Of a DNA stretch of 64,000 nt, positions 1 to 64,000 are shown piece by piece; the first letter of the stretch is position 1; each line of letters begins with the position of its first letter. The DNA lies in NCBI RefSeq assembly GCF_019977395.1, contig NZ_AP024660.1, positions 310,001 to 374,000 of the forward strand, read 5' to 3'. Source of the DNA: Arthrobacter sp. NicSoilC5. Its GTDB lineage: Bacteria > Actinomycetota > Actinomycetes > Actinomycetales > Micrococcaceae. Below the pieces are notes generated by a model, which was given only the letters and a program-made list of their open reading frames with translations, ran no database searches and was not told the origin of the DNA. A program made the position numbers and the translations under genes.

Positions 1-844
1 GCCTCCTCAGCCTGCAGGTGAAAGGCTATCATCTTCGACGCCAAGGGCGTCCGCAGCGTCCGCGACATCCACCCCGGTAAGTGCTGATCATTCTCCGGCG
101 GCGCCTGCAGTTTGGACAAATCGAGGACCAGCGAAAAACGACGCGACCTAACTGCAGTCCCTCGCTTCGCAACTTCATTTGCACACGTGTCAAACGGGAT
201 GTACCTCTGGCTAGAGGGCGCATGTATAGTATCGGCGGCGTTGCGCGGGCGTGTTGAATACCGTTACGCACAGCACAGCCCCTTGCCTGCCCTTCCCCGA
301 CACATCAATCGGTCTCCGGAATGTTGCAAAATCTGCACGGATGCTCTTCGCAACCAGAACCGGCAGGCTCAAGTGAAAGGTAAGGGTGCCATCCCAGGCT
401 GGGGACGGAGCTGACCGGTTTTGTGATGTGTCCGGCCGGAACTGTTGCTGTCATTATCGGACCTTTCTGTTCCTCAAGCCCAGGTTCTCGTGGACGAGAG
501 GGTAAGGGGAGGGCTTAACTACAGGGACTTGACCTGCGCAAGAACAGGTATCAACCCATAGAAAGGTGCAAGTAAATTGGGTTACGGTTCTTGTTGCGCA
601 GGGGTTGCCGTATCTCATGAAACCAACGACAACCCCTGTTCATCGAAGTTAGACGTTCCGGCGGCGGCAGTCATGATACCGAAAGCCAAAATTATGAGCG
701 CTTTTTGTGTGATTCCTAGGACTCCCAGTGGGAACTGTTGATTTCAAAGGCAGAGGTTATGGATCGTAACTACCGGGAAGGGACGCCAACCTTGGTACGG
801 CTCTCTTCCAGAAAAGCAGCTGGAATCGCACTTGACAGTAGGGT
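1..844. other. Intergenic stretch without a recognisable gene
   Basis: No open frame here has a plausible ribosome-binding site or protein-like composition. The first about 90 bases keep one frame open that ends in TGA at 85-87, but it has a stop at 19-21 and no start, so it could only be a scrap of a gene end. An ATTATCGG string lies near 452. I see no other feature. Confidence 0.6.
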
Positions 845-2257
845 TCAGTCGGATCTGGACGAGTAGGACGGCCAGGCTTGAAACGCGAGCCAGAAGGCCG
901 AAAAATCCGCTGAAGAAGCGATGTCTCGCCCTGTGACCTCTTTGATTCTGGTCAATCTGTAAGACAAGGTTTGACGGTGGATTCCGAGAGCGGCTGCCGT
1001 TTCATTCCAGCTGCGGTCGTGGGCAAGGAAGGCGAAAAGTGTTTCACGCAGAGCAGTCGATTTAGGATCTGCAGCCGCAAGCCCACCCAGCACTTGTTGA
1101 ACAATGGCGCAAGCTTCCTTTTTGGAACGAGTAAGCAGCGATACAGGGACTCCGACGAAATCGGTCCATTGGTCGTTCGTCCCACCGGATGAAAAAACCT
1201 TTGCGGCCTCATCGGCAGCTGCTTTAGCATCCCGCAGGTCAAGGTAAGTTGACGATGCTCCGGCCCGGATGTCGAGGCGGCGGAGCAGCTGCCTGACCTC
1301 ATTTCGGCTCTGCTCGGGCATTAGGACAAAAAACGAATTGCCTCCGGAGCCAGCCAGGATTGGCAGTGACTTGATGGAGGCGGCTCGGGCGACCTTGTTG
1401 CCGTCCTCTGCTGCCACTGCAACAAATTGATATCCCAGTGAAGTGCCGCCCGGGCCAAGCAGGGTCTCCAAGCCTTCCGGGCTCCGCCCTTCCAGGACGG
1501 ACGCTAGCATTTGCGCGGAGCGTTCCGCACGGCGTCGAAGAGTCCTTAAAAGTTGACTCAAGGCGACATCCACCACTTGCAGGACGTGGATTAGCAGGAA
1601 ACTGCTGACCTCCTCCCCGGGGTATTCCAAAATCATGAGCCGGGAGTCATTGTCCCCCGGGAGCGCATAGGTGCGTTCACGTGCCAAAGAGAGCATGGAT
1701 TCCAGCGGTGTGCCCTCCACAATTGGGAGCCCTGTTTGCTCATCCAAGACTCTGAGCCCAGCCCTAAGAAGCGCCTGCAAATCATTCATCATCCGTACCG
1801 GATCAGTACGGGCGTAGGTGGACAACTGGTAGAGCTTGCTGAGCTTGAGTACTTGCATGGTTTGGGTAGTGGCCGTAGCAGCAGCAACTGTTCGCCCGAT
1901 TGCGGCGAAGGGAGTGGCATCGTTCGTAAGAAGCACAGGGAAGGAGCGTTTCTCTGCTTCTTCGTATAGTTCCTGCGTGAGAGGGGGAAGACTTGGGTGA
2001 TCCCCGAAGGCAACACCGGCAAGGCCGGCCTCGTCAAGCTTGCCAATAAAAGTCCGTTGTTCCTCGGCACTTCGTGGAACGCACAAACCCACGGTCATCA
2101 GTAACTCATGCGGACCGAGCCAGCGGTCGGGGTCACTCAACTCACAGCTATGCGCCCAGAGAACTTGCCGGTCAAGGCCGCCCGCGCCGGCAATTACCTT
2201 CGTACCCAGACTTTGGGCAGTAACAAGATCCCTGACCGTCAGCATTTGCTGTTCCAT
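845..2257 (-). CDS. PucR family transcriptional regulator
   Basis: A 470-residue regulator with the PucR/CdaR layout. An N-terminal PucR (purine-catabolism regulator type) sensor domain spans roughly residues 8-125, a middle region follows, and a PucR-type helix-turn-helix lies near the C-terminus (about 405-450, containing GIHRQTLSYRL). Regulators of this family control nitrogen-compound catabolism and usually bind near the genes they sit beside. This one is transcribed away from the amino-acid/polyamine permease at 2848, so control of that permease, and perhaps of the demethylation operon beyond it, is the natural inference. The start at 2257 has no strong Shine-Dalgarno; an internal ATG at 2245 is an alternative. 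The effector is unknown. Confidence 0.9.
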   Translation of the reverse strand: MEQQMLTVRDLVTAQSLGTKVIAGAGGLDRQVLWAHSCELSDPDRWLGPHELLMTVGLCVPRSAEEQRTFIGKLDEAGLAGVAFGDHPSLPPLTQELYEEAEKRSFPVLLTNDATPFAAIGRTVAAATATTQTMQVLKLSKLYQLSTYARTDPVRMMNDLQALLRAGLRVLDEQTGLPIVEGTPLESMLSLARERTYALPGDNDSRLMILEYPGEEVSSFLLIHVLQVVDVALSQLLRTLRRRAERSAQMLASVLEGRSPEGLETLLGPGGTSLGYQFVAVAAEDGNKVARAASIKSLPILAGSGGNSFFVLMPEQSRNEVRQLLRRLDIRAGASSTYLDLRDAKAAADEAAKVFSSGGTNDQWTDFVGVPVSLLTRSKKEACAIVQQVLGGLAAADPKSTALRETLFAFLAHDRSWNETAAALGIHRQTLSYRLTRIKEVTGRDIASSADFSAFWLAFQAWPSYSSRSD

Positions 2258-2847
2258 ACGTGCATCTTAGTACTGGTGGATGAGGGAAGAATTAGTACTA
2301 AAGAACGAAGGCAGCCCACAATTTGTTCACTAGCCCAATTTCGGACCCCGGGAGCGGCTGCGTAATGTGTGGCCTTTGTAAGGGGAGTTAACGAATGACT
2401 TCGGCGGATCGACTCCCCTCATGGCTCGACTCCCAAAGCTGTGCTGAACGGTTCTGAGCCCCCCCCCTGGGAGCACCCTAGCGAGGACGTGACGCTTCTT
2501 TAAGCGATCCCTGCGTATCGATCGTCGAGGTTGACCGGCGGCTTCACTTGGTTTCTCCGTGAGGCGGGAGGGCGCTGCTCTCATTCGTGCGAGAACAGCA
2601 AGACTCAACCCCTTCTGGATAGCATCCTGCCGAAAGGCTGGGCCAGTTGGTGAGGCGCTGAAAAAATACCGGCGAACGACTCGGGCTGAACAAACAGATC
2701 AGTCGTGAACCAACCGCGTCGAAGTCACTATCGAGTAGGTGTAAGGACGCATCTTCTCACCCGCTGCCTTAACAAGGTTCTAAAGAAAATGGCACTTACG
2801 CGTCGTAGCCGCTCCGTGGCCTCGACTCACCTGAAAGGCGTACAGCT
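2258..2847. promoter_or_regulatory. Divergent promoter region between the pucR-type gene and the permease
   Basis: About 590 bases lie between two divergent genes. The string TCGACTCCC occurs twice about 20 bases apart near 2407-2435, and a run of C follows at about 2461. I cannot define -35/-10 boxes with confidence and see no gene. The length leaves room for two promoters and a regulator site. Confidence 0.4.
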
Positions 2848-4290
2848 TTGCAAACTTCTTGTGAAAACGCAGGAGCATCAGCAGACGGTGGTTACGGCCC
2901 ACCGACTCAAGATACAGCCCACGCAGATCTGCAGTTAGGGCACCTTACCGGCTCGCAGGTGATGGGACTTTCAATATCGTCCTTCATCCCCGCTGTCGGT
3001 CTTTCAGCAGTGCCAGCGTTTCTCGCCTCTTACACAGGGCGTTCCTCGTGGTTAGCGATGGCCGCTTCCGTCGTGGCTTTCACAATCATCGGGCTTTTTA
3101 TCACCGTGTTCGCGCGACGGTATATCGGGACGGGGTCTCTCTATTCGTATATTCGCCACGTGTTCGGCTCGTGGAGTCCGCTCATTATCGCGGCAGCCAT
3201 GGTGCCCGGTTACATAGTTGTAGTTATGGTTCTGGTCGTATCGCTGGGCCTGTATATCGGAAGTTTCCTCATGTCCGTGGGCCTGCCTAGCGCAGCAGGA
3301 CCGGACACTCAGTTGGTTATCTATGTCCTGGCCGCGCTGGTGGCCATGGGTATCGCCTATCGTGGCTTGGATGTGTCCGTCCGGGCCAGCGTAATCCTCA
3401 CAGTCGTTTCCGTACCGGTCATGTTGACTATCACCGTAGCAACCGCCTTCGCAGGAAATATCGATTTGCTGGGGCAAGCTAGCCTCAGCGATTTCACCTT
3501 CAACAGTTTCCTCCAAGGTTTAGCAATAGGTTCGACATTCTTCATCGGCTTCGAAAGCAGCGCAGCCCTTGGCGCTGAAACCCGAAACCCGACCCGCGCT
3601 ATTCCTCGGGCGATCATGGTGGTTCCCCTCGTCCTCGGCACGGCCTTCCTTGCTGCCACAGTGATCCAGGTACCCACCCTTGTCGATTCCGCTGATCAAC
3701 TTGCCCTTGGTGTCTCACCGAATGCGGTACTAGCTGAAGCAGCAGGGGTAGGCCTTTTGTCGAACATCAGTGACCTGGTACTTGCCGCTGCCGTCTTCGC
3801 CAGCCTCATCGGCTTCTTCAACTACGGATCGCGAGTTGTTGTCAGTGCTGCTTCAGACGGGCTCCTACCTTCTGCATTAACCAGGGTCAGCAAGCGCCAC
3901 AAGAGTCCAGTGGCGGCTATTGGCTTCCTTGGAATTCCTTCGCTTGTTGGTCCCCCAGTGATGCTATGGCTAACATCAGCCGCGCCGCTGGAAATATATG
4001 GTTATATCGCTACGTTGTTGGTCTACTTCTGGGTAATTCCATACTTCCTCATCTGCATCGGCGGTGCGGTGTTGTTGAACCGCACCGGCCCTAGGAAGTC
4101 CGTTCTGGTCAACATTGGAGCTGTCCTGGCATCGGCTACTGTCCTTTGGCTTTACGTCAATGGAATCTTGTACCCCGTGGCGGGGCCGCTGAGCGCACTG
4201 CCTTATGTAATGATCGGGACGGTTGCCGTGTTCCTCATCGGCTTTGTGGCGTCCGTCCGGATTAAGAGGAAGACTGCGGTTTCCACGTAG
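2848..4290 (+). CDS. APC superfamily amino acid/polyamine permease
   Basis: A 480-residue integral membrane protein with about 12 hydrophobic segments after a hydrophilic N-terminus of about 40 residues. The first membrane segment contains the loop-interrupted glycine-rich start typical of APC carriers, and the conserved GFESSAALGAETRNPTRAIPRA stretch (about 230-251) follows TM6, as in this superfamily. It should take up an amino acid or amine in symport with protons. The start chosen is TTG 2848, preceded by an AAAGG box about 11 bases upstream; no ATG gives a full N-terminus. It sits opposite the PucR gene and upstream of the one-carbon demethylation operon, so a glycine-betaine derivative or amine is a reasonable but unproven substrate. 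Confidence 0.85.
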   Translation: MQTSCENAGASADGGYGPPTQDTAHADLQLGHLTGSQVMGLSISSFIPAVGLSAVPAFLASYTGRSSWLAMAASVVAFTIIGLFITVFARRYIGTGSLYSYIRHVFGSWSPLIIAAAMVPGYIVVVMVLVVSLGLYIGSFLMSVGLPSAAGPDTQLVIYVLAALVAMGIAYRGLDVSVRASVILTVVSVPVMLTITVATAFAGNIDLLGQASLSDFTFNSFLQGLAIGSTFFIGFESSAALGAETRNPTRAIPRAIMVVPLVLGTAFLAATVIQVPTLVDSADQLALGVSPNAVLAEAAGVGLLSNISDLVLAAAVFASLIGFFNYGSRVVVSAASDGLLPSALTRVSKRHKSPVAAIGFLGIPSLVGPPVMLWLTSAAPLEIYGYIATLLVYFWVIPYFLICIGGAVLLNRTGPRKSVLVNIGAVLASATVLWLYVNGILYPVAGPLSALPYVMIGTVAVFLIGFVASVRIKRKTAVST

Positions 4291-4386
4291 GGGCCTCATT
4301 TGCACTACTAACTGCAGGCAGGCCACGGCGCTTTGCTTCAACTGCGGCGACGGGCAGCACTCTCCGAAATTGCCCCAAAGCCTAGA

Positions 4387-4421
4387 GGCTCCCGTCCAGT
4401 CCCCCTGGGCGGGAGCCTTTT
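4387..4421 (+). terminator. Rho-independent terminator after the permease
   Basis: The arms GGCTCCCGTCCAG (4387-4399) and CTGGGCGGGAGCC (4405-4417) pair along 13 bases with a single G-U, a 5-base loop, and TTTT directly after. It lies about 100 bases beyond the permease stop codon on the same strand. Confidence 0.85.
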
Positions 4422-4965
4422 CATTGCAACATCGCTCGTGATTCATATGGGCGGTGTACGGAGGCCTGCGATCTGCCGCATGGTCGATTACGTCTCAGAA
4501 TCCGTCTTGACAGTTGCGCCACGCAATCCGCCACGGATGTAGAAGCCTTCATGAATCCGGCAGCCCGACCAACCTGGGCTGGCACGAGCGGTTTTATGGA
4601 AGCAGTTGCTATTCGGTCATTCCGCGCCATAGACGGTCGCGCGTCGTGCCCTCCCTGTTTGGGGAAGCCGACTGCCAACGATTTCAGGAGAACAGCACAA
4701 GGTGACTCGGTTTGGTGCCTGTGAGCATTTGGGCCAAGCCGGCTCCTTCGACCAGGTAATCGCGTGGCTCTGGCAGGCGGTGACGCCAGGTGTCAGCTGT
4801 GGGGCGCTAGTCTCGGTGTAGCGGGGCGACGGCAGCACGGCTCGCCAAGGGCCCCTATGCGCGTCGCCGACACCGGCGCAGTGTGGGCGTGACTAGGCAT
4901 ACGGTGAGGCCAGCACCCACACGTGCACAGAAAGCTCCCGCTTTCTCAGTTGTCAGCCTTCTGGA

Positions 4966-4991
4966 GTATGAAAACTATGATCTTTTCATAC
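4966..4991. promoter_or_regulatory. Perfect inverted repeat, candidate operator of the purU operon
   Basis: GTATGAAAA (4966-4974) and TTTTCATAC (4983-4991) are exact reverse complements separated by 8 bases. This gives a 26-bp dyad about 150 bases before purU in otherwise GC-rich DNA. The size fits a dimeric repressor or activator site. No uracil run follows, so it is not a terminator. Confidence 0.55.
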
Positions 4992-5142
4992 AAATACTGC
5001 ATGGTCGCGCCGAATTTTGGGCCGTATGGTCGAGGCAGGATGCAGGTGCAGATGGCAGGGCTAAGCCTAGTTTTAGGCACTGTCCAAACCGTCCCTCCCC
5101 GCACGGGCACCCCAACGAACTAAATCTCCCAATAGGAGTCCT

Positions 5143-6006
5143 ATGGAAAACGCCCAATTCCGCCAAGTAATTCTTTCACTCAGTTGCAGAGACAGGATTG
5201 GAATCGTTCATGCTGTCTCTGGGTTCCTGGTATCCCACGGCTGCAATATTCTTGCCAGTCAGCAGTTCGACGACAACGCAGAAGACAGATTCTTCATGCG
5301 CGTGCAGGTGTCTTGCCCAGCGGCCCTATCCGTTGGCGACCTGAAAAAAGCTTTTCTCGCTCTGGCCTCCACATTCGAGATGGAGTGGACGCTGGTTGAT
5401 GCCGCCGATCGGCCCAAGGTTGCATTGCTCGTTTCCAAAGCTGAGCATTGCCTCAACGACTTACTCTTCCGTTGGCGCTCCGGACAACTTAAGGTGGATT
5501 TTCCGTTCATCGCCTCAAACCATACAACTCTCCAGCAAGTTGCAGACGCTCATGGCATCCCGTTCTTCCACATTCCAGTGACACCGGAAACCAAGCAAGA
5601 AGCAGAGGAAAAGCTCCTGGCTCTCCTGGCAGAACATCACGTGGATCTAACCGTTTTAGCCCGGTATATGCAGGTGCTCAGCGACGACCTTTGCCGCGAA
5701 CTTTTCGGCAAGGCCATCAATATCCACCATTCATTTCTTCCCGGATTTAAGGGCGCCAAGCCCTACCACCAAGCATTTGACCGCGGGGTAAAGCTCGTCG
5801 GGGCGACGGCACACTATGTCACGGCCGAACTGGACGAGGGACCCATCATTGAGCAGGAAGTCCTCCGCGTCGGACATGAATACAGCCCAGCTCAACTAGC
5901 AGTGACAGGTCAGGACGCAGAGCGACTAGCACTGTCCCGGGCTGTTCAGTGGCACGCCGAACAGCGAATCCTCCTAAACGGCCACCGCACCGTCGTTTTC
6001 AAATAA
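5143..6006 (+). CDS. purU: Formyltetrahydrofolate deformylase
   Basis: A 287-residue protein of the normal family length. An N-terminal ACT domain (about 8-85) is followed by a formyltransferase-fold catalytic domain (about 90-287). The catalytic signature HHSFLP is at 195-200 and the conserved acidic residue of LDEGPII at 231. The enzyme hydrolyses 10-formyl-THF to formate and THF. AGGAG sits 5 bases before the ATG. The gene is first in an operon with a demethylating flavoprotein and folD. In that setting it recycles THF that has been loaded with one-carbon units taken from methylated glycines, rather than serving purine synthesis. Confidence 0.95.
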   Translation: MENAQFRQVILSLSCRDRIGIVHAVSGFLVSHGCNILASQQFDDNAEDRFFMRVQVSCPAALSVGDLKKAFLALASTFEMEWTLVDAADRPKVALLVSKAEHCLNDLLFRWRSGQLKVDFPFIASNHTTLQQVADAHGIPFFHIPVTPETKQEAEEKLLALLAEHHVDLTVLARYMQVLSDDLCRELFGKAINIHHSFLPGFKGAKPYHQAFDRGVKLVGATAHYVTAELDEGPIIEQEVLRVGHEYSPAQLAVTGQDAERLALSRAVQWHAEQRILLNGHRTVVFK

Positions 6007-6062
6007 GCACAACCATCCCGTGCCTGGGTCGTGCACTGACCTGAGCAGAAAAGAGGCCCCTA

Positions 6063-8537
6063 ATGGACAGGCTTGTCGACCGCACAATCAGCGCGACGAT
6101 GTTTACGGATACTTCTCACGACCCAATGCCGACGCACGTGCGGACAGTTGTGGTCGGTGGGGGAATCATAGGTGCAAGTATTGCCTATCATCTTGCAGCT
6201 GCAGGTGAGAACGACACTCTGCTCTTGGAAAGCAATGTCCTGGGCAGCGGCACGTCTTGGCATGCGGCAGGACTGGTCACAGGAGCCCGCGGCACCACGA
6301 CTATGACGAAACTGGCCAAGTACGGTTTGGACTTTTACAGCCAGCTCGAGCAGATGTCAGGTCTGGACGTTTCATTTCAACGTTCCGGTTCCCTTAGCGT
6401 TGCGCGGACCGCTGGCCGCGTTGATGAGCTTCTATATGCAAAGGACGTGGCCGACCAGCAGGGGATACGGACTGAATGGCTGAGTCAGGACCGTTACGAG
6501 GAATTGTGGCCCCTGGCCTCCTCCTCAGGAGTCGCCGGAGCGCTCCTGCTACCTGACGATGGTCATATCAATCCCGGACACGCAACAGTGGCTCTCGCTA
6601 AACTCGCGTACGGCCTGGGGACCCAAATACGCGAAAACGTATCCGTCCAAAAAATCCTTCGCCAGGGTGATCTCGTCGTCGGCGTGCTCACGGACCAAGG
6701 AATCGTACACTGCGATCGATTGATTCTGGCATGCGGTTTGTGGACTCGGGATCTCGCGGCCACTGCCGATGTGAAGGTCCCCTTGTACGCTGCCGAACAC
6801 ATCCATGTCCGATCCGCAGAGATTGACGGGGCTGTCGCTGAACTGCCCGTATATCGGGACCTAGACAACAGCTACTACATCCGTCACGAGGCAGGGAGGC
6901 TCCTGGTCGGTGCATTTGAGCCTGACGGGCTTCCAAGGCCGCTTAAGGAAATCCCATCCAGCGGTTTCGCCGAGTTCGGGCCGGAATGGGAACACTTCGC
7001 TCCGATTAGAGCCAAGGCCGAAGCGGTAGTGCCGGCTCTTGCTTCAGCGGGATTCGATCGATTTCTGAATGCCCCGGAGAGCTTCACTCCGGATGCCAAC
7101 TTTGCCGTGGGCGAAACCTCAGAACTTTCTAACCTCTTCGTCGCAGCGGGTTTCAACTCTCAGGGCATCATCTTTGCTCCCGGCATCGGCAAGGAGTTGG
7201 CCGAGTGGGTCATTTCAGGAACGCCCGGCTTTGACTCATCCTCGGTCGACGTACAGCGCTTCGCGGAACACCAAAACAATCGCAAGTATCTTAATGCACG
7301 AACCAAAGAGGGCCTGGGACGGCTGTACGCAATGCACTGGCCGAACCTCCAAATGGAGACGGGCCGCAACGTTCGTCGAACACCCCTTCACGGGCGTCTG
7401 GCTGAGCTCGGTGCCTGCTTTGGTGAAGTAAACGGCGGCGAACGGGCGAACTGGTACGGGGACCCAGGAACGTCTCCCAATTATGACTACAGCTATGGAC
7501 GTCCGACCTGGTTCGACCGCGTAGCCGAGGAGCATGAAGCGGCGCGTGAGGGTGTGGTCCTTTTCGATCTGAGTCCATTCGCGAAGTTCGAAGTTGCGGG
7601 CCCTGATGCCCTCGAAGTTTGTCAGATGGCAGCAACAGCAGACGTCGACGTTGAGACTGATAAAGCCGTCTATACGCTCTTCTTGAATGATCGAGCGGGA
7701 ATCGAACTGGACGGAACCATCACTCGTCTCGGCCGTGACCGGTTCCTGATCGTTACGCCATCGTTCACGCAGCAAAAGACGGCCGCATACCTCAAACGAG
7801 TCGCACGGGGAAAAGCAGCCGCAGTGTTTGACTGCACGGCGGCTCTGGCAACCATCGGAGTCATGGGGCCCAAGAGCCGAGAACTTCTTAGCAGGGTTTC
7901 CCCAGAGGACTGGTCCGACGGGGCACAGAAATACACCCACGGACGCATGGTCGAAATTGCCGATGGCTATGCCTATAGTCTCCGCGTTAGCTTTGTTGGC
8001 GAATTAGGCTACGAGTTGTATCCGAGCGCCGATATAGCAGTGAACGTACTGGATGCGCTGTGGGAAGCAGGGCAGGATCTGGGAGTGAAAATGGCCGGCT
8101 ATCACGCATTGGATTCACTGCGCAGCGAGAAGGGATTCAGGCACTTGGGCCACGATATCGGGCCTATCGATGATCCGTATTCGGCAGGCCTTCGTTTCAC
8201 GATCTCCATGGACAAACCGGGAGGCTTCGTGGGCAGGGACGCCCTCCTGAAGCTCGATCCTGCAGCGCCTGACCATCGGACAGTGTATGTGGCCTTAGAA
8301 GATCCGGATCCAGTGTTCGTACATGACGAGACGGTCTACTGCAACGGCCTTCCCGTGGGACGCATGACGAGCGGCAGCTATGGCCACACCTTGGGACGAG
8401 CAGTCGGAATTGCCGCTATTGACCCTGGCGTAGACCTCTCGGGTGACTTCGAGGTCAAGTGTAAGGGACAGAATTACCCCGCGAAGGTCTCCCGGCGGCC
8501 GTTTTACGATCCCAAGGGCGAACGACTCCGCGGGTAG
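6063..8537 (+). CDS. FAD-dependent dimethylglycine/sarcosine-type oxidoreductase with GcvT domain
   Basis: An 824-residue two-module enzyme. The N-terminal DAO-type FAD domain has its dinucleotide fold VVGGGIIGASIAYHL (about 30-44). The histidine of SGTSWHAAGL (H67) matches the residue that carries covalent FAD in dimethylglycine and sarcosine dehydrogenases. An FAO_M linker (about 395-455) precedes a folate-binding GcvT domain and its C-terminal barrel (about 460-820). Family members oxidise an N-methyl group of dimethylglycine or sarcosine and pass it to THF as 5,10-methylene-THF. Flanking purU and folD fit this exactly. The start at 6063 has AGAGG 6 bases upstream. Whether it acts on dimethylglycine, sarcosine or another N-methyl amine, and whether it is an oxidase or a dehydrogenase, is open. 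Confidence 0.88.
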   Translation: MDRLVDRTISATMFTDTSHDPMPTHVRTVVVGGGIIGASIAYHLAAAGENDTLLLESNVLGSGTSWHAAGLVTGARGTTTMTKLAKYGLDFYSQLEQMSGLDVSFQRSGSLSVARTAGRVDELLYAKDVADQQGIRTEWLSQDRYEELWPLASSSGVAGALLLPDDGHINPGHATVALAKLAYGLGTQIRENVSVQKILRQGDLVVGVLTDQGIVHCDRLILACGLWTRDLAATADVKVPLYAAEHIHVRSAEIDGAVAELPVYRDLDNSYYIRHEAGRLLVGAFEPDGLPRPLKEIPSSGFAEFGPEWEHFAPIRAKAEAVVPALASAGFDRFLNAPESFTPDANFAVGETSELSNLFVAAGFNSQGIIFAPGIGKELAEWVISGTPGFDSSSVDVQRFAEHQNNRKYLNARTKEGLGRLYAMHWPNLQMETGRNVRRTPLHGRLAELGACFGEVNGGERANWYGDPGTSPNYDYSYGRPTWFDRVAEEHEAAREGVVLFDLSPFAKFEVAGPDALEVCQMAATADVDVETDKAVYTLFLNDRAGIELDGTITRLGRDRFLIVTPSFTQQKTAAYLKRVARGKAAAVFDCTAALATIGVMGPKSRELLSRVSPEDWSDGAQKYTHGRMVEIADGYAYSLRVSFVGELGYELYPSADIAVNVLDALWEAGQDLGVKMAGYHALDSLRSEKGFRHLGHDIGPIDDPYSAGLRFTISMDKPGGFVGRDALLKLDPAAPDHRTVYVALEDPDPVFVHDETVYCNGLPVGRMTSGSYGHTLGRAVGIAAIDPGVDLSGDFEVKCKGQNYPAKVSRRPFYDPKGERLRG

Positions 8538-8633
8538 AGCCACGTCCTTCAAAATCCCCTGACATGAACTCAGATGTCGACAGGGCGGCTTATGGACAGC
8601 CGGAGTCTCACACGAACACTGAATGGAAGGCCC

Positions 8634-9563
8634 ATGGCTAAGGACGCGATGCAAAAACCGGAGGGCCAATTGGCGAACACTGGCAAAATCCTTGACGGCA
8701 AGGCAACAGCTCTTGCCGTAAAAACTGAACTCGCAAGTCGCGTTGCAGCGTTAAAGGACCTTGGCAAGACGGTTGGGTTGGGTACAGTTCTCGTCGGCGA
8801 TGATCCGGCAAGCCATTCATACGTGGCGGGGAAGCACAGAGATTGTGCTGAAGTGGGAATGGCATCCATTCGTAGGAATTTACCGTCCACAATTTCTCAA
8901 GGGGAATTGGAGAGCGTACTGGATGAGCTAAATGAAGATACCCGAACCACAGGCTACATAGTTCAGCTGCCGTTGCCCCCGCACATCGACCAAAACGCTG
9001 TCTTGGAAAGGATAGCCCCTCAAAAAGATGCTGACGGTCTCCATCCGATCAACCTTGGAAGACTCGTACTGAACGTCAGCGGGGATCTTACTTCTCCTCT
9101 GCCCTGCACCCCTAACGCAATCGTGGAGCTGCTGACCAGACACGGGATCTCTCTCAATGGTTTGGAGGTGGTTGTCGTCGGTCGTGGAGTGACAGTTGGT
9201 AGGCCCCTGGGTCTGCTGCTAACACGGCGCGCCTGCAATGCAACTGTCACTTCAGCCCATACCGGATCGGTTGATCTGCCTAAACTGCTTAAGCGTGCAG
9301 ATGTTGTCGTGGCCGCAGCCGGGGTACCAGGCATGGTGCAAGGCAAAAACCTCAAACAGGGGTCAATCGTCTTAGACGTCGGAGTATCGCGGAACACTGA
9401 TGCCAGCACCGGCAAGGCCGTCCTTAAGGGAGACGTCGCTGCCGACGCTAGGCACGTTGCCTCCTGGATCTCGCCCAATCCCGGCGGAGTGGGTCCTATG
9501 ACGCGGGCGATGCTCCTTGCCAACGTTGTTGAGGCGGCCGAACGGGACCTTTCTCTTAATTAA
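8634..9563 (+). CDS. folD: Methylenetetrahydrofolate dehydrogenase/cyclohydrolase
   Basis: A bifunctional enzyme converting 5,10-methylene-THF to 10-formyl-THF. It has the YVAGKHRDC motif with the catalytic lysine (residue 67 from this start), [19 protein letters not shown], the NAD(P)-binding [17 protein letters not shown], and [13 protein letters not shown] near the end. I chose ATG 8634 because GGAAGG lies just before it. The spacing is short, and an in-frame ATG at 8574 would add 20 residues not typical of FolD. It is the last gene of the purU operon, so methyl carbon flows from the flavoprotein through FolD to PurU and leaves as formate, regenerating NAD(P)H and THF. A second, housekeeping folD is likely elsewhere. 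Confidence 0.93.
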
Positions 9564-10350
9564 AATTGGAATGCGTCCCGGACGGTGGCGGCTTCGGGCA
9601 GTTCGTCGCGAATCGCGTTGGCGAAGGCGCGAAACGGATCAAGCGCCGCGGTTTTGATGCCTGCCGTAGATCTCTCTCCATGTTCTTTGAACCAGTCCGT
9701 GTAGGCCTTACCGGAACGGACCGGAACAAGGTCCAGCAACTTGGCGTGGACCACACCTTGGGGGTCGCGGACGTGATCCATGACCCTGGTGTCCATACCA
9801 GCGCCAGGTGGTCCGGTATGGGATCAGACGTGCTCGTCAACGCCGAGAGCGTCCACTCCTGTCAGCCTGCCGGCCGTTGTGATCCGCCGGGCGGCTTCTG
9901 CCTTGATGGCGTCCCAGGCAGTGTGCCAGGAGACGCGGAGCTGGTGGGCCAGGGCGGAGACCGAAGTGTCGAAACGCTGCAGGCCGTCGGCCGCCCATGT
10001 CACGGTCCTGGCAGTGAGTTCTGCCCGGGGCCCGGCCAACTCGTGCTCTTCGGTGAACGCGGTTCTTGGGCGATCCGGGTCCGGGCACCGCCAGACTCGC
10101 TTGGCCAGAGCAGTCGCACCGGACGGTCAAAAACACGGGGTGTCATGGAGCCGGACGGTCGGCGGCCATGCCCGATCGCGACGATGCCGCAGTCCGGACT
10201 GCCACTGACAGTTTGTGCTGTCTCCACGTGCAGAACCAGGCCGGTCCCGGCCGCTGTGACAGAGCAGACGTGGATACCTTCGACATCAAGAAGGGCGCCG
10301 GCCCGCTCGCACCAGCGACCGCCCGGGTTGCAAGTAGCATTGGGCCTAGC
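9560..10350 (-). pseudogene. ISL3-family transposase remnant (5' two-thirds, frameshifted)
   Basis: Reading leftward, three frames join into an ISL3-type transposase. The N-terminal part has LDVEGIHVCSV and HVETAQTVSGSPDCG, followed by an HTH segment with AHQLRVSWHTAWDAIK and GVDALGVDEHV (up to about 9824). In another frame come ARLLDLVPVRSGKAYTDWF-like sequence and LDPFRAFANAIRDELPEA, ending at a stop shared with the folD stop region (9560-9562). The C-terminal third is missing, and at least two frameshifts lie near 9796-9824 and 10040-10140. No inverted repeats were found. This is a dead insertion sequence, truncated right against folD. Confidence 0.8.
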
Positions 10351-10616
10351 AGGGTCACTTTGTTATTTGGAAGCTTGGTAGCGGACAATTCAAAGTCGCA
10401 CCTGAGCTCTCTCCTCCGCACCATGCCGCAGCGTCATCAGAACACACTCCCGGCCCTGGCGTCAGAGGTCCGCAAACACGCTCATCTGTGAAGGACCAGT
10501 AATGTGCCCGGAGCGAGTAGTACTGTTTGGGCACCTTGATCAAGGCCAATGCTAGGCGTTGACACTTCCCGGGCCTGTCTCTGACCGTCCGTTCGCTGAG
10601 TGGCCCTTTATGGCGC

Positions 10617-11354
10617 TCAGGTGACAGGGCTGGTTAAAGTGCCTATTCCCCCGAGGGTGATTTGAACGCGATCTCCCCGGCTAATAGCAGCGAATGTCCC
10701 CGGTGCGCCCGTCATCACGATGTCGCCAGGCTCAAGAGTCGTCCAACGGGTGACGTATACGAGACAGTCCACCACACTCGTGGGTAGGTTGAAGGACCCT
10801 GAGTCGGCTACAACACGGCCGTTCACGCGGACAGTGATGCTGACTTTGTTAGGATCACTGATTTCTGTTTCAATCCAGGGTCCAAGAGGTGTGTAATTTA
10901 CCCCGGCTTTGGCTTGGAAAAGTTTCTCGTCGACAAGTCCCTGGTCCGCGTTTGTGACATCGTTTGCAATCGTGTAACCCAGCACATAGTCCATCGCAGA
11001 TTCGGCAGTTAGTCCGACAGTGCTTTTGCGAATAACTACTGCCAGCTCCCCCTCAGCGTGTACTGCACCTGCGTCCTGAACCGGGTGAATATGATCACCC
11101 GGGTTCGCAAGCGTATGGACTGATTTGTGCCATGCCTGCACGGGGAGCGCATGTTTTTTCCCCGGGGGGTTGTGACTCATTCCAATGAGCACGGAGGGAA
11201 GAACGGGGACAAGTAGCTTCGCCCCTTCCGTGGGCGTAACTTGACCTGTAAAGGATATGACCTTGGCAAACGGGTCCTTCAGGTGGTGCCATTCGCCGTC
11301 CCGCAGCACTGCATGCTGAGGGCCTGCGTTCGTTTGTATCCTAGCGAGCCGCAT
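10617..11354 (-). CDS. Fumarylacetoacetate hydrolase (FAH) family protein
   Basis: A 245-residue single-domain FAH-fold protein. The metal-binding acids are visible at E101 and E103 (AEGELAVVI) and D132 (TIANDVTNAD), and the C-terminal PGDIVMTGAPG motif is present. Family members hydrolyse or isomerise small acylpyruvate-type or 2-oxo-diacid metabolites with Mg or Mn. It lies just downstream of the semialdehyde dehydrogenase on the same strand (40-base gap), so the two are probably co-transcribed in one catabolic step series. The substrate cannot be fixed from sequence; annotation as fumarylpyruvate hydrolase or HHDD isomerase would be guesswork. Confidence 0.85.
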   Translation of the reverse strand: MRLARIQTNAGPQHAVLRDGEWHHLKDPFAKVISFTGQVTPTEGAKLLVPVLPSVLIGMSHNPPGKKHALPVQAWHKSVHTLANPGDHIHPVQDAGAVHAEGELAVVIRKSTVGLTAESAMDYVLGYTIANDVTNADQGLVDEKLFQAKAGVNYTPLGPWIETEISDPNKVSITVRVNGRVVADSGSFNLPTSVVDCLVYVTRWTTLEPGDIVMTGAPGTFAAISRGDRVQITLGGIGTLTSPVT

Positions 11355-11393
11355 TATCCACTCGTTCGGTCGGCCAGTGACGCCGGCAGTCGT

Positions 11394-12899
11394 TTAGTTC
11401 TCATAAGGGTCGTTGATGCCGATGTATTGGGTGGTGGTGTACTCGGCGATGCCTTCGGTGCCGCCTTCGCGGCCGAGGCCGGATTGTTTGACGCCGCCGA
11501 AGGGGGCTGCGGCGTTGGAGATGATGCCCGCGTTGAACCCGACCATCCCGAACTCGACTTGTTCCGCTACGCGGAGGAGGCGGTTGAAGTCTCGGCTGTA
11601 GAGGTAGGCCGCCAGCCCGTATTCTGAAGCGTTGGCCAGTTTGATGGCGTCCTGTTCAGTGGTGAAAGTGGTGACCGGCGCGACAGGACCAAAAATTTCC
11701 TGGCTGAGGATCGCCGCATTGTTAGGGACATCGGCAAGGACAGTGGGCTGGTAGAAGTAGCCTGGCCCCTCCGCGGGGCCCCCACCGACCAAGGCGACGG
11801 CCCCGGCATCGATGGCAGCTTTGACGAGGGCGTGGACGTCGTCGCGGGCACCGTCGTCAATAAGCGGGCCGACCTGGGAAGTAAGGTCAGTGCCGCGGCC
11901 GGTGGTGAGGGCGCCCATCGCGCCTGCAAACTTCCGAGTGAATTCCTGAGCCACGGATTCGTGGACGAGGAACCGGTTTGCAGCGGTGCAGGCCTCACCC
12001 ATATTCCGCATCTTCGCCGCCATGGCACCTTCTACAGCTTTGTCCAAATCTGCATCTTCAAACACGATAAACGGCGCGTTGCCGCCCAACTCCATTGAAG
12101 TCCGCAGGACATGTTGCGATGCCTCTGCCATAAGGCGCCTGCCGACGGGAGTGGACCCCGTGAACGAAAGTTTCCGCAGGCGCGAATCCTTCAGCAGCGG
12201 TCCAGATATCTCTGAAGCCGATGATGAAGAAACAACGTTCAAAACCCCGGCGGGAAGACCGGCCTCCATCATGATTCGGGCGAAAAGTTGTGAAGTCAGG
12301 GGTGTCAGCTTGGCGGGCTTGAGAACCATCGTGCAGCCAGCGGCGATTGCGGGAGCAACCTTTCGCGTAGCCATCGCCAAGGGGAAATTCCACGGGGTTA
12401 TCAGCAGGCACGGTCCTACGGGTTTGTGCTGGACCAGGATTTTGTTCTTGCCCTCGGGGGTGGTGAGATAACGGCCATAGTCCCGCACGGTTTCCTCGGA
12501 GAACCACCGCAAAAATTCAGCCCCGTAAGCGACCTCTCCCCGGGCTTCCGCGAGTGGCTTGCCCATTTCCAACGTCATCAACAGCGCGAAGTCCTCCGAT
12601 CGTGCTGTTACTAAGTCAAAAGCACGGCGTAAAATCTCGGAGCGCACTCGGGGAGCGGTCCGCGCCCACGAGGCTTGCGCCTCGCAAGCTGCGTCCAAAG
12701 CGGCAACAGCATCCTCGCTAGTGGCGGAAGCCAGAGTGGTCAGGACCTCCCCGGTAGCAGGATCACGCACATCGAACGTGCCGCCGTCGGACGCGTCGAG
12801 CCACTGGCCGCCAATCAGCAAGCCCGTCGGCACAGACGCGAGCAGAGATGCTTCGCGCTCTTGGGGAGTGGTGGGCAGCGCAGCTGATTCAACGGTCAT
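11394..12899 (-). CDS. NAD(P)-dependent succinate-semialdehyde dehydrogenase-like enzyme
   Basis: A 501-residue class I/II aldehyde dehydrogenase. It has the oxyanion asparagine in TPWNFPLAM (N171), the Rossmann FTGSTPVGR, the general base E270 in MELGGNAPF and nucleophile C304 in MGEACTAANR. The overall sequence is most like GabD-type succinate-semialdehyde dehydrogenases. GAGGA sits 7 bases before the ATG. With the amine oxidase and permease nearby, oxidation of an aminoaldehyde or of succinate semialdehyde from a diamine or GABA route is likely. The exact aldehyde is an inference. Confidence 0.88.
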   Translation of the reverse strand: MTVESAALPTTPQEREASLLASVPTGLLIGGQWLDASDGGTFDVRDPATGEVLTTLASATSEDAVAALDAACEAQASWARTAPRVRSEILRRAFDLVTARSEDFALLMTLEMGKPLAEARGEVAYGAEFLRWFSEETVRDYGRYLTTPEGKNKILVQHKPVGPCLLITPWNFPLAMATRKVAPAIAAGCTMVLKPAKLTPLTSQLFARIMMEAGLPAGVLNVVSSSSASEISGPLLKDSRLRKLSFTGSTPVGRRLMAEASQHVLRTSMELGGNAPFIVFEDADLDKAVEGAMAAKMRNMGEACTAANRFLVHESVAQEFTRKFAGAMGALTTGRGTDLTSQVGPLIDDGARDDVHALVKAAIDAGAVALVGGGPAEGPGYFYQPTVLADVPNNAAILSQEIFGPVAPVTTFTTEQDAIKLANASEYGLAAYLYSRDFNRLLRVAEQVEFGMVGFNAGIISNAAAPFGGVKQSGLGREGGTEGIAEYTTTQYIGINDPYEN

Positions 12900-13073
12900 T
12901 TGTAGTCCTCAAGAGATTGATTTGTAAGCGATGATTGCCCTGCGGGCACTGCACATGGCGCGAAGGGGGATTAATTCACGAAAGACGTGAATCTGCGGCC
13001 AAGGTGCGCGGAGCGAGACAATCGGGGCCGCATGCGTAAAAAGCCCTTCACGCTCGGAGGTAACCAGTGAGCG

Positions 13074-13322
13074 TTAGATGTCCGGTAAATATCCAATATT
13101 GTTTCTCCACAGATCCCGTTCGACGGTAGTCCCTGGCGTAATGTCCGCCGAAAGACGGACACTGAACGTTTTTTGATCATGACGCGTGACAACAATCCCG
13201 TGTTTTGAAGTGTGGAGCGCGTGCACCATTGCCTCGGCGACCACGGCGCTGAGTCGTTCTTCCATCTCATATCGATGATCTACGGTGATGACTTTGTTGT
13301 AAGAGCCTATGTGCGCTGCCAT
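13074..13322 (-). CDS. Small conserved-looking hypothetical protein
   Basis: An 82-residue soluble protein, rich in conserved-looking positions (MEERLSAVVAEAMVHAL then HGIVVTRHDQKTFSVRLS), with a good AAGGAA box 9 bases before the ATG. I believe similar short proteins occur in Arthrobacter, but I cannot name a domain. The helical N-terminal half and beta-rich C-terminal half resemble a small alpha/beta fold. It stands alone between two oppositely oriented catabolic genes. No function is proposed. Confidence 0.6.
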   Translation of the reverse strand: MAAHIGSYNKVITVDHRYEMEERLSAVVAEAMVHALHTSKHGIVVTRHDQKTFSVRLSADITPGTTVERDLWRNNIGYLPDI

Positions 13323-15390
<2,068 letters not shown>

Positions 15391-15770
15391 ACCAGCACAC
15401 GGGCAAGCACACATCCCGGAAGGCTTTTACTCCCGGGCCAAAGCGAAAGACGTTTACATCCATCGTTCTACAGAAGGTCTAGACGTGAACAAGCACTCGT
15501 CACACCCGTTCAGTCCCAGGTTTTGCCCCATGCGGTCAACCGAGCATCGCGCGCTTTACTTCCGAGATGGGCTGTTCGCGGCCGGCTGCATGTCCGCGGA
15601 GAAATCCCGTGACACGGACCTTCCTGCGTCACTCTCGGGGACGCCCGCTGCAAATCGCAGTCCGGAAGTGCGCGATCTTCTTCCCTGGCTCGGGTGGGTC
15701 ACCGAATAAGCCGGCCTCCGGACAAGTCTGGTCACAGTCTCCGTATACAAAGGAAAGGACACTGAGGTTT
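15391..15770. other. Gap without a recognisable gene
   Basis: 380 bases follow the cupin gene. Several frames are open but none has a start with a ribosome site or recognisable protein features. It is probably decayed sequence leading into the pseudogene that follows. Confidence 0.5.
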
Positions 15771-16340
15771 TGACAGCAAAATCTAAAATTGGCTAGTCAT
15801 AGCGCGCTTGGCTGCCGGTTCCATAAATCGGATTCTCTGGCAAGCCTTGATAAGTCTTGCCCAGAATGACCTCGAGTCCAGCGAAATCCCCATCAAGAAT
15901 CTCCCGCTCTATAGCTATGACTACGACGCCGATTTCTCCCCGGAATGCCTAGTCGCTGAAGCGTGCTATCGAAGCATCCGACGGTATCCTCTTCGTGTCT
16001 CACGAATACTACCGTTCCATTCCCGGTGCCCTTAAAAACGCTATTGACTGTGGTTCTCGTCCTTGGGGGACGAATTCATTCGCCCGTAAACGCACGGGAA
16101 TCATCGGGACCTCTCCCGGACGCATCGGCACAGCAGTGATGCGGTCGTCCTTCCTCAGCATCCTCAGCTTCCTAGAGCACCCCAACTGAATTCGCCTGAA
16201 GCGTAGGTTCATATGACATCGACGTATTTGAGGAACGGGGCGAAGTCAAGGATGAACGCACGGCGAAGTTCCTACGCCACATGGACGAGTCCGGCGCCTT
16301 CGTCGCCCGAGTCCTGCGGCAAACACAGCCGGGCACATCG
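15771..16340 (+). pseudogene. NADPH-dependent FMN reductase, multiply frameshifted
   Basis: Joining frames gives a clear flavodoxin-like NAD(P)H:FMN reductase. A start near TTG 15771 follows GGAAAGG. RLAAGSINRILWQALISLA and IPIKNLPLYSYDYDAD follow in a second frame (about 15790-15960), and AIEASDGILFVSHEYYRSIP with GALKNAID in a third (about 15965-16187). DVFEERGEVKDERTAKFLRH comes in a fourth register (about 16215-16290). The family hallmark, a PEYN-SIPG-LKNAID core, is intact except that the proline is serine. At least three frameshifts and one stop break it. It is non-functional unless the assembly is poor here. Confidence 0.85.
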
Positions 16341-17411
16341 GCGATACGGAGCCGGATCAGGACAAGCTATCCCGCTAAAAAACGATGCACCGCAGGAATG
16401 TGTGTAGGTTTTGGTGCTTCTTTGCTTTGGAGTTTCCTTGTGAGCACCGATCGCCAGGTTGGCCGCATTAACGCTAACTGAGCAAATATGAATTCGTGCA
16501 TGTCGAGGCGACATCGCAGTCCTCGCCTGCACGCACCACCGGCTATCTATGACCCCGGCCGGTGCTGGCCTCTCCTGCGTGGATGTCGACAACAGGCTCG
16601 CGTTCGATGAGGCTCGTGCATGCTGCACCGGTGTCCTTGCTCGGAAGTTTGGCTGCGAAGGCGCCAGCGATATACCCAACCGCATTTCTACATGCCCGTG
16701 GACCGGCCGGTAGTCTCGTGAAAGATCTTCCCGCGGGTTCCCGGTGCGGTCCAGGCCGCTGCCGCGGGGAGATGGCGTGGGGAACCAGACGGTTGGCCAT
16801 ATGGGTGTTTGCAACGAGCGCTACGAGCCAACCTTCCGGCGGAGCCTCTCTCTGCGTCAGTTCCAGCGTCGTGGCGCTCCTCACCTCCGGCATGGCGAAG
16901 GTCCGCCCATCCCACCGCTAAGTTGGTCCGGCTTACTTGGTATCGCTCTCGCAAGCGAGCGTATCCTAGGAGGCCGCAACAACCCTGGCAAGGACCGATC
17001 AGGGGAGACGAACTAGGGCTTGACCTTTGTGGTTAATCGGGAACACGACTCCTCGTTTCGCTTTCGCAACAACAGGATTGCCAGTTCACCTTCTACAGCC
17101 TTCAAAGCACTGATCCTGCCGGGCCGCGTGGCCCCGACATTCCTCTGTTTCCTAGGTGAATCGGAACCTCCGCGCGCCGAACTCAACCTGCCATCCCACC
17201 TTTGGCCCCCGCTTACGGCAGAGAGTGGATCGTAAAAGATGACATCAAAGCCGTGCCGTCCAGTTGTCACGCCCGCAGGGAGGGGCGGCGCTGGAATTGC
17301 TGGTGTGACCCAATCGGGGATCCTTGCTCGGTAGTTCATTCCGTGCTTTCCTTTTCAAGCTCTTTAGCCAGGTCACGGCCTTTCCGATCTTGCCAGTCGG
17401 TTCCAGGAAAT
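16341..17411. other. Long gap with no supportable gene
   Basis: More than 1 kb in which all frames are short, arginine-rich or antisense-like. I recognise no family and no ribosome site in front of a long frame. It probably consists of decayed genes like the neighbouring pseudogene. Confidence 0.45.
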
Positions 17412-17690
17412 TCATAGACGATAACCTCTTGGCAGCCATACCCGGAAACCCTCATCGCCGTAGACGGCTATGCGTCCGCGGCCGCCGTCAAGCCAGACCC
17501 AGAAGACCGATGCATCTTGTGTAACGACATCGACTTCCCCGGAGACCGCCGGCTCACCGTCCCGCTGAACGATTACATAGTGACCTTCCTCCAGCTGGGC
17601 CCAGTCGGCGGCCAAGAGGTCTTCGCCCTTCTCGTGCGCCTTGGGAAAAGGGACTCCACAGTTATCCCGAGGTCCAGCGTCAAAGCTCAT
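17412..17690 (-). CDS. Possible small hypothetical protein
   Basis: The frame has biased third-position composition and a protein-like C-terminal half (ASVFWVWLDGGRGRIAVYGD then GFRVWLPRGYRL). It is acidic, with beta-strand-like alternation. The start is uncertain: ATG 17690 gives 92 residues, while upstream in-frame ATGs at 17735, 17783 and 17822 are possible, and none has a good Shine-Dalgarno. No domain is recognised. It stands isolated in a decayed region and could itself be a relic. Confidence 0.45.
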   Translation of the reverse strand: MSFDAGPRDNCGVPFPKAHEKGEDLLAADWAQLEEGHYVIVQRDGEPAVSGEVDVVTQDASVFWVWLDGGRGRIAVYGDEGFRVWLPRGYRL

Positions 17691-18371
17691 CGTCGGCCGT
17701 GCATCTACTAACGCGGCAGCTGCATCCGCCCACATGGAAAAGAATGCAAGCGATGATATGTGAGGGAACGAGTACGCCACCATGGGCCTCATTCGAACCC
17801 GGAGCGGGGTTCTCGGAACCACTACAATCCATACAAACTCCTATGTGGGGCACCGCCGTTGGCTGCCACTGAACAGTCCGGAGCCATGGCGACGCGAAGG
17901 CGATCGTCAAAAAGGCCAATTCCCAACAGAATTTAGCGTGCCTGTGACCCCCAAGGCCATGCAGTCAATGACTGAGCGGTCATTGCTTTTTGTACGCACG
18001 TACGGTTGCGCAGCGGCCAACGATACTGCCCTCGTCTATACAATCATTCCCACCTACACCCGTAACTACTTTACAAAGGACAGCCTCGCCGGGCCGCACC
18101 ACAATGCTAAAGATCCGGGTCCAAGCCGCAGGTTTCCACACTGGCAGCCATGTACGGTCTGCGTGCTTCGCCGTTCCGGCCAGAGCATGCAATTGTTACT
18201 CGCTAGGGAACGCACTTGAAGCGTTAGACGTAGCGACACAAGGTGCGCGGCATTTTTATCAATTCACGACAATCGCGAACGGTCCGCCGGGCCCCATAGT
18301 TATCCGTGTCACTCAAGACGGCGCAGCACGGGCGTCTTCAGATCCATTAAGGAAAAGGAGAATGGTGAACT
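17691..18371. other. Gap upstream of the second permease
   Basis: About 680 bases with no supportable gene. The final 20 bases carry the AAGGAGA ribosome-binding sequence used by the permease at 18372. Promoter boxes are not clear. Confidence 0.45.
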
Positions 18372-19880
18372 ATGGCGGAAAGCGCAGCTAGTGCCAACAA
18401 CATAATGCGAAAGCGGCTGAAATGGACCGATGGCTTCGCCCTGACGATCGGGGTTATGACGACGGGTATTTTCACCTCCGTCGGATACACAATGGGTACG
18501 GTAGGCCTGTGGGGCATGATCGCGGTATGGGTAAGTGCCGCGTTGATCGGACTACTCCAGGTCATGCTGTTCACTGAAATGGCGCTAATGTTTCCCAACA
18601 AGACTGGCGGCATTGGCGTGTTCGCCCACGAGGCCTGGCGGAAGTATTTTGCACCAATTGGTCCGTTCTGTGTCTACGGATACTGGATGGCTTGGTCACT
18701 CGCGCTCTCGGCGGTCGGTTTGACCTTTGGCAATCTTGTTAAAGCACAGTGGTTTCCGGATACCGGAATCTTTTTTACAATCTTTGGCGTAGATATTGGT
18801 ACTCAGCATTTTATTGCAGCAGGTGCAATTATTTTGGTGTGGATGCTAAATGTGTTAGGGGTCAAGCCAACAGTTCGTGTTTTGTGGATCCTCAACATCG
18901 GAGTTGTGTTTGTCCTGCTCGTATTCGTGGTTATGCCATTCATAACAGGACAATGGAGCGCGGAGAGCTTCACGTTCCATTTCTCGGGGGCATGGGGCGG
19001 CTGGAAGCTCGCTATAGCTTTGATGTATTTGGCAGCCTGGAGTGTATACGGTACCGAAATTATTGCGACTTTCGCCCCGGAGTTCGGTGATACGAAGCGG
19101 GACGTGCCCAAGGCGACTTCGTTCAACGGGTTCACAATGGTTGCTATTTATATCTTGGTGCCTATCGGTGCAGCTGGCACGCTCGGCGAGAACGCTATAG
19201 CCAATGATCCCATTGGCTACGCCGTGTTGGCTTTCCAGCACTTAGTCGGGCCAGCCTCGGGGTTCGTCACTCTAGTTGTCTGTGCATCAATGTTTGCCTC
19301 GATGACAGCCTCCAGTGGTGGCGCGGGACGAGCGCTCTTCGGACTCGCACGCGAGGGCATGACGCTCAAACAGCTGGACCATCTTGGCAAGCGAAGTGGC
19401 ATGCCCGTACGACAGATGACACTGGACATGGTGGTCAATGTTGCGATGGTGTTCTTCCTTGGGTCAACACTGGCGGTACTATTCGCCAGCAACTTCGGAT
19501 ACCTCGTGTGCACAACATTCGCAGTCGCCGGGTTCGTGTTGCTGCGCAAGGACCGCCCAGACTGGCCGAGGCCGTTCAAGTTGCGATCTTACTGGGTGGG
19601 TATTGCCGCGGTCCTTGCGATAGTTGATGCTGTCATAGCCTTGGTCGGCTTCCTTAACCCGGATCTGGGCGGTTACGGGGACGCCAGCTCGATCTTCATC
19701 GCTTTAATCCTGCTTTCTTTCGGGCCTATCACCTACGTCATCAGGAAGAAGTTCCAGGATGGTGTGAAGCTGGTGCTCCGGGAATGGGTGCCGACTCACC
19801 CAGACGAAGAAGACCCGTCGTTTGAGGGCAAGGCAAAAGGTGAAACAGCCACAAGGCCGGCGGCTGCCGAATCAAGCTGA
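18372..19880 (+). CDS. APC superfamily amino acid permease
   Basis: A 502-residue carrier with about 12 membrane segments and a hydrophilic, charged C-terminal tail of about 45 residues. N-terminal features fit the superfamily (LTIGVMTTGIFTSVGYTMGT), as does EFGDTKRDVPKAT after the sixth segment. It probably imports an amino acid or polyamine by cation symport. An AAGGAG box lies about 13 bases before ATG 18372, slightly far but the only in-frame option with a complete first helix. It may supply substrate for the amine oxidase and semialdehyde dehydrogenase to its left, although decayed DNA separates them. Confidence 0.87.
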   Translation: MAESAASANNIMRKRLKWTDGFALTIGVMTTGIFTSVGYTMGTVGLWGMIAVWVSAALIGLLQVMLFTEMALMFPNKTGGIGVFAHEAWRKYFAPIGPFCVYGYWMAWSLALSAVGLTFGNLVKAQWFPDTGIFFTIFGVDIGTQHFIAAGAIILVWMLNVLGVKPTVRVLWILNIGVVFVLLVFVVMPFITGQWSAESFTFHFSGAWGGWKLAIALMYLAAWSVYGTEIIATFAPEFGDTKRDVPKATSFNGFTMVAIYILVPIGAAGTLGENAIANDPIGYAVLAFQHLVGPASGFVTLVVCASMFASMTASSGGAGRALFGLAREGMTLKQLDHLGKRSGMPVRQMTLDMVVNVAMVFFLGSTLAVLFASNFGYLVCTTFAVAGFVLLRKDRPDWPRPFKLRSYWVGIAAVLAIVDAVIALVGFLNPDLGGYGDASSIFIALILLSFGPITYVIRKKFQDGVKLVLREWVPTHPDEEDPSFEGKAKGETATRPAAAESS

Positions 19881-20492
19881 CCGTGGGGTGAAGTTACTTG
19901 CATGTGCCGCCTGGTTGATGCACGACGCAGGATGCGCCTCTTCCACGGGAGCATCGCTCGAAAAATTCGTAAGGGGCATTCCATGGTTGTCGTGACCAGT
20001 TCTGCATAGGGCGTGGACTAGCCTCCGCTCTGAGTGAGGCGCCGTTCTTAATCGCATGTTAGAAACGAGGAGGGTGCTCGAAGCCGCGACGTAGTGGTTA
20101 TCCAAACCATAGTTTGCCGAGCGAACGAGCACCCTTTCCGTTTCTAATTTCGCCAGCTTTTACGTGATGGCCCTGAGCTACGCCGAACACTCGCAATGGG
20201 GACAGACATAACCCCGTCGGCTTAGACCTTTACGACTCTGGTTTCGTGGACCCCACGGCTTCGAACCAGGCGCTGATCAGCCAGATGCAAGCATCAGATT
20301 AGCCCTGCCGTGATGCCTGAGCCCGACCTCTTCGAGGTGCTCTCTCCAGTCGAACTGAAGCGCCGATAGTTTGCCCTGTTGTAAAGGTGGAAGAGAGTGA
20401 TGGGTCCCCTGGATGCCTCAGTAACCGTGAGCTTGCTCCCCCGGGCCAGCGAAGGGTTCACCTGCGTCGTACTAAATTTGTTGGAGCAGTAG
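19881..20492. other. Gap holding a long imperfect palindrome
   Basis: About 610 bases with no gene. The notable content is the 89-base inverted repeat at 20059-20147, listed separately. Confidence 0.5.
20059..20147. repeat. 89-bp element with 22-bp near-perfect inverted ends
   Basis: The left arm (20059-20080, starting TTAGAAACG and ending GGGTGCTCG) and right arm (20126-20147, starting CGAGCACCC and ending CGTTTCTAA) match as reverse complements at 19 of 22 positions. The 45-base interior contains a second small stem, TGGTT/AACCA. It could be a long structured terminator after the permease, a small RNA, or a miniature mobile/REP-like unit. No adjacent gene explains it. Confidence 0.6.
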
Positions 20493-21188
20493 ATGGAGCA
20501 ATCGTCCCTGAACAATAAGACGGCAGCCGGAGCGGCGCTGCTGGTTGCTGTGAGCGCATGCGCCCCTGCCGGCGTCGACTGGCAGCCTGTGCACGAAACG
20601 ATGTCAACGGACATAGCCAGGATTGTCGTGATTGGAGACTCGCTGAGTACCGGGTTGGGGACATCCCCACAACAGGCTTGGCCAGAACTCCTTAAGTCGG
20701 CACCCGGTTTCGACAAGCGTGCGGTTGAGATCACTAATGCTGCCGAGAACGGCAGCGGCTACGTAGCCACGGGTGTTGACGGCGACACTTTCCGCGGGGA
20801 AGTCCAGGCGGCAGTCACACCTTCAGCCGATGTGATCTTGTTTTTCGGGTCAGACAACGACGCGGGGACAGATCCTGAGGAGCTCAAGGCGGCGGTCGCG
20901 TCAACGTTCGACGCCGCGTCGTCGCTGGCTCCCCAGGCCAGTCTCGTGGCGATCGGTCCATTGACCGGGAGCGAGGGGCTGGATCAGGTGTTGGCCGCCG
21001 TGTGCCGTTCTGACGCTTCTGCCGCGCGCGACAAAGGGGTGAAATTCGTTGATCCCATAGCGGAGCACTGGCTCGGTGGCCGCGTCAGTGTGCTGCTCGG
21101 ACCCGACGGCGAGCATCCCAGCGCCAAAGGACAGAGGTTCCTGCGAGACAAAATCGGGAGAATTCTTAGGTCCGCCCTATCCGACTGA
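20493..21188 (+). CDS. SGNH/GDSL hydrolase-like lipoprotein
   Basis: A 231-residue protein with a short N-terminal export signal ending in a lipobox-like VSAC (Cys23). A GDSL-type esterase/lipase fold follows: block I IGDSLSTG with catalytic Ser50, GSDND as the block III equivalent (about 119-123), and DGEHP with Asp205 and His208 as block V. It should be an extracytoplasmic, membrane-anchored esterase or acetyl hydrolase. GGAG lies 8 bases before ATG. It has no operon partners. Substrates of this family are broad and none is implied here. Confidence 0.82.
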   Translation: MEQSSLNNKTAAGAALLVAVSACAPAGVDWQPVHETMSTDIARIVVIGDSLSTGLGTSPQQAWPELLKSAPGFDKRAVEITNAAENGSGYVATGVDGDTFRGEVQAAVTPSADVILFFGSDNDAGTDPEELKAAVASTFDAASSLAPQASLVAIGPLTGSEGLDQVLAAVCRSDASAARDKGVKFVDPIAEHWLGGRVSVLLGPDGEHPSAKGQRFLRDKIGRILRSALSD

Positions 21189-21747
21189 AAGGCTCACCTT
21201 TTGGTAATCTCCCAGGTGCAGCGGGGGGGACCTTCGCGGAAGCCGCATGACGCACAGGTGACCCCTGACGGCTGCCAAGGTTTTCCTCTTTACCGTCACC
21301 ACTTCTGCTTTCAAGGCCGATAATAAGGATCCCGTCAGCTCGGGGGGAGTGGTCAGGATTGCCAATTCATGACGGGGCTTTGGCTTCAGGACGTCGTCGT
21401 GCGCTTGTGTCAGGGTAAGGCGAAGTTCAGATTTACTGACAGTAGATCATGATGTTCTCAGATCACAGCCGGACGGTCGGAAGGGAAGAGGCCAAGCGGG
21501 TGAATCCCGGGGGTAGTCGAAGTACGCAAAGAAGTTGGGGCTTGACGGGATTAACTTGGGGCCGTGAGGAGCTATGCCCGCGTGCGCCTGAGAGGAGGCG
21601 TTAAGAACGAATGGGAGCCCCGTCCAACGTACGCGTGTTTCGCTTTGCCAGGCGCTTTCCACGTCAGATTGGGGTGTAGCCCATGCTGACCGCGAAGAAT
21701 GGCTCTATAGGCCCGATTCCGCACGGCGGAATGCCCAGGCGGGGCTA
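21189..21747. other. Gap between the esterase gene and the IS element
   Basis: About 560 bases with no supportable gene. A CCGATAAT string occurs near 21316, similar to the first half of the repeat family described at 41.7-46.9 kb but without its second half. The last two bases (TA, 21746-21747) are the IS target duplication. Confidence 0.45.
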
Positions 21748-22642
21748 GGGCGTGTCTCCTAAAGCGGTCAGCCAGATGCTGATGGCTCGGAGGACTGCTC
21801 CGCCGCGGTAGGTGAGTGCGAGTTTGTCGGAGCGGGTTGCCAGGGCTCGCCACTGTTTGAAGGTGTTGAAGTTGCGTTCGACGACGTTGCGGGCTTTGTA
21901 GTCCTCTTTGTCGAAGGCCGGCGGCCTGCCACCGGTGGATCCTCGGCGTTTCCGATGGCCGATCTGGTCCGATGGTTGCGGGATAACAGCGACGATGCCG
22001 CGGTCGCGGAGGCTGGTTCGGATGGCTCTGGAGGAGTAGGCCTTGTCACCGCGAACACGGTCCGGGCGGGTGCGCGGCCTGCCCGGACCAGCCCGGTTGA
22101 TCTTCAACTGGTTCATCAGGTGGGGGAACATCGGCGCATCCCCGCCCTGGCCCGGCGCGACCAGCAGCACCAAAGGCCTGCCCTTGCCATCAACCAAGGC
22201 ATGAATCTTGGTACTCAATCCACCGCGGGACCGTCCAATTGCATGGTCATCCGGCTCAGCAAACAGATTCATGTAATTCGAGCCGACCCCCTGTGGCACG
22301 GGGAAGGTTGGTGCCGTGCTGGTGGGCGCGGTTGACTGTCGAGTCGACCGAGACCGACCAATCGACTTCACCCCGGGAGTCCGCGATCGTCAGCAGTTTC
22401 GCGAGAATGCTGTCCCAGGTTCCGTCGCCGCTATAGCGCCGGTGACGCTTCCAGATCGTCTGCCAAGGGCCGAACTCGGCAGGCACATCCCGCCAAGCGA
22501 TCCCGCACCGATACCGGTAGATGATGCCCTCGACCACCCGGCGGTCGTCCCGGAAAGGACGACCCCGGCGGCCAGTCGAGGACGGCAGCAACGGCTGAAT
22601 GCGGGCCCACTGCCCGTCAGTCAAAACAGAAGTACGCGACAC
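21745..22642 (-). CDS. IS5-family transposase (two frames joined by -1 frameshift)
   Basis: The first frame (22642 to about 22290) has the N-terminal DUF4096-like part, beginning MSRTSVLTDGQWARIQPLLP, and the first catalytic Asp in VDSTVNRAHQHG. The second frame (to 21745) carries GRSRGGLSTKIHALVDGKGR, the second Asp in GDKAYSSR, and the Glu of ERNFNTFKQWR. They overlap at a run of five G on the coding strand (22287-22291), the usual slippage point in this IS group. The stop TAG at 21745-21747 is completed by the TA target duplication plus one flanking base. Confidence 0.88.
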
Positions 22643-22689
22643 CCATCAAGCATCCCCGACGCCGACATGAGGATTTAGGAGACACGCCC
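21748..22689 (-). mobile_element. IS5-family (IS427-type) insertion sequence, apparently complete
   Basis: A 942-bp element. The terminal inverted repeats begin GGGCGTGTCTCCTAAA at the left end and end TTTAGGAGACACGCCC at the right end. A 2-bp TA target duplication lies at 21746-21747 and 22690-22691. It carries one transposase in two overlapping frames, oriented leftward, and looks intact and recently inserted, because the ends match exactly. It landed at the very end of the DeoR gene, and the TAG stop of that gene is retained. Confidence 0.92.
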
Positions 22690-23510
22690 TAGGCGACCCA
22701 GCTATTGGGGCTGATACTGCTTGGGGCCATGTGCACGTTGACGCCCAGGTCCCGGATGTCGTCCCGCATCTCGAGCGGAAGCTGGTCGTCGGTGATGATG
22801 GTATCCAGCCTTTTCAGCGGCGCCACGTTGAACCGGGATACGGTGCCGAACTTGGTGCTGTCCGCAAGCAGGAAGGACGACGACGACGCCTCGAGCGCGG
22901 CCAGCTTGACCTCCACCTTGTCCATCGAGGGCGTGGTGACACCCCGGGCCATGTTCCAGGTGCCCGTGCTGAGGAAGAACAAGTCGATGTTGATCGACTT
23001 CACGACGTCCGCGGCGATACGCCCGCAACTCGAGGCGCTCGACGGGTCAACAACACCGCCGGTGTGGATCGTCTCAACCTCCGGATGGGCGAACAGGCTA
23101 CTCACCACGTAGAAGTCGTTCGTCACCACAGTAAGGTTCTGGCGGCCCGCGAGGTGCGGCACCACCGACTGGCAGGTAGTTCCCGCATCCAGGAATACCA
23201 CCATGCCGTCTTCCACGAACCCGGCGGCGAGTCCGGCGATCGCCTGCTCGCGGGGAAGCTCCAGCTGCGCGCGGGACTGCCGTTCCCGCGGGGGCTCCTG
23301 GCTTGTCCATTCGGCGAGGCGCACGCCGCCCTTGACTGAGACGACCTGGCACTGGTCCTCCAGCGCAGTGATGTCCCGGCGGACCGTCATGTGGGAGACC
23401 TTCATGTAGTCCGTCAAACTGCGGATACTCAGGACGCCCTCGCGGCGCAGGAGTCGGAGGATCTCCTGATGGCGCTGTTCAGGGATGAGGGGTTGCACTG
23501 CTGGGCTCAC
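22689..23510 (-). CDS. DeoR family transcriptional regulator
   Basis: A 273-residue repressor with an N-terminal DeoR winged HTH (about 10-65, SIRSLTDYMKVSHMTVRRDI). A DeoR C-terminal sensor of the ISOCOT fold follows (about 85-245, VFLDAGTTCQSVVPHL, TVVTNDFYVV, LLADSTKFG). Family members respond to phosphorylated sugars. Start GTG 23510 has AAGGAGA 5 bases upstream. It lies downstream of, and co-oriented with, the SDR/isomerase/transporter genes, so it probably controls part of this carbohydrate locus. Its TAG stop overlaps the end of the IS element, and reconstruction of the uninserted site gives the same stop. Confidence 0.9.
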   Translation of the reverse strand: MSPAVQPLIPEQRHQEILRLLRREGVLSIRSLTDYMKVSHMTVRRDITALEDQCQVVSVKGGVRLAEWTSQEPPRERQSRAQLELPREQAIAGLAAGFVEDGMVVFLDAGTTCQSVVPHLAGRQNLTVVTNDFYVVSSLFAHPEVETIHTGGVVDPSSASSCGRIAADVVKSINIDLFFLSTGTWNMARGVTTPSMDKVEVKLAALEASSSSFLLADSTKFGTVSRFNVAPLKRLDTIITDDQLPLEMRDDIRDLGVNVHMAPSSISPNSWVA

Positions 23511-23684
23511 GGCTTCTCCTTCGGGCTTGCCGCCCCCGCCCTGAAAACATCAATCAGCGCAACGCCGGTCTCCCGGCCCCATCTGTAGCTAAAGCAGGTC
23601 TAGGGAGATCCGTCTGCTTGGCTGTATGGTGCCGCGCGTGAAGAGGCTAACTACATGGGGACGGCGGTGGCCAGGTTGAGCGCG

Positions 23685-23722
23685 GGACAGCGGCCCCCAC
23701 CGTTGCGGTGGAGGGGCTGTCC
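23685..23722 (-). terminator. GC-rich hairpin downstream of the SDR gene
   Basis: GGACAGCGGCCCCCACC (23685-23701) pairs with GGTGGAGGGGCTGTCC (23707-23722) with one bulge and a 5-base loop. It sits just past the stop of the leftward SDR gene and before the DeoR gene. There is no strong U-run in either direction, so it may be an attenuating or RNA-stabilising hairpin rather than a full terminator. Confidence 0.55.
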
Positions 23723-23760
23723 TCTCCTTTGTCACTTCACCGGAATCGGTTACAGAGACG

Positions 23761-24552
23761 TCAAGATTTTGAGCTGGGCCGACCGGGAATATGACTAAGA
23801 ATAGATTTTGAAAAGCCGCCATCGACGCAGATGTCCTGGCCGGTGACGTAGCCCGATAGTGGGCTTATAAGAAATTCGATGACATTGGCAATGTCCATGG
23901 GGTCACCGATTCGGGCCAGAGGGATAATCCTTTCCCTTGCCTTTTTGATTTGGGGATCTTCGTACATTTTTTCGGTCATCCGCGTGTGGGTCATGCCCGG
24001 GGAGACGACGTTTGAGCGGATTCCGTCGGGGGCCCATTCCAGTGCGAGTGTTTGGGCCAGCATTGTCAGTGCAGCTTTGCTGGGGCTGTAAGCGCCGGAT
24101 CCGGCGTGGGGTAGCTGACCGGACATGGAAGAGGTAAAGCATGCGGCGCCCTGGCTTTGCTTCAGGTGGGGGTAGCTTGCCTTAGCCAGAAGCCACGCGC
24201 CGCGGAGGTTAACGGAGAACATGTTGTCCCAGTCTTCAAGTGATACGTCACAGATCGCACCGGGATTGGCGATTCCCGCGTTTGCTACCAAGGCGTCCAG
24301 GCCGCCGAACTCAGCTACCGCGGTCTCTACCAGTTGACTTGGCACATCAGGGTCACCGATATCGCCCGCCAGTGCGATGGCCGTACCGCCGAGGGACTGG
24401 ATTGAGCGAACGACTTGCTCCTGGCTGCTGTTCGGTTCGTGTCCACCGACCGCGATCATCGGATGCACACCCCGGGCCAAGGCAGCCTCTGCGATTCTGA
24501 CGCAGGTAGCCGCTCCTATGCCGCTGCTACCGCCGGTAACCAAAGCTCTCAT
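23761..24552 (-). CDS. SDR family oxidoreductase
   Basis: A 263-residue classical short-chain dehydrogenase. It has TGGSSGIG (about 6-13), NAGIA (91-95), Ser141/142, and the YSPSK pair Tyr155/Lys159, with C-terminal GYVTGQDICVDGGFS. It should oxidise or reduce a hydroxyl of a sugar-like substrate with NAD(P). I place the start at ATG 24552, with AAAGGAA about 9 bases before it, and not at the longer frame start. It precedes the DeoR regulator and follows a TIM-barrel isomerase gene on the same strand, as part of the carbohydrate locus. Confidence 0.88.
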   Translation of the reverse strand: MRALVTGGSSGIGAATCVRIAEAALARGVHPMIAVGGHEPNSSQEQVVRSIQSLGGTAIALAGDIGDPDVPSQLVETAVAEFGGLDALVANAGIANPGAICDVSLEDWDNMFSVNLRGAWLLAKASYPHLKQSQGAACFTSSMSGQLPHAGSGAYSPSKAALTMLAQTLALEWAPDGIRSNVVSPGMTHTRMTEKMYEDPQIKKARERIIPLARIGDPMDIANVIEFLISPLSGYVTGQDICVDGGFSKSILSHIPGRPSSKS

Positions 24553-24708
24553 CACACAGTTCCTTTTTACTAGTGGTTCACACAAAAATTGTTTGACTGC
24601 CTAAACGGTAGAAATCGCCGGCTGGAGATGGCTTGTTTTGCTCATCAATTCGGCTTGTAGTCCGGAATTCCGTCCTAAACCGCAGCTGGCCCGCTTGCTG
24701 AAGGCTTG

Positions 24709-25530
24709 CTAATGGCCCAGGTCCCAGCCTTGGTTCTTGAGCTCCTGCATCGCCTTATTGAATTCCTGTAGGGGGTTCTCTTCGCGGATAATCTCAAGGA
24801 CTACGTTGTTGACGCCGCACGTTTCTTTTACGGCTCTACCCAGCCCGTTCCAGTCGATCACTCCGGTGCCGATGGGATCATGGCCCCACGTGTCCGTGCC
24901 CGTATCCGAGATATGCACAAGTCCGATCGATTCGTGGTGGGAGCGCAGGCCTTGTACAGGATCTTCTTTTATGTAGGCCGCGTTCGCGACGTCGTAAACG
25001 ATCTTGACTGCTTCGTCGTTGATTGTGCTCACGACGCCTGCCAGGTCCTCGACGGTAGGAGTGAAGCAGTAGGGAGTGTTTTCAAAGAGCAACCGCGTGC
25101 CGGCCTGTTTGGCCAGCGGGATGAGAGCCTCCAGGCTTTCGTACATCCACCCGTACACCTTTTCAAGTGAAGGTGAGATCATGGGGCGCCTTGTGCCGGG
25201 GGATATCACGACGTCGCGTACATCCCACGCTTCGGCCAGGTCAATCACCTGCTTGATGTGCTCGACGCTCTTACGGCGCATGTTGGCGCCGGGGCTGGCC
25301 AGGTTGATGTCGTACCCGCCCGCGTTCAGTGACCTGATGGTCGCACCGTATGCGTCGAGCCTTGCACGACTTGCCGAACGCTCCTGGAGGGATATTTCGT
25401 CGGGCCAGCAATGTGGCGAGCTGATCGGAACTTCGAAGGTTTTGTACCCGTTCTCGGCCAGTTCAGCTATTGCATCGATTGCTGTAGCTGACCATAGATA
25501 GGAAAAAGTATTGATAATCATGCCGTTCAT
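24709..25530 (-). CDS. Sugar phosphate isomerase/epimerase family TIM-barrel protein
   Basis: A 273-residue xylose-isomerase-like (AP endonuclease 2) barrel. It has a metal-binding pattern: Glu in LLFENTPYC, Asp in IVYDVANAAY, His in LVHISDTG, and Glu in NVVLEIIREE. Such proteins isomerise, epimerise or dehydrate sugars, inosose or 3-keto sugars. GAGG lies 9 bases before ATG 25530. It is read toward the SDR gene. A second paralogue lies at 31366, which suggests two sequential aldose/ketose or dehydratase-like steps in the pathway. Confidence 0.85.
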   Translation of the reverse strand: MNGMIINTFSYLWSATAIDAIAELAENGYKTFEVPISSPHCWPDEISLQERSASRARLDAYGATIRSLNAGGYDINLASPGANMRRKSVEHIKQVIDLAEAWDVRDVVISPGTRRPMISPSLEKVYGWMYESLEALIPLAKQAGTRLLFENTPYCFTPTVEDLAGVVSTINDEAVKIVYDVANAAYIKEDPVQGLRSHHESIGLVHISDTGTDTWGHDPIGTGVIDWNGLGRAVKETCGVNNVVLEIIREENPLQEFNKAMQELKNQGWDLGH

Positions 25531-25689
25531 TGCAGGCATCCTCTCTGTTCACCGCCTAGTCATGACGCGCTGCGAATTTTCAACCCTGCAAAAGGATCGC
25601 CAGCGCGAGCCGGGCAGCTCAACGAAACCCGGAGCGCAAGCCCCTTCTTCTCATTTGGTCGAGCCGTCACGGCTGTTGGTACAGCGTGC

Positions 25690-27099
25690 CTAGTGGGAAC
25701 GCTTAGCCCCGTCGGTGGCAGACGAGGTGCTCGAGACCAGGTGTTCGCCTTCCAGCACCTCAGGGTCAGCCAGCGCCACAGTGGCACGGTCACCGCGGTT
25801 GCCGGTCTCGGGCAGCGTGAAGTAGACGACGAGGCAGAGGGCGACGATGACGATCATGTAGACCGCGACGAGCATCGGCTGTCCGGCGCCGACGAAGGCA
25901 GCGGCAATCAGCGGGGCGGTGCCACCGAAGACGGCAATCACGATCTGGTGAGCGAACCCGATACCGGACACGCGGACTGATGCCGGGAACAGTTCGGCCT
26001 GGATGGTTGGGTAGATCGACTGCCAAATACCCAGAACCACCCATCCGGATGCCGACACCAGAACGTATACGCCAAACCCGGGCTGGTTCAGCAGCAGGAG
26101 CAAGGGGTAGAAGAGGACGATCATGCCGATGGCGCCGATGATGGGGAAGATTTTGCGTCGGCCGAGTCGATCAGAGAGAGCACCGCAGACCGGCACGATG
26201 ACCACGAGCAAGGCGAGCCCGATAACGCTTCCGGCCAGGGTGGAGGACAGGTCCCGGCCGGAGGTCAGCTTGGCGTAGGTGGGAAGGAATGTGGCCCAGG
26301 TGTAGTAGGCAACGGCCGGGGCAGAGAGGGCAGCTGCCTGGAGCAGAGCCTTCGGGTGTTCACGAAGCAGGTCCCACAGGCGGGCGGCAGCGGTCTTTTG
26401 ATCGACGAGGGCACCTGCCTCGAATTCAGGGGTCTCCTCCGCGCGGGCCCTCAGGATAAGGCCGACGACGCCGAGGATGCCGCCTGCGACGAACGGGATG
26501 CGCCATCCCCATGCGGCGAGGTCAGCAGGTGAGAAGGATGATGTGACGATTGCGGCGGCGCCGGTAGCTGCCAGGGTCGCGAGGCCGCTGGCCATGTTGG
26601 AGAATGATCCGAACAGGCCCCTTCGGTTTGCGGGGGCGTGTTCGACCATGAACGCGATGGCGCTCTGCGCCTCACTGCCGGCGGAGATCCCCTGCAGGAT
26701 CCGGGCAACCAGGAAGAGAATCGGTGCTGCATACCCGATGGTGGCAAACGACGGTGTGAGGCCGATGATCAGCGCACCGAGCGCCATGCCCGAGATCGAC
26801 AGGGTCAGGATGAGCCGGCGTCCGAAGCGGTCGGCGAGTGGGGAGATGATGATTCCGCTGAGCGGGCGTACAACAAATCCGACTGCGTAGGTGAGCAGGG
26901 CTGCAACCAGGGATGCGAACGGGGAGTCGCTGGGGAAAATCTGTGTTGAGAACACTGCCGCTAGCAGGCCGTAGATGTACCAGTCGTACCACTCGACAAA
27001 GTGGCCGATGGTGCCCGCGACCATGTTGATGTGGCCGCGGGGCTCCTTGGGCACTGCCGAAGGGCCCGGGCTGTCGAGCGCTTCCTTTGAGGTCTTCAT
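25690..27099 (-). CDS. MFS transporter, metabolite:H+ symporter type
   Basis: A 12-segment major facilitator with the opening HINMVAGTIGHFVEWYDWYIYG, the signature of the metabolite:H+ symporter family (proline/betaine, citrate, shikimate carriers). The loop motif LADRFGRRLIL and its repeat SDRLGRRKIFP are present. The most convincing start is ATG 27099 (469 residues), with GGAGAG 6 bases upstream; ATG 27111 is an alternative. Tandem LacI-type operators at 27223-27248 lie in its promoter region, so it belongs to the regulon of the LacI protein at 29792. It probably imports the same class of acidic sugar or derivative. Confidence 0.87.
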   Translation of the reverse strand: MKTSKEALDSPGPSAVPKEPRGHINMVAGTIGHFVEWYDWYIYGLLAAVFSTQIFPSDSPFASLVAALLTYAVGFVVRPLSGIIISPLADRFGRRLILTLSISGMALGALIIGLTPSFATIGYAAPILFLVARILQGISAGSEAQSAIAFMVEHAPANRRGLFGSFSNMASGLATLAATGAAAIVTSSFSPADLAAWGWRIPFVAGGILGVVGLILRARAEETPEFEAGALVDQKTAAARLWDLLREHPKALLQAAALSAPAVAYYTWATFLPTYAKLTSGRDLSSTLAGSVIGLALLVVIVPVCGALSDRLGRRKIFPIIGAIGMIVLFYPLLLLLNQPGFGVYVLVSASGWVVLGIWQSIYPTIQAELFPASVRVSGIGFAHQIVIAVFGGTAPLIAAAFVGAGQPMLVAVYMIVIVALCLVVYFTLPETGNRGDRATVALADPEVLEGEHLVSSTSSATDGAKRSH

Positions 27100-27472
27100 T
27101 GAACTCTCCATACTTTCACGTTTATTGAGGAGCGGTAACGGTATGTAGGGCAATCCATGCCTGTCACAGTTGCTGTTACCGCCGGGTCTCTAAGATCACT
27201 AGCACCAATACGATTCGATTACTGAGATCGGTTGCTGAGATCGGTTGCAACCACACTACGGGCGACAAAAGGAGCTTGTCAACGTCTCACTGTGAGCCGC
27301 GTCGCAGCTGCCCCCATGGCTGGCCCTGCCCCAGGGCGATCCGCTTCGTACAGTGGAGGCAGACGCCTGCCGCCAGGCAGTTCAGCGGCGGGCGCGGCTT
27401 GTCCATGCGGCGAGTGGCGTGAACGATACGCCCAGAACCGGCTCACCTGAGTTGGGCCACCGGCTCAGTCAT
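27100..27472. promoter_or_regulatory. Promoter region of the MFS gene
   Basis: About 370 bases between two leftward genes, holding the operator pair at 27223-27248. The pair AGCGGTAAC (about 27130) and GTTACCGCC (about 27174) forms an additional loose dyad nearer the start codon. No gene is seen. Confidence 0.5.
27223..27248 (-). promoter_or_regulatory. Tandem LacI-type operator (2 x 13 bp) before the MFS gene
   Basis: Two exact, directly adjacent copies of TGAGATCGGTTGC (27223-27235 and 27236-27248). With the base that follows, the second copy reads TGAGATCGGTTGCA, matching the LacI-family pattern TG-N2-A-N-CG-N-T-N2-CA. Identical copies occur at 28769-28794 and 41202-41257. Confidence 0.85.
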
Positions 27473-28021
27473 TTACCCTTGTGCAGGAAGCGGTGTTTCG
27501 TTGTTGAAGTCCTGGTACCGCACCCCGGACCATGCGCATTCCATGCTTCCGTAGACGGACCAGTACTCGTCCCAGTGGGCAAGCTTCCATTGGTCGCGCT
27601 CCAGGCCGCGGCGGGTGAGCCGCTCCCGCAGAAGGTCCTGTGGGACTCTTACCCGGACCACCGTGGTTTCGGATGAAGGCCAATGGAATTTTTCTGCCGC
27701 GCGCGTCAAAAAGTCCGGTACGTCGAAGTAGGCGCCGAAAGGGGCATCGAGCACCACGGAGCGGCCGAGGCGCAGGTTGGCGCCGGCCACGTCCATGAGG
27801 GTGTCGTACTCGAGAGGGAGCAGGTTCTCGCGGTAGTAGTCGTTTGATTCCCGGTCGGTCGGGTCGTGCCCGGTTGCTTTTAGGGCGAACTCGACAAAGC
27901 GTCCGCATACCCGGTCCTTGTCGAGGTATGCGGCGTTGTTTTCTCTGGCAGTTTTTTGGGCGACGGTCGTTTTGCCGGAGCCGGCTGGGCCAATAACAAC
28001 GAAGACACTGGGGACCGTCAT
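27473..28021 (-). CDS. P-loop (AAA_33-type) small-molecule kinase-like protein
   Basis: A 182-residue P-loop NTPase with Walker A GPAGSGKT at 11-18, a DKDR element at about 33-36 and an LID-like arginine-rich stretch (about 125-140). It resembles the gluconokinase/zeta-toxin/shikimate-kinase class more than PfkB kinases. ATG 28021 overlaps the stop of the aldolase gene (ATGA), so the two are translationally coupled. That pairing suggests it phosphorylates the substrate of the aldolase, for example a 2-keto-3-deoxy sugar acid or its precursor. This is an inference, as no KDG kinase of the usual PfkB type is in the locus. Confidence 0.75.
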   Translation of the reverse strand: MTVPSVFVVIGPAGSGKTTVAQKTARENNAAYLDKDRVCGRFVEFALKATGHDPTDRESNDYYRENLLPLEYDTLMDVAGANLRLGRSVVLDAPFGAYFDVPDFLTRAAEKFHWPSSETTVVRVRVPQDLLRERLTRRGLERDQWKLAHWDEYWSVYGSMECAWSGVRYQDFNNETPLPAQG

Positions 28022-28665
28022 CGGCGGGCCTCTGCCACTGCCGCCAGGAACTCCTTGGCTGCACTGGTGACGCGGTTGAAGTCGCCATCTTGCTGCCATG
28101 CCTTGGTCACGTAACTGCCGACGCCGACACCTGCCACGCCGGCCCCGAACCATTCGCCCACGTTCTGAACGGTCACGCCGCCTGCCGGCATGATCGGCAG
28201 ATGGGCGAGGGGGGCGAGAACTGACTTGGCGTAGGGAATGCCGCCGGCCTCGGTGGGAAAGAGCTTGAGGATGTCAGCTCCCGCCTCCGCGGAATTGACG
28301 AGCTCGGTTGGTGTGTAGGCGCCGCTGACCGTCGGGACCTGGTACCGGTTCGCGGTCCGGATCATTGCCGGGTTCAATTGGGGGCTGACCAAAAATTCCG
28401 CTCCGGCGCGGATGCATTCGTAGGCCGAATGCTCGTCCAGTACCGTTCCGGCGCCAATCGCGACTCCGTTGGCCCCATGTTTGGCTGAGAGCCGACGGAT
28501 CACCTCAACGGCGCCAGGAATTGACAGGGTGATTTCCAGGGCCCGGAAGCCTCCCGCGATGGCTGCTTCCGCAACTTGTTCTGCCACCTCTGCGTTTTCG
28601 AGGCGGACGATCAGGATTGCGCCAGATTCATCGATGGTCTGCAGGGTGCGAAGTTTTTTATACAT
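28018..28665 (-). CDS. eda: KDPG/KHG-type aldolase
   Basis: A 215-residue class I aldolase of the 2-dehydro-3-deoxy-6-phosphogluconate/4-hydroxy-2-oxoglutarate family. It has LEITLSIPGA with the catalytic Glu44, VAIGAGTVLDEHSA, FLVSPQLNP and the Schiff-base lysine K134 in DILKLFPTEAGG. It splits a 2-keto-3-deoxy(phospho)sugar acid into pyruvate and an aldehyde. GAAAGG lies 5 bases before ATG 28665. It diverges from the Gfo/Idh gene at 28813 across a LacI-type operator and is coupled to the kinase gene. The gene symbol is by family; the true substrate may be a different chain length or stereoisomer. Confidence 0.88.
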   Translation of the reverse strand: MYKKLRTLQTIDESGAILIVRLENAEVAEQVAEAAIAGGFRALEITLSIPGAVEVIRRLSAKHGANGVAIGAGTVLDEHSAYECIRAGAEFLVSPQLNPAMIRTANRYQVPTVSGAYTPTELVNSAEAGADILKLFPTEAGGIPYAKSVLAPLAHLPIMPAGGVTVQNVGEWFGAGVAGVGVGSYVTKAWQQDGDFNRVTSAAKEFLAAVAEARR

Positions 28666-28768
28666 GCTTGCCTTTCTTCCGGCCCGGGCTGGTGATATCT
28701 CCTCCACCGCTGACGGGCCGCCGTTGAAGTGTTCGTTGACAAACTTTCCCACCATCCATACTGTTATT

Positions 28769-28794
28769 GCAACCGATCTCAGCAACCGATCTCA
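28769..28794. promoter_or_regulatory. Tandem LacI-type operator between the divergent aldolase and dehydrogenase operons
   Basis: Two adjacent copies of GCAACCGATCTCA (28769-28781 and 28782-28794), the reverse complement of the sites at 27223 and 41202. The right edge is only 18 bases before the TTG start of the rightward operon, so a bound repressor would block initiation in that direction and probably the aldolase promoter as well. Confidence 0.85.
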
Positions 28795-28812
28795 TACAAG
28801 GGGGTATTGCGG

Positions 28813-29799
28813 TTGACTAAAGTACGCACAATCATTCTTGGTGCTTCCCATTGGCATGTTCCGTTATGCGCGCCAGCGATGGCCGAAGAGCACGACATGG
28901 TCGGAGTCGGTGACGACGATGTATCCCGTGTGCAGGTGCAGGACTTGGCGAAAGCATGGGGTGCCCCGGTTGAAGCCGACTGGCGGAAGCTGGTGGATCT
29001 GCCCGACGTCGGACTCGCCTATGTCTTCGGCCCCCACGACGGTATGGCCGAAAAGTGTCTTGCCCTGATCCAGCGCGGCATTCCGTTCGTCGTGGAAAAG
29101 CCGTTGGGCACTTCCCTGGACGAGCTTTCTGTCGTGCGTCAGGCCGCCGAGGCAGCTGGCGTACCTGCCACCGTTCCGCTGGTGCAGCGCGGCGGACCCA
29201 CAGAGCTATGGCTTGCCAAGGCCGGCCGGCCCACCTACCAAAGAGCTTCGTTTATTGCCGGTCCACCGGCCCGGTACCTCGGCAATGCCAATCCCTGGAT
29301 GCTCGACCCCGTGAAGGCGGGCGGGGGCTGCCTGGCAAATCTGGGACCGCATTTTATCGACATGTTCCTCAGGGGTACAGGTGAGACAGAAACCCACGTG
29401 GACTCCCGACTCTCGTCGGCTCTTCACCACCAGAGCGTCGAGGATCACGCCAGTCTCATCATCACCACGCCAGAAGGACGCGAAGCAATCGTCGAAGTTG
29501 GCTACGCATTCCCCGACTCCCCACTGAAGCGTTACTGCAGCTTCACCTCGGTCGGCGAGGCAGGATTCGCGACAGTGGACTCCGACGGTTCGGCTACGTT
29601 CACGGCGGTGGACGGCACCACCGAGGTCGACAAGATCAACGTGGACAGCGACCCTCTTTACGATCCCTTCGTGCGGAGCGTCGCCCGGACGCTGGAAGAT
29701 GGATTCCGGGGCCTGACTACGCTGGCCCAGCTCGAAAACGTCATGCGCCCGATTTGGCGGGCCTATGACAACCAGCACGGAGGAATAGAACATGCCTGA
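28813..29799 (+). CDS. Gfo/Idh/MocA family oxidoreductase
   Basis: A 328-residue NAD(P)-dependent sugar dehydrogenase with an N-terminal Rossmann half (VRTIILGASHWHVPL, VVEKPLG with the conserved EKP lysine at about 95) and a C-terminal alpha/beta half. The start is TTG 28813, with AAGGGGG 8 bases upstream; no ATG fits the fold start. It is first in the rightward operon and overlaps the LacI gene by 8 bases. Relatives oxidise a ring hydroxyl of sugars, inositols or anhydrosugars. GxH rather than the usual GxGxxG in the first loop makes its cofactor site slightly unusual. Confidence 0.85.
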   Translation: MTKVRTIILGASHWHVPLCAPAMAEEHDMVGVGDDDVSRVQVQDLAKAWGAPVEADWRKLVDLPDVGLAYVFGPHDGMAEKCLALIQRGIPFVVEKPLGTSLDELSVVRQAAEAAGVPATVPLVQRGGPTELWLAKAGRPTYQRASFIAGPPARYLGNANPWMLDPVKAGGGCLANLGPHFIDMFLRGTGETETHVDSRLSSALHHQSVEDHASLIITTPEGREAIVEVGYAFPDSPLKRYCSFTSVGEAGFATVDSDGSATFTAVDGTTEVDKINVDSDPLYDPFVRSVARTLEDGFRGLTTLAQLENVMRPIWRAYDNQHGGIEHA

Positions 29800-30787
29800 T
29801 TTGAGTATCGACGTCGTTGCAAAAGCTGCCGGTGTTCACCGGTCAACGGTGTCCCGTGCATTCTCCCGCCCCGAAGCCGTAAAGAGTGAAACACGCGAGC
29901 ACATCCTTCGCGTCGCCGAGGGACTCGGCTACACGATGAGCCCACTCGCCCAGGCGCTCCGCCGGAAAACCAGTACCTTCATCCCGCTGATCGTCCCTGA
30001 TATCACGAACCCGTTCTTTGCAGAACTTGCCAAGACAATGACGCAGGCGGCGGATGAGCGCGGCTACCAGCTGCTGCTCTGCGTCACCAACGGCGACCCG
30101 GCCAAGACCGACGGCTACTTCACCGCCATGCAGGCCATGTATGCCCCCTTCGGTATCGTCGCGCCGTCGACGAAGGTCGATACGGAGGCCCTCAAACGCT
30201 TCGACTTCGGCCACAAGGTCGTCGTGATCGACCGTGTGGAAGGGGACGACGCCGTCCCAACGGTCACTGTTGACAGCCGCCGCGGGATCATGCTGGCCTT
30301 GGATCACCTGCATTCTTTGGGGCACACATCGATCGGCTACGTCTCCGGCATCGCCGGCACGCACACCGCCCAGGACCGTATGGACGCCTATTTGGAGTTG
30401 TCTGCCGAGAGCGGCAGCGCACCTGTCGTGCTGGACAGCGGATCGGATCTGGATGCGGGCACACGTGGGGCAGAACATTACCTCGCGATGGACAACCCCC
30501 CAACGGCCATCATCGCGGCCAATGACATGGTGGCCTTTGCGGTCATCTCGGCCCTCGGCCAAAGCGGTGTGCGGGTGCCGGAGGACGTGTCGGTCATCGG
30601 TTTCGACGGCTTGGCTCTGGGGGCCCGGTTTAACCCGGCCCTGACCACCATCCGGCAGCCCATCGCCGATATGGGACACATCGCCATCGAACTGGCTGAG
30701 AAGCAGAACGCGGACGGCTCCGTGGACCACATCGTCCTCGAACCGGAGCTCCTGGTCCGCGCCTCCACTTCAGGACCACGAGCATGA
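29792..30787 (+). CDS. LacI family transcriptional regulator
   Basis: A 331-residue repressor. The N-terminal HTH (about 5-25, VVAKAAGVHRSTVSRAFSRP) and hinge (PLAQALRRKTS) are followed by a periplasmic-binding-protein-like sensor (about 62-325, IPLIVPDITNPFFAELAKTM, then ANDMVAFAVISAL and SVIGFDG). It is second in the operon and overlaps its neighbours at both ends (8 and 4 bases). The 13-bp TGAGATCGGTTGC sites in front of its own operon, the aldolase operon, the MFS gene and the ABC importer fit the LacI operator pattern, and this is the only LacI-type gene in the window. It is therefore the best candidate regulator. The inducer is presumably a pathway sugar or intermediate. Confidence 0.92.
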   Translation: MPDLSIDVVAKAAGVHRSTVSRAFSRPEAVKSETREHILRVAEGLGYTMSPLAQALRRKTSTFIPLIVPDITNPFFAELAKTMTQAADERGYQLLLCVTNGDPAKTDGYFTAMQAMYAPFGIVAPSTKVDTEALKRFDFGHKVVVIDRVEGDDAVPTVTVDSRRGIMLALDHLHSLGHTSIGYVSGIAGTHTAQDRMDAYLELSAESGSAPVVLDSGSDLDAGTRGAEHYLAMDNPPTAIIAANDMVAFAVISALGQSGVRVPEDVSVIGFDGLALGARFNPALTTIRQPIADMGHIAIELAEKQNADGSVDHIVLEPELLVRASTSGPRA

Positions 30788-31362
30788 CCGCGCCAATGAG
30801 CGGGGCACAGGAGTCGACGCTCCGGCGTTTGCCCGGGCTCCAGCACACGGACCACGTTGGTTTGACCGTCCCCAACCTTGAGGAAGGTATCCGCTTCTTC
30901 GTCGACGTCCTGGGAGCTGAAGAGCTGTACCGCTCCGAACGCGGCCCCGATGAAGACTTCATGCCGACAAACTTCGAGGTCCCGGCAGATGCCAAGCTCA
31001 CGCTCGCCATGTTGCGCCTGCCGCCGAACCTCAACATCGAGCTTTTCGAATGGAGCAGCACTGAGCGGCGTACGACGCCGCCGCGGCACTGCGACGCCGG
31101 TGGCCACCACCTGTGCTTCGTCGTGGACGACGTCGATGAAGCGATCGCAGTGCTCCAGGACATACCGGGGGTACGCGTGCTCGGTGAGCGCAAAGAAGTT
31201 GCCGGCGACAGCCCCCGGGTAGCCGGCAACCGTTGGACCTACTTCATCACCCCTTGGGGCTTGCTGATGGAAATCGTGGACCGGTCCCGCGTCGCGGCCC
31301 CGCCCCGGCTGGTCGGTCCGACGGACTGGGCTGCACCACCAAACACTTCAGAAAGGACATGA
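30784..31362 (+). CDS. VOC (glyoxalase/bleomycin-resistance) superfamily protein
   Basis: A 192-residue protein with two beta-alpha-beta-beta-beta halves. It shows LQHTDHVGLTVPNLEEGIRF (metal His at the start of strand 1), LNIELFEW with a Glu, GGHHLCFVVDDVDEA and WGLLMEIVD with a terminal Glu, which together could form a His/Glu metal site. It overlaps the LacI stop by ATGA. VOC proteins catalyse epimerisation, isomerisation or ring opening with a divalent metal. In this operon an epimerase or isomerase acting on a keto sugar intermediate is plausible. The exact reaction is unknown. Confidence 0.82.
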   Translation: MTAPMSGAQESTLRRLPGLQHTDHVGLTVPNLEEGIRFFVDVLGAEELYRSERGPDEDFMPTNFEVPADAKLTLAMLRLPPNLNIELFEWSSTERRTTPPRHCDAGGHHLCFVVDDVDEAIAVLQDIPGVRVLGERKEVAGDSPRVAGNRWTYFITPWGLLMEIVDRSRVAAPPRLVGPTDWAAPPNTSERT

Positions 31363-31365
31363 ACA

Positions 31366-32265
31366 ATGCGGCTTGCCGGTCATACACTAGGCACCCCGAA
31401 CCACACGGTTCCCCAAGCACTTGAACTCTTCCGGGCCGCAGGGCTCGACGCCGCCGAAGTCATCTACCAGAATGACTACACATCCGGATTGCCCCTGGGT
31501 GACCGGCGGGCCGCGATGGAGGCCCTCAAAGCCGCCGAAGCTACTGGAATACCGATCGTCGGGCTGACGCCTTACACGACCGCCATCAACTCCCTGGATG
31601 ACACGGAATGGCGTCAAGGAGTCGATGAATTCCGCGGCGCCATAGACACCGCACACCTGCTCGGCGCCGACCGGGTCCGTGTCTACGCCGGATCCTGGCA
31701 CCCCGGAGACACCGACCATGGGGCACGATGGGCACAACTGCGTAAAGCACTGGAGACCCTTGCTCCGGAAGCGGATCAGGCCGGCGTCCGCCTTTGCGTG
31801 GAAAACCACTTCGGCACCATGACCCAGACCGCGGCAGAAACTGCTGCCCTGGTACGGGAAATTGCCCAACCGTCTGTCCGCGTCCTCTATGACCAGGCAA
31901 ACCTGACATTCACACATGACGAAAACTACGAACAGGCCTTCGCCGTTCAAGGGGACCTGATCGGCCACGTTCACGTGAAGGACCTCGTCTTCACGGACCC
32001 CAACGCGGCCTTCCGGGCTACCGAAACAGCCAGGGTCAACGCCTCTGAACGAGCCGTCCGCTCCCGCGTCGTTGGAAGCGGCGTCGTACCGTGGTCCCAA
32101 ATCCTCGCTGCCCTGCTCCGTCACAGCTACGACGACGTGCTGAGCATCGAACTTGAGTACCGCTGGCACCCCCAAGACCTCCCCGCGCCCGAGGACGGAT
32201 TCCGCCAATCCGCGACGGTCCTGCGCGCAATGCTCACTGAGCTGGCTGAAGTAAGGAACGCATGA
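31366..32265 (+). CDS. Sugar phosphate isomerase/epimerase family TIM-barrel protein
   Basis: A 299-residue xylose-isomerase-like barrel. Metal ligands are suggested by Glu in RLCVENHFG, Asp in VLYDQANL, His in GHVHVKD and Glu in LSIELEYRW. The N-terminus opens directly with a strand (MRLAGHTLGTP). A good AAAGGA box precedes the ATG. It sits between the VOC gene and a Gfo/Idh gene and overlaps the latter by 4 bases. It is the second such barrel in the locus, and the two differ enough to be separate functions. Confidence 0.85.
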   Translation: MRLAGHTLGTPNHTVPQALELFRAAGLDAAEVIYQNDYTSGLPLGDRRAAMEALKAAEATGIPIVGLTPYTTAINSLDDTEWRQGVDEFRGAIDTAHLLGADRVRVYAGSWHPGDTDHGARWAQLRKALETLAPEADQAGVRLCVENHFGTMTQTAAETAALVREIAQPSVRVLYDQANLTFTHDENYEQAFAVQGDLIGHVHVKDLVFTDPNAAFRATETARVNASERAVRSRVVGSGVVPWSQILAALLRHSYDDVLSIELEYRWHPQDLPAPEDGFRQSATVLRAMLTELAEVRNA

Positions 32266-33257
32266 TGACCACCAACCGCCTCCGGGTCGGCGTTATCGGC
32301 GCCGGCAACATCGCCACTATTGCCCAATTGCCCACCCTCGTACAACGCAATGATGTCGAACTGGCCGCGCTTGTGTCCCGGCGCGAGGACCCGAGCAACC
32401 TGGTCCGACGCTGGGGCTTCAACGCCGCCTACAAAACGCCAGAGGACATGCTGGCCGCCCAGGAACTGGATGCAGTCTTCGTCCTGACGCCACGCTCCGA
32501 GCACGCCCACGCCGTCCAGCTATGCCTGAGCCGGGACGTGGATGTGTTCTGCGAGAAGCCGCTGGCCCCGGCAACCGATGAAGCAGAACGCCTGGCCGAC
32601 CTCGCCGATGAACGGGGGCGAATACTGATGGTTGACTTCAACCGCCGCTACGCGCCGGTCTACACCGCCGGCCGGGAAGCCTTCGGCGAGAACGGCGCCA
32701 CCTTCTGCGTCGCCCAAAAGAACCGGCCAGGTTCCGAATACCGTGCGACATTCGAGAACGCCATCCACATGGTCGATCTCCTGCGCTGGTACTGCGGCGG
32801 CGAACCCGAACACGTTGCCGCCCACGCCGCTGGCGAGGACCCCTGGGAAGAAGACGGCCTCGCCGCAACCATCCGCTTCAGCACCGGAAATACCGGTGTC
32901 CTGATGGCAGCCCGCACAGCGGGAGCGTGGAATGAGAAACTGGACGCCTACGGGGACGGAAAGACCGTCGAAGTCAGGGCACCGGAAACGGTCTCCACCA
33001 CGATCAACGGCATCACCACGTCGCGGGAACTGAGCGCCGAAGCATACGGCTGGGCTACTGCGACAGACACCCTCGGATTTTCAGCCGCCGTTCATCACTT
33101 CCTGGACCGAGTCGCAGACAGGGCTCAGCCCCTCACTTCTGGCCGCGAAGCTGTACGTACCCAGCGCCTGCTGGACCAGATCCTCGCCGCCGCCGGACTG
33201 CCCACAGAGGAGCAAACCGGGCGCGAATGGGCAAGCCACGCAGTCAACGCAAGCTAA
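32262..33257 (+). CDS. Gfo/Idh/MocA family oxidoreductase
   Basis: A 331-residue dehydrogenase with the Rossmann VGVIGAGNIATIAQLP and the catalytic-lysine motif CEKPLAP (about 93-99). The substrate-site His region is ENAIHMVDLLRWY (about 166-178), with the spacing expected for a Gfo/Idh active-site His. It should oxidise or reduce a sugar ring carbon with NAD(P). ATGA overlap with the isomerase gene indicates coupling. This is the second of three such genes in the operon, so different carbons or both directions of a transient 3-keto intermediate may be handled. Confidence 0.88.
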   Translation: MMTTNRLRVGVIGAGNIATIAQLPTLVQRNDVELAALVSRREDPSNLVRRWGFNAAYKTPEDMLAAQELDAVFVLTPRSEHAHAVQLCLSRDVDVFCEKPLAPATDEAERLADLADERGRILMVDFNRRYAPVYTAGREAFGENGATFCVAQKNRPGSEYRATFENAIHMVDLLRWYCGGEPEHVAAHAAGEDPWEEDGLAATIRFSTGNTGVLMAARTAGAWNEKLDAYGDGKTVEVRAPETVSTTINGITTSRELSAEAYGWATATDTLGFSAAVHHFLDRVADRAQPLTSGREAVRTQRLLDQILAAAGLPTEEQTGREWASHAVNAS

Positions 33258-33309
33258 ATTTCGACGGACACATGGAGGTGCCAACATCGCTCTCCTTCGT
33301 CTGCATCAG

Positions 33310-34572
33310 ATGGCACCAAAAGTCCGAGGAACGGGGAAGCGGCCGCTTCAGGGGCGCTTCACCGCCCTTGTTGGCATCCTGCTGGTTGCCTTCAGCGCCA
33401 GGGAAGCGGTCTCGGCGGCGTCCCCGCTTTTACGTCAAATAGGCGCGGACCTTCCCTTCGACGCCCTGACCACAGGGGTCCTCGGGATGCTGCCGACCGC
33501 CAGCTTCGCCGTGATGGGCTTCCTTGCGCTGCCGCTCCTGCGGCGCATGCGACTGGAACACCTCCTGCTGGTTGCCCTTCTGCTAACAACATTGGGGCAG
33601 CTCGGCCGCGCAGTGGGACCGAGCGTCCTGACATTCTTGGTCTTCACGTGTGTCGCCATGCTCGGGATTGGTCTGGGCAATGTCGTCGCGCCGCCTCTCC
33701 TGATGAAATATTTTCCCGACAGGATCGGTATGGTCGGAGCGCTTCATGTCACTCTCCTGGGTGTCAGCACGGCGGTGGCCGCCCAATTGTCCATTCCTTT
33801 GGGCACTCTGTATGGCTGGCGGTTCTCCATCGGTATCTGGGCTGCCCTCAGCGCGGTGGCTCAGATCCCATGGCTGAGCCTTCTTGGCGTCAAAGGAGCG
33901 GCTGGGCGCCCCGGAACCCCTCCAACCAAGGATGGACTGCCGTCCCGGGCGAACGCTGTCACGCCTTGGAAGTCATCAATCGGATGGGGCATGGCTTTGA
34001 TATTCGCCGGATTCTCCAGCAATACTTTCGCGGCGCTCACTTGGCTCCCGGCCGTCCTCGTCGATAAAGGAATGAGACAGGAAACTGCTGGCTCCATGCT
34101 GGCGGTCTACTCAATCCTGGCCCTGCCATTCGCTTTGATTGTGCCGGTGGTGGTTCAAAGAATGTCCCGCCCGCTGCCAGTGGCCGTCCTCTTTGTCGCC
34201 GCCTTCGCCATAGGTTACGGAGGCATCATCTTCGCTCCACCAGCTACGGCAGCGGTCTGGGTCGTCATTGCCGGGCTGGGTCAAGGTGCCTATTCCTTTG
34301 CGTTCGCCATGATCAATAAGCGAACTCGAACGCAATCCGGCTCCGGGAGCTTGTCCGCCTTTGCCCAGGGAACCGGCTACGCCCTGGCAAGCGCCGGACC
34401 ATTCATGTTCGCGCTCCTGCACCGTCCGGGGGACGGCTGGCTGCCCTCATTCGCCATGCTCGGCGCCTGGCTCCTGGTGCTGGTGACGGGGGCCGTCATG
34501 GTCAACAAGGCACGCATGCTTGAAGATCACACCCTAGTCCCACGGCAGGCACTGAAAGGACAAGGTCCCTAA
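33310..34572 (+). CDS. MFS transporter (CynX/NNP-like)
   Basis: About 420 residues with 12 hydrophobic segments. The N-terminal LLVAFSAREAVSAASPLLRQI and the loop after segment 2 resemble the cyanate/nitrate-type subfamily, whose members also carry organic anions and sugars acids. The start is uncertain. ATG 33310 has no ribosome site, whereas a strong GGAGGTG (33274-33280) is followed 5 bases later by an in-frame ATC (33286), with an in-frame CTG at 33301. No other gene follows that ribosome site, so a non-ATG start extending the protein by 3-8 residues is likely. It is part of the sugar operon. Confidence 0.82.
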   Translation: MAPKVRGTGKRPLQGRFTALVGILLVAFSAREAVSAASPLLRQIGADLPFDALTTGVLGMLPTASFAVMGFLALPLLRRMRLEHLLLVALLLTTLGQLGRAVGPSVLTFLVFTCVAMLGIGLGNVVAPPLLMKYFPDRIGMVGALHVTLLGVSTAVAAQLSIPLGTLYGWRFSIGIWAALSAVAQIPWLSLLGVKGAAGRPGTPPTKDGLPSRANAVTPWKSSIGWGMALIFAGFSSNTFAALTWLPAVLVDKGMRQETAGSMLAVYSILALPFALIVPVVVQRMSRPLPVAVLFVAAFAIGYGGIIFAPPATAAVWVVIAGLGQGAYSFAFAMINKRTRTQSGSGSLSAFAQGTGYALASAGPFMFALLHRPGDGWLPSFAMLGAWLLVLVTGAVMVNKARMLEDHTLVPRQALKGQGP

Positions 34573-34658
34573 CTGCACTTGAAGAAACGGAGTACGGTGC
34601 CACGGACGTCCGCAACCCATCCCATCGATTTCTTGAATTAACTCAAAGGAGAGACTGT

Positions 34659-34709
34659 ATGCGCACCTTTTGCACCTTGGCCCTAATTGTCGTGGGGCCG
34701 GCATCATGA
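34659..34709 (+). CDS. 16-codon upstream ORF coupled to the next dehydrogenase
   Basis: MRTFCTLALIVVGPAS, preceded by an ideal AAAGGAGAG box. Its TGA overlaps the ATG of the dehydrogenase (ATGA, 34706-34709). The peptide is hydrophobic. It probably serves to load ribosomes onto the following gene rather than acting as a product. It could also be the head of a longer gene lost by deletion. Confidence 0.5.
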   Translation: MRTFCTLALIVVGPAS

Positions 34710-35701
34710 CGCGGTCGGCACGGCCCCTGCGGGTGGCAGTGGTCGGCGCAGCCGGATGGGCAGGATCCCGACATGCCAGAGCATTCGCCAAGGCGGGTGC
34801 CAGTGTCACCCACCTAGTGGAGAAAGACGAGCGGGCCGCCCTGTTGGCCCTGGAACTGGGAGCGCAGGTGGTGCCCACCGTTCAGGAACTCCCTGCCGAT
34901 GACTTGGACCTGGCCGTCGTGGCATTGCCCACTACTTTGCAGCCGGCCATCTGCGCTGATCTGCTGAACAGGGGATTTCGGGTGCTGACGGAAAAGCCGG
35001 TCGCGGCGGACGCCGAAGGTGCGGCCGTCTTAGCCGCCGCTTCGGGAGCAAACGAACGACTCATGGTTGGGTACACACTCCACCAGCATCCCGCCGTCGA
35101 GATCCTATCGCAGTGGGTACGAGACAACGACGTGATCGCTGTTAATGTCCGTTCGGTCGCCCATAAGGACAACATTGACTCATGGCGTGCTGATCCGAAA
35201 GAGGGCGGCGTTGCCGTGGTAAACGGGATCCACGCCATAGAGCTGGTCTCTTCGTGGTTCGAGGGTGATCCGGACGTCCTGGCCGCCAGCGCGAGCAACA
35301 GCCTGTATGGGTCTGCAGTACCAGAACACGTTCTATCCATCCTCGATTTTCCCCGTGGGCCGGTGTTCAGCTTGCAGAGCTATTGGTCTCCCTGGCAGGA
35401 ACCCCAAGGGCTCAATCAGGGAGACTGGAGCCTCACCATCGATGTTCTGGCCACTGACGGCCGGATGTTGTGGTCAAACGATTCCCTTCGCTTGTGGAAC
35501 CGCGACGGTGGCCAACACGAGCAAGATTTTGAACCATCCGACCTCTTCTTGCGTCAGGCAGAAGCGGCCCTGAGATTCTGCGCGGGTGGAATGCCCGCGG
35601 TCACTTTCGCCCAGGCGCTCCGCGCAACGCAAATCGCCGTTGCAATCCGGAAGGCGGCGGCCTCCGAAGCCCGGAAGGTGCCAGCCCCCCAGCACCGATG
35701 A
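34706..35701 (+). CDS. Gfo/Idh/MocA family oxidoreductase
   Basis: A 331-residue dehydrogenase. It has LRVAVVGAAGWAGSRHARAF (Rossmann, about 7-26), TEKPVAAD with the conserved lysine, and VNGIHAIELVSSWF with a plausible active-site His. I start it at ATG 34706 because it begins within the stop of a short coupled upstream ORF and has GTGGGG 8 bases before. It is the third dehydrogenase of this type in the operon, more divergent from the other two than they are from each other by eye. Confidence 0.86.
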   Translation: MTRSARPLRVAVVGAAGWAGSRHARAFAKAGASVTHLVEKDERAALLALELGAQVVPTVQELPADDLDLAVVALPTTLQPAICADLLNRGFRVLTEKPVAADAEGAAVLAAASGANERLMVGYTLHQHPAVEILSQWVRDNDVIAVNVRSVAHKDNIDSWRADPKEGGVAVVNGIHAIELVSSWFEGDPDVLAASASNSLYGSAVPEHVLSILDFPRGPVFSLQSYWSPWQEPQGLNQGDWSLTIDVLATDGRMLWSNDSLRLWNRDGGQHEQDFEPSDLFLRQAEAALRFCAGGMPAVTFAQALRATQIAVAIRKAAASEARKVPAPQHR

Positions 35702-35756
35702 AACCTGGCCTATCTACACCGGCCGAACCAAGCAACTTCAATCAAGGAAAACGAAC

Positions 35757-35834
35757 ATGAACCATGCACCTCACGCTCCGACCACAGGAGCATTTCAGTC
35801 AGGCTTCGCGCAGCAGAGCGGAGAGAACCGATGA
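35757..35834 (+). CDS. 25-codon upstream ORF coupled to the next SDR gene
   Basis: Starts at ATG 35757 with AAGGAAAAC before it and encodes a polar peptide (MNHAPHAPTTGAFQSG then FAQQSGENR). Its TGA overlaps the ATG of the SDR gene (35831-35834). Like the ORF at 34659, it sits exactly between two operon genes and is probably a coupling device or a vestige. Confidence 0.45.
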   Translation: MNHAPHAPTTGAFQSGFAQQSGENR

Positions 35835-36580
35835 GTCTCAAAGGCCAGGTGGTTCTGGTAACGGGATCAAGTGGAGGGATCGGTGACGCTGCAGTCACGG
35901 CGCTCATCGCAGCGGGAGCCGTCGTCGTCGGCGCCGACCGGTCCCCCAAAGAGGACCAGTCCCTGGAGTCGTTTTACTCCCTCGACATCACCTCGGAACA
36001 ACAATGCGCAGCGGTCATACAGGACATCCAAGCCAAGCACGGCGGGATCGATGTCCTCGTGCATGCAGCAGGAGTGCTTGGCCCCACCCCGGACATCATG
36101 AAAACAACGTCCGAAGAGTTCGACTCCATCCTGAGGATCAATGCCACCGGGACCTTCACCCTCGTCCGGGAGACCGCAAAATCGATGCTTGAGACCGCCA
36201 CAGCGGGCGCCATCGTGGTCCTGTCCTCGGTTGCGGCCAAAGAAGCGCGCCTCAATTACCTGCCCTACAACGCGAGCAAGCTTGCAGTCCTCCACATCAT
36301 GTGGTCCTTCGCCGAACTGCTCGGACCTAACGGCATTTCCGTGAACGCGATCGCACCAGGGCCGGTCAACACCCCCATGTGGGCGCAATTTGCGAGGGAC
36401 TCCGGCCCCGACGCAGCAGCCAACCGGGCGAAAAGGGCAGCGCAGTTGCCGATGCGCCGGTTTGCCGAACCCGATGAAGTTGCACGGGCCATCCTGTTCC
36501 TTTCTGACCCCGACAACCGCTACATCACGGGAGTGTCTCTCGACGTGGCAGGCGGAGCGCATCTGGGAATTGGAACCTAA
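35831..36580 (+). CDS. SDR family oxidoreductase
   Basis: A 249-residue classical SDR. It has VTGSSGGIG (about 10-18), LDITS for the adenine-ring contact, HAAGVLG, Ser132, and Tyr146-x3-Lys150 in YNASK, with C-terminal YITGVSLDVAGG. GGAGAG lies 6 bases before ATG. NAD(P)-dependent oxidation or reduction of a sugar-type hydroxyl is expected. It is distinct from the SDR at 23761 and is the second-to-last gene of the rightward operon. Confidence 0.9.
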   Translation: MSLKGQVVLVTGSSGGIGDAAVTALIAAGAVVVGADRSPKEDQSLESFYSLDITSEQQCAAVIQDIQAKHGGIDVLVHAAGVLGPTPDIMKTTSEEFDSILRINATGTFTLVRETAKSMLETATAGAIVVLSSVAAKEARLNYLPYNASKLAVLHIMWSFAELLGPNGISVNAIAPGPVNTPMWAQFARDSGPDAAANRAKRAAQLPMRRFAEPDEVARAILFLSDPDNRYITGVSLDVAGGAHLGIGT

Positions 36581-36710
36581 AAATTCGCCAGGGCTTTTCG
36601 TGCCGCTGTGCCCTAATGTCGCAGCGACCCACCACTAAGGCATCAGGGCTACCCCCTCCTGAGGCAATTCAGCAAGTGGGGGAGAGCTTGATCTACCAAG
36701 GAGACCTCTA

Positions 36711-37163
36711 ATGCGACATCATCACACCGCGCTGCACGTTACAGATATGGACCGCAGCGAACGATTCTACGTGGATGGCCTAGGACTAACACGTGTGGAT
36801 GCCTGGACCTCGGGGCCATACGCCGGCGATCTTTACGGCCGTCCCAACGTCAAGGTCAGAGCCATGCTTCTAGCTACCAGTGACGGCTCCTTTCGGCTGG
36901 AACTCGCCCACGCAGAGCCGCTACTGCCAGCCGTCGATCCCTCTGAGGCGCAGCCTGGAACGGCTCACGTGGCCTTTACAGATATCGATGTGCGACAGGT
37001 TTACGCAAGAATGACAGCGCTTGGTTACAGCGCGGTATCCGAACCCGTCGCCCCAACCTCAGGCCCCATTGCGGGAGGATGGCTGGTTTACCTCCTCGAT
37101 CCTGACGGAAACAGAGTGGAGCTCATTCAGCCGCCGGAATGGGGGCCGGGCGAGGACTCATAG
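36711..37163 (+). CDS. VOC superfamily protein, glyoxalase I-like
   Basis: A 150-residue protein with the full two-module VOC fold. MRHHHTALHVTDMDRSERFY starts strand 1 with a metal-type His, FRLELAHAE carries an internal Glu, AHVAFTDIDVRQVYARM starts the second module, and LLDPDGNRVELIQPP supplies the final Glu. The pattern matches glyoxalase I-type enzymes (His/Glu/His/Glu site). AAGGAGA lies shortly before ATG. It may detoxify a 2-oxoaldehyde produced by sugar breakdown, or act on a pathway intermediate. It has a 130-base gap from the SDR, so it may have its own promoter. Confidence 0.83.
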   Translation: MRHHHTALHVTDMDRSERFYVDGLGLTRVDAWTSGPYAGDLYGRPNVKVRAMLLATSDGSFRLELAHAEPLLPAVDPSEAQPGTAHVAFTDIDVRQVYARMTALGYSAVSEPVAPTSGPIAGGWLVYLLDPDGNRVELIQPPEWGPGEDS

Positions 37164-37675
37164 CCGCTCGCTGAATGTCGTGCCTGACCGGTCCCTTCGT
37201 TTCGGGACTAGATACAGGGCGCGCGTCCGGTTTAAGTCATTGTGGTTTAGGCCTCTAATGGAGTGTGGGTGGACAGGTTGCATCCTGCCTGCCCACGCTG
37301 CATTTAACCTGCGTACGACGCCGGCGTGGAGCACCGGGGCCCTCGAAGCTTTGTGTTTAGCCCGGCAGTAGCCGGACCAGATCTCACGCTCGAGAGCTTG
37401 CCCGTCCGGCGAGGATCATCCGTGACAGCCAGAAAAACCGCTATGAGGTCCCTCGCTCTGCAACAGCTGGCCGCCAGTCAAAGTGACGAGACACACCCAA
37501 GCCCGCAGAAACTAGAATCGTCTGCTCTGCCCTGAACGGGCCAGGCGGCTGAGGCTAACGCCCCTAACGCGGAGAGCGGAGCGGCGACCACGTCCCTGGC
37601 AGATCCGGCATCCGGCCGCTGCTTGAGAAGTGGGGGAGCTCCGCAACCATTGTCTGCCGGGGAGGCTCGGGCTTC

Positions 37676-37711
37676 GTGCATCGGCGCATTGAAGTGCATC
37701 GGCGCATTGAA
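37676..37711. repeat. Perfect 18-bp tandem duplication
   Basis: GTGCATCGGCGCATTGAA occurs twice with no spacer (37676-37693, 37694-37711). It may reflect replication slippage. No binding role is apparent. Confidence 0.7.
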
Positions 37712-37912
37712 TTTGCCTCCAGACACTTCGCTGGCTACGTTCATGGCACCACTGCGTCTTTGGCCCCACGCCGAGGATGAGCGGTCGCCATGTCGGCGGT
37801 TCGATCGGGCGAGGACGGACGGAGGAAAGCCTTTGTTTCTGTAGGTGTCCGGTCCGTGAGCGTACGTGGCGAACGGGACGTCCTGTCGTGGCATGTGCTT
37901 CTGAGCGCAGGC

Positions 37913-37948
37913 GGGCCCCGTGAGCCGTCAGAGACGGTCACGGGGCCC
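37913..37948. terminator. Strong hairpin ending the leftward ABC operon
   Basis: GGGCCCCGTGAGCCGTC (37913-37929) pairs with GACGGTCACGGGGCCC (37933-37948), with one bulged base and a 3-base loop. It follows the permease stop by 36 bases in the leftward direction. A short T-run exists only on the rightward side (TTTGTTG), so it may act in both directions. Confidence 0.7.
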
Positions 37949-37983
37949 TTTGTTGATGGATATTGGCTGAACTGCTGCTGCGG

Positions 37984-38844
37984 CTAGCCCTTCACGCCAC
38001 CGGATGTCATGCCGGCTACGAACCAGCGCTGGAAAGCCAGGAAGATGGAAAGCACGGGGACGAAAGCAACGACGATGAATGCGGCAAAGAGTCCCCAGAA
38101 GCTACCGAAGCCAGTGGTTATGTATCGCACGATGCCGTTCTGCACGGTTTTCATGTCTTCTGTCGTGGCGAGGACGGTGCCGACAAGGAAGTCATTCCAC
38201 ACGAACACGAAGATGAAAATGGCTACCGCAGCGATACCGGGACGGATGAGCGGGAGAATGATTCGCCATAGGATCTGTATCCTGGAGCAGCCATCAATTG
38301 CCGCCGCTTCCTCGATTTCAACGGGTATGTTCTCGATGAAGTTGCGAAGAAACAGGATGGTCTGTCCACAGATGATGGCCGTGTAGACGACGATCATCAT
38401 GGGGTAGGTGTTGATCAGGGCGGTCTTGACGAACATGGAATACAGCGCAATGAAGACCACGATTGCCGGGACCATGGACAGCACCAGTATCCCGGTCATC
38501 AGGGTTTCCATGCGGCGGCTGCGGTATCTCGTGGCAACATACGCGGCCGGGACACAAATAGCCAGGGCAAGCACGATGGAGCCGCCGGCATAGATGAGCG
38601 AGTTGACGAAGAAGCGGATGTTGGTCGAGGTCAGCAGACCGACATAGCCCTCGGATGAGAATGGTTCCGGGATCCATTTTGGTGGGAACTCCAGGGTATC
38701 CGAGGCGGTTTTCAGCGACGTGGACAGGATCCATACAACAGGAGGCAGCACGACCGCGGCGGAGAGGATGATGTACGCCCAGGCCGGGACCGCCCTGATG
38801 ACGGCGCCAACCGTTCGCTGTCGGCGTGAGGTGGTGGTGCTCAC
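37984..38844 (-). CDS. Carbohydrate ABC transporter permease (MalG-type)
   Basis: A 286-residue inner-membrane permease with six hydrophobic segments. The cytoplasmic EAA loop EIEEAAAIDGCSRIQILWRI (about 185-204) contacts the ATPase. The start is GTG 38844, overlapping the TGA of the upstream permease gene. The same frame stays open far upstream but would antisense-read that gene, so the longer start is rejected. It works with the adjacent permease and binding protein to import a sugar or oligosaccharide. No ATP-binding subunit is present, so a shared MsiK-type ATPase is probably used, as is common in actinobacteria. Confidence 0.92.
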   Translation of the reverse strand: MSTTTSRRQRTVGAVIRAVPAWAYIILSAAVVLPPVVWILSTSLKTASDTLEFPPKWIPEPFSSEGYVGLLTSTNIRFFVNSLIYAGGSIVLALAICVPAAYVATRYRSRRMETLMTGILVLSMVPAIVVFIALYSMFVKTALINTYPMMIVVYTAIICGQTILFLRNFIENIPVEIEEAAAIDGCSRIQILWRIILPLIRPGIAAVAIFIFVFVWNDFLVGTVLATTEDMKTVQNGIVRYITTGFGSFWGLFAAFIVVAFVPVLSIFLAFQRWFVAGMTSGGVKG

Positions 38845-39773
38845 AGGCTTTCCTTCCGTCGGAAGCGGATGGCGACGAGTGTCAGGACGATGTTGACTGC
38901 AAAAAGGAGGATGGCCGTGGCTGAAGCGCCGGAGAGGTCGAACTTGTCGAACATTTGGTTGTAGACCCTCATGGACAGCGTTTCCGTGGAGCCGATCGGG
39001 CCTCCTCTTGTGGTGACCAGGATGATGGTGACCATTTGCACGTAGAGCATGAGCAGAACGACTACGACGGAGACGATGGTGTTGCGCAGGTAGGGGAGGG
39101 TGATGTTCACGAATGCGTGCCAGATGCCGCCGCCGTCGACCTTGAGGCTTTCGCGGAGCTCTTCTGGAATTGTCTGGAGGGCGCCCAGGAAGAGGAGCAT
39201 GGCTTGCGGGTAGGACCACCAGGCAGTCATCAGGGTTACTGCAACGAGGGCGCTGGTTGGGGATGAGAACACGTCGGTGGGACCGAATCCGAGGGATTTG
39301 GTGATGGCTGATGCTGGGCCGTAGTTGGGGTTGAGGAACCACAGCCAGATTGTTCCTGCTGTGGCTTGTGACATCAGCCAGGGCAGGAGGAAGAGGCTCC
39401 GGACGGAGCGTTTGAAGCGGTGAATGTTGTTGAGCACGATCGCGGACAAAAGCCCCGCCGGCAGCGCGAGAATCAAGGCCCCTAGCGAAAACAACAGGGT
39501 TGTCCGGATGCTGCTGGGCAGGTCAGCGTCCGCGAATAGTCGGGCAAAGGAGTTGAGGCCCGAGAATTTACCGATCTGGTAGTACGTGGTTTCGTGGAGT
39601 GCTGTCCATGCCGTGTAGATGAGCGGGCCCACAAAAACAAAGAGGAAGATGGCGCTGACGGGGACGACGTAGAGCCAGACCATGCGGTCCCTTCGGACCC
39701 GGCGGAAAGTCTGGGTGGCTGAGGGGGCAGCTCCGGTCTTGCGTGTGCTGCGGGTGGGGCTTTTTGTTGACAT
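38841..39773 (-). CDS. Carbohydrate ABC transporter permease (MalF-type)
   Basis: A 310-residue permease with six hydrophobic segments. The EAA loop is EELRESLKVDGGGIWHAFVN (about 205-224), followed by ITLPYL. ATG 39773 has AAGGGA 6 bases upstream. It overlaps the next permease gene by 4 bases and is separated from the binding-protein gene by a 12-bp-stem hairpin. It forms a heterodimer with the MalG-type partner in the cytoplasmic membrane. Confidence 0.92.
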   Translation of the reverse strand: MSTKSPTRSTRKTGAAPSATQTFRRVRRDRMVWLYVVPVSAIFLFVFVGPLIYTAWTALHETTYYQIGKFSGLNSFARLFADADLPSSIRTTLLFSLGALILALPAGLLSAIVLNNIHRFKRSVRSLFLLPWLMSQATAGTIWLWFLNPNYGPASAITKSLGFGPTDVFSSPTSALVAVTLMTAWWSYPQAMLLFLGALQTIPEELRESLKVDGGGIWHAFVNITLPYLRNTIVSVVVVLLMLYVQMVTIILVTTRGGPIGSTETLSMRVYNQMFDKFDLSGASATAILLFAVNIVLTLVAIRFRRKESL

Positions 39774-39788
39774 TATCTGTCCCTTCCG

Positions 39789-39816
39789 AGGGGAGCCTGA
39801 TGTCTCAGGCTCCCCT
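39789..39816 (-). terminator. Intercistronic hairpin between binding-protein and permease genes
   Basis: AGGGGAGCCTGA (39789-39800) and TCAGGCTCCCCT (39805-39816) form a perfect 12-bp stem with a 4-base loop, lying between the binding-protein stop and the permease ribosome site. Such hairpins in sugar ABC operons stabilise the upstream message or partly terminate transcription, giving more binding protein than permease. Confidence 0.75.
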
Positions 39817-39828
39817 GCTATCGGGCTG

Positions 39829-41085
39829 CTACTTCTTGTTGGCAGCATCCTGCGCGGAACGGATAAAATCGCTCCCCGACGAGCCGTTGAGGATCAGTTT
39901 CTGCCCGCTCTGGGAAAGCCCTCTGGCGAGGGAAGTCCAGTTGCTGGAGTATGTGCGTGGCTTGCTATTGCTCTTGACGTAAGCGGCGATGTCATTCACC
40001 GTTTTGGACTCGGGCGAGGAGAAGAACGGCTGCTGGTAGGTGCCGGCACGCGTGGGTACCTCGCCTCCGGTGGCCATTTTTGCGCCGGCTTCCGGCCCCG
40101 TCATGTACTCGATGAACTTCCAGGCCGCCTCGGCGTGTTTGCTGCCGTTGCCTATGCCCAAGGTCCATCCAATGGTGGTGCCTGTCGTGTCGCCAGTGTT
40201 TGCTTTTGGCAATGCGGTCCACTTAAGGTCCGGATTCTGTGAGGCATAGGAGACGGCTCGTTCCGTGCCCATGACCGCCATCGCGACCGTGCCGCTTGCC
40301 ATTCCGTCAGCTACGGTGCCGTAAGTATCCGAAACGACATTGCTGCCGAGGGCCTTTGCGTCCCTGAGCTTGGTAAGGAAGTTGCCAAAGTCCTCTCCCT
40401 TTGATGTCGCGAAATCTGCCTGCCCATCCTTGTTCCACAGCTCTTGGTCAACCTGTGTCATGAAGCAGTCGAAGAAAGTGCCGATGATGGCCGAATTGTC
40501 ACTGTCCGAGAAGCCCGTTCCGAAACCGGTGAATCCAGCGGCGGCCGCTTTTCGTGCAACGTCGACTACCTGGTCGTAGGTGGTAGGAACGGTCGCGCCG
40601 ATTTGAGAAAGAATCTTTTGGTTGTAATAGAGCGCACAGGTCCGGTACTCATAGGGCACGGCGACCTGCTTGCCGTCAGGACCGGCAAGAGCGTCGGTTG
40701 GACGCAGCCAGTCAGTCACCTTGGAGGCAGCATCAGGAAGCGGTGAGTAAACGCCGGCAGCGGCCATCTGAGGAACGACGGGAGTGTACATCTTGAAGAC
40801 GTCGGGGGCCTGGCCTGCTGCCGCGGCTTGAGGCAGCCTGTTCAACATATCGCCCAGTGACACGACGGAAAGATTGATCTTGATGTTGGGGTTTGCCGCC
40901 TCGAAATTGGCAACGTTTTCCTTTAGGGCCTTTGAGCGCGGGTTGTTCTGGCTGGGATCGAGGAAGTCCCAGTAGTTAAGCGTCACCGGGCCCTCAGACT
41001 CCGGAGTTGAAGGGGCGCAGCCGCTGAGGGCAAGGCTGGCTACGACGGCTGTGAAGAGCGCCAGGCCCCATCGCTTTTTGATCAT
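39829..41085 (-). CDS. Extracellular sugar-binding lipoprotein of ABC transporter
   Basis: A 418-residue family-1 solute-binding protein. Its signal peptide ends in the lipobox LALSGC, so it is anchored outside the membrane. It continues with LNYWDFLDPSQ and the binding-protein fold, ending with the hinge-type IGWTLGIGNGSKHAEAAWKF region. AGGAG lies about 7 bases before ATG 41085. It leads the leftward importer operon, and its promoter carries three copies of the LacI-type operator. Ligand class is carbohydrate by family only. Confidence 0.92.
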   Translation of the reverse strand: MIKKRWGLALFTAVVASLALSGCAPSTPESEGPVTLNYWDFLDPSQNNPRSKALKENVANFEAANPNIKINLSVVSLGDMLNRLPQAAAAGQAPDVFKMYTPVVPQMAAAGVYSPLPDAASKVTDWLRPTDALAGPDGKQVAVPYEYRTCALYYNQKILSQIGATVPTTYDQVVDVARKAAAAGFTGFGTGFSDSDNSAIIGTFFDCFMTQVDQELWNKDGQADFATSKGEDFGNFLTKLRDAKALGSNVVSDTYGTVADGMASGTVAMAVMGTERAVSYASQNPDLKWTALPKANTGDTTGTTIGWTLGIGNGSKHAEAAWKFIEYMTGPEAGAKMATGGEVPTRAGTYQQPFFSSPESKTVNDIAAYVKSNSKPRTYSSNWTSLARGLSQSGQKLILNGSSGSDFIRSAQDAANKK

Positions 41086-41201
41086 GAATTTCTCCTGTGA
41101 ACTGGGTTGCTGATGCGGGAGCATGCCGTGCTCACTCGACGCCTACTAAGCGGGGGCCGCCGATGGGTGGGAGAAGCCACTGAATCATCGAGTCTCTCCT
41201 T

Positions 41202-41257
41202 TGAGATCGGTTGCATTTATACGATTAGCAGTGAGATCGGTTGCTGAGATCGGTTGC
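41202..41257 (-). promoter_or_regulatory. Triple LacI-type operator before the ABC importer
   Basis: Three exact copies of TGAGATCGGTTGC: 41202-41214, then after 17 bases a tandem pair at 41232-41244 and 41245-41257. The same 13-mer occurs in pairs at 27223 and 28769. Position 115-170 bases before the binding-protein start fits an operator. The extra distant copy could support cooperative or looped binding. Confidence 0.85.
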
Positions 41258-41805
41258 AATAAATGTAGGGGCGGAAAAAGGCGGTGTCAAGGAAAACTTT
41301 GACCGTGTAGATTCGCGGCCCCAATTTGGTGATGATGCGCGATGCAGGATCCCGATCACCCTCGAATCTTTGACCGGGGGGCGATGTGTCCTTGATGTGC
41401 CGCAAGGACCAGACCAGGGCGATCAGACGGTCGACGCGGTCGCTAGTTGCGGCAGCGACACGTGAGCCGCAAGGACAGTAGCAATGTCGAGCGCGGCGGG
41501 GTTGGATGTGGCGCTTGAGGAAGCGATTGCGTGTGTGATGGCCTGCGCCTTGGCCATTGAATAGGCGTGATGGTTACACCGATCAGTGCCGGCAGCTACA
41601 TAGTGCGCGCCCACCCCGCAGTCCCGTACGGACTGATCCGCCAGCGGTATGAGTAACCACAGTTAGTAACAGAACGGACGAGGTACTTCCCACGCTTCAG
41701 AAGTAGAAGCCGATAATGGACGTTTTGTAAGGCTGGCCGGGTAGGGGTGTTTCGATGCGAGGTCCCGTTCGGTGGCGGGGACGGCTCGGTGAGTAGGGTG
41801 GATGG
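41258..41805. other. Gap between the sugar importer and the GNAT gene
   Basis: About 550 bases with no supportable gene. Its right part contains the first copy of the CCGATA/GTAARGCTG repeat (41709-41734). Confidence 0.5.
41709..41734 (+). repeat. Repeat copy A: CCGATAATGG, 7 nt, GTAAGGCTG
   Basis: CCGATAATGG (41709-41718) and GTAAGGCTG (41726-41734), with starts exactly 17 bases apart, matching copies B (42753) and D (46899) in sequence, spacing and orientation. It lies about 70 bases before the GNAT gene. Confidence 0.65.
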
Positions 41806-42342
41806 GTGGACTTCGCTCGCGTACTGGCCGACGGCGTTGTGCTGCGTCCGGTCCAACGTTCCGATGCAGTGGCTCTGGCAGCGGCATTCCAGGCGAACCG
41901 TGTTCATCTGGCCCCGTGGGAGCCGGTTCGGTCTGAGGAGTTTTACACTGCCCTGGGCCAGCGGGCCGCAATTGCCCGTCGGCTCGAGGACCTCGACTCC
42001 GGAACTGCGCTTCCGTTGGTGCTGGTAGATGATGAAAACGTTGTCGGCCTGCTGACTCTGCGTTCGATCGTGCGCGGCGCCTTCCAGAACGCCCACGTAG
42101 GGTACTGGATTGATAGGAGGGCTCAGGGTGCTGGGCTCATGACCGCAGCGGTCGGCGCCGCGGTTGGCATCGCCAGGGACGATTTGGGCCTGCATCGGCT
42201 AGAGGCCGCGACCCTTGTGCACAACACAGCTTCCCAGCGGGTTCTGGAAAAGAACGGCTTCGAATCCTACGGCACGGCCCGCGCCTATCTGCAGATCGCC
42301 GGCCAGTGGCAGGACCATCGGATGTTCCAGCGCATCCTCTGA
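41806..42342 (+). CDS. GNAT family N-acetyltransferase (RimJ/RimL-like)
   Basis: A 178-residue acetyl-CoA-dependent N-acetyltransferase. It shows VVLRPVQRSDAVALAAAF, the beta-4/alpha-3 pyrophosphate loop RRAQGAGLMTAAVGAAVGIA (about 103-122), LHRLEAATLVHNTASQRVLE and KNGFESYGTARAYLQIAGQW, the typical RimJ/L C-terminus. The start is GTG 41806. It acetylates the N-terminus of a protein or a small amine; the target is unknown. It stands alone and is flanked by repeat copies A and B. Confidence 0.88.
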   Translation: MDFARVLADGVVLRPVQRSDAVALAAAFQANRVHLAPWEPVRSEEFYTALGQRAAIARRLEDLDSGTALPLVLVDDENVVGLLTLRSIVRGAFQNAHVGYWIDRRAQGAGLMTAAVGAAVGIARDDLGLHRLEAATLVHNTASQRVLEKNGFESYGTARAYLQIAGQWQDHRMFQRIL

Positions 42343-42846
42343 TCACTCAGTTCTGCGGGGGACCAGGAAAGGTCGAAGGCTTACATAGCGGGATCGCGCT
42401 ACAGCCAGCTGAAGCGGTCACGGCAGAAGCTGCGCGCATAACAGGGCAAGAACCTGCAGACTTCCATGTTGAGGTCAGGCACTGACCGCTGGCCCATCCG
42501 CCGGGAATCTGATGGTTTGGGCTGCAGCGGGGCCGGATCCAGACGTGCTGAGACCGGGAGCCAGCCCCGCCTCCCCACGCGGTGCACACCACGGAGCGAA
42601 CCCACAGCTTTCGCTCCGAACAAGGACAAGACGCGCACCGCTGCAAACTATCCGGCAAACACCGGCTCCGCACCAAGGAAACTGCGGCCACATGACGAAA
42701 ATCCCTGACACAAATCACCCGGGAACCGGAAGGCTTCCGTTCGCACGGAACGCCGATAGCGGCTGTTCTGTAAGGCTGAAGTTCGATGGCAGGGGAGTGG
42801 CAAGGGTCTCCGGACGCGAATGATGGGGTCTGAAAGGATGACTTGT
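42343..42846. other. Gap with repeat copy B
   Basis: About 500 bases without a gene. Copy B of the repeat lies at 42753-42778, about 70-95 bases before the next gene, the same relation as copy A to the GNAT gene. Confidence 0.5.
42753..42778 (+). repeat. Repeat copy B: CCGATAGCGG, 7 nt, GTAAGGCTG
   Basis: CCGATAGCGG (42753-42762) and GTAAGGCTG (42770-42778), spaced as in copies A and D and preceded by GGAACG, which resembles the GAAACG before copy D. Confidence 0.65.
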
Positions 42847-43500
42847 ATGGAGAACGCTTCTGCCGGGATGGCTGAGAAGCCAGAGTCAATGCTGGAGATC
42901 CGTGTCGAGTTGACCGACGTCGAGCCAAAGATCTGGCGCCAGCTGGAGGTGCACAGCTCCTTGACTCTGGATGTGGTCCACCGGGTCCTACAAACCGCCT
43001 TTGGCTGGGAGGACATGCACCTGCACCGATTTGTAGCCGTTGACCCCTTCGCGCCGTTAGGGCCGGTGGATGGTGACATCCCGGAGACTCTGCAATGGCT
43101 TCCCAGGCAGGACTGCGCCGAACCGGGCGACAGGCCAGAGGAAGTCCTAGCCCTTGCCCAACTGCTGGCGCTTGGCGGTGGAGGGGCCTGTTATGAATAC
43201 GACTTCGGCGACAGCTGGCTGCACCGGCTGGAGCTGGTGACACAGCGCCCCGCAACCGACGGCACTCCGCCGGCCCGGGTACTCGACGGTGCCCGACGAG
43301 GCCCGCTGGAAGACTCCGGAGGATTCGCAGGATACGAAGAACTCCTCGAGGCCCTGGCCGATCCGGCCCATCCAGACCACGCAGAGCACACCGAATGGGT
43401 CGCAGAGATCACCGGCACGGACGAGCCCTTTGACCCGGCGTTCCTGGACATCCAGGCCGTGAATCACGCGCTGGCTGCCCAGGTTCACACATGCAACTAG
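42847..43500 (+). CDS. Plasmid pRiA4b ORF-3 family protein
   Basis: About 217 residues with the hallmark opening LEIRVELTDVEPKIWRQLEV and LTLDVVHRVLQTAFGWEDMH of the pRiA4b ORF-3 family. The later CYEYDFGDSWLHRLEL and GARRGPLEDSGGFAGYEELL are equally typical. The family is widespread on plasmids and genomic islands, with no established biochemical function. ATG 42847 has GAAAGG 9 bases upstream. It lies between repeat copies and has no co-oriented partner close by. Confidence 0.9.
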   Translation: MENASAGMAEKPESMLEIRVELTDVEPKIWRQLEVHSSLTLDVVHRVLQTAFGWEDMHLHRFVAVDPFAPLGPVDGDIPETLQWLPRQDCAEPGDRPEEVLALAQLLALGGGGACYEYDFGDSWLHRLELVTQRPATDGTPPARVLDGARRGPLEDSGGFAGYEELLEALADPAHPDHAEHTEWVAEITGTDEPFDPAFLDIQAVNHALAAQVHTCN

Positions 43501-43569
43501 CGCGGAAGGCCCCACCATGACGCCCGTGCGATATCTTCCGGTGGTTCTTCCTCGGCCTCTGGACAATGT

Positions 43570-43595
43570 CCGATAACCGGTGTTCGAGGAGCCGG
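43570..43595 (+). repeat. Degenerate repeat copy (CCGATAACCGG)
   Basis: CCGATAACCGG at 43570-43580 is followed by TTCGAGGAGCCGG, which resembles TTCGTAAAGCTGG of copy D with changes and a 1-base insertion. It lies 43-68 bases before the nucleotidyltransferase gene. This is weaker than copies A, B and D. Confidence 0.4.
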
Positions 43596-43637
43596 CAGCT
43601 CAGGAAAGCCGAGGAAGTTCACCCGTAGGCTAGTGAG

Positions 43638-44325
43638 GTGAGGGTAGCGAAAACGGACGCCATCGCCGGCGTGCCGGCAGAGCTGGCACGCGCCATCGTC
43701 CGCCGGTTCAGCGGCATGGAACTGACCACCCTGGCTGTGGCCGACCTGCTCGACGGCACCGGGCATGAACCCGGGACGGTGCTGGCCCAACTGGAAGCTG
43801 ACGGATACATGGAGAAAGTCGAAACCGACGCCGCCGGGGAGACCTGGTGGGACACCACCATCCAGGGCAACGCCCTGGCCATGGCCAGCTTTGGGAAACC
43901 CATCAGCAGAAAAGACCGCCGACCGGCTGGTCACAGGCGTGCTGGACCGGGCACGGGCCTACAACGCCGACCCGGCCAAGCCCCTGTTCATTGACAAGCT
44001 GCGGGTGTTCGGCAGCTACATCAACCCTGAGATTGATCCGCTGGGCGACGTCGACCTGGAACTCAGCTACGGCCGCAGGACCACCAACCCGCAACTCGTG
44101 GCGGACTACGCCAAGGCCAGCGGGCGGTCCTTCAATACCTATGTGGACCGGCTGCTGTGGCCATATACCGAACTCGTCCAGCACCTGAAGCAACGTTCGG
44201 CGTTCATTAACATCACAACCGAGGACATCGCCAGGCTCACCGACCGGTCCGCAACCATCTACAGCATCGACCAAGACCTGCAGGCCGTCCCGCCGCCGGC
44301 CGACAGGACCCTCGTCGGCAGGTGA
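43638..44325 (+). pseudogene. Nucleotidyltransferase-domain protein with one frameshift
   Basis: The first frame (43638 to about 43912) encodes a winged-helix-like N-terminal half (VAKTDAIAGVPAELARAIVR to MASFGKPIS). The second (about 43912 to 44325) starts KTADRLVTGVLDRARAYN and holds the polymerase-beta-type motif FGSYINPEIDPLGDVDLEL. There GS and the DxD acids of an NTP-transferase site are intact, and FINITTEDIARLTDR follows. The two halves read as one protein if a single base is corrected in the AGAAAAG run near 43910. It is either a recent pseudogene or a sequencing error. Similar intact proteins, as I remember them, have no known role. Confidence 0.75.
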
Positions 44326-44706
44326 AAACGGCTGTCCGTTGTCAGTGAATCTGGCAGTGCTGACGTGGTTAAATGCCAGTTCTCCTGACAGGGATCCGGG
44401 GTTTTGGCTCACTAGATCTGGCAGTTCCGTAGGTGCGTCCTGAAAACGCGAGCCGAATCCCTTTGGCTCACCGGCAAAGGCCTAGGAGTACCCAGGAAAG
44501 TCACGCTGCCACCCCCGCTGACAAGATCGTCCAAAACCCGTGGGCTGCCGTGTCTTCTGACAAAACTGCCAACTCAACTGACAGCGGACAACGGCCCCTT
44601 TTCGGGCTGCTCCCCCGGCTACTTCCAAACGCCGATAATGGGTTGCCCAGCTTTTGGCGCACCGCTTACCCACCATATTTCCGTTTTCCGCTGGCATGAT
44701 GATCCG
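44326..44706. other. Gap with a half repeat copy
   Basis: About 380 bases without a gene. ACGCCGATAATGG at 44629-44641 matches the first half of the repeat family, but GTAARGCTG is not at the expected place. CTGACA/CTGGCAG-like short repeats occur around 44360-44430. Confidence 0.45.
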
Positions 44707-45336
44707 ATGAGCGCATCCATTTCAGTCCCGTACGCAGAGTCTCGGACAGGGGAGTGGCAAGGAGTTCGAAATAAATTCATGCCCTCTATGCCCGAGCATG
44801 ATGTTCTCCGGGCGATGCACTGGTCCCGCCGTGCGCTTGGTGAGGCGTGGGGGCGCTGCGCCGGCAACCAAGCGGATGCACACGCTACTTGGACGGCAGC
44901 TGTAGAAGGAGTCTGGTGGGCCCTGGCACTAGACGAGGAACTCTGCGCCCGGATGCCAGTGATCTACCCGGAAGCCCGATCCCAGGACCCTTATGGCCAG
45001 ACAGTGAGCGGCCTTCGGTGGCTGCGTAACCGGCATGCCCACGAGATTCTAGTCACGGGGCAGGGAGGGCCGAAAAAGGACTTCTACGGCAAGCCTGGGG
45101 ATGGATACATGTTCTATATCAGCCCATCGAACCGATGGAAAAAGCGTGACGACGTATCCCCCCGTCGCGAAGAAGTGACGAAAGCAGCCGAAACAGCTCA
45201 GGAGCGATACGACGGCTACGTGGCCGGCTGGCCGCTGGATACGACACTTTCGCGAGCCTGCATCTGGTTCGACAGGGTGTTCAGCGCCTGTAATTACCCG
45301 CCGCTTGACGAGTCGGGCGACAAGACCGTCCTCTGA
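44707..45336 (+). CDS. Hypothetical protein
   Basis: A 209-residue soluble protein I cannot assign. It is tryptophan-rich (WTAAVEGVWWALALDEELC, SGLRWLRNRHAHEIL) with an acidic C-terminus. The RNRHAHEI segment resembles the conserved RN-x-H tract in helical hypothetical or HEPN-like proteins, but that is not enough for a call. ATG 44707 has no strong ribosome site, and an in-frame start at 44638 would add 23 residues. It follows a half repeat copy, like its cassette-like neighbours. Confidence 0.7.
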   Translation: MSASISVPYAESRTGEWQGVRNKFMPSMPEHDVLRAMHWSRRALGEAWGRCAGNQADAHATWTAAVEGVWWALALDEELCARMPVIYPEARSQDPYGQTVSGLRWLRNRHAHEILVTGQGGPKKDFYGKPGDGYMFYISPSNRWKKRDDVSPRREEVTKAAETAQERYDGYVAGWPLDTTLSRACIWFDRVFSACNYPPLDESGDKTVL

Positions 45337-45403
45337 CCGCCGGCGGTTCCCCTCACATTAGGGCCCCACCTCCGAAAAAGTGGGGCGCTAAAGCTTCTGG
45401 CAT

Positions 45404-45652
45404 CTAGTGCGAGATCAGGGCCAAGACCGCGCCCAATAACTGAATCGAGCTTCCCGTTACGACCAGTGCCGCTACGCCTCGCTGGTCCTTGAGTAGTTGC
45501 GGCACCGCCAGCGATCGCTGCATGCCTGGATAGAGCGGTCCGTCGTTTGAATACTTCGGATTGTTGGGGCTGAAGCCAACGAGAAGCCACACTGCAGCCG
45601 TTACGCTAATCGCCCCGCCAACCATAGCCGCCCATAGACCTAGCGTTTCCAA
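45404..45652 (-). CDS. Small membrane protein
   Basis: 82 residues with two hydrophobic segments (about 6-28 and 60-80) joined by a polar loop. The start is TTG 45652, with GGTGGGGG just before. No family is recognised. It points toward the hypothetical gene at 44707 and is convergent with it. Confidence 0.55.
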   Translation of the reverse strand: METLGLWAAMVGGAISVTAAVWLLVGFSPNNPKYSNDGPLYPGMQRSLAVPQLLKDQRGVAALVVTGSSIQLLGAVLALISH

Positions 45653-45714
45653 TTTGCCCCCACCTTTTGTCGATTACTGCCCCAGCTTACGGCTCGCAAT
45701 GCAGGGGAATTTGA

Positions 45715-45724
45715 CCGATAATCC
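45715..45724 (+). repeat. Isolated CCGATAATCC string
   Basis: Shares CCGATAAT with the first half of the repeat family but lacks the second half. It is included because it falls in the gap between genes, at the about 1-kb interval seen for the other copies. It could be chance. Confidence 0.25.
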
Positions 45725-45894
45725 GCCCCGGCTAAACCATCTTGCCCCTGAGGTCCGGTGATACTTCACGATCCCGAAGTAGTCCAGGCAGTTCAGCGTC
45801 AGTTTGCGCTTGGCCATGTTCGCTGGGATGGCCATCTTCGGCATGCGGAGCGTGGCCGGCCCCTTTCGTCGGGTGCCCTCGGAAGCACCAGACA

Positions 45895-46764
45895 TTACTG
45901 TTCCGCCAGACGGCGCAGTTCGTTGACCACCGAGACGGCTGGCGAGTAGCCGCCAGCCCGCTGAAGCAAGAAGTCCCTCGCCGCTGCCGTCCTGTCAGCA
46001 ACCAAACGGGCCTCCATCCACGCCCTGGTCAGGCGCAGTTCCGCAGCGAGCTCATCCATCTGGCCTGTGAGCCTCGAATATGCGGCCTGCGAGTTGTCTC
46101 GCACCAGACGGCTGGCTTCCTTCAGTACCTGGTCCCGTATGTAGGCGCCATCGTCGGACTGCAGCATCGGCTCCAGGACGTTTTTGCCAATGGAAGCTCG
46201 GGCCTGAAGGGTCCCGGCCCGGTAGCCAGGATCTCTTTCGACCTGCTCGGCGAGATGTGTGATGCGGATCAGTACAGCCCTGTACTCATCAGCCCGTTGG
46301 GCATCCCGGTCTTCGGACCAGCCGTCGCGCAACCCTTCGAGCTCCTGCTTCCAGGCCGGCACAGCAAGGAAAATGTACGTCGCCCCGCCGCCAACCCCCA
46401 CCACGAAAACCCCGTCGATCTGCCCGGCACGTTCCTCCCATAATCCCAGGAGCTCAGCGGGTGGTTCCGGCGGCGCCTCGGAGAAGAAGTCTTTCTCACC
46501 CCAGCTCTCGATCAGTTCCGCCGTGTCGAGCCTAGAAACGGTCAGGCTCACAAATGGTACGAATGACTGCTGGGCGACGTCGAGCACTTCATCGGCTGAG
46601 GTCATCCCGTACCGGAAAATGACATCCGGCTTCTTGGGAAACTCTGCCTCCAACAACCGCAGGTTGCGTTTTTCGGCACCCGCCCGAAATTGCTGCACCA
46701 GTTCGTCAAAATCTTCCACTTTCGCAACATATCGGACGGCACGCTTGCCTGCCGCAGTGCCCAC
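45895..46764 (-). CDS. Hypothetical protein
   Basis: A 289-residue protein with no recognised domain. The N-terminal half is mixed alpha/beta with a glycine-rich VFVVGVGGGATYIFLAVPAW segment. The C-terminal half (about 150-289) is highly helical and charged, coiled-coil-like. It has no signal peptide. It lies alone between the half repeat at 45715 and copy D at 46899. Confidence 0.7.
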   Translation of the reverse strand: MGTAAGKRAVRYVAKVEDFDELVQQFRAGAEKRNLRLLEAEFPKKPDVIFRYGMTSADEVLDVAQQSFVPFVSLTVSRLDTAELIESWGEKDFFSEAPPEPPAELLGLWEERAGQIDGVFVVGVGGGATYIFLAVPAWKQELEGLRDGWSEDRDAQRADEYRAVLIRITHLAEQVERDPGYRAGTLQARASIGKNVLEPMLQSDDGAYIRDQVLKEASRLVRDNSQAAYSRLTGQMDELAAELRLTRAWMEARLVADRTAAARDFLLQRAGGYSPAVSVVNELRRLAEQ

Positions 46765-46898
46765 GCGTCCCGGTGCAGTTAGCGCATTGATTCTGGGAAA
46801 ACCGGCACCGCGGGAAAGTCAGGATGCGGTGGACGGGAGATGACGTGCCTTCCATTACATGCGCGTTTCCCTCATCTAATGAGGGCCGAAATGAAACG

Positions 46899-46924
46899 CC
46901 GATAACGGAGCTTTCGTAAAGCTG
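46899..46924 (+). repeat. Repeat copy D: CCGATAACGG, 7 nt, GTAAAGCTG
   Basis: CCGATAACGG (46899-46908) and GTAAAGCTG (46916-46924), with starts 17 bases apart as in copies A and B. It is preceded by GAAACG and lies between the hypothetical gene at 45895 and the DUF4192 gene. Confidence 0.65.
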
Positions 46925-46988
46925 GGGGTCGCGCTGGCGCAGTGTCCAACCAGTCCGGTGGGGTCAGATTTCCTAGCCTTAGTGTTCG

Positions 46989-48017
46989 CTAATCGAAGGG
47001 CAGTGCTTTGTAGGCGGTGTTTTTGTTCATGTTCCAGCCGGCGACGAGGCCGGAGCCAATCATTTGGTCGCTGAGGCGGGCGAGGCGGTAGGCGGGGTCG
47101 GTTTCGAGGGCGAGTTGGAGGAATTGGTGGGCCTTGCTTCCTCTGCCTTCCCACCAGTTGATGTAGCCGATGGTCGTGAGGACCGGGGCGGCATGTTCAG
47201 GGCTGGTGCGGGTGTATGCGTGCAGGAGGAGCTGTTGCGCCCACTCGATGCGCGACCACTTCGGCGTGCCCTCGGTTTGTGCGAAGAGGATCCGTGTCAT
47301 GGGCTCCTCGAGGCCTGGGATGTCGGCGATAAGCCAGTCGCGGATGGCAGGGAACTGAAGGTTGGCCACCAGGGCGTGGCAATCGTCGTCGCTCGGAAAA
47401 GACGCTGTATCGAGCATCCCAGCCCACAGGTCCCGGGCTGTCTGTGTGGCGACGCCGGTTGGGAGGGACCGGATGGTGTCCATGTGGTGTTCGACTGCGG
47501 CCGCTTTAGCAAGTGCCCGGGTGGAGGCTGGGAGGGTGACCTGGTTGGTGGGTTGGACGTTGCTGCCACGGTAGATGAATTCTGCGTTGATTGCGCTGGT
47601 CTGCGTGGAGCTGACGGGCAGGGCGAGTTCGTGGCCGGGTTCGCCGTCGTAGGGGGAGAAGGTCTGGTCGCCGACGAAGAGGCCGTCGCGGATGGTGATG
47701 CCTTGTTCGGCGAGGACGCCGGTGAGCGCGGCGATGGTGCTGGCGTGGGGTTTGGGTTTTCCGGGCTGGCAGGGTTCGCTGGTGTAGACGGCGAACAGTA
47801 GGGACGTGGCGTTGGTGTCGGACGTGAGGTAGTGCGCGACAGTCCGGGCGTAGGAGAGTTCCTGCCCGGGTTGGCGGGGGAGGTCGATCCGCAACGTGGC
47901 GCCAACGCTGTTCTCATTCAGCGTGATGCAGACCAGGCTTTCCTGTGGCCAGAAGCCGAGAGTGTGGCCGATGAAGCTGAGGACATCCGGGGGTGTCTTG
48001 ATGGTGAGCTTTTCCAT
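46989..48017 (-). CDS. DUF4192 domain-containing protein
   Basis: A 342-residue protein with the DUF4192 opening LTIKTPPDVLSFIGHTLGFW and PQESLVCITL, and the later IRDGLFVGDQTFSPY and LNWWEG-like (IGYINWWEGRGSKAHQFL) motifs. This actinobacterial family has no known function. ATG 48017 has AGGAAAC upstream; the longer in-frame N-terminus is proline-rich and unlikely. It is the rightmost gene of the cassette-like set. Confidence 0.88.
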   Translation of the reverse strand: MEKLTIKTPPDVLSFIGHTLGFWPQESLVCITLNENSVGATLRIDLPRQPGQELSYARTVAHYLTSDTNATSLLFAVYTSEPCQPGKPKPHASTIAALTGVLAEQGITIRDGLFVGDQTFSPYDGEPGHELALPVSSTQTSAINAEFIYRGSNVQPTNQVTLPASTRALAKAAAVEHHMDTIRSLPTGVATQTARDLWAGMLDTASFPSDDDCHALVANLQFPAIRDWLIADIPGLEEPMTRILFAQTEGTPKWSRIEWAQQLLLHAYTRTSPEHAAPVLTTIGYINWWEGRGSKAHQFLQLALETDPAYRLARLSDQMIGSGLVAGWNMNKNTAYKALPFD

Positions 48018-48394
48018 GATCCCTGTTTCCTGTTCCTGGTCGACCTTGTTCTGCGGTTGTTGGTGGTGGGCGTCGTTCTGGTAGGGGACCATCCGCTGGG
48101 GTAGGGGCCGGAGTGCAACTTGGGAGACCGGCGTCGGGGCCGAAAACTTCGCCCGGGAACAACGCGTCCCCTGTGGGGTTGGTGAAGTTTTCGGTTTCGG
48201 TGCCGGCGCGGTAGCGCCCTGGTTGCGCGGAGGACCCGCCCAGCGATCATGGGACATTCCAGAATGACGAGCAGCGATACGGCTTTCACTCGTTCATAGG
48301 GGCCAGGTGGCCGGGCGGCATGACTTCCGACGAAGGCGTGACACGCGGCGAAATGTCCGGTCGGTTGTCGGTGCCCGGGGAGGACTATGAGGGT
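48018..48394. other. Divergent gap between the DUF4192 gene and the next small gene
   Basis: About 380 bases with no gene I can support. It presumably holds both promoters, and I see no clear boxes. Confidence 0.4.
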
Positions 48395-48682
48395 ATGACG
48401 GTTCCGACGGTGGAGGCGGCCATCCATGAATTGATGGATCTCGCCTGGAATGTTGTCTACGACCTGCTCTCGGAGCGGGGACTGCTCGGCGACGGTTTCT
48501 TCGTCGAGGAGTACACCGGGATCCACTCCTGGCTCGACGGCACCGACCGTTATACGGTGGTCCACTCCGCGGGGGTGGCGGTCCTGTTCGCCGGCACACG
48601 ACCGCTGGATGCGATTGTGTTCCATCACGAGTTGCTGGGCGCCGACGATCCGAAGAGTTTCTTAACGGCCGCTGTGGTGTAA
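48395..48682 (+). CDS. Small hypothetical protein
   Basis: 95 residues, acidic, globular (VEAAIHELMDLAWNVVYDLL, then VVHSAGVAVLFAGTRPLDAI). ATG 48395 has GAGGA 9-10 bases upstream; the same frame is open from 48320. No domain is recognised, and it has no operon partners. Confidence 0.55.
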   Translation: MTVPTVEAAIHELMDLAWNVVYDLLSERGLLGDGFFVEEYTGIHSWLDGTDRYTVVHSAGVAVLFAGTRPLDAIVFHHELLGADDPKSFLTAAVV

Positions 48683-48730
48683 CCGGTGAGCCAGCACACT
48701 ACGAGGCGCGGCTCGGGCCGAAGCCTGGTG

Positions 48731-49178
48731 TCAGCTTTCTGGGCGCATGGCCTCGATGTCGATGTCGAGTGCGATCTTTTGGTCCGGGGTGAGGGGCTGG
48801 ACTGCCGTTTCGTAGAGCGTGATGCCTGGTGCCCATTTGTTCCATTGGCCGTCGCTGCGCAGTGTTCCAGGGTTTGCGGATTGCTGCGGCGGTGAGTATT
48901 GCGGTAACGACGACGTCGTAGGGCTTCCGGTCGGTTGTGCAGAACCAGGCAGGCGTTGCACGGGCGAAACCAGCGAGACCGAGGACGGTGAAGGTCGCGT
49001 AGGCTTCGCCGGCTGCGGCGAAGCCGTTCAGCCTGATGCCGTGGGTTTCGCTGAGGATGGGCAGGCCCTCACCGCGGGGTCCGCAGATCGTCACGCCGGA
49101 TGCGTCGATGATCTTTCTGTCGTCGGCGACGACTACCGGCGTGGCGGTCAGGCCACGGTAGTAGTGGGTGTAACCCAT
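48731..49178 (-). pseudogene. Frameshifted small conserved protein (MGYTHYY type)
   Basis: The first frame starts MGYTHYYRGL at 49178 and runs to DRKPYDVVVTAILTAAA (about 48880). The second resumes near there with TLRSDGQWNKWAPGITLYET and ends IDIEAMRPES at 48731. The joined product resembles the 'GYTHYW' hypothetical proteins I recall from phages and islands, with C-terminal RSDG-W. One frameshift near 48865-48885 breaks it. Confidence 0.65.
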
Positions 49179-49298
49179 GCCCTCTCCTTCAATCGGGACT
49201 TTTGCGATCATGCCTCGAAGGAGAAGGGCCAGCCCTCAGGATTAGGATCGAGGACGCTGGGCTTTCTGTGGTGGGTATCCGGGAGGGGCGGCTTGAGG

Positions 49299-49317
49299 GT
49301 GTGTACTTTGTACACAC
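49299..49317. repeat. Perfect 8-bp palindrome with 3-base centre
   Basis: GTGTGTAC (49299-49306) and GTACACAC (49310-49317) are exact reverse complements around TTT. TCGGACTG is repeated twice just to the right (about 49327 and 49348). The location, about 90 bases from the tRNA fragment, suggests a recombination- or partition-type binding site, but this is unproven. Confidence 0.5.
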
Positions 49318-49408
49318 GCTTTGGTGTCGGACTGGGTCCAACTGCTTCGGACTGCCCCGGTTTCGGCATGTTTTCGCGGGTTCCCAGTGTTTTCAAGGGC
49401 AGGAATGC

Positions 49409-49431
49409 GGTTCGAGTCCCACCTCGGGCAC
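49409..49431 (+). other. tRNA-Leu 3'-end fragment, candidate attachment site
   Basis: GGTTCGAGTCCCACC, followed by TCGGGCAC, reproduces the T-loop, the 3' side of the T-stem and the 3' acceptor strand of a tRNA starting GCCCGAG, as in actinobacterial tRNA-Leu. The 5' side of the T-stem is mismatched (TGCGG against CCCAC), and no anticodon or D-arm precedes it, so it is not a functional tRNA. Such fragments are left where elements integrate into a tRNA 3' end. It separates chromosome-like genes on the left from phage-like genes on the right. Confidence 0.6.
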
Positions 49432-49573
49432 TGTGTTTCCGCAGATCAAGGGCCTGTTTGAAAGTTGAGTGTTGACAAAGCTTGACTTTTCAGGGTTTGT
49501 CGTTTCCCTCAGGCTCCGGCTCTCTGGCAGTGACCTCTAGATTGCGCAGCATCCTCTGCACCTATCGGACTAG

Positions 49574-49765
49574 ATGATCGTTTCTGGGCTCACCCGGATC
49601 CCTGGCCGCGTGAGAGCCGAAACGTACTGCGGCGTCCGCGGGCCGGCGGCCCGCTCGCGAACGGCCAGGGAGCGGGCCATCATGCAGGTGAGCCGGAGGC
49701 ACGGCTACAACCTGAACCAGGAGTACACCTGCGTCATCCTGCCGCCCGATGAGGACGATGACTAA
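49574..49765 (+). CDS. Possible small acidic-tailed protein
   Basis: 63 residues ending in a run of acids (ILPPDEDDD). The second half (RERAIMQVSRRHGYNLNQEY) is protein-like, while the first is arginine-rich. There is no clear ribosome site, and confidence is low. Confidence 0.35.
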   Translation: MIVSGLTRIPGRVRAETYCGVRGPAARSRTARERAIMQVSRRHGYNLNQEYTCVILPPDEDDD

Positions 49766-50717
49766 AAAACCGGCCGCCGCTGGGGTGACCGGTGTAGCTC
49801 CGACATCGCTTTTCAGGAGCTGAGTATGCGGTGCCCCGGTGTAAAGGGCACGGACGCTTGTATTTTTGATCCGGGTTAGGTACGTCGATGCGATTGTCGA
49901 TGTGTACATATTCCCAAAGATAACCGGCAATTGGAACTGTAATTTATGACCATTGAAACAAAGTCATAAGAGGAATACAGTCTATATACAACAAAAGAAC
50001 CAGATTCGCCCTGGCTCTTTCTCTCACGGTAGCAGAAAGCAGCCTCACGCTCAATGGCCATTTCTGTTGTCAGGTATTGTCCGCCAGTAAAAGGCACCGG
50101 CACCGAGCGAGGAAGCGTACATTTATAGGTTGATATGGGGAGTGGCGGAATAGGTAAGACGCTACAAAGCTAGTGAATGGAACACAGCAGGAGTGGGAGC
50201 GTAAAAAGGTTTCCATCGCTTAGACCACATGCAGGGTGACTATACGAGTGGCGAGTAAGGGTGCATTGACCGCCCTGAAGGAAAGCAATATCTCGTCTCG
50301 GCAAATCCTCGCCTCCCCATACCAGCCTATAAACCAAGCGCATAACGGTATCCGCATCAGGCTGGACTCCAGGCCGACTACCGCTCGATCCAAGAGAGTC
50401 AGATTCACTTGGACGAGTACCATGCGAACGCTAGAGGGTAGCTAACAAGGGGGCGCTGAAGCATAGCTTTCAGCCAGGGAAATATGTATCTTGAGAGCCC
50501 CCTAAGCGAAGCGCTTATAGGGGTAAGGGGTCGTTCAGAGGAGTTCGATGTCAGCACGGCTAGCTCACGTCCCGCCCGTCGAATCGGTGAAGTTCCTACC
50601 AGGTGAATCGGTTAATCAAGGCCTATGAAACCAGCCACGTCAGCGTCCAGGTCGTCACGACGGTTGTGCCAGACAAACGCACTCAGTCGGGGTCAAGGGT
50701 TTACTACGAAGCATTCA
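49766..50717. other. AT-richer gap at the left end of the integrated element
   Basis: About 950 bases, clearly lower in GC than the rest. It has two short possible ORFs. ATG 50548 to TGA 50628 encodes 26 codons after a GAGGAG box. Overlapping it, GTG 50603 to TAG 50734 encodes 43 codons with a protein-like stretch (ETSHVSVQVVTTVVPDKRTQ). They may be the broken ends of one gene. A tRNA-Leu-like D-arm near 50140 was examined and rejected. Confidence 0.4.
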
Positions 50718-51398
50718 TCACTTACCCGGCTTAGGGTAATGCGGAATTTCCTCCAACTCTCCGTTATGCCACCGCTTCCAACGGACGCCTGCTGTATCGG
50801 TGAACGTGGCATACGCGCCGCCCATCTGCTGCTCAAACTCCAAAAAGCTCTCGCTCTCACCCGCAAGGACGGACGTATACAGCTGCTGCTTACCGTCTCT
50901 GCCGTTACCTTTTTGGGTCGTAACTAGCGCCACGTTGAAAATCGCCAGCGTCCCGTCGTTCCGAACCTGGATGTTGAGACGCTCCTCTGGCTCATATCGT
51001 GGGTCCACTCTCAAAGGGAGGTACCTGGTAATGTTGACGGTCACCGTTTCCGCTTGCTGGCGCCGCCGCTTTACATCTTCAGCGTGTTTGTCACTTACTT
51101 GGCGGAAATAGGTCAGCGCAGCTATCAACGCTGCAGCCCCCGTGACAATCGCGCTAGCCATAGAGCCGATTCCGCTTAGCCAGGCCGCTGGCCCCTCTGG
51201 AGGTGTTGCTGTAGTGGGCGCCCCCGGGGTGGCAGATTCACCGTTTACCACTAAGGTCACCCAAACTATCGCCGTCACAGCACCTACTAGCAGAACGATC
51301 AGCAAAATGGTCTGAAGGCTAGGAATCCTGATAGTCCTATTCGCCGTTCCGTCCCACATCTCGCGCAGGGCACTGCGGCTAGGTAACCGTCTGGCCAA
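50718..51398 (-). CDS. Membrane-anchored protein with FxDxxGxxWxR motif
   Basis: 226 residues. Two hydrophobic segments (about 28-50 and 75-95) are followed by a coiled, charged linker (DKHAEDVKRRRQQAETVTV), then a beta-rich C-terminal domain ending FTDTAGVRWKRWHNGELEEI. The same architecture and end motif are found in the neighbours at 51424 and 51879 and in 57986. No known function. It is the last gene of a leftward block starting at 52956. Confidence 0.72.
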   Translation of the reverse strand: MARRLPSRSALREMWDGTANRTIRIPSLQTILLIVLLVGAVTAIVWVTLVVNGESATPGAPTTATPPEGPAAWLSGIGSMASAIVTGAAALIAALTYFRQVSDKHAEDVKRRRQQAETVTVNITRYLPLRVDPRYEPEERLNIQVRNDGTLAIFNVALVTTQKGNGRDGKQQLYTSVLAGESESFLEFEQQMGGAYATFTDTAGVRWKRWHNGELEEIPHYPKPGK

Positions 51399-51423
51399 AC
51401 GAATCTCTTTTCACTATTTCTTC

Positions 51424-51876
51424 CTAATCCATCGTCCAAGGAAAGCTGTCGCCGCTCTTTAGTTCGGTCAACTTCCCCGACCCATCTCTCTTCCAGGCAA
51501 CGCCCGCACTATCCACGAATTTCACGAATGGCATAAAGTCCGAGGTCGACATCTTGAAAGAGGCTTCCTCTGTCGGCGCGAGCACCGCGCGGACTTCCTT
51601 TCGGCGTGAATCGACTGGGCCGGCGTACAACAGGACGTTGTAAACGGGCAAGGGACTGTTGTTGCTGACGAAATACACGATCCCGCGTTTGAGTTCGCCT
51701 ATGTCGGTCCACTCCATCCACGGCCGATTTCCTACCGTCACACCGCTAGCTTGGGCGCGATGCTTGTCCTTCACCTGCTGCCGCAGCGTTACTGCGCCGA
51801 CCCAGAGGGCACCGACGGTTCCAACGGCTGCTGCTGCGTCGGAGATGGCGCTGACCCAGTCAGTTACGTCAGAAAT
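51424..51876 (-). CDS. Membrane-anchored FxDxxGxxWxR protein, probable ATT start
   Basis: 150 residues if begun at ATT 51876. Its N-terminal half reads DVTDWVSAISDAAAAVGTVG and ends in QQVKDKHRAQASGVTV. This parallels DWLSAIATFWGAVATAVGAL and EKRRAQASAVTL of the adjacent gene, and the C-terminus has FVDSAGVAWKRDGSG. In this frame there is no ATG, GTG or TTG between the upstream in-frame stop and the membrane segment. AACAGGA precedes ATT by 7 bases, and the upstream gene stops 2 bases before it. A start at GTG 51774 would cut off the membrane anchor. Confidence 0.65.
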   Translation of the reverse strand: MSDVTDWVSAISDAAAAVGTVGALWVGAVTLRQQVKDKHRAQASGVTVGNRPWMEWTDIGELKRGIVYFVSNNSPLPVYNVLLYAGPVDSRRKEVRAVLAPTEEASFKMSTSDFMPFVKFVDSAGVAWKRDGSGKLTELKSGDSFPWTMD

Positions 51877-51878
51877 GG

Positions 51879-52496
51879 TTAATTCCTGTTACCCGTTGAC
51901 AGCGGCTCTTCTACTAACCGTCCGTCGGCATAGCGTTTCCACTCAGCCCCCGCAGCGTCGCGGAACTCCACGAAGCTGGCTTCCTCGGTACTATCGACTG
52001 GCAGCGATTCGTCGTAAAGACCTCTTGGTCCAGTCAGGACCGGATGAAGGTAGTGTCGTTGCTTGTGCTGGCCCTCCGCATTGACGCCCACCATGTTCAT
52101 ACAAAAGATGGGAAGCGAACTATCGTTTCTCACGACAAACTCCCAAGTGGTGTGGGCGGCGGGCCTGGTCATTACCAGAGTCACGGCAGAGGCCTGGGCT
52201 CGGCGTTTCTCGACCAGTTCTTCATGGCGATCCTGACGTTGCTTCTCGTAGGTTCGAGCCGCGTACACGAGTGCTCCGCCGGTTAGCAGGGCTCCCACGG
52301 CAGTGGCGACGGCACCCCAAAATGTCGCTATCGCGCTCAGCCAGTCCGCGGCGCTCGGCGGCGTCTCAGACGTTGGGCCTTGGAGTAGGACTGAGCCGCA
52401 CACAACGATGGCTGCGAGCCCCAGCGGGAGGGCGATCGCGGCAAAGGTGACGGTCAGAGTCCTCTTGCTACCGGACTGTGGAGCCATGCCCATCAT
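51879..52496 (-). CDS. Membrane-anchored FxDxxGxxWxR protein
   Basis: 205 residues with two hydrophobic segments (about 18-40 and 58-82), a charged linker (EKQRQDRHEELVEKRRAQAS), and a beta-rich C-terminal domain with WEFVVRNDSSLPIFCMNMVG and the ending FRDAAGAEWKRYADGRL. It overlaps the upstream gene by 29 bases. Three close ATGs (52496, 52493, 52487) compete as the start. It is paralogous to its two downstream neighbours. The shared fold could sense or bind something near the membrane, but this is unknown. Confidence 0.72.
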   Translation of the reverse strand: MMGMAPQSGSKRTLTVTFAAIALPLGLAAIVVCGSVLLQGPTSETPPSAADWLSAIATFWGAVATAVGALLTGGALVYAARTYEKQRQDRHEELVEKRRAQASAVTLVMTRPAAHTTWEFVVRNDSSLPIFCMNMVGVNAEGQHKQRHYLHPVLTGPRGLYDESLPVDSTEEASFVEFRDAAGAEWKRYADGRLVEEPLSTGNRN

Positions 52497-52956
52497 TCTT
52501 CAGAAATACGGTCCACATAGTGCTGTTCGGCTGCTGGATGGAAGAGCAAGCAAATTGCATGGGGATGGTGTTGCCCGCCGGAGCATCGGTGTAACCCCCG
52601 GTGGTGTCATAGCTGCCGTCTGAGGCCTTGTACGTGGACTTGGTCTTGCCGGCCTGGATTGTGGCCGTGGGGTGGGTTTTCAGGAGCTTCTGCTCGCAGA
52701 CGTAATTCGCAGTCTTGGCGTCCTCAGCCCGCTGGTCTGCCAGAGCCTTCTCACCCGCCGCGGCAATGGCCGCCATCTTGGATTCTTCGGCGATCGCGCT
52801 GGCCTTGGCGTCCGCCTCCTGGCCCGCCCTGATCGCCTGGGAGCTGACTGCGATGGCGATGATGGCCAGCAGGACGACGATGGCCGCGCCGATGATGATG
52901 AGCAGCTTGTTGCGGCTGGCCGGCGGCTTTACTTCAGGCGCAGTTTCAGTGGACAT
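52468..52956 (-). CDS. Single-pass membrane protein
   Basis: 162 residues: a short proline-rich cytoplasmic N-terminus, one strong membrane helix (about 17-41, LLIIIGAAIVVLLAIIAIAV), an alanine/glutamate-rich coiled-coil stretch (about 45-80) and an exposed C-terminal domain with two cysteines (YVCEQKL, FACSSIQ) that could form a disulfide. First gene of the leftward block. AAAGAAG precedes the ATG. Confidence 0.68.
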   Translation of the reverse strand: MSTETAPEVKPPASRNKLLIIIGAAIVVLLAIIAIAVSSQAIRAGQEADAKASAIAEESKMAAIAAAGEKALADQRAEDAKTANYVCEQKLLKTHPTATIQAGKTKSTYKASDGSYDTTGGYTDAPAGNTIPMQFACSSIQQPNSTMWTVFLKNDGHGSTVR

Positions 52957-53073
52957 AGGACTTCTTTCGGTGCGGAGCGGCCGGGGAGTAAGGGCCGGCT
53001 GTGTTCCCCCAGCACTGCACCTTCAGATGAAGAGTATCCGCAGGAGCCGACAACAACCAACTAAGACACAAAA

Positions 53074-53110
53074 AGCCCCGACAAAAACAAGGCGCGTTTG
53101 GGTCGGGGCT
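53074..53110. terminator. Bidirectional-type hairpin between the divergent blocks
   Basis: AGCCCCGAC (53074-53082) and GTCGGGGCT (53102-53110) form a perfect 9-bp stem. Leftward it is followed by TTTTTGTG, the usual terminator ending, so it could attenuate the leftward block. The loop contains AAACAAGGCGC, the same string found downstream of both duplicated promoters. Confidence 0.6.
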
Positions 53111-53156
53111 ATGTTTTGAATTATAACGCCTGTAGAAAAGGGGTGCAATATCACTA

Positions 53157-53185
53157 TTGCATTTCCAAAGTGCTTGGCGCATAAT
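53157..53185 (+). promoter_or_regulatory. Sigma-70-type promoter, module copy 1
   Basis: TTGCAT (53157-53162), a 17-base spacer and CATAAT (53180-53185). The spacer end AAAGTGCTTGGCG and the downstream CACATAAACAAGGCG are repeated almost exactly at 59944-59972. It drives the small-gene operon starting at 53213, whose ribosome site lies in the shared ACAAGG. Confidence 0.82.
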
Positions 53186-53212
53186 AAGGTCACATAAACA
53201 AGGCGCAAATAA

Positions 53213-53362
53213 ATGTCCAAACTTCCCCGTTATATCAATTCCCCTTCCTGGCGCCGTGCCGGAAATGAAGTAATCAACTGGTTAGCCGGAGCGGCTTATA
53301 TCGCTACGTTCTTCCTTGCCCTCATCTTCCTGGGCCTCGCCCTCACGGGAGGTGCGCGATGA
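53213..53362 (+). CDS. Small single-pass membrane protein
   Basis: 49 residues: a basic N-terminus (MSKLPRYINSPSWRRAG) and one C-terminal hydrophobic helix (AAYIATFFLALIFLGLALTG). ACAAGG lies 9-10 bases before ATG. It is first in the rightward operon behind promoter copy 1 and overlaps the next gene by ATGA. No family is recognised. Confidence 0.65.
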   Translation: MSKLPRYINSPSWRRAGNEVINWLAGAAYIATFFLALIFLGLALTGGAR

Positions 53363-53484
53363 ACCTCATAGATAAGGTCTGGGTCACTAAGCTCAAGTTC
53401 AACATGGGCCTACTTCCACGTAATGACTACATCGATCTCTTGAACCTGTACTACGCCAAGGCGGTGCAGTCGGAGAGCAAATAG
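53359..53484 (+). CDS. Small hypothetical protein
   Basis: 41 residues (MNLIDKVWVTKLKFNMGLLP, then RNDYIDLLNLYYAKAV), overlapping the previous gene by ATGA and ending directly at the ATG of the next (TAG-ATG). The tight packing supports expression. No function is proposed. Confidence 0.6.
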   Translation: MNLIDKVWVTKLKFNMGLLPRNDYIDLLNLYYAKAVQSESK

Positions 53485-53715
53485 ATGCCTACCCAGAAGG
53501 AACGCATCCTTGATCTGCTGGAAGAGCGCGGTCAGCAAGGTGTCCTGAATATCGAGCTAAACGAAATCTGCTTCCGCTACGGTGGCCGGCTTCATGAGCT
53601 CCGCCAAGAGGGCTATCGCATTCGTACAACACAGGTGAAAGGCCCGGTCTTCCGGTTCACTCTGCTAGACCCAGGCGAACCGCAGTACCAGGACTTCCTA
53701 GAGGCCGCTGCATGA
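53485..53715 (+). CDS. Phage-type winged-helix/HTH protein
   Basis: 76 residues: MPTQKERILDLLEERGQQGV, then LNEICFRYGGRLHELRQEGY with RIRTTQVKGPVFRFTL. This is the pattern of small phage HTH proteins that often sit in early operons (HTH_36-like helix-turn-helix followed by a wing). It may bind DNA. It starts directly after the previous stop and overlaps the next ORF by ATGA. Confidence 0.65.
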   Translation: MPTQKERILDLLEERGQQGVLNIELNEICFRYGGRLHELRQEGYRIRTTQVKGPVFRFTLLDPGEPQYQDFLEAAA

Positions 53716-53876
53716 ACGGAATCACACTCTGCTGCTACTGCAAGCAGCCCCGGCAGTTCTCGCTCGACCTCCACGGCTGCCCCGAATCCCTAGTCGCCAT
53801 GAAGCGCCTCGACGCAGTCATAGAAGTCATCATCGGCATCCAGCTCGACCGGAAGCCCAAACTCATAACTAAATAG
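53712..53876 (+). CDS. Small cysteine-rich protein
   Basis: 54 residues with CCYCKQ and HGCP, a possible zinc-binding knuckle, then a helical tail. It starts in ATGA overlap with the HTH gene. Its stop TAG is followed by AGGAACC, which before the IS insertion served as the ribosome site of the gene now at 55133. Confidence 0.6.
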   Translation: MNGITLCCYCKQPRQFSLDLHGCPESLVAMKRLDAVIEVIIGIQLDRKPKLITK

Positions 53877-53916
53877 GAACCATCGGGACTGCCCCGGCTT
53901 TTGTTGACTCGGGGTC

Positions 53917-54783
53917 TTAGGCCGCTATGAGCTCGGTCCGGTTGATTGTTTCATATTCGATGGGCGTGAGCTTTCCCAGCCGTCTTTGCCGTCGCCGGCG
54001 GTGGTAAGTCCGCTCGATCCACGTTGTGATGGACAGCCGGAGGTCCCGCCTGGTGAGCCACCGCTGACGGTCCAAAACGTTCTTCTGCAGCAGCGAGAAG
54101 AACGATTCCATAGCGGCGTTATCCGCACACGCACCGACCCTGCCCATCGACCCCGTGAGGCCGTGGTGGCGGAGCGTTTCGACGAAGCGGCGGGACCGGA
54201 ACTGGGACCCGCGATCGGAGTGCACCACTGTCCCCGCCGGGCGGCGTGCCCGTACGGCGTTCTCCAGCGCTGCCACCGCCAACGAGGACTTCATTCGCGA
54301 GTCCATCGAGTAGCCCACGATCCTTCCGGAATAGACGTCTTTCACCGCGCAGAGATAGAGCTTCCCCTCGGTGGTTGGGTGTTCGGTGATGTCCGTCAGC
54401 CACAGCTCATTCGGAGCCACGGCGGTGAAGTCCCGCTCCACCAGGTCGTCATGAACCGGCGGCCCGGGCTTCCGGTTCAGGCCCCGCTTCTTGGAGAACA
54501 CCGACCAGATGCCGTGGTCCCTGCACAGCCGCTGGACCCTGTTCTCACCCGCCTTAATGCCCTTCTCCGGGAGCTCGTCGGCGATGAAACGGTACCCGAA
54601 TGCGGGATCGTCGGCGTGGATGTCCAAGGCGGCGTTGACCAGGTGCGCGTCGACCCAGTCCCGTTCCGTCACCGGACTGGCCTTCCACCGGTAATAGCCT
54701 TGCTTGCTGAACTTCAACACCCTGCAGGTCACCGCCACGGGAACACCGCCGGCGGCAAGATCCGTGACCAGCGGGTACGTCAT
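53917..54783 (-). CDS. IS3-family transposase OrfB
   Basis: A 288-residue integrase-core transposase. It has an HTH_21 region (FGYRFIADELPEKGIKAGEN) and then an rve core with the DDE acids: Asp in LWLTDITEHPT, Asp in VVHSDRGSQF and Glu in NAAMESFFSLLQ. It overlaps OrfA by 4 bases. It is normally made as an OrfAB fusion by -1 frameshifting. It appears intact. Confidence 0.93.
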   Translation of the reverse strand: MTYPLVTDLAAGGVPVAVTCRVLKFSKQGYYRWKASPVTERDWVDAHLVNAALDIHADDPAFGYRFIADELPEKGIKAGENRVQRLCRDHGIWSVFSKKRGLNRKPGPPVHDDLVERDFTAVAPNELWLTDITEHPTTEGKLYLCAVKDVYSGRIVGYSMDSRMKSSLAVAALENAVRARRPAGTVVHSDRGSQFRSRRFVETLRHHGLTGSMGRVGACADNAAMESFFSLLQKNVLDRQRWLTRRDLRLSITTWIERTYHRRRRQRRLGKLTPIEYETINRTELIAA

Positions 54784-55070
54784 TTTGGGTTGATGTCCCT
54801 GGCCAGATAGGCAGCCGCCCGGCGGAGAATCTCGTTCTCCTGCTCCAACAGGCGGTTGCGTTTCTTCAGCTCCCGCATCTCAGCCGACTCAGCGGCCGCC
54901 GGGCCAGCCCCGGAATCTTTACGCTCAGAGATGGCAATCCATCGCTTCAGCGTGGTGATCGAAAGCCCGAAATCCTTCGCAATCTGCGCCAGAGGCGCCT
55001 CACCCTTGCGGGCCACATCAATAACATCCTGGCGGAACTCCGCCCCATAAGGCGTGGGCATGGTCAACAT
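54780..55070 (-). CDS. IS3-family transposase OrfA
   Basis: 96 residues: an HTH_Tnp_1 domain (YGAEFRQDVIDVARKGEAPL, IAKDFGLSITTLKRWI) and a C-terminal leucine zipper (MRELKKRNRLLEQENEILRR). It binds the IS ends and contributes the N-terminus of the OrfAB transposase. Confidence 0.92.
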   Translation of the reverse strand: MLTMPTPYGAEFRQDVIDVARKGEAPLAQIAKDFGLSITTLKRWIAISERKDSGAGPAAAESAEMRELKKRNRLLEQENEILRRAAAYLARDINPK

Positions 55071-55132
55071 CCTTCCACGAGCACAAGCTCGCTAGGTCAA
55101 GGAGTCAACAAAACCGGGGGCAGTCCCATCCA

Positions 55133-55468
55133 ATGCAAGACACCATTACGCCACTCGTTTCGAAAGTAGCTGAACTAAAAGCCCAACTGGCCCCGCTTGA
55201 GGCCCAGATGAAGCCGCTAGTCGAAGAGCTGGAAATAACCAAGATCGCCCTCATGCAGGCCATGCAGCAGTCCAAGAGCAAGCGCACCGAAGCGGTCGAC
55301 GGCTACTACGTCGTCAGGGCCGAGCGGAAGAGCTTCAACATCACTGACCCGTCTGCCGTTGATGAATGGCTGGGGGACAACGGCTTCGACCTAGGTGAGT
55401 ACTATAAGCTCGACAGCGCCCGCGTGAAAGCCGCCGCCGAAAGCGCCTCAAAAACGACGGTGAACTGA
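55133..55468 (+). CDS. Phage-type helical protein (Gp157/Gam-like region)
   Basis: 111 residues. A coiled-coil N-terminal half (about 5-50) is followed by EAVDGYYVVRAERKSFNITD, VDEWLGDNGFDLGEYYKLDS and a helical end. This arrangement is seen in phage early-operon proteins near recombination genes, such as Gp157 or Gam-like families. The match is by pattern only. It lost its ribosome site AGGA to the IS insertion; only a GGGGG of the IS end, 12 bases before ATG, remains. Confidence 0.65.
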   Translation: MQDTITPLVSKVAELKAQLAPLEAQMKPLVEELEITKIALMQAMQQSKSKRTEAVDGYYVVRAERKSFNITDPSAVDEWLGDNGFDLGEYYKLDSARVKAAAESASKTTVN

Positions 55469-55523
55469 TCCCCGGAGTAGAGGTGAACAGCACCGAGTAT
55501 CTGACTGTGAAGGCGGCATAGCC

Positions 55524-55724
55524 ATGGCAAAGCTCATACTCGACGCAAAAGAAGTCAGAAAGGCCTTGCTCGATTACGTCATCACAAACTATCGGGACTC
55601 TCTCGGCCTCAACTACACGGAGGCCACATCCTCAAATGCCCATGACCTGATTGAGTGGACGGATTACCGGCTCCAGGTGACCGAGGAACTCGTGTTCAGC
55701 CGGAAGGAGGTGGAAAGTGAATAA
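55524..55724 (+). CDS. Small hypothetical phage-like protein
   Basis: 66 residues, acidic and helical (MAKLILDAKEVRKALLDYVI). Its end overlaps the ERF gene by 8 bases. Between it and the previous gene a 12-codon ORF (55483-55521) may only serve coupling. No family is recognised. Confidence 0.6.
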   Translation: MAKLILDAKEVRKALLDYVITNYRDSLGLNYTEATSSNAHDLIEWTDYRLQVTEELVFSRKEVESE

Positions 55725-56385
55725 TCATTCGGAGCAGCTCAACGATCTAGCCAAGGCCCTAGTAGCGGCGCAGGGCGAGTTTCCTACCGTCGCCAAAGAC
55801 AGCAATAACCCGTTCTTTAAGTCCAAGTACGCTGCCCTGCCTGAAGTTATGAAAGCCGCTGGCCCCGTTCTGACCAAGCACGGTTTAGCCGTCAGCCAGT
55901 TCGTGACACACGAGGGAAGCGAGAGCCAGCTTCAGACTTACCTGCTTCACGAGAGCGGGCAGTTCATCACCCACGCCATGCCCCTGCTCCTGACCAAGCA
56001 GGACGCCCAGGGCCAGGGGAGCGCCATCACCTACGCCCGCCGCTACAGCTATATGGCTGTCTTGGGACTGGTAGCCGATGAGGACGACGACGGCAACGCT
56101 GCCAGCCGCCTACAGACAAAGCCGCCGCTCGTCATCATGCCCGCTCCAGCTCATATGTCCGAAAAGCCAGTAGTAACAGATAATCCTGCCGCCACAATCA
56201 CCGCCGACCAGGCTAAAGAGCTGATGCAGATAGCCAAGATGAAAGGCCACACCGACCGGGCTAATGCTGTCGCCTTCCTGAATGAAGCCACCGGCCTCTC
56301 AGACTTCACCGATATGCCTGCCGACGAGTTCGACCTGTACAAGAAGCGGGTGACGACTGCCGGCTGGGGCAAGGCTGATAACTAG
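55717..56385 (+). CDS. erf: ERF family single-strand annealing protein
   Basis: A 222-residue phage recombinase of the ERF superfamily: LNDLAKALVAAQGEFPTVAK, NPFFKSKYAALPEVMKAAGP and VLTKHGLAVSQFV form the signature N-terminal domain (about 5-60). GQGSAITYARRYSYMAVLGL (about 98-117) is the conserved centre. It anneals complementary single strands in phage recombination. The C-terminal part (about 150-222) is a variable helical tail. The start is GTG 55717, with GGAGG upstream. This is the clearest sign that the island is phage-derived. Confidence 0.93.
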   Translation: MNNHSEQLNDLAKALVAAQGEFPTVAKDSNNPFFKSKYAALPEVMKAAGPVLTKHGLAVSQFVTHEGSESQLQTYLLHESGQFITHAMPLLLTKQDAQGQGSAITYARRYSYMAVLGLVADEDDDGNAASRLQTKPPLVIMPAPAHMSEKPVVTDNPAATITADQAKELMQIAKMKGHTDRANAVAFLNEATGLSDFTDMPADEFDLYKKRVTTAGWGKADN

Positions 56386-56396
56386 GTGCCGTTCTA

Positions 56397-56819
56397 ATGA
56401 AGCCGGAAATCGAACTCCTAGTAGCCGAGTTGACCCTATTCAACTCGATGTTCGCCGACGGCCGCATCGGCTCGATGACCCTCGACGAGCTGGCCGACCT
56501 GAGCGTGAAGATCAGCGCCTACAAAGTCTTCCTAGGGGAGCACGTGGCCGCCCTGGAACGGGACGCCGACCTGGCCGAAGCTCACTATGAGCTAGTGCGG
56601 GAGCAAGCGTATAGGGACACCCGCAAATCAGGCGCGACCGGAGCCGACAGCGACAATGCCAAGCGCATCCAGTCCGCAATTGAAAAAGAAGCTTGGATTG
56701 ATGCTAAGTACCAGTTCAAGGTCGTATCCAACCTCTGGCGGGACACCAGCTCCCTACTCGACACGCTCCGTAGCCGGTTGAGCTACGAGAAGATCGAGCT
56801 GGGGGAGGCCAAACGATGA
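56397..56819 (+). CDS. Hypothetical phage-like protein
   Basis: A 140-residue, almost entirely helical protein (FNSMFADGRIGSMTLDELAD; long amphipathic helices from about 45). It follows the ERF gene by 11 bases and overlaps the next ORF by ATGA, so it is in the same early operon. A recombination accessory role is possible by position only. Confidence 0.62.
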   Translation: MKPEIELLVAELTLFNSMFADGRIGSMTLDELADLSVKISAYKVFLGEHVAALERDADLAEAHYELVREQAYRDTRKSGATGADSDNAKRIQSAIEKEAWIDAKYQFKVVSNLWRDTSSLLDTLRSRLSYEKIELGEAKR

Positions 56820-56935
56820 GCTGTCGCCACCTTTGGATCGTCCTTTTGAACTTCCAGCAGTGGAACGAGCACCGGCTTTGCATGAACTGTGGGGAGCGGA
56901 TTCTGCGGGCAAAACTAAACAAGAGGGAAAAGTAG
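56816..56935 (+). CDS. Small zinc-knuckle-like protein
   Basis: 39 residues with SCRHLW and LCMNCGER, a C-H...C-x2-C arrangement that could bind zinc, and a basic tail. It starts in ATGA overlap and ends directly at the next ATG (TAG-ATG). Confidence 0.58.
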   Translation: MSCRHLWIVLLNFQQWNEHRLCMNCGERILRAKLNKREK

Positions 56936-57424
56936 ATGTCAGTCGACCTGGCGCAGCTAAAGCGCATCCGGGACCTAGAGAAAGACACAGACCAAGGGAG
57001 CGTCGCACTCAAGTCCATCAAGGAACGGCGCACCGACCTCATTACCGCCATGGATGAGTTCGCCGAGCTGGAGCAAGCCCAGGCAGCTGTCAGGGCCGCG
57101 AGCGTCCGGCTCAAGTTGGCCATCCGGTCCAATGCTGAACTCACTGCACTGGAAGAACTGCGGGAGGACGAAGCCTGGCACCTGCATGACCTGAAGCACT
57201 AGCTCAGTCTGAACCTCATCGCCTACCGGGAGGATACCGCCCGCGACGTAGTGCAGGACTCTGACGGCCGCAACCGGAAGATCGAGCTGACAGCCAAGCT
57301 ATCCAGGGCCAACAAGCGGGTACTCGACCAGACCAAGATGTCGTTCAGCCAGCACTTCGGGAATCGGATAGCGATACCGGAAGCGCCGGCGGCGAAGCAA
57401 TTACTGATAACGGAGAACCTATGA
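56936..57424 (+). CDS. Helical phage-like protein interrupted by an in-frame TAG
   Basis: The first 88 codons (56936-57199: MSVDLAQLKRIRDLEKDTDQ to REDEAWHLHDLKH) end at TAG 57200-57202. The same frame then stays open for 73 more codons with protein-like composition (LNLIAYREDTARDVVQDSDG, RNRKIELTAKLSRANKRVLD, FSQHFGNRIAIPEAP). It ends at TGA 57422-57424, directly abutting the next gene's ATG. No ribosome site or usual start follows the TAG. The gene may be recently truncated, or the TAG (followed by C) may be read through. No family is known. Confidence 0.6.
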
Positions 57425-57787
57425 ATGGAGAAGCTAGTAGTCACTCTCGAAACATCGCGGCGGCTTAAGGCTGCGGGGTTCCCCGGCGAGGGCACGTTCT
57501 GGTGGCTGAAGGAGCCGCACCGGCCCTGGGCCGTCGGCATTACGAAGTTCGGTGCCAGCAACCGCGTAGCCGACCCCACCGCCCAAGAGATAGCCGACCG
57601 GCTTGACTGGCGATTGCCTCTCCGCAGCGGAGGCGACTCAGAACGCTCCCTGCACGGCGGTAAGGCTGAGGGCGGTTGGTTTTTCTACTACGGACAGCCG
57701 TGGCCCCTGATTGCCAGTGGCGACACCATGGCGGAAGCCCTCGCCCAACTATGGCTCACACTAAACGAATCTAAGGAGACCAAATAG
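57425..57787 (+). CDS. Phage-like protein, paralogue of 60465
   Basis: 120 residues: MEKLVVTLETSRRLKAAGFP, GTFWWLKEP, PTAQEIADRLDWRL and a C-terminal AEALAQLWLTLNESKETK. The same frame of motifs (LVVTLET, KLKAAGF, SAQEIIDQL, AEALALLWIDLQEAK) recurs in the gene at 60465, so the two are paralogues in the two modules. Similar proteins occur in phages. Function unknown. Confidence 0.7.
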   Translation: MEKLVVTLETSRRLKAAGFPGEGTFWWLKEPHRPWAVGITKFGASNRVADPTAQEIADRLDWRLPLRSGGDSERSLHGGKAEGGWFFYYGQPWPLIASGDTMAEALAQLWLTLNESKETK

Positions 57788-57973
57788 ATGCCAGGAACAG
57801 CTATCGGCGGTAAAAAAGCCGCTGCAAGCAATAAGCAAAGATACGGCGCCGACTTTTACCGGCAGATTGGCCGAGCCGGCGGTAAGAAGAGCAAAGGCGG
57901 TGGCTTCGCCTTCGACCACGAGCGCGCGGTCTACTGGGGGGAGCGTCGGCGGGAAGGCCTCCCGGAAGAGTAA
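57788..57973 (+). CDS. Small KGG-motif protein (general stress protein-like)
   Basis: 61 residues, glycine- and lysine-rich: GGKKAAASNKQRYGADFYRQ, IGRAGGKKSKGGGFA. This matches the short phage/plasmid version of the KGG (GsiB-type) family. It begins right after the previous stop (TAG-ATG). It is the last gene of the rightward operon of module 1. Possibly nucleic-acid associated. Confidence 0.75.
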   Translation: MPGTAIGGKKAAASNKQRYGADFYRQIGRAGGKKSKGGGFAFDHERAVYWGERRREGLPEE

Positions 57974-57985
57974 GGCGGCCTAAGA

Positions 57986-58459
57986 CTAGCCGCTATCGGC
58001 TACCGCAAAGAGGAGGCGATGACGGGGAAGCACTCGCCCGCCTTTGTCTCTAATCCACCGGGCACCTGAGTTATCACGAAAAGTCACCAGTGGGGCTTCG
58101 TCAAATTGAGCATTGAGCGTGAAAGCTTTTTCCGGCAGCAGAATATCGTATTCTGCTGCAAGCCATCTGCGTGATCCGTCCTGATGACGAGCGTATAACC
58201 TTATGTCGTATATAGGCTCCTCGCTAAGGTTCTGCACGATGTAACGTGTACTCATATCGAAGCTCACATTGCCATCAGCATCGGTAGAAGCGGGGATGCC
58301 GAACTCCTCGGTGATGTAAACCACCTTCCGAGCCTGCGATAACTTCCTTACTTTGGCATCCCGATTAATCACTATGGCTGTGGCGACGAAAGCCGCCGTA
58401 GTGCCGAGCCCGCCAACCCAGTCAGCGACGGTGCCCCAGGTGTCAGGGTTGAAGTCCAC
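57986..58459 (-). CDS. Membrane-anchored FxDxxGxxWxR protein
   Basis: 157 residues: one hydrophobic helix near the N-terminus (about 10-32, TVADWVGGLGTTAAFVATAI), a charged linker, and a beta-rich domain with STRYIVQNLSEEPIYDIRLY and the end motif FRDNSGARWIRDKGGR. This is the same layout as 50718, 51424 and 51879. GTG 58459 has GGAG 8 bases upstream; GTG 58468 is the alternative. It overlaps the upstream gene by a few to 26 bases. Confidence 0.68.
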   Translation of the reverse strand: MDFNPDTWGTVADWVGGLGTTAAFVATAIVINRDAKVRKLSQARKVVYITEEFGIPASTDADGNVSFDMSTRYIVQNLSEEPIYDIRLYARHQDGSRRWLAAEYDILLPEKAFTLNAQFDEAPLVTFRDNSGARWIRDKGGRVLPRHRLLFAVADSG

Positions 58460-58994
58460 TAGAGTCACTCCCTAGGTCTAGGCGAATAAGTCTTTCTAGC
58501 TCGATGGACTTTTGGTCAAAGGTGACGTCGAGGTGAATTTCCTTCATTAAGTCCTTAGCCTTGGCCGCGTTGATCAGGTCATAGGCGAGCCCGATCGTGT
58601 CCAGTGCGCATTTCTGGACGTGTTCTGGTGCGAAGAGTTCCATATGGAGAGTTTCAAGCGCGTTACTGCGTTCTTGGACGACACTGTCGATCTCGTCCTT
58701 TAGATTGCCGACCTTGATGTCGTGGGCTGAGCCCACTAGGACACGCAATTGCAGGAGGAAGTTCACGTACGCATCTACCTTGCGATCCCTTAGCCACTTC
58801 TCGTGCTCGGAGGCTCGGTCCCGCTGCCATTGCTCGTGCTGGGCTGATCGATCACGATTCCATTGGTCTTTTGAGGCTTCAATAGTCGCCTGAGTGTTCT
58901 TGCGGTTGTAGCCACCTGCTATAAGGGCACCCCCCAAGCCGGCTATGACAGCTCCCATGAGGGTGCCAATCAGCCGTATCGTCTCCTGATCCAT
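58443..58994 (-). CDS. Single-pass membrane protein with coiled coil
   Basis: 183 residues: a glycine-rich N-terminal membrane helix (IRLIGTLMGAVIAGLGGALI) and a long charged repeat-like helix with three WxRDR units (DQWNRDRSA, EQWQRDRAS, EKWLRDRKV at about 43-72). A helical cytoplasmic domain follows. ATG overlaps the upstream stop by one base (TAATG). Unknown function. The repeated WxRDR pattern is distinctive. Confidence 0.68.
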   Translation of the reverse strand: MDQETIRLIGTLMGAVIAGLGGALIAGGYNRKNTQATIEASKDQWNRDRSAQHEQWQRDRASEHEKWLRDRKVDAYVNFLLQLRVLVGSAHDIKVGNLKDEIDSVVQERSNALETLHMELFAPEHVQKCALDTIGLAYDLINAAKAKDLMKEIHLDVTFDQKSIELERLIRLDLGSDSSGLQP

Positions 58995-59671
58995 TAGGAC
59001 AGTTTGTCAGACCACACGCCGCTCTTCTTGCTGCGGCGTATAGCGTAGATGGTGATGAAGCATCCAAGTCCGAAGAGCAACCAACCAAAAGCTCCAAGTT
59101 TGGAAAGTTCCTCTGGCACGCCTGTTAGAACGATCCCGGACATGATTGGCAGCAGACCGATGGAATCAATCACCACCGATTCTTGCTCTTTTGCCTTCAA
59201 CTCTGACTGAAGGGCTATCAGGGCAGTACGAGTTTCCTCACTGATGCCTTGCAAGTGGCGGATAACATTTTCATTATTCTGGATGAACCCCTCGAAGCGC
59301 TGCTCAAGACGTTGCAGCTCTTCACGAATCCACTTGTGCTTCTCATCCGCCGTTCCGTCGGCCGGCCAAGGGTTGCTAACAAAGACCGAGGGCGTGCCCA
59401 TTGTTGCTCTCGTCGTCCCAGCACCACCAAGTTGTACGTTTGCGGACCTGTGCTTTCGGGTTATCCAGAGATACAGTTTCTTCAATTCATCCCAGTTGCG
59501 CTTAGCCGCATCAAGGAACCTGCCGTATCCATGCCGAATCACGTGCGGAACGGCTAGGCCGGCTCCGATGATCGCCATGAGCACTCCGCCCCACTTGTTG
59601 AATCCTTCAAGTAGAGGTGCGTTGTTCCAAAAGGCGTCGAGGAGAAACTGTCCGACAGTTACCTGGTCCAT
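58994..59671 (-). CDS. Multi-pass membrane protein with central coiled coil
   Basis: 225 residues: an N-terminal hydrophobic segment (about 25-45), a cytoplasmic basic/coiled-coil part (about 95-165, EELQRLEQRFEGFIQNNENV), and two C-terminal hydrophobic segments (about 175-215). I chose ATG 59671; a TTG at 59701 is in frame. First gene of the second leftward block, divergent from promoter copy 2. No family is recognised. Confidence 0.65.
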   Translation of the reverse strand: MDQVTVGQFLLDAFWNNAPLLEGFNKWGGVLMAIIGAGLAVPHVIRHGYGRFLDAAKRNWDELKKLYLWITRKHRSANVQLGGAGTTRATMGTPSVFVSNPWPADGTADEKHKWIREELQRLEQRFEGFIQNNENVIRHLQGISEETRTALIALQSELKAKEQESVVIDSIGLLPIMSGIVLTGVPEELSKLGAFGWLLFGLGCFITIYAIRRSKKSGVWSDKLS

Positions 59672-60001
59672 GTGCTCAAGGCTACAAGAGGGGACCGACA
59701 AAATCTGTTCGGGTGGGTGGACATAAAAGAGCCAGCTTGCACCGCCTCGGCTGTCAAGGCTTCACGGCTAAATTATGTTCTAATATGCATGGCATAATTA
59801 TCATCCCCAAAATCTTGTCAAGGTTTAGGTTCGATACAGCCCGACCGCCGCGCCGTTAAATCGACATTGGACGACCCGAACAAGCATGGCGAAAAATTAT
59901 CGAAATTGAAATCTGTCAACTACCGGCAGTGTGGAAAAGAGTATTGCAATTGTAAAGTGCTTGGCGCATAATCTAGGGCACATAAACAAGGCGTCAAAAT
60001 C
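59672..60001. promoter_or_regulatory. Divergent region of module 2
   Basis: About 330 bases, AT-rich between 59760 and 59950, with no gene. It holds promoter copy 2 and presumably the leftward promoter of the membrane-protein block. Confidence 0.6.
59944..59972 (+). promoter_or_regulatory. Sigma-70-type promoter, module copy 2
   Basis: TTGCAA (59944-59949), a 17-base spacer and CATAAT (59967-59972). Thirteen spacer bases and the following CACATAAACAAGGCG are the same as in copy 1 at 53157. It drives the operon starting at 60002. Confidence 0.82.
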
Positions 60002-60166
60002 ATGCAGCAACAATTGCTGACCGAAACCGACCCGCTAACTGCGCTTTACATTACGAAGCGTATGTTGAAGGAAGTCCGAAAGAACAAACCAACCCGGCCA
60101 TATCATGCAGCCCGCACTTGTAAATCGAACGGGTGTGTCTGGCATAAGCGGAGAACGGCGAAATGA
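60002..60166 (+). CDS. Small basic hypothetical protein
   Basis: 54 residues: MQQQLLTETDPLTALYITKR, then a basic C-terminus with CKSNGCVWHKRR. ACAAGG 10 bases before ATG is the box shared by both promoter copies. It overlaps the next gene by ATGA. No family. Confidence 0.6.
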   Translation: MQQQLLTETDPLTALYITKRMLKEVRKNKPTRPYHAARTCKSNGCVWHKRRTAK

Positions 60167-60465
60167 TAAGTCCGCGCGCGCTCCTAATCTCCGGCCTCAT
60201 CGCCATCGCCGTCACAACTTTCGCCGGTGCCGGTATGTCATCCAGCGAACTCGACCTGCCCGGGCTGAACCAGCGCATCGACAACATCGACGCCCGCACT
60301 ACCAACAACGAGCAGGACATCCAGGCGCTCCAGGCGTCCACCAGCACCACGCCGGCCCCGCACGTTGATGTCCCGGTAGCGCCCAGCTCGACCACGACTA
60401 CGACAACCACCACCACCTCGACAGCTTCCGCTCCGGCGGATCCAGCGACAGGGGAGTGCCGGTGA
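60163..60465 (+). CDS. Secreted or membrane-anchored protein with Thr-rich tail
   Basis: 100 residues: an N-terminal hydrophobic signal or anchor (MISPRALLISGLIAIAVTTF), a short helical coil (LNQRIDNIDARTTNNEQDIQ), and a low-complexity tail of nine consecutive Thr among Ser/Pro/Ala. It probably lies outside the membrane as a stalk-like region. It overlaps the next gene's start (GTGATG). Confidence 0.6.
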   Translation: MISPRALLISGLIAIAVTTFAGAGMSSSELDLPGLNQRIDNIDARTTNNEQDIQALQASTSTTPAPHVDVPVAPSSTTTTTTTTTSTASAPADPATGECR

Positions 60466-61019
60466 TGGAATCCCTAGTAGTCACCCTTGAAACAGCTAAG
60501 AAGCTAAAGGCGGCAGGGTTCTGGCAGCAAGCCCAGTACCACTGGCACACTGATGAAGACGGACTTGTGGAATTGAAGCAGGGCAATGGCTTCACGGGCC
60601 AAGGCCTCAAGCGCCACGACAGCTTCTCTGCCCCTAGCGCTCAAGAGATTATCGATCAACTGCCGCAGTTCATGAACCACGAGGGCCGGGAGCTTCGTCT
60701 TGAAATATCTCCGTCAGGCTTTCGTCCAGGAAAGTACCGAAGTCCATGGCTCGCTTACTTCGATAACAAGACTAGCGACTACATTCCGCACCTCGCCAGC
60801 GCTCCGAATATCGCTGAAGCCCTCGCGCTGCTGTGGATTGATTTGCAGGAAGCGAAGTTGTGGGGGAGTACGCCGACATCCAACTTCTACCCGGCCAGGT
60901 GGTCTACAACGACCCTGACGGCTTACTCCAGGCACAAAAAGAGGAGCAGCCGAAGAAGACTGCTCCCCGTATGGGGAAGATGGATTCACTTTCAGACCTG
61001 CCGGGCTTCAATGTGGTGA
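60465..61019 (+). CDS. Phage-like protein, paralogue of 57425, with aberrant C-terminus
   Basis: 184 residues as read. Up to about residue 132 it follows the 57425 protein (MESLVVTLETAKKLKAAGFW, PSAQEIIDQL, AEALALLWIDLQEAK). Where the paralogue stops, this frame runs on for about 50 residues of Arg/Ser-rich sequence that overlaps, in another frame, the well-formed ORF at 60860. The tail therefore looks like an accidental extension after loss of the original stop. GGGGAG lies 8 bases before ATG 60465. Confidence 0.62.
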   Translation: MESLVVTLETAKKLKAAGFWQQAQYHWHTDEDGLVELKQGNGFTGQGLKRHDSFSAPSAQEIIDQLPQFMNHEGRELRLEISPSGFRPGKYRSPWLAYFDNKTSDYIPHLASAPNIAEALALLWIDLQEAKLWGSTPTSNFYPARWSTTTLTAYSRHKKRSSRRRLLPVWGRWIHFQTCRASMW

Positions 61020-61027
61020 AACGATGA
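60860..61027 (+). CDS. Small hypothetical protein overlapping the previous gene
   Basis: 55 residues from GTG 60860 (MGEYADIQLLPGQVVYNDPD, EEQPKKTAPRMGKMDSLSDL, PGFNVVKR), with normal composition and an ATGA overlap to the following ORF. It is more convincing than the overlapping tail of 60465. It has no good ribosome site, so it may be translated by coupling. Confidence 0.5.
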   Translation: MGEYADIQLLPGQVVYNDPDGLLQAQKEEQPKKTAPRMGKMDSLSDLPGFNVVKR

Positions 61028-61104
61028 GCAAGAACTGCAAGCACAACTTATGCAACATGGGACGGTATAAAGGCTGTTGGTACAAGGCAACGGGCTGGCT
61101 TTAG
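61024..61104 (+). CDS. Tiny cysteine-containing peptide
   Basis: 26 residues (MSKNCKHNLCNMGRYKGCWY, KATGWL) with three Cys and a His, in ATGA overlap with the previous ORF and ending just before the convergent gene at 61106. It could be a zinc-binding microprotein. Modest confidence. Confidence 0.45.
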   Translation: MSKNCKHNLCNMGRYKGCWYKATGWL

Positions 61105-61105
61105 C

Positions 61106-61285
61106 TCACCGCCGCACCAGCCCAAGCGCCAAGCCAACCAGTACAAGTACCAGAACCACCGTCACCGCCGACAACATAAGGGCATAGACGGGCGTACCTG
61201 AAGCCGCCGCCACACCAGCGGAAGCAATCAGGCCCACAATGAGCCCGATGAGCAGGCCCCGCTTATCCTGAGCATTCAGATTCAT
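61106..61285 (-). CDS. Small two-helix membrane protein
   Basis: 59 residues with two hydrophobic segments (GLLIGLIVGLIASAGVAAAS and VYALMLSAVTVVLVLVLVGL) joined by a short turn. The ATG overlaps the stop of the upstream secreted-protein gene (TGATG), so the two are coupled. It may help localise or protect that protein's product. Confidence 0.62.
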   Translation of the reverse strand: MNLNAQDKRGLLIGLIVGLIASAGVAAASGTPVYALMLSAVTVVLVLVLVGLALGLVRR

Positions 61286-61638
61286 CACGCACACCTCATC
61301 ACGTAATACCGAGGATAGACCCGCAAGACATCTGGGCAGTAGCCGTTGACTGCGATGTAGAACGACACCGCACCCAGGAGTGCAGCAGCAGCCGGACAAA
61401 GTACGCCATCGGTCTGGATGCAGATGACCGCCGCTACGCCGGCCGCCGCCCCGGAGGTCACAGCCCCCTGGTCAGTCCGGTTGAGGTCGATGTAGTAACC
61501 CAGGATCGGTTCGAGGAAGTCACTGCCGACAGCCACGGTGGGAGCCATCGAAGCAGGAGCCGGGGCCGCATTAGCGCTGACGCCGGTGGCAAATATCAAA
61601 GAAAGTGCCGCCACTAGCGACACGAGCATTTTTCGCAT
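61285..61638 (-). CDS. Secreted small protein with signal peptide
   Basis: 117 residues from ATG 61638: a signal peptide (MRKMLVSLVAALSLIFATGV, cleavage after SANAAPA likely), a short mature region with FLEPILGYYIDLNRT, then a glycine/alanine-rich hydrophobic stretch with four Cys (ICIQTDGVLC, YCPDVL, MRC) that may form disulfides. The hydrophobic centre and coupled two-helix partner recall bacteriocin-plus-immunity pairs, but no family is recognised. Confidence 0.6.
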   Translation of the reverse strand: MRKMLVSLVAALSLIFATGVSANAAPAPASMAPTVAVGSDFLEPILGYYIDLNRTDQGAVTSGAAAGVAAVICIQTDGVLCPAAAALLGAVSFYIAVNGYCPDVLRVYPRYYVMRCA

Positions 61639-61681
61639 ATTCCGAGCGTGGCACCAGCCAACATTCAGGGGCAATTAAGAA

Positions 61682-61720
61682 AATCAGGGCCAGAACCTGG
61701 AGTAAGTTCTGACCCTGATT
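61682..61720 (-). terminator. Rho-independent terminator downstream of the Lsr2 gene
   Basis: AATCAGGGCCAGAAC (61682-61696) and GTTCTGACCCTGATT (61706-61720) form a 15-bp stem with one G-U. Leftward it is followed by TTTCTTAATT, giving a classical terminator in the Lsr2 direction. Confidence 0.85.
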
Positions 61721-61762
61721 CGTGAATTAGGCGGAGGTGAGAGCCGCCTATCATGGAGGGAG

Positions 61763-61804
61763 CCGGCGCCAGCCCTATGTCCCCCCATATGTGGCTGGTG
61801 CCGG
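61763..61804 (-). terminator. Second hairpin directly after the Lsr2 stop
   Basis: CCGGCGCCAGCC (61763-61774) pairs with GGCTGGTGCCGG (61793-61804), 12 bp with one G-U, immediately after the Lsr2 stop codon. Together with 61682-61720 it gives two hairpins in tandem. Confidence 0.65.
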
Positions 61805-61805
61805 T

Positions 61806-62129
61806 TTAGTGGGCGGCCTGGTACTTTTCCAAGATGTCCTGCTGGATACGGCCGCGGGCGTTCACCTTGAAGCCGTTGTCCAAGGCCCACATCCTGACGG
61901 CGTGAGTATCCGTCTTTGACGTGCTGGCCTTACGACCAGCCGGGCGACCGCGACCACCGGATGTTTTACGACCGGCATTGGTAAAGCGTTCCAGAGCTGA
62001 GCGAAGTTCACTCGCGTGGTCGTTATTCAAATCGATTTCGTATTCAGTGCCATCAAGGGCAAAAGATACCGTCTCCGCGCCTTCTGAGCCGTCGAGGTCA
62101 TCTTCGAGGATTGTCACAGTGCGTTTCAT
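61806..62129 (-). CDS. lsr2: Lsr2 family nucleoid-associated protein
   Basis: A 107-residue xenogeneic silencer paralogue. The N-terminal oligomerisation domain (about 1-60) has VTILEDDLDGSEGAETVSFA and LDGTEYEIDL. A basic linker has GGRGRPAGRK, and the C-terminal AT-rich-DNA-binding domain (about 70-107) has VRMWALDNGFKVNARGRIQQ and DILEKYQAAH. The GRPAG and ARGR segments resemble the AT-hook-like RGR motif. It is carried inside the phage-like element, so it probably manages expression of the element or the host genes. A palindrome lies between its ribosome site and start. Confidence 0.93.
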   Translation of the reverse strand: MKRTVTILEDDLDGSEGAETVSFALDGTEYEIDLNNDHASELRSALERFTNAGRKTSGGRGRPAGRKASTSKTDTHAVRMWALDNGFKVNARGRIQQDILEKYQAAH

Positions 62130-62145
62130 AGTAAGCAAGCTTACT
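62130..62145 (-). promoter_or_regulatory. Palindrome in the lsr2 leader
   Basis: AGTAAGC (62130-62136) and GCTTACT (62139-62145) are exact reverse complements around AA, placed directly before the Lsr2 ATG and overlapping the region of its GGAG box. It could be an operator or an RNA hairpin that masks the ribosome site. Confidence 0.55.
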
Positions 62146-62178
62146 CCAATTATGCCGGAGAGATGATCGGCAGAGTCC

Positions 62179-62391
62179 CTAACTGAAGGGATACGTGAAG
62201 GGGCCATAAAACGGTTGAGTGAATCGCCAAATCGTAAAGGGTGTACCGATGACTAGGAACACCACTGCCAAGATGATGGATGAGCGACGGTCCCAAGTCT
62301 GAGTAATCGCTGTATATAGGAAAGCGATGCCAGCCGTGATAAGAAAAAGAGGTCCAATAGTCACCATGAGCCACTCGACGATGTACCCCAT
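62179..62391 (-). CDS. Small membrane protein
   Basis: 70 residues with two hydrophobic segments (about 10-28 and 38-56). GGAGGGA lies 7 bases before ATG, a strong ribosome site. It is upstream of lsr2 on the same strand and divergent from 62433 with a 41-base gap. No family. Confidence 0.65.
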   Translation of the reverse strand: MGYIVEWLMVTIGPLFLITAGIAFLYTAITQTWDRRSSIILAVVFLVIGTPFTIWRFTQPFYGPFTYPFS

Positions 62392-62432
62392 ATCAATGTC
62401 CCTCCGCTAAGGCGGCTCCCCAGCCGTTCCGC

Positions 62433-63230
62433 GTGTCTTACAACGTTACGGGACGCTGGCCCGAGTATCGAGGCGAGTTCTGGTCAGAGTTTGGTAGCGA
62501 TTATGCTCGTGCAGTGAATACTCAGCCCTCATGGTTCGACCAAAACGCAGGTTGGATCGGTTTCGTCAGCGCGATACTAGGTGTAATCAGCTTCGGACTG
62601 TCCATATTGTTCTACGTTTGGGGTCGGAAGCCGAAGCAGTTGGGTTGGCGCGTGCTGAGCAAATACGGGATGATCCGCGGCCGAAGGGCTCTGCCCAAAC
62701 TGAGCGTGAGCTACGGGGGCCAGGAGCTTTTCAATCCCGTCGCAACGCTCGTGCGGATTGAAAACTACGGCAAGGTTGAAATTCGAAAGGAAGACTGGGA
62801 GATACCCGTCGAATTCAACTACGACGAGAGCCGTATCGTCCAGGCTGCGATTGTGGACAAGTCGGACGGGAACATCGGCGCCACCATCAACGAGCACAAC
62901 CTTAGCGATGCCAAGTGCACGTTACAGCCGATGCTGCTCAACCAGGGTGAGTGGTTCGACGTCCAGATAATCACAGACGGTCCGGTAGAAGAGCCGGCCA
63001 TCAACGCCCGGATTGCCGGGGTTACTGGCAAGTTGGCCGACATGGAAGAGCGGAAGCAGAAGTTTCAGCGGTGGATGTTTTTGGCGATCGTGGCGGGCGT
63101 TGCGCTCCTGGCTGTGGCATCCGTTAGTTTGTTTGGACTCGATGCGATACCCGTCTTCACTGCCGTCTTTGCCCTCGTAATCACGCTTGTTGTAGATAAG
63201 TTTTTGGTGGGAAAGCCTAAGAACAAGTAG
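62433..63230 (+). CDS. Membrane protein of unknown function
   Basis: 265 residues: an N-terminal extracellular or cytoplasmic part, one hydrophobic helix (about 42-66, IGFVSAILGVISFGLSILFY), a large beta-rich domain (about 85-200, with LVRIENYGKVEIRKEDWEIP and FNYDESRIVQAAIVDK), and two C-terminal hydrophobic helices (about 212-258). The beta-rich domain is built like the soluble domains of the FxDxxGxxWxR proteins (strand VRNDG/VRIENYG), though the end motif is absent. The start is GTG 62433 without a good ribosome site. Confidence 0.7.
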   Translation: MSYNVTGRWPEYRGEFWSEFGSDYARAVNTQPSWFDQNAGWIGFVSAILGVISFGLSILFYVWGRKPKQLGWRVLSKYGMIRGRRALPKLSVSYGGQELFNPVATLVRIENYGKVEIRKEDWEIPVEFNYDESRIVQAAIVDKSDGNIGATINEHNLSDAKCTLQPMLLNQGEWFDVQIITDGPVEEPAINARIAGVTGKLADMEERKQKFQRWMFLAIVAGVALLAVASVSLFGLDAIPVFTAVFALVITLVVDKFLVGKPKNK

Positions 63231-63351
63231 CCTCTCTTGGCAGGGTTGGGGGGTTAGCTCATAATTCGGGATACCAAGGAGCCCTCAGGGGCTGATACCC
63301 CCAATATCAGACAGCTCGAATTCTTGAGGCCGGTCAAAGTTTGGGTGTGTC

Positions 63352-64000
63352 CTAGAGGCGTCTGATGTTCCTGGGCGCGGATGCAGCCTGGGTCAGTTCG
63401 GTGGCAAAGTTGCTGTTCAGGAAGCGGTGGCCATCGGCTTTCTCGATGAGAAATTCAATGGCGGCTAGCTTCTTACCCGCCTTGGTGTTCTGCATATAGA
63501 AGTCTTCGACGTTCGATAGCTCAATCGCGAGTTCGCGCTTGCGACTGCGGAAGTCCTCCTCAAACTCCACAGCTTTCGCGTTCACTATTTTGTTCGCTTC
63601 CGGAATGATCCGGTGCGTCAGAAGCACCTCATTGACTTCGCCCAGGCCAGCCGCCGCGATGATGCCAGGCGCGATGTGGCGCCGTTTGGTCACCTGCTCC
63701 CGGCGGTACTTAGGTGATTCAACCAAGGCGGTCACCATGGCGCGGATGTTGGCGTAGTACTCTTCCGTGCGGGCGTCGTCCTCCGCTTCAGCCTGATCTT
63801 CAGCTGCTTGTTTTGCTGCATCTATCTTCATGAGCAGCGGGCCGATCCATTCCGTTTGCGCCGTCCATTGATACGCCAGGCCATCGGCTACCCACCTGAC
63901 TTCTACGGACACCAGCGAGCCGTCATGTTCTTCGGCGGCTTTGAGCATGCGTTCGGCCGCCGCCGGAAGGTCGTCGTAGCCTTCGGTAGCGCGAATCCGG
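63352..64000 (-). CDS. Hypothetical protein, incomplete at the window edge
   Basis: The frame stays open past an internal ATG at 63948 to the end of the window (reading RIRATEGYDDLPAAAERMLK across the junction), so the gene probably begins outside. The visible part (216 residues) is mainly helical: a Trp-containing beta start (VEVRWVADGLAYQWTAQTEW), then long charged helices, with an IRRL end. No domain is recognised. Confidence 0.7.
   Translation of the reverse strand, partial: RIRATEGYDDLPAAAERMLKAAEEHDGSLVSVEVRWVADGLAYQWTAQTEWIGPLLMKIDAAKQAAEDQAEAEDDARTEEYYANIRAMVTALVESPKYRREQVTKRRHIAPGIIAAAGLGEVNEVLLTHRIIPEANKIVNAKAVEFEEDFRSRKRELAIELSNVEDFYMQNTKAGKKLAAIEFLIEKADGHRFLNSNFATELTQAASAPRNIRRL

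Follow-up and report, generated by a model that had tools for sequence, protein, structure and literature searches.

Twin early promoters in an Arthrobacter prophage, possibly repressed by one small antisense RNA with DnaA input

Introduction

The window analysed here, a stretch of 64,000 nucleotides from Arthrobacter sp. NicSoilC5 (NZ_AP024660.1, positions 310,001 to 374,000), contains two rightward promoters that are alike well beyond their -35 and -10 boxes. What kind of element carries such a pair, and does a single regulator act on both? An initial annotation had answered with a common regulator and one element built from two homologous modules, possibly a phage satellite or a defence/accessory island. 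We sought to elucidate both points by comparing the locus with related prophages.

Results

The two promoters share spacer and leader

The promoters (P1 and P2) and their leaders are as follows.

53157..53185, + strand: promoter P1, TTGCAT, 17-bp spacer, CATAAT, with the shared core AAAGTGCTTGGCGCATAAT; kept in related prophages
53191..53205, + strand: P1 leader CACATAAACAAGGCG, with the Shine-Dalgarno word inside; start codon at 53213
59944..59972, + strand: promoter P2, TTGCAA, 17-bp spacer, CATAAT
59979..59993, + strand: P2 leader CACATAAACAAGGCG, with the Shine-Dalgarno word inside; start codon at 60002

Both promoters were confirmed in the sequence, and within the window they agree exactly in 13 spacer bases (AAAGTGCTTGGCG) and in the downstream CACATAAACAAGGCG. 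Counted from the last base of CATAAT to the last of AAGGCG, the distance is 20 bases at P1 and 21 at P2, so the spacer and leader blocks are not in rigid register. A 40-bp pattern in the P2 register, which misses P1 because of this one-base shift, had one match in the window and none in 100 shuffles. The 16-mer GTGCTTGGCGCATAAT occurs exactly twice in the window (two matches at up to three mismatches were reached by 10 of 100 shuffles). In the whole 4.69 Mb genome it is exact only at P1 and P2, with no further match at one or two mismatches and nine at three. A search beyond this genome, suggested in the initial annotation, covered 395 genomes of the family and found the 16-mer at no more than one mismatch in 13. 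NicSoilC5 and G116 carry two copies each, in twin-promoter context, while the other 11 have a single match without the leader downstream (printed context, read by eye). A common housekeeping promoter, the alternative that the annotation had named, is ruled out by the exact 16-mer being confined to P1 and P2 genome-wide, together with the family scan. In both leaders the downstream block includes the Shine-Dalgarno word, 7-8 nt ahead of the start codon, and hence its conservation may be partly translational.

The promoters lie in the early region of a decayed prophage

The genes around the promoters are arranged in two rightward operons and two leftward blocks.

50718..52956, - strand: leftward membrane-protein block 1 (50718, 51424, 51879, 52468)
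53213..53876, + strand: first four short genes of operon 1 (53213, small membrane protein; 53359; 53485, HTH_39 winged helix; 53712, small cysteine-containing protein), with homologues in G116, OY3WO11 and U293
53885..55127, - strand: IS3-type insertion within operon 1, with inverted ends and 89.5% identity to ISAcl2 (plasmid match)
55133..57973, + strand: remainder of operon 1 (55133, DUF7307-like; 55717, ERF recombinase; 56936/57251, interrupted by an in-frame stop; 57425; 57788)
57986..59701, - strand: leftward membrane-protein block 2 (57986, 58443, 58994)
59821-59794, - strand: block 2 promoter from the consensus scan, TTGACA-16-AATTAT
60002..61027, + strand: operon 2 (60002; 60163; 60465, a paralogue of 57425; 60860)
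61806..62207, - strand: element-encoded Lsr2-like nucleoid protein (Pfam Lsr2, E 1.7e-22)

This layout agrees with the initial description. Among the window ORFs the rightward genes are short, with several ATGA overlaps; the products of the leftward blocks are predicted to be membrane-anchored (sequences read by eye); and 57425 and 60465 are indeed paralogues (33% identity, E 1.7e-13). The idea of two homologous modules held only in part, since clear paralogy between them is limited to the promoters with their leaders, 57425/60465, and the leftward 51424/51879 versus 57986, while the majority of their genes are non-paralogous. The 57425/60465 family has two homologues in the sister prophage G381 and one in OY3WO11, in its P2 operon. 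Among phage records, the winged-helix protein has only distant relatives, in five Bacillus and Brevibacillus phages, and none were found for the 60163 protein.

The twin promoter pair is also present in three related prophages (OY3WO11, G432 and G116), and a fourth, U293, shows a parallel variant with CTTGGCTCATAAT in both promoters. OY3WO11 carries terminase, portal, protease, capsid, tape measure, CHAP endolysin and serine integrase genes, i.e.: virion, lysis and integration functions share one element with the twin-promoter early region. Structural genes are present in G432 and U293 too. The window copy has no virion gene set among the ORFs read, and is hence a prophage remnant. Judged from its sequence, the locus belongs to a temperate tailed-phage prophage of Arthrobacter-type hosts that has decayed, and forms its early region; it is not a satellite. 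A satellite or defence/accessory island made of two duplicated modules would fit the missing virion set and what the modules have in common (promoters, one rightward gene pair and one membrane-protein family). It is nonetheless very improbable given the gene content of OY3WO11, G432 and U293 and the many non-paralogous genes; moreover, PADLOC found no defence family among ten proteins, nine being without a match and the tenth a generic HTH (E 0.013).

The motif is absent from the sister prophages G381, UViG_2609459742 (L258) and UViG_2751185874 (L259), the joined motif had no match in viral contigs, and the OY3WO11 P1 region had none among phage and plasmid records. G499 has one related promoter in a different phage context, and L262 has too little in common for comparison. 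A terminase-small-like ORF was noted by eye at genome position 376158.

P1 and P2 change together within each element

P1 and P2, with their leaders, are more alike within an element than under cross-pairing. For core plus leader, the same-element pairing was the single best of 120 permutations; the figure for the upstream control region was 91/120. Together with the retention of the pair in OY3WO11, G432 and G116 and of its variant in U293, this result lends indirect support to the shared regulatory input that the initial annotation had proposed as a common regulator. The distance from the -10 to the leader word ranges from 18 to 23 bases across elements. An ATGC-N5-GCAT palindrome at the -10, operator-like in G116, was rejected as a candidate because it is not kept in U293.

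A hairpin upstream of P1 has a loop antisense to both leaders

Two leftward features lie between block 1 and P1.

53074..53110, - strand: hairpin of the proposed antisense RNA, 9-bp stem, T-rich tail on the left
53120..53148, - strand: putative promoter of this RNA, TTGCAC, 17-bp spacer, TATAAT; seen in the sequence, not listed by the consensus promoter scan

A terminator-like leftward hairpin is found upstream of P1 in all six elements compared (the window copy, OY3WO11, G432, G116, U293 and G423), with z from -2.67 to -4.36; in the window copy and G423, for which the automatic search had chosen other stems, it was placed from the alignment. TATAAT stands 8-9 nt ahead of the stem in the window copy, OY3WO11 and G432, and TAAAAT in U293; G116 and G423 have a degenerate leftward -10. 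In the window copy the loop is the antisense of AAACAAGGCGC in the P1 leader and of AAACAAGGCG in the P2 leader. Perfect loop-leader matches of 9-12 nt are seen for P1 and P2 in five of the six elements, G423 being poor, and complementarity is weaker to the P2 leader than to the P1 leader.

Specificity of these matches differs among elements. The two leaders are the longest non-self matches of the loop in the window copy and G432, and also, with ties for second place, in OY3WO11 and G116; an unrelated 11-mer outranks both in U293, and shuffled loops frequently reach 9-10 matches. Windows elsewhere giving a better duplex than the P1 leader number 0 in G432 and G116, 2 in OY3WO11, 8 in the window copy, 12 in U293 and 270 in G423. 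For the P2 leader they number 11 to 80. Between elements, too, the window-copy loop finds matches, in the P2 leaders of U293, G116 and G432. Loop and leaders vary together between elements, and have element-specific letters in common: TCTAA in OY3WO11, G432 and G116, and ATCAA in U293.

A model trained without the window copy placed the window hairpin first of 17 matches in the 44-64 kb part of the window; in a wider search the hairpin (E 0.024) ranked below several unrelated ones. Covariation is thin: one of ten base pairs changed on both sides, which 89 of 500 shuffles equalled. Rfam 15 gave no match at E up to 1 in window positions 48-64 kb, and none at gathering score in five relatives. 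A hairpin pattern scan of viral contigs returned at least 120 stretches and was too loose for use. A literature search found no report of such an RNA in Arthrobacter phages.

The complementarity suggests that one small antisense RNA controls both operons. An alternative, which we consider rather unlikely, is that one phage protein binds the word around AAGGCG, as a DNA (or RNA) operator, at three sites, shortly downstream of the leftward start, of P1 and of P2, the hairpin merely being a site-bearing terminator. A single word in three promoter-proximal places, co-changing within elements, would fit such an operator, and the element does encode HTH_39 and Lsr2-like proteins. However, the match slides around the Shine-Dalgarno, lying on its upstream side in the window copy and on its downstream side in OY3WO11, G432, G116 and U293. 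The matched stretch also has small indels, more easily accommodated by base pairing than by a fixed protein site, and the variable distance from the -10 to the word argues in the same direction.

It is slightly less likely again that common sigma-factor and translation-initiation constraints explain everything, with the loop word left over from a leader duplication and the hairpin simply terminating transcription between the divergent operons. The word does include the Shine-Dalgarno at its usual place before the start, and cluster K mycobacteriophages have repeated start-associated sequences, as described in an excerpt of PMC3203893. Yet loop and leaders agree in element-specific letters past the Shine-Dalgarno word, and the loop word is not preceded by the promoter core.

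DnaA boxes accompany both promoters in three related prophages

The window copy contains one box-like word.

59930..59938, + strand: TGTGGAAAA, one mismatch from the DnaA-box word TGTGNATAA, 5 nt upstream of the P2 -35

It has no exact TGTGNATAA. In OY3WO11, G432 and G116 each promoter has the exact word upstream, and the DNA examined contains no other copy: two each in OY3WO11 (37,443 bp), G432 (20 kb) and G116 (26 kb), where 0.35-0.61 are expected. The distance from box to -35 is 5 nt at all P2 and at P1 of OY3WO11, and 29-30 nt at P1 of G116 and G432. Across 206 genomes of the genus, a composite word had three exact matches, all of them at these promoters, and its reversed control none. The same DnaA words are found around dnaA of the hosts; the word is absent from U293. 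In G381, L258 and L259 a DnaA box, AGGGG and TTTACA precede P2-like genes, lending weak support to a role for DnaA. A second DnaA box lies near a different hairpin in G381 and L258. The host replication protein DnaA perhaps also controls both operons in the intact relatives.

Discussion

A model for the control of two early operons

We propose that the twin early promoters drive operons that are both repressed by a phage antisense RNA of ~50 nt, with input from DnaA, a reading in which we place as much doubt as confidence. The putative leftward promoter beside P1 would produce an RNA of ~50 nt, little more than a terminator hairpin, whose loop would pair over the Shine-Dalgarno sites of the two leading genes, that of operon 2 less well than that of operon 1. 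Blocking these first starts would quieten both operons, since the genes overlap as ATGA. Separably from the RNA, DnaA bound at the boxes of OY3WO11, G432 and G116 would couple early transcription to the host's replication state; a phage protein that binds the promoters may contribute as well.

More broadly, and more tentatively, a ~50 nt terminator with a variable loop could set the specificity of control across a family of actinobacterial temperate phages. Their two early operons would be silenced through antisense pairing at ribosome-binding sites, loop and leaders would drift together into new specificities, and DnaA at both promoters would report the replication state of the host.

Should this hold, a single phage antisense RNA would act on two early operons in an actinobacterial host. 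Its loop and targets would change together from relative to relative, so that reporters could test directly whether the RNA sets specificity. Through the DnaA boxes, replication of the host would be tied in a concrete way to early phage transcription in a setting other than lambda. A hairpin loop equal to two leaders downstream of it is a DNA signature that can be looked for in further temperate phages, in which protein-based annotation would overlook RNAs of this kind.

Comparison with known systems

Phage P4 CI RNA is a small RNA that controls early phage expression through pairing with leaders. The RNA proposed here is likened to it by description only, as a small RNA that would pair with leaders in early control; unlike ours, the mechanism of CI RNA is transcription termination.

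According to an excerpt of PMC12197685, the c4 RNA of phages P1/P7 pairs through its loops around a ribosome-binding site, and the sar RNA of P22 blocks translation initiation of ant. As far as these accounts go, the predicted RNA is similar in being a small phage RNA complementary to a ribosome-binding region. It differs in being a single terminator-like hairpin in an actinobacterial prophage with two predicted targets heading two early operons, with no antirepressor gene identified here and no Rfam family match.

The start-associated sequences of cluster K mycobacteriophages (SAS/ESAS), in the part of PMC3203893 drawn on here, are likewise repeated phage-specific words with a Shine-Dalgarno match just ahead of gene starts. 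Here, in contrast, there are two start sites only, plus an opposite-reading hairpin loop, and the word is fused to a shared promoter core.

In lambda, OOP RNA is made from pO, DnaA sites lie downstream of pO, and pR is stimulated by DnaA (excerpts of PMC3985674 and, for OOP, PMC12197685). On this partial account, both systems combine a small antisense RNA gene, here a proposed one, with an early promoter region containing DnaA sites. Our relatives differ from lambda in having a single box upstream of the -35 at each of two early promoters, and the RNA would target the leaders of separate operons, whereas OOP lies opposite its target.

Twin promoters in a prophage remnant

The initial annotation had placed twin rightward promoters in this island, and on re-reading the sequence both were present as claimed. 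The 16-mer GTGCTTGGCGCATAAT occurs exactly at P1 and P2 only in the 4,691,366-bp genome, with no further copy at up to two mismatches. Operon 1, headed by P1, encodes an HTH_39 winged-helix protein (E 8.4e-6), an ERF recombinase (E 1.7e-23) and a DUF7307-like protein whose match falls under the family cut-off. The main features are:

53157-53185, rightward: promoter P1, heading operon 1
53885-55127: IS3-type insertion inside operon 1, between its first four genes and the recombinase genes (89.5% identity to ISAcl2 of a Pseudarthrobacter plasmid)
56936-57424: gene broken in two by an in-frame stop codon; its counterparts in OY3WO11, G432 and U293 are uninterrupted
59944-59972, rightward: promoter P2, heading operon 2

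The same layout recurs in four related elements: G116, G432, Arthrobacter sp. OY3WO11 and IMG/VR UViG_2929927954 (U293). Two assemblies with identical motif positions (G396 and G441) are apparently one genome, OY3WO11, and UViG_2690315906 (G395) was taken as its prophage. That element carries terminase, portal, protease, capsid, tape measure, endolysin and serine integrase genes; its capsid is matched by 464 of 50,697 phage records, every one below 60% identity. Judging by the IS3 insertion inside operon 1, the stop-split gene and the lack of a virion gene set among the ORFs read, the window copy is a prophage remnant. Its right part is marked by a terminase-small-like ORF at genome position 376158, which was recognized by eye in comparison with U293.

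Leftward of both promoters lies a family of predicted membrane-anchored proteins (51424, 51879, 50718 and 57986; window 50718-52496 and 57986-58468) sharing a related C-terminal stretch, for which Pfam, NCBIfam and PADLOC gave nothing above cut-off. The left end of the OY3WO11 prophage (L031 3357-6316) encodes a 723-aa protein that reads like a conjugation-type ATPase, as well as one resembling replication-initiation proteins (PHROG 2190, E 2.4e-8), both with close homologues in a sister prophage, G381. Right of the window, after the remnant, a 1415-aa protein (C1:376517-380764) with, by reading, an HSP90/sacsin-like N-terminal ATPase is a possible accessory gene.

Relatives of the HTH_39 protein were found in 10 of 206 genomes of the host genus, and among the eight examined besides the host and OY3WO11 only G432 had the motif pair; in the genus of G116 the count was 1/38, G116 itself. 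At up to one mismatch the 16-mer appears in 13 of 395 family genomes, two copies in P1/P2-type context being confined to the host and G116. G499 has one promoter of related sequence, in which ACGGACATAAA and AAGG come after ATTGGCGCATAAT; it precedes a small gene and belongs to another kind of phage-like region (L092 near 2404, minus strand; G499:C44:179402).

P1 and P2 resemble each other within elements

The core CTTGGCGCATAAT is exact at both promoters of the window copy, G116, OY3WO11 and G432, and U293 has CTTGGCTCATAAT at both in its place. The spacing between CATAAT and the last base of the leader word AAGGCG is not constant: P1 has 20 bases, P2 has 21, and the ten leaders of the five elements range from 18 to 23, so this downstream block is no rigid promoter part. 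We read AAGGCG as the likely Shine-Dalgarno region because the start codon lies 7 or 8 nt past its end in all ten leaders.

Had P1 and P2 split before the elements did and evolved independently since, each P1 should be no nearer its own P2 than that of another element. Among the 120 permutations of P1-P2 pairings across five elements, only the true pairing reached the within-element score for core plus leader (183, against a permutation mean of 166.6). The observed score was reached by 2/120 pairings for the core alone, by 6/120 for the leader alone and by 91/120 for the upstream 45 nt, which served as control. Since the true pairing is the best of 120, these sequences, from as few as five elements, support a trans-acting factor common to both promoters or exchange between the two sites. 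G116 calls for caution: the -35 halves of its promoters agree at only 7 of 14 bases.

DnaA boxes

With both strands counted, OY3WO11 (37,443 bp), G432 (20 kb) and G116 (26 kb) each contain exactly two copies of the DnaA-box word TGTGNATAA, one upstream of each promoter. It ends 5 nt from the -35 at both OY3WO11 promoters and at P2 of G432 and G116, and 29-30 nt away at P1 of the latter two; another related element, G423 (20 kb), has a single copy 31 nt upstream of the -35 (counted by hand). The window copy has no exact match and carries TGTGGAAAA at the P2 position with the same 5-nt gap. Base composition predicts 0.23 to 0.61 copies per stretch examined. The composite box-5-TTG-20-YATAAT, searched across the 206 genomes of the genus, gave three exact matches, every one at these prophage promoters, and three more at one mismatch (the window P2, G423 with another word, and G400), versus none for the reversed control. 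Words identical to the phage boxes surround host dnaA: TTATCCACA stands twice in the gap between it and the following gene, read as dnaN, in the window genome, OY3WO11 and G432, and also upstream of dnaA, where TTATGCACA is found in the window genome and OY3WO11. Three sister prophages with different promoter cores have box, AGGGG and TTTACA ahead of P2-like genes. Independently of the other readings, we infer that DnaA may act on the promoters, an input that is not general, as U293 has no TGTGNATAA.

A hairpin upstream of P1

When the regions upstream of P1 were aligned, a GC-rich stem emerged, with the leader word present again in its loop; read leftward, this hairpin is terminator-like. It folds in six of six copies (z -2.67 to -4.36). 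On the leftward strand TATAAT stands 8 or 9 nt ahead of the stem in the window copy, OY3WO11 and G432; this position is TAAAAT in U293 and degenerate in G116 and G423. At the hairpin, a consensus scan of the window copy listed a terminator-like site and no leftward promoter:

53093-53075, minus strand: terminator-like site

When the other five copies were used to build a covariance model, the window hairpin came out top among the 17 matches that window 44-64 kb gave (E 9e-4), followed by the same hairpin on the plus strand (E 1e-3); the model thus finds the stem and leaves the strand unsettled. In a wider search over 24 sources the hairpin scored E 0.024, below several unrelated hairpins. Covariation is thin, with both sides changing in 1 of 10 pairs (equalled by 89/500 shuffles), and Rfam held no match.

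Hairpins and their pairing with the leaders. Loops were searched against their element's stretch on both strands, listing matches of at least 8; numbers in brackets are better windows elsewhere.
Element; folding energy (kcal/mol); longest match P1, P2; other matches; duplex energy P1; duplex energy P2
Window copy; -20.2; 11, 10; next best 8; -19.0 (8); -16.7 (30)
OY3WO11; -24.3; 10, 9; P2 tied with two other 9-mers; -22.8 (2); -19.3 (66)
G432; -25.7; 12, 10; next best 9; -24.6 (0); -20.0 (11)
G116; -25.7; 12, 10; P2 tied with one other 10-mer; -24.6 (0); -19.3 (47)
U293; -21.4; 10, 10; an 11-mer beats both, one other 10-mer equals them; -22.8 (12); -19.6 (80)
G423; -25.8; leader absent from listed matches; -; -15.7 (270); -

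Shuffled loops frequently attain matches of 9-10, so the evidence rests on where the matches fall. Cross-matching points to some specificity, though not a full one: for the U293 loop the match length is 10 with each of its two own leaders and 8 or less with every other, and the OY3WO11, G432 and G116 loops reach at most 8 against leaders of the window copy and U293. The window loop also matches P2 of U293 at 11 and P2 of G116 and G432 at 10. Permuting the pairings, 6/120 reached the observed P1 energy sum, all six being ties because three elements share a leader, and 16/120 the P2 sum. By duplex energies and permutations, P1 is the stronger and P2 the weaker predicted target of the hairpin RNA.

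The main rival reading takes the same three words, in the loop and the two leaders, as operators for a protein. From one element to the next the match shifts its position relative to the Shine-Dalgarno word, and it includes small indels; on these grounds we favour RNA over a protein operator.

Elsewhere in the window there is one other structured RNA candidate:

50110-50345, plus strand: -81 kcal/mol, z -3.64, equalled by 1/200 shuffles

It has no Rfam match but short matches in G423 (L090 3627-3647, 3826-3869) and G116 (L029 12676-12717); judged only by eye, a stretch near G381 1942330 begins and ends alike.

Comparison with known systems

The best-supported reading of these sequences is of twin early promoters under shared control and, beside P1, a predicted antisense hairpin RNA against the operon 1 leader; the operon 2 leader is probably also a target. 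The sar and c4 RNAs are antisense over a translation start (PMC12197685), and the proposed RNA would act likewise. The promoters and hairpin also resemble the lambda OOP/pO and pR arrangement with its DnaA sites (PMC3985674), as well as the SAS known from cluster K phages (PMC3203893). Provided that a transcript is made, the hairpin RNA would be a variation on known phage antisense RNAs.
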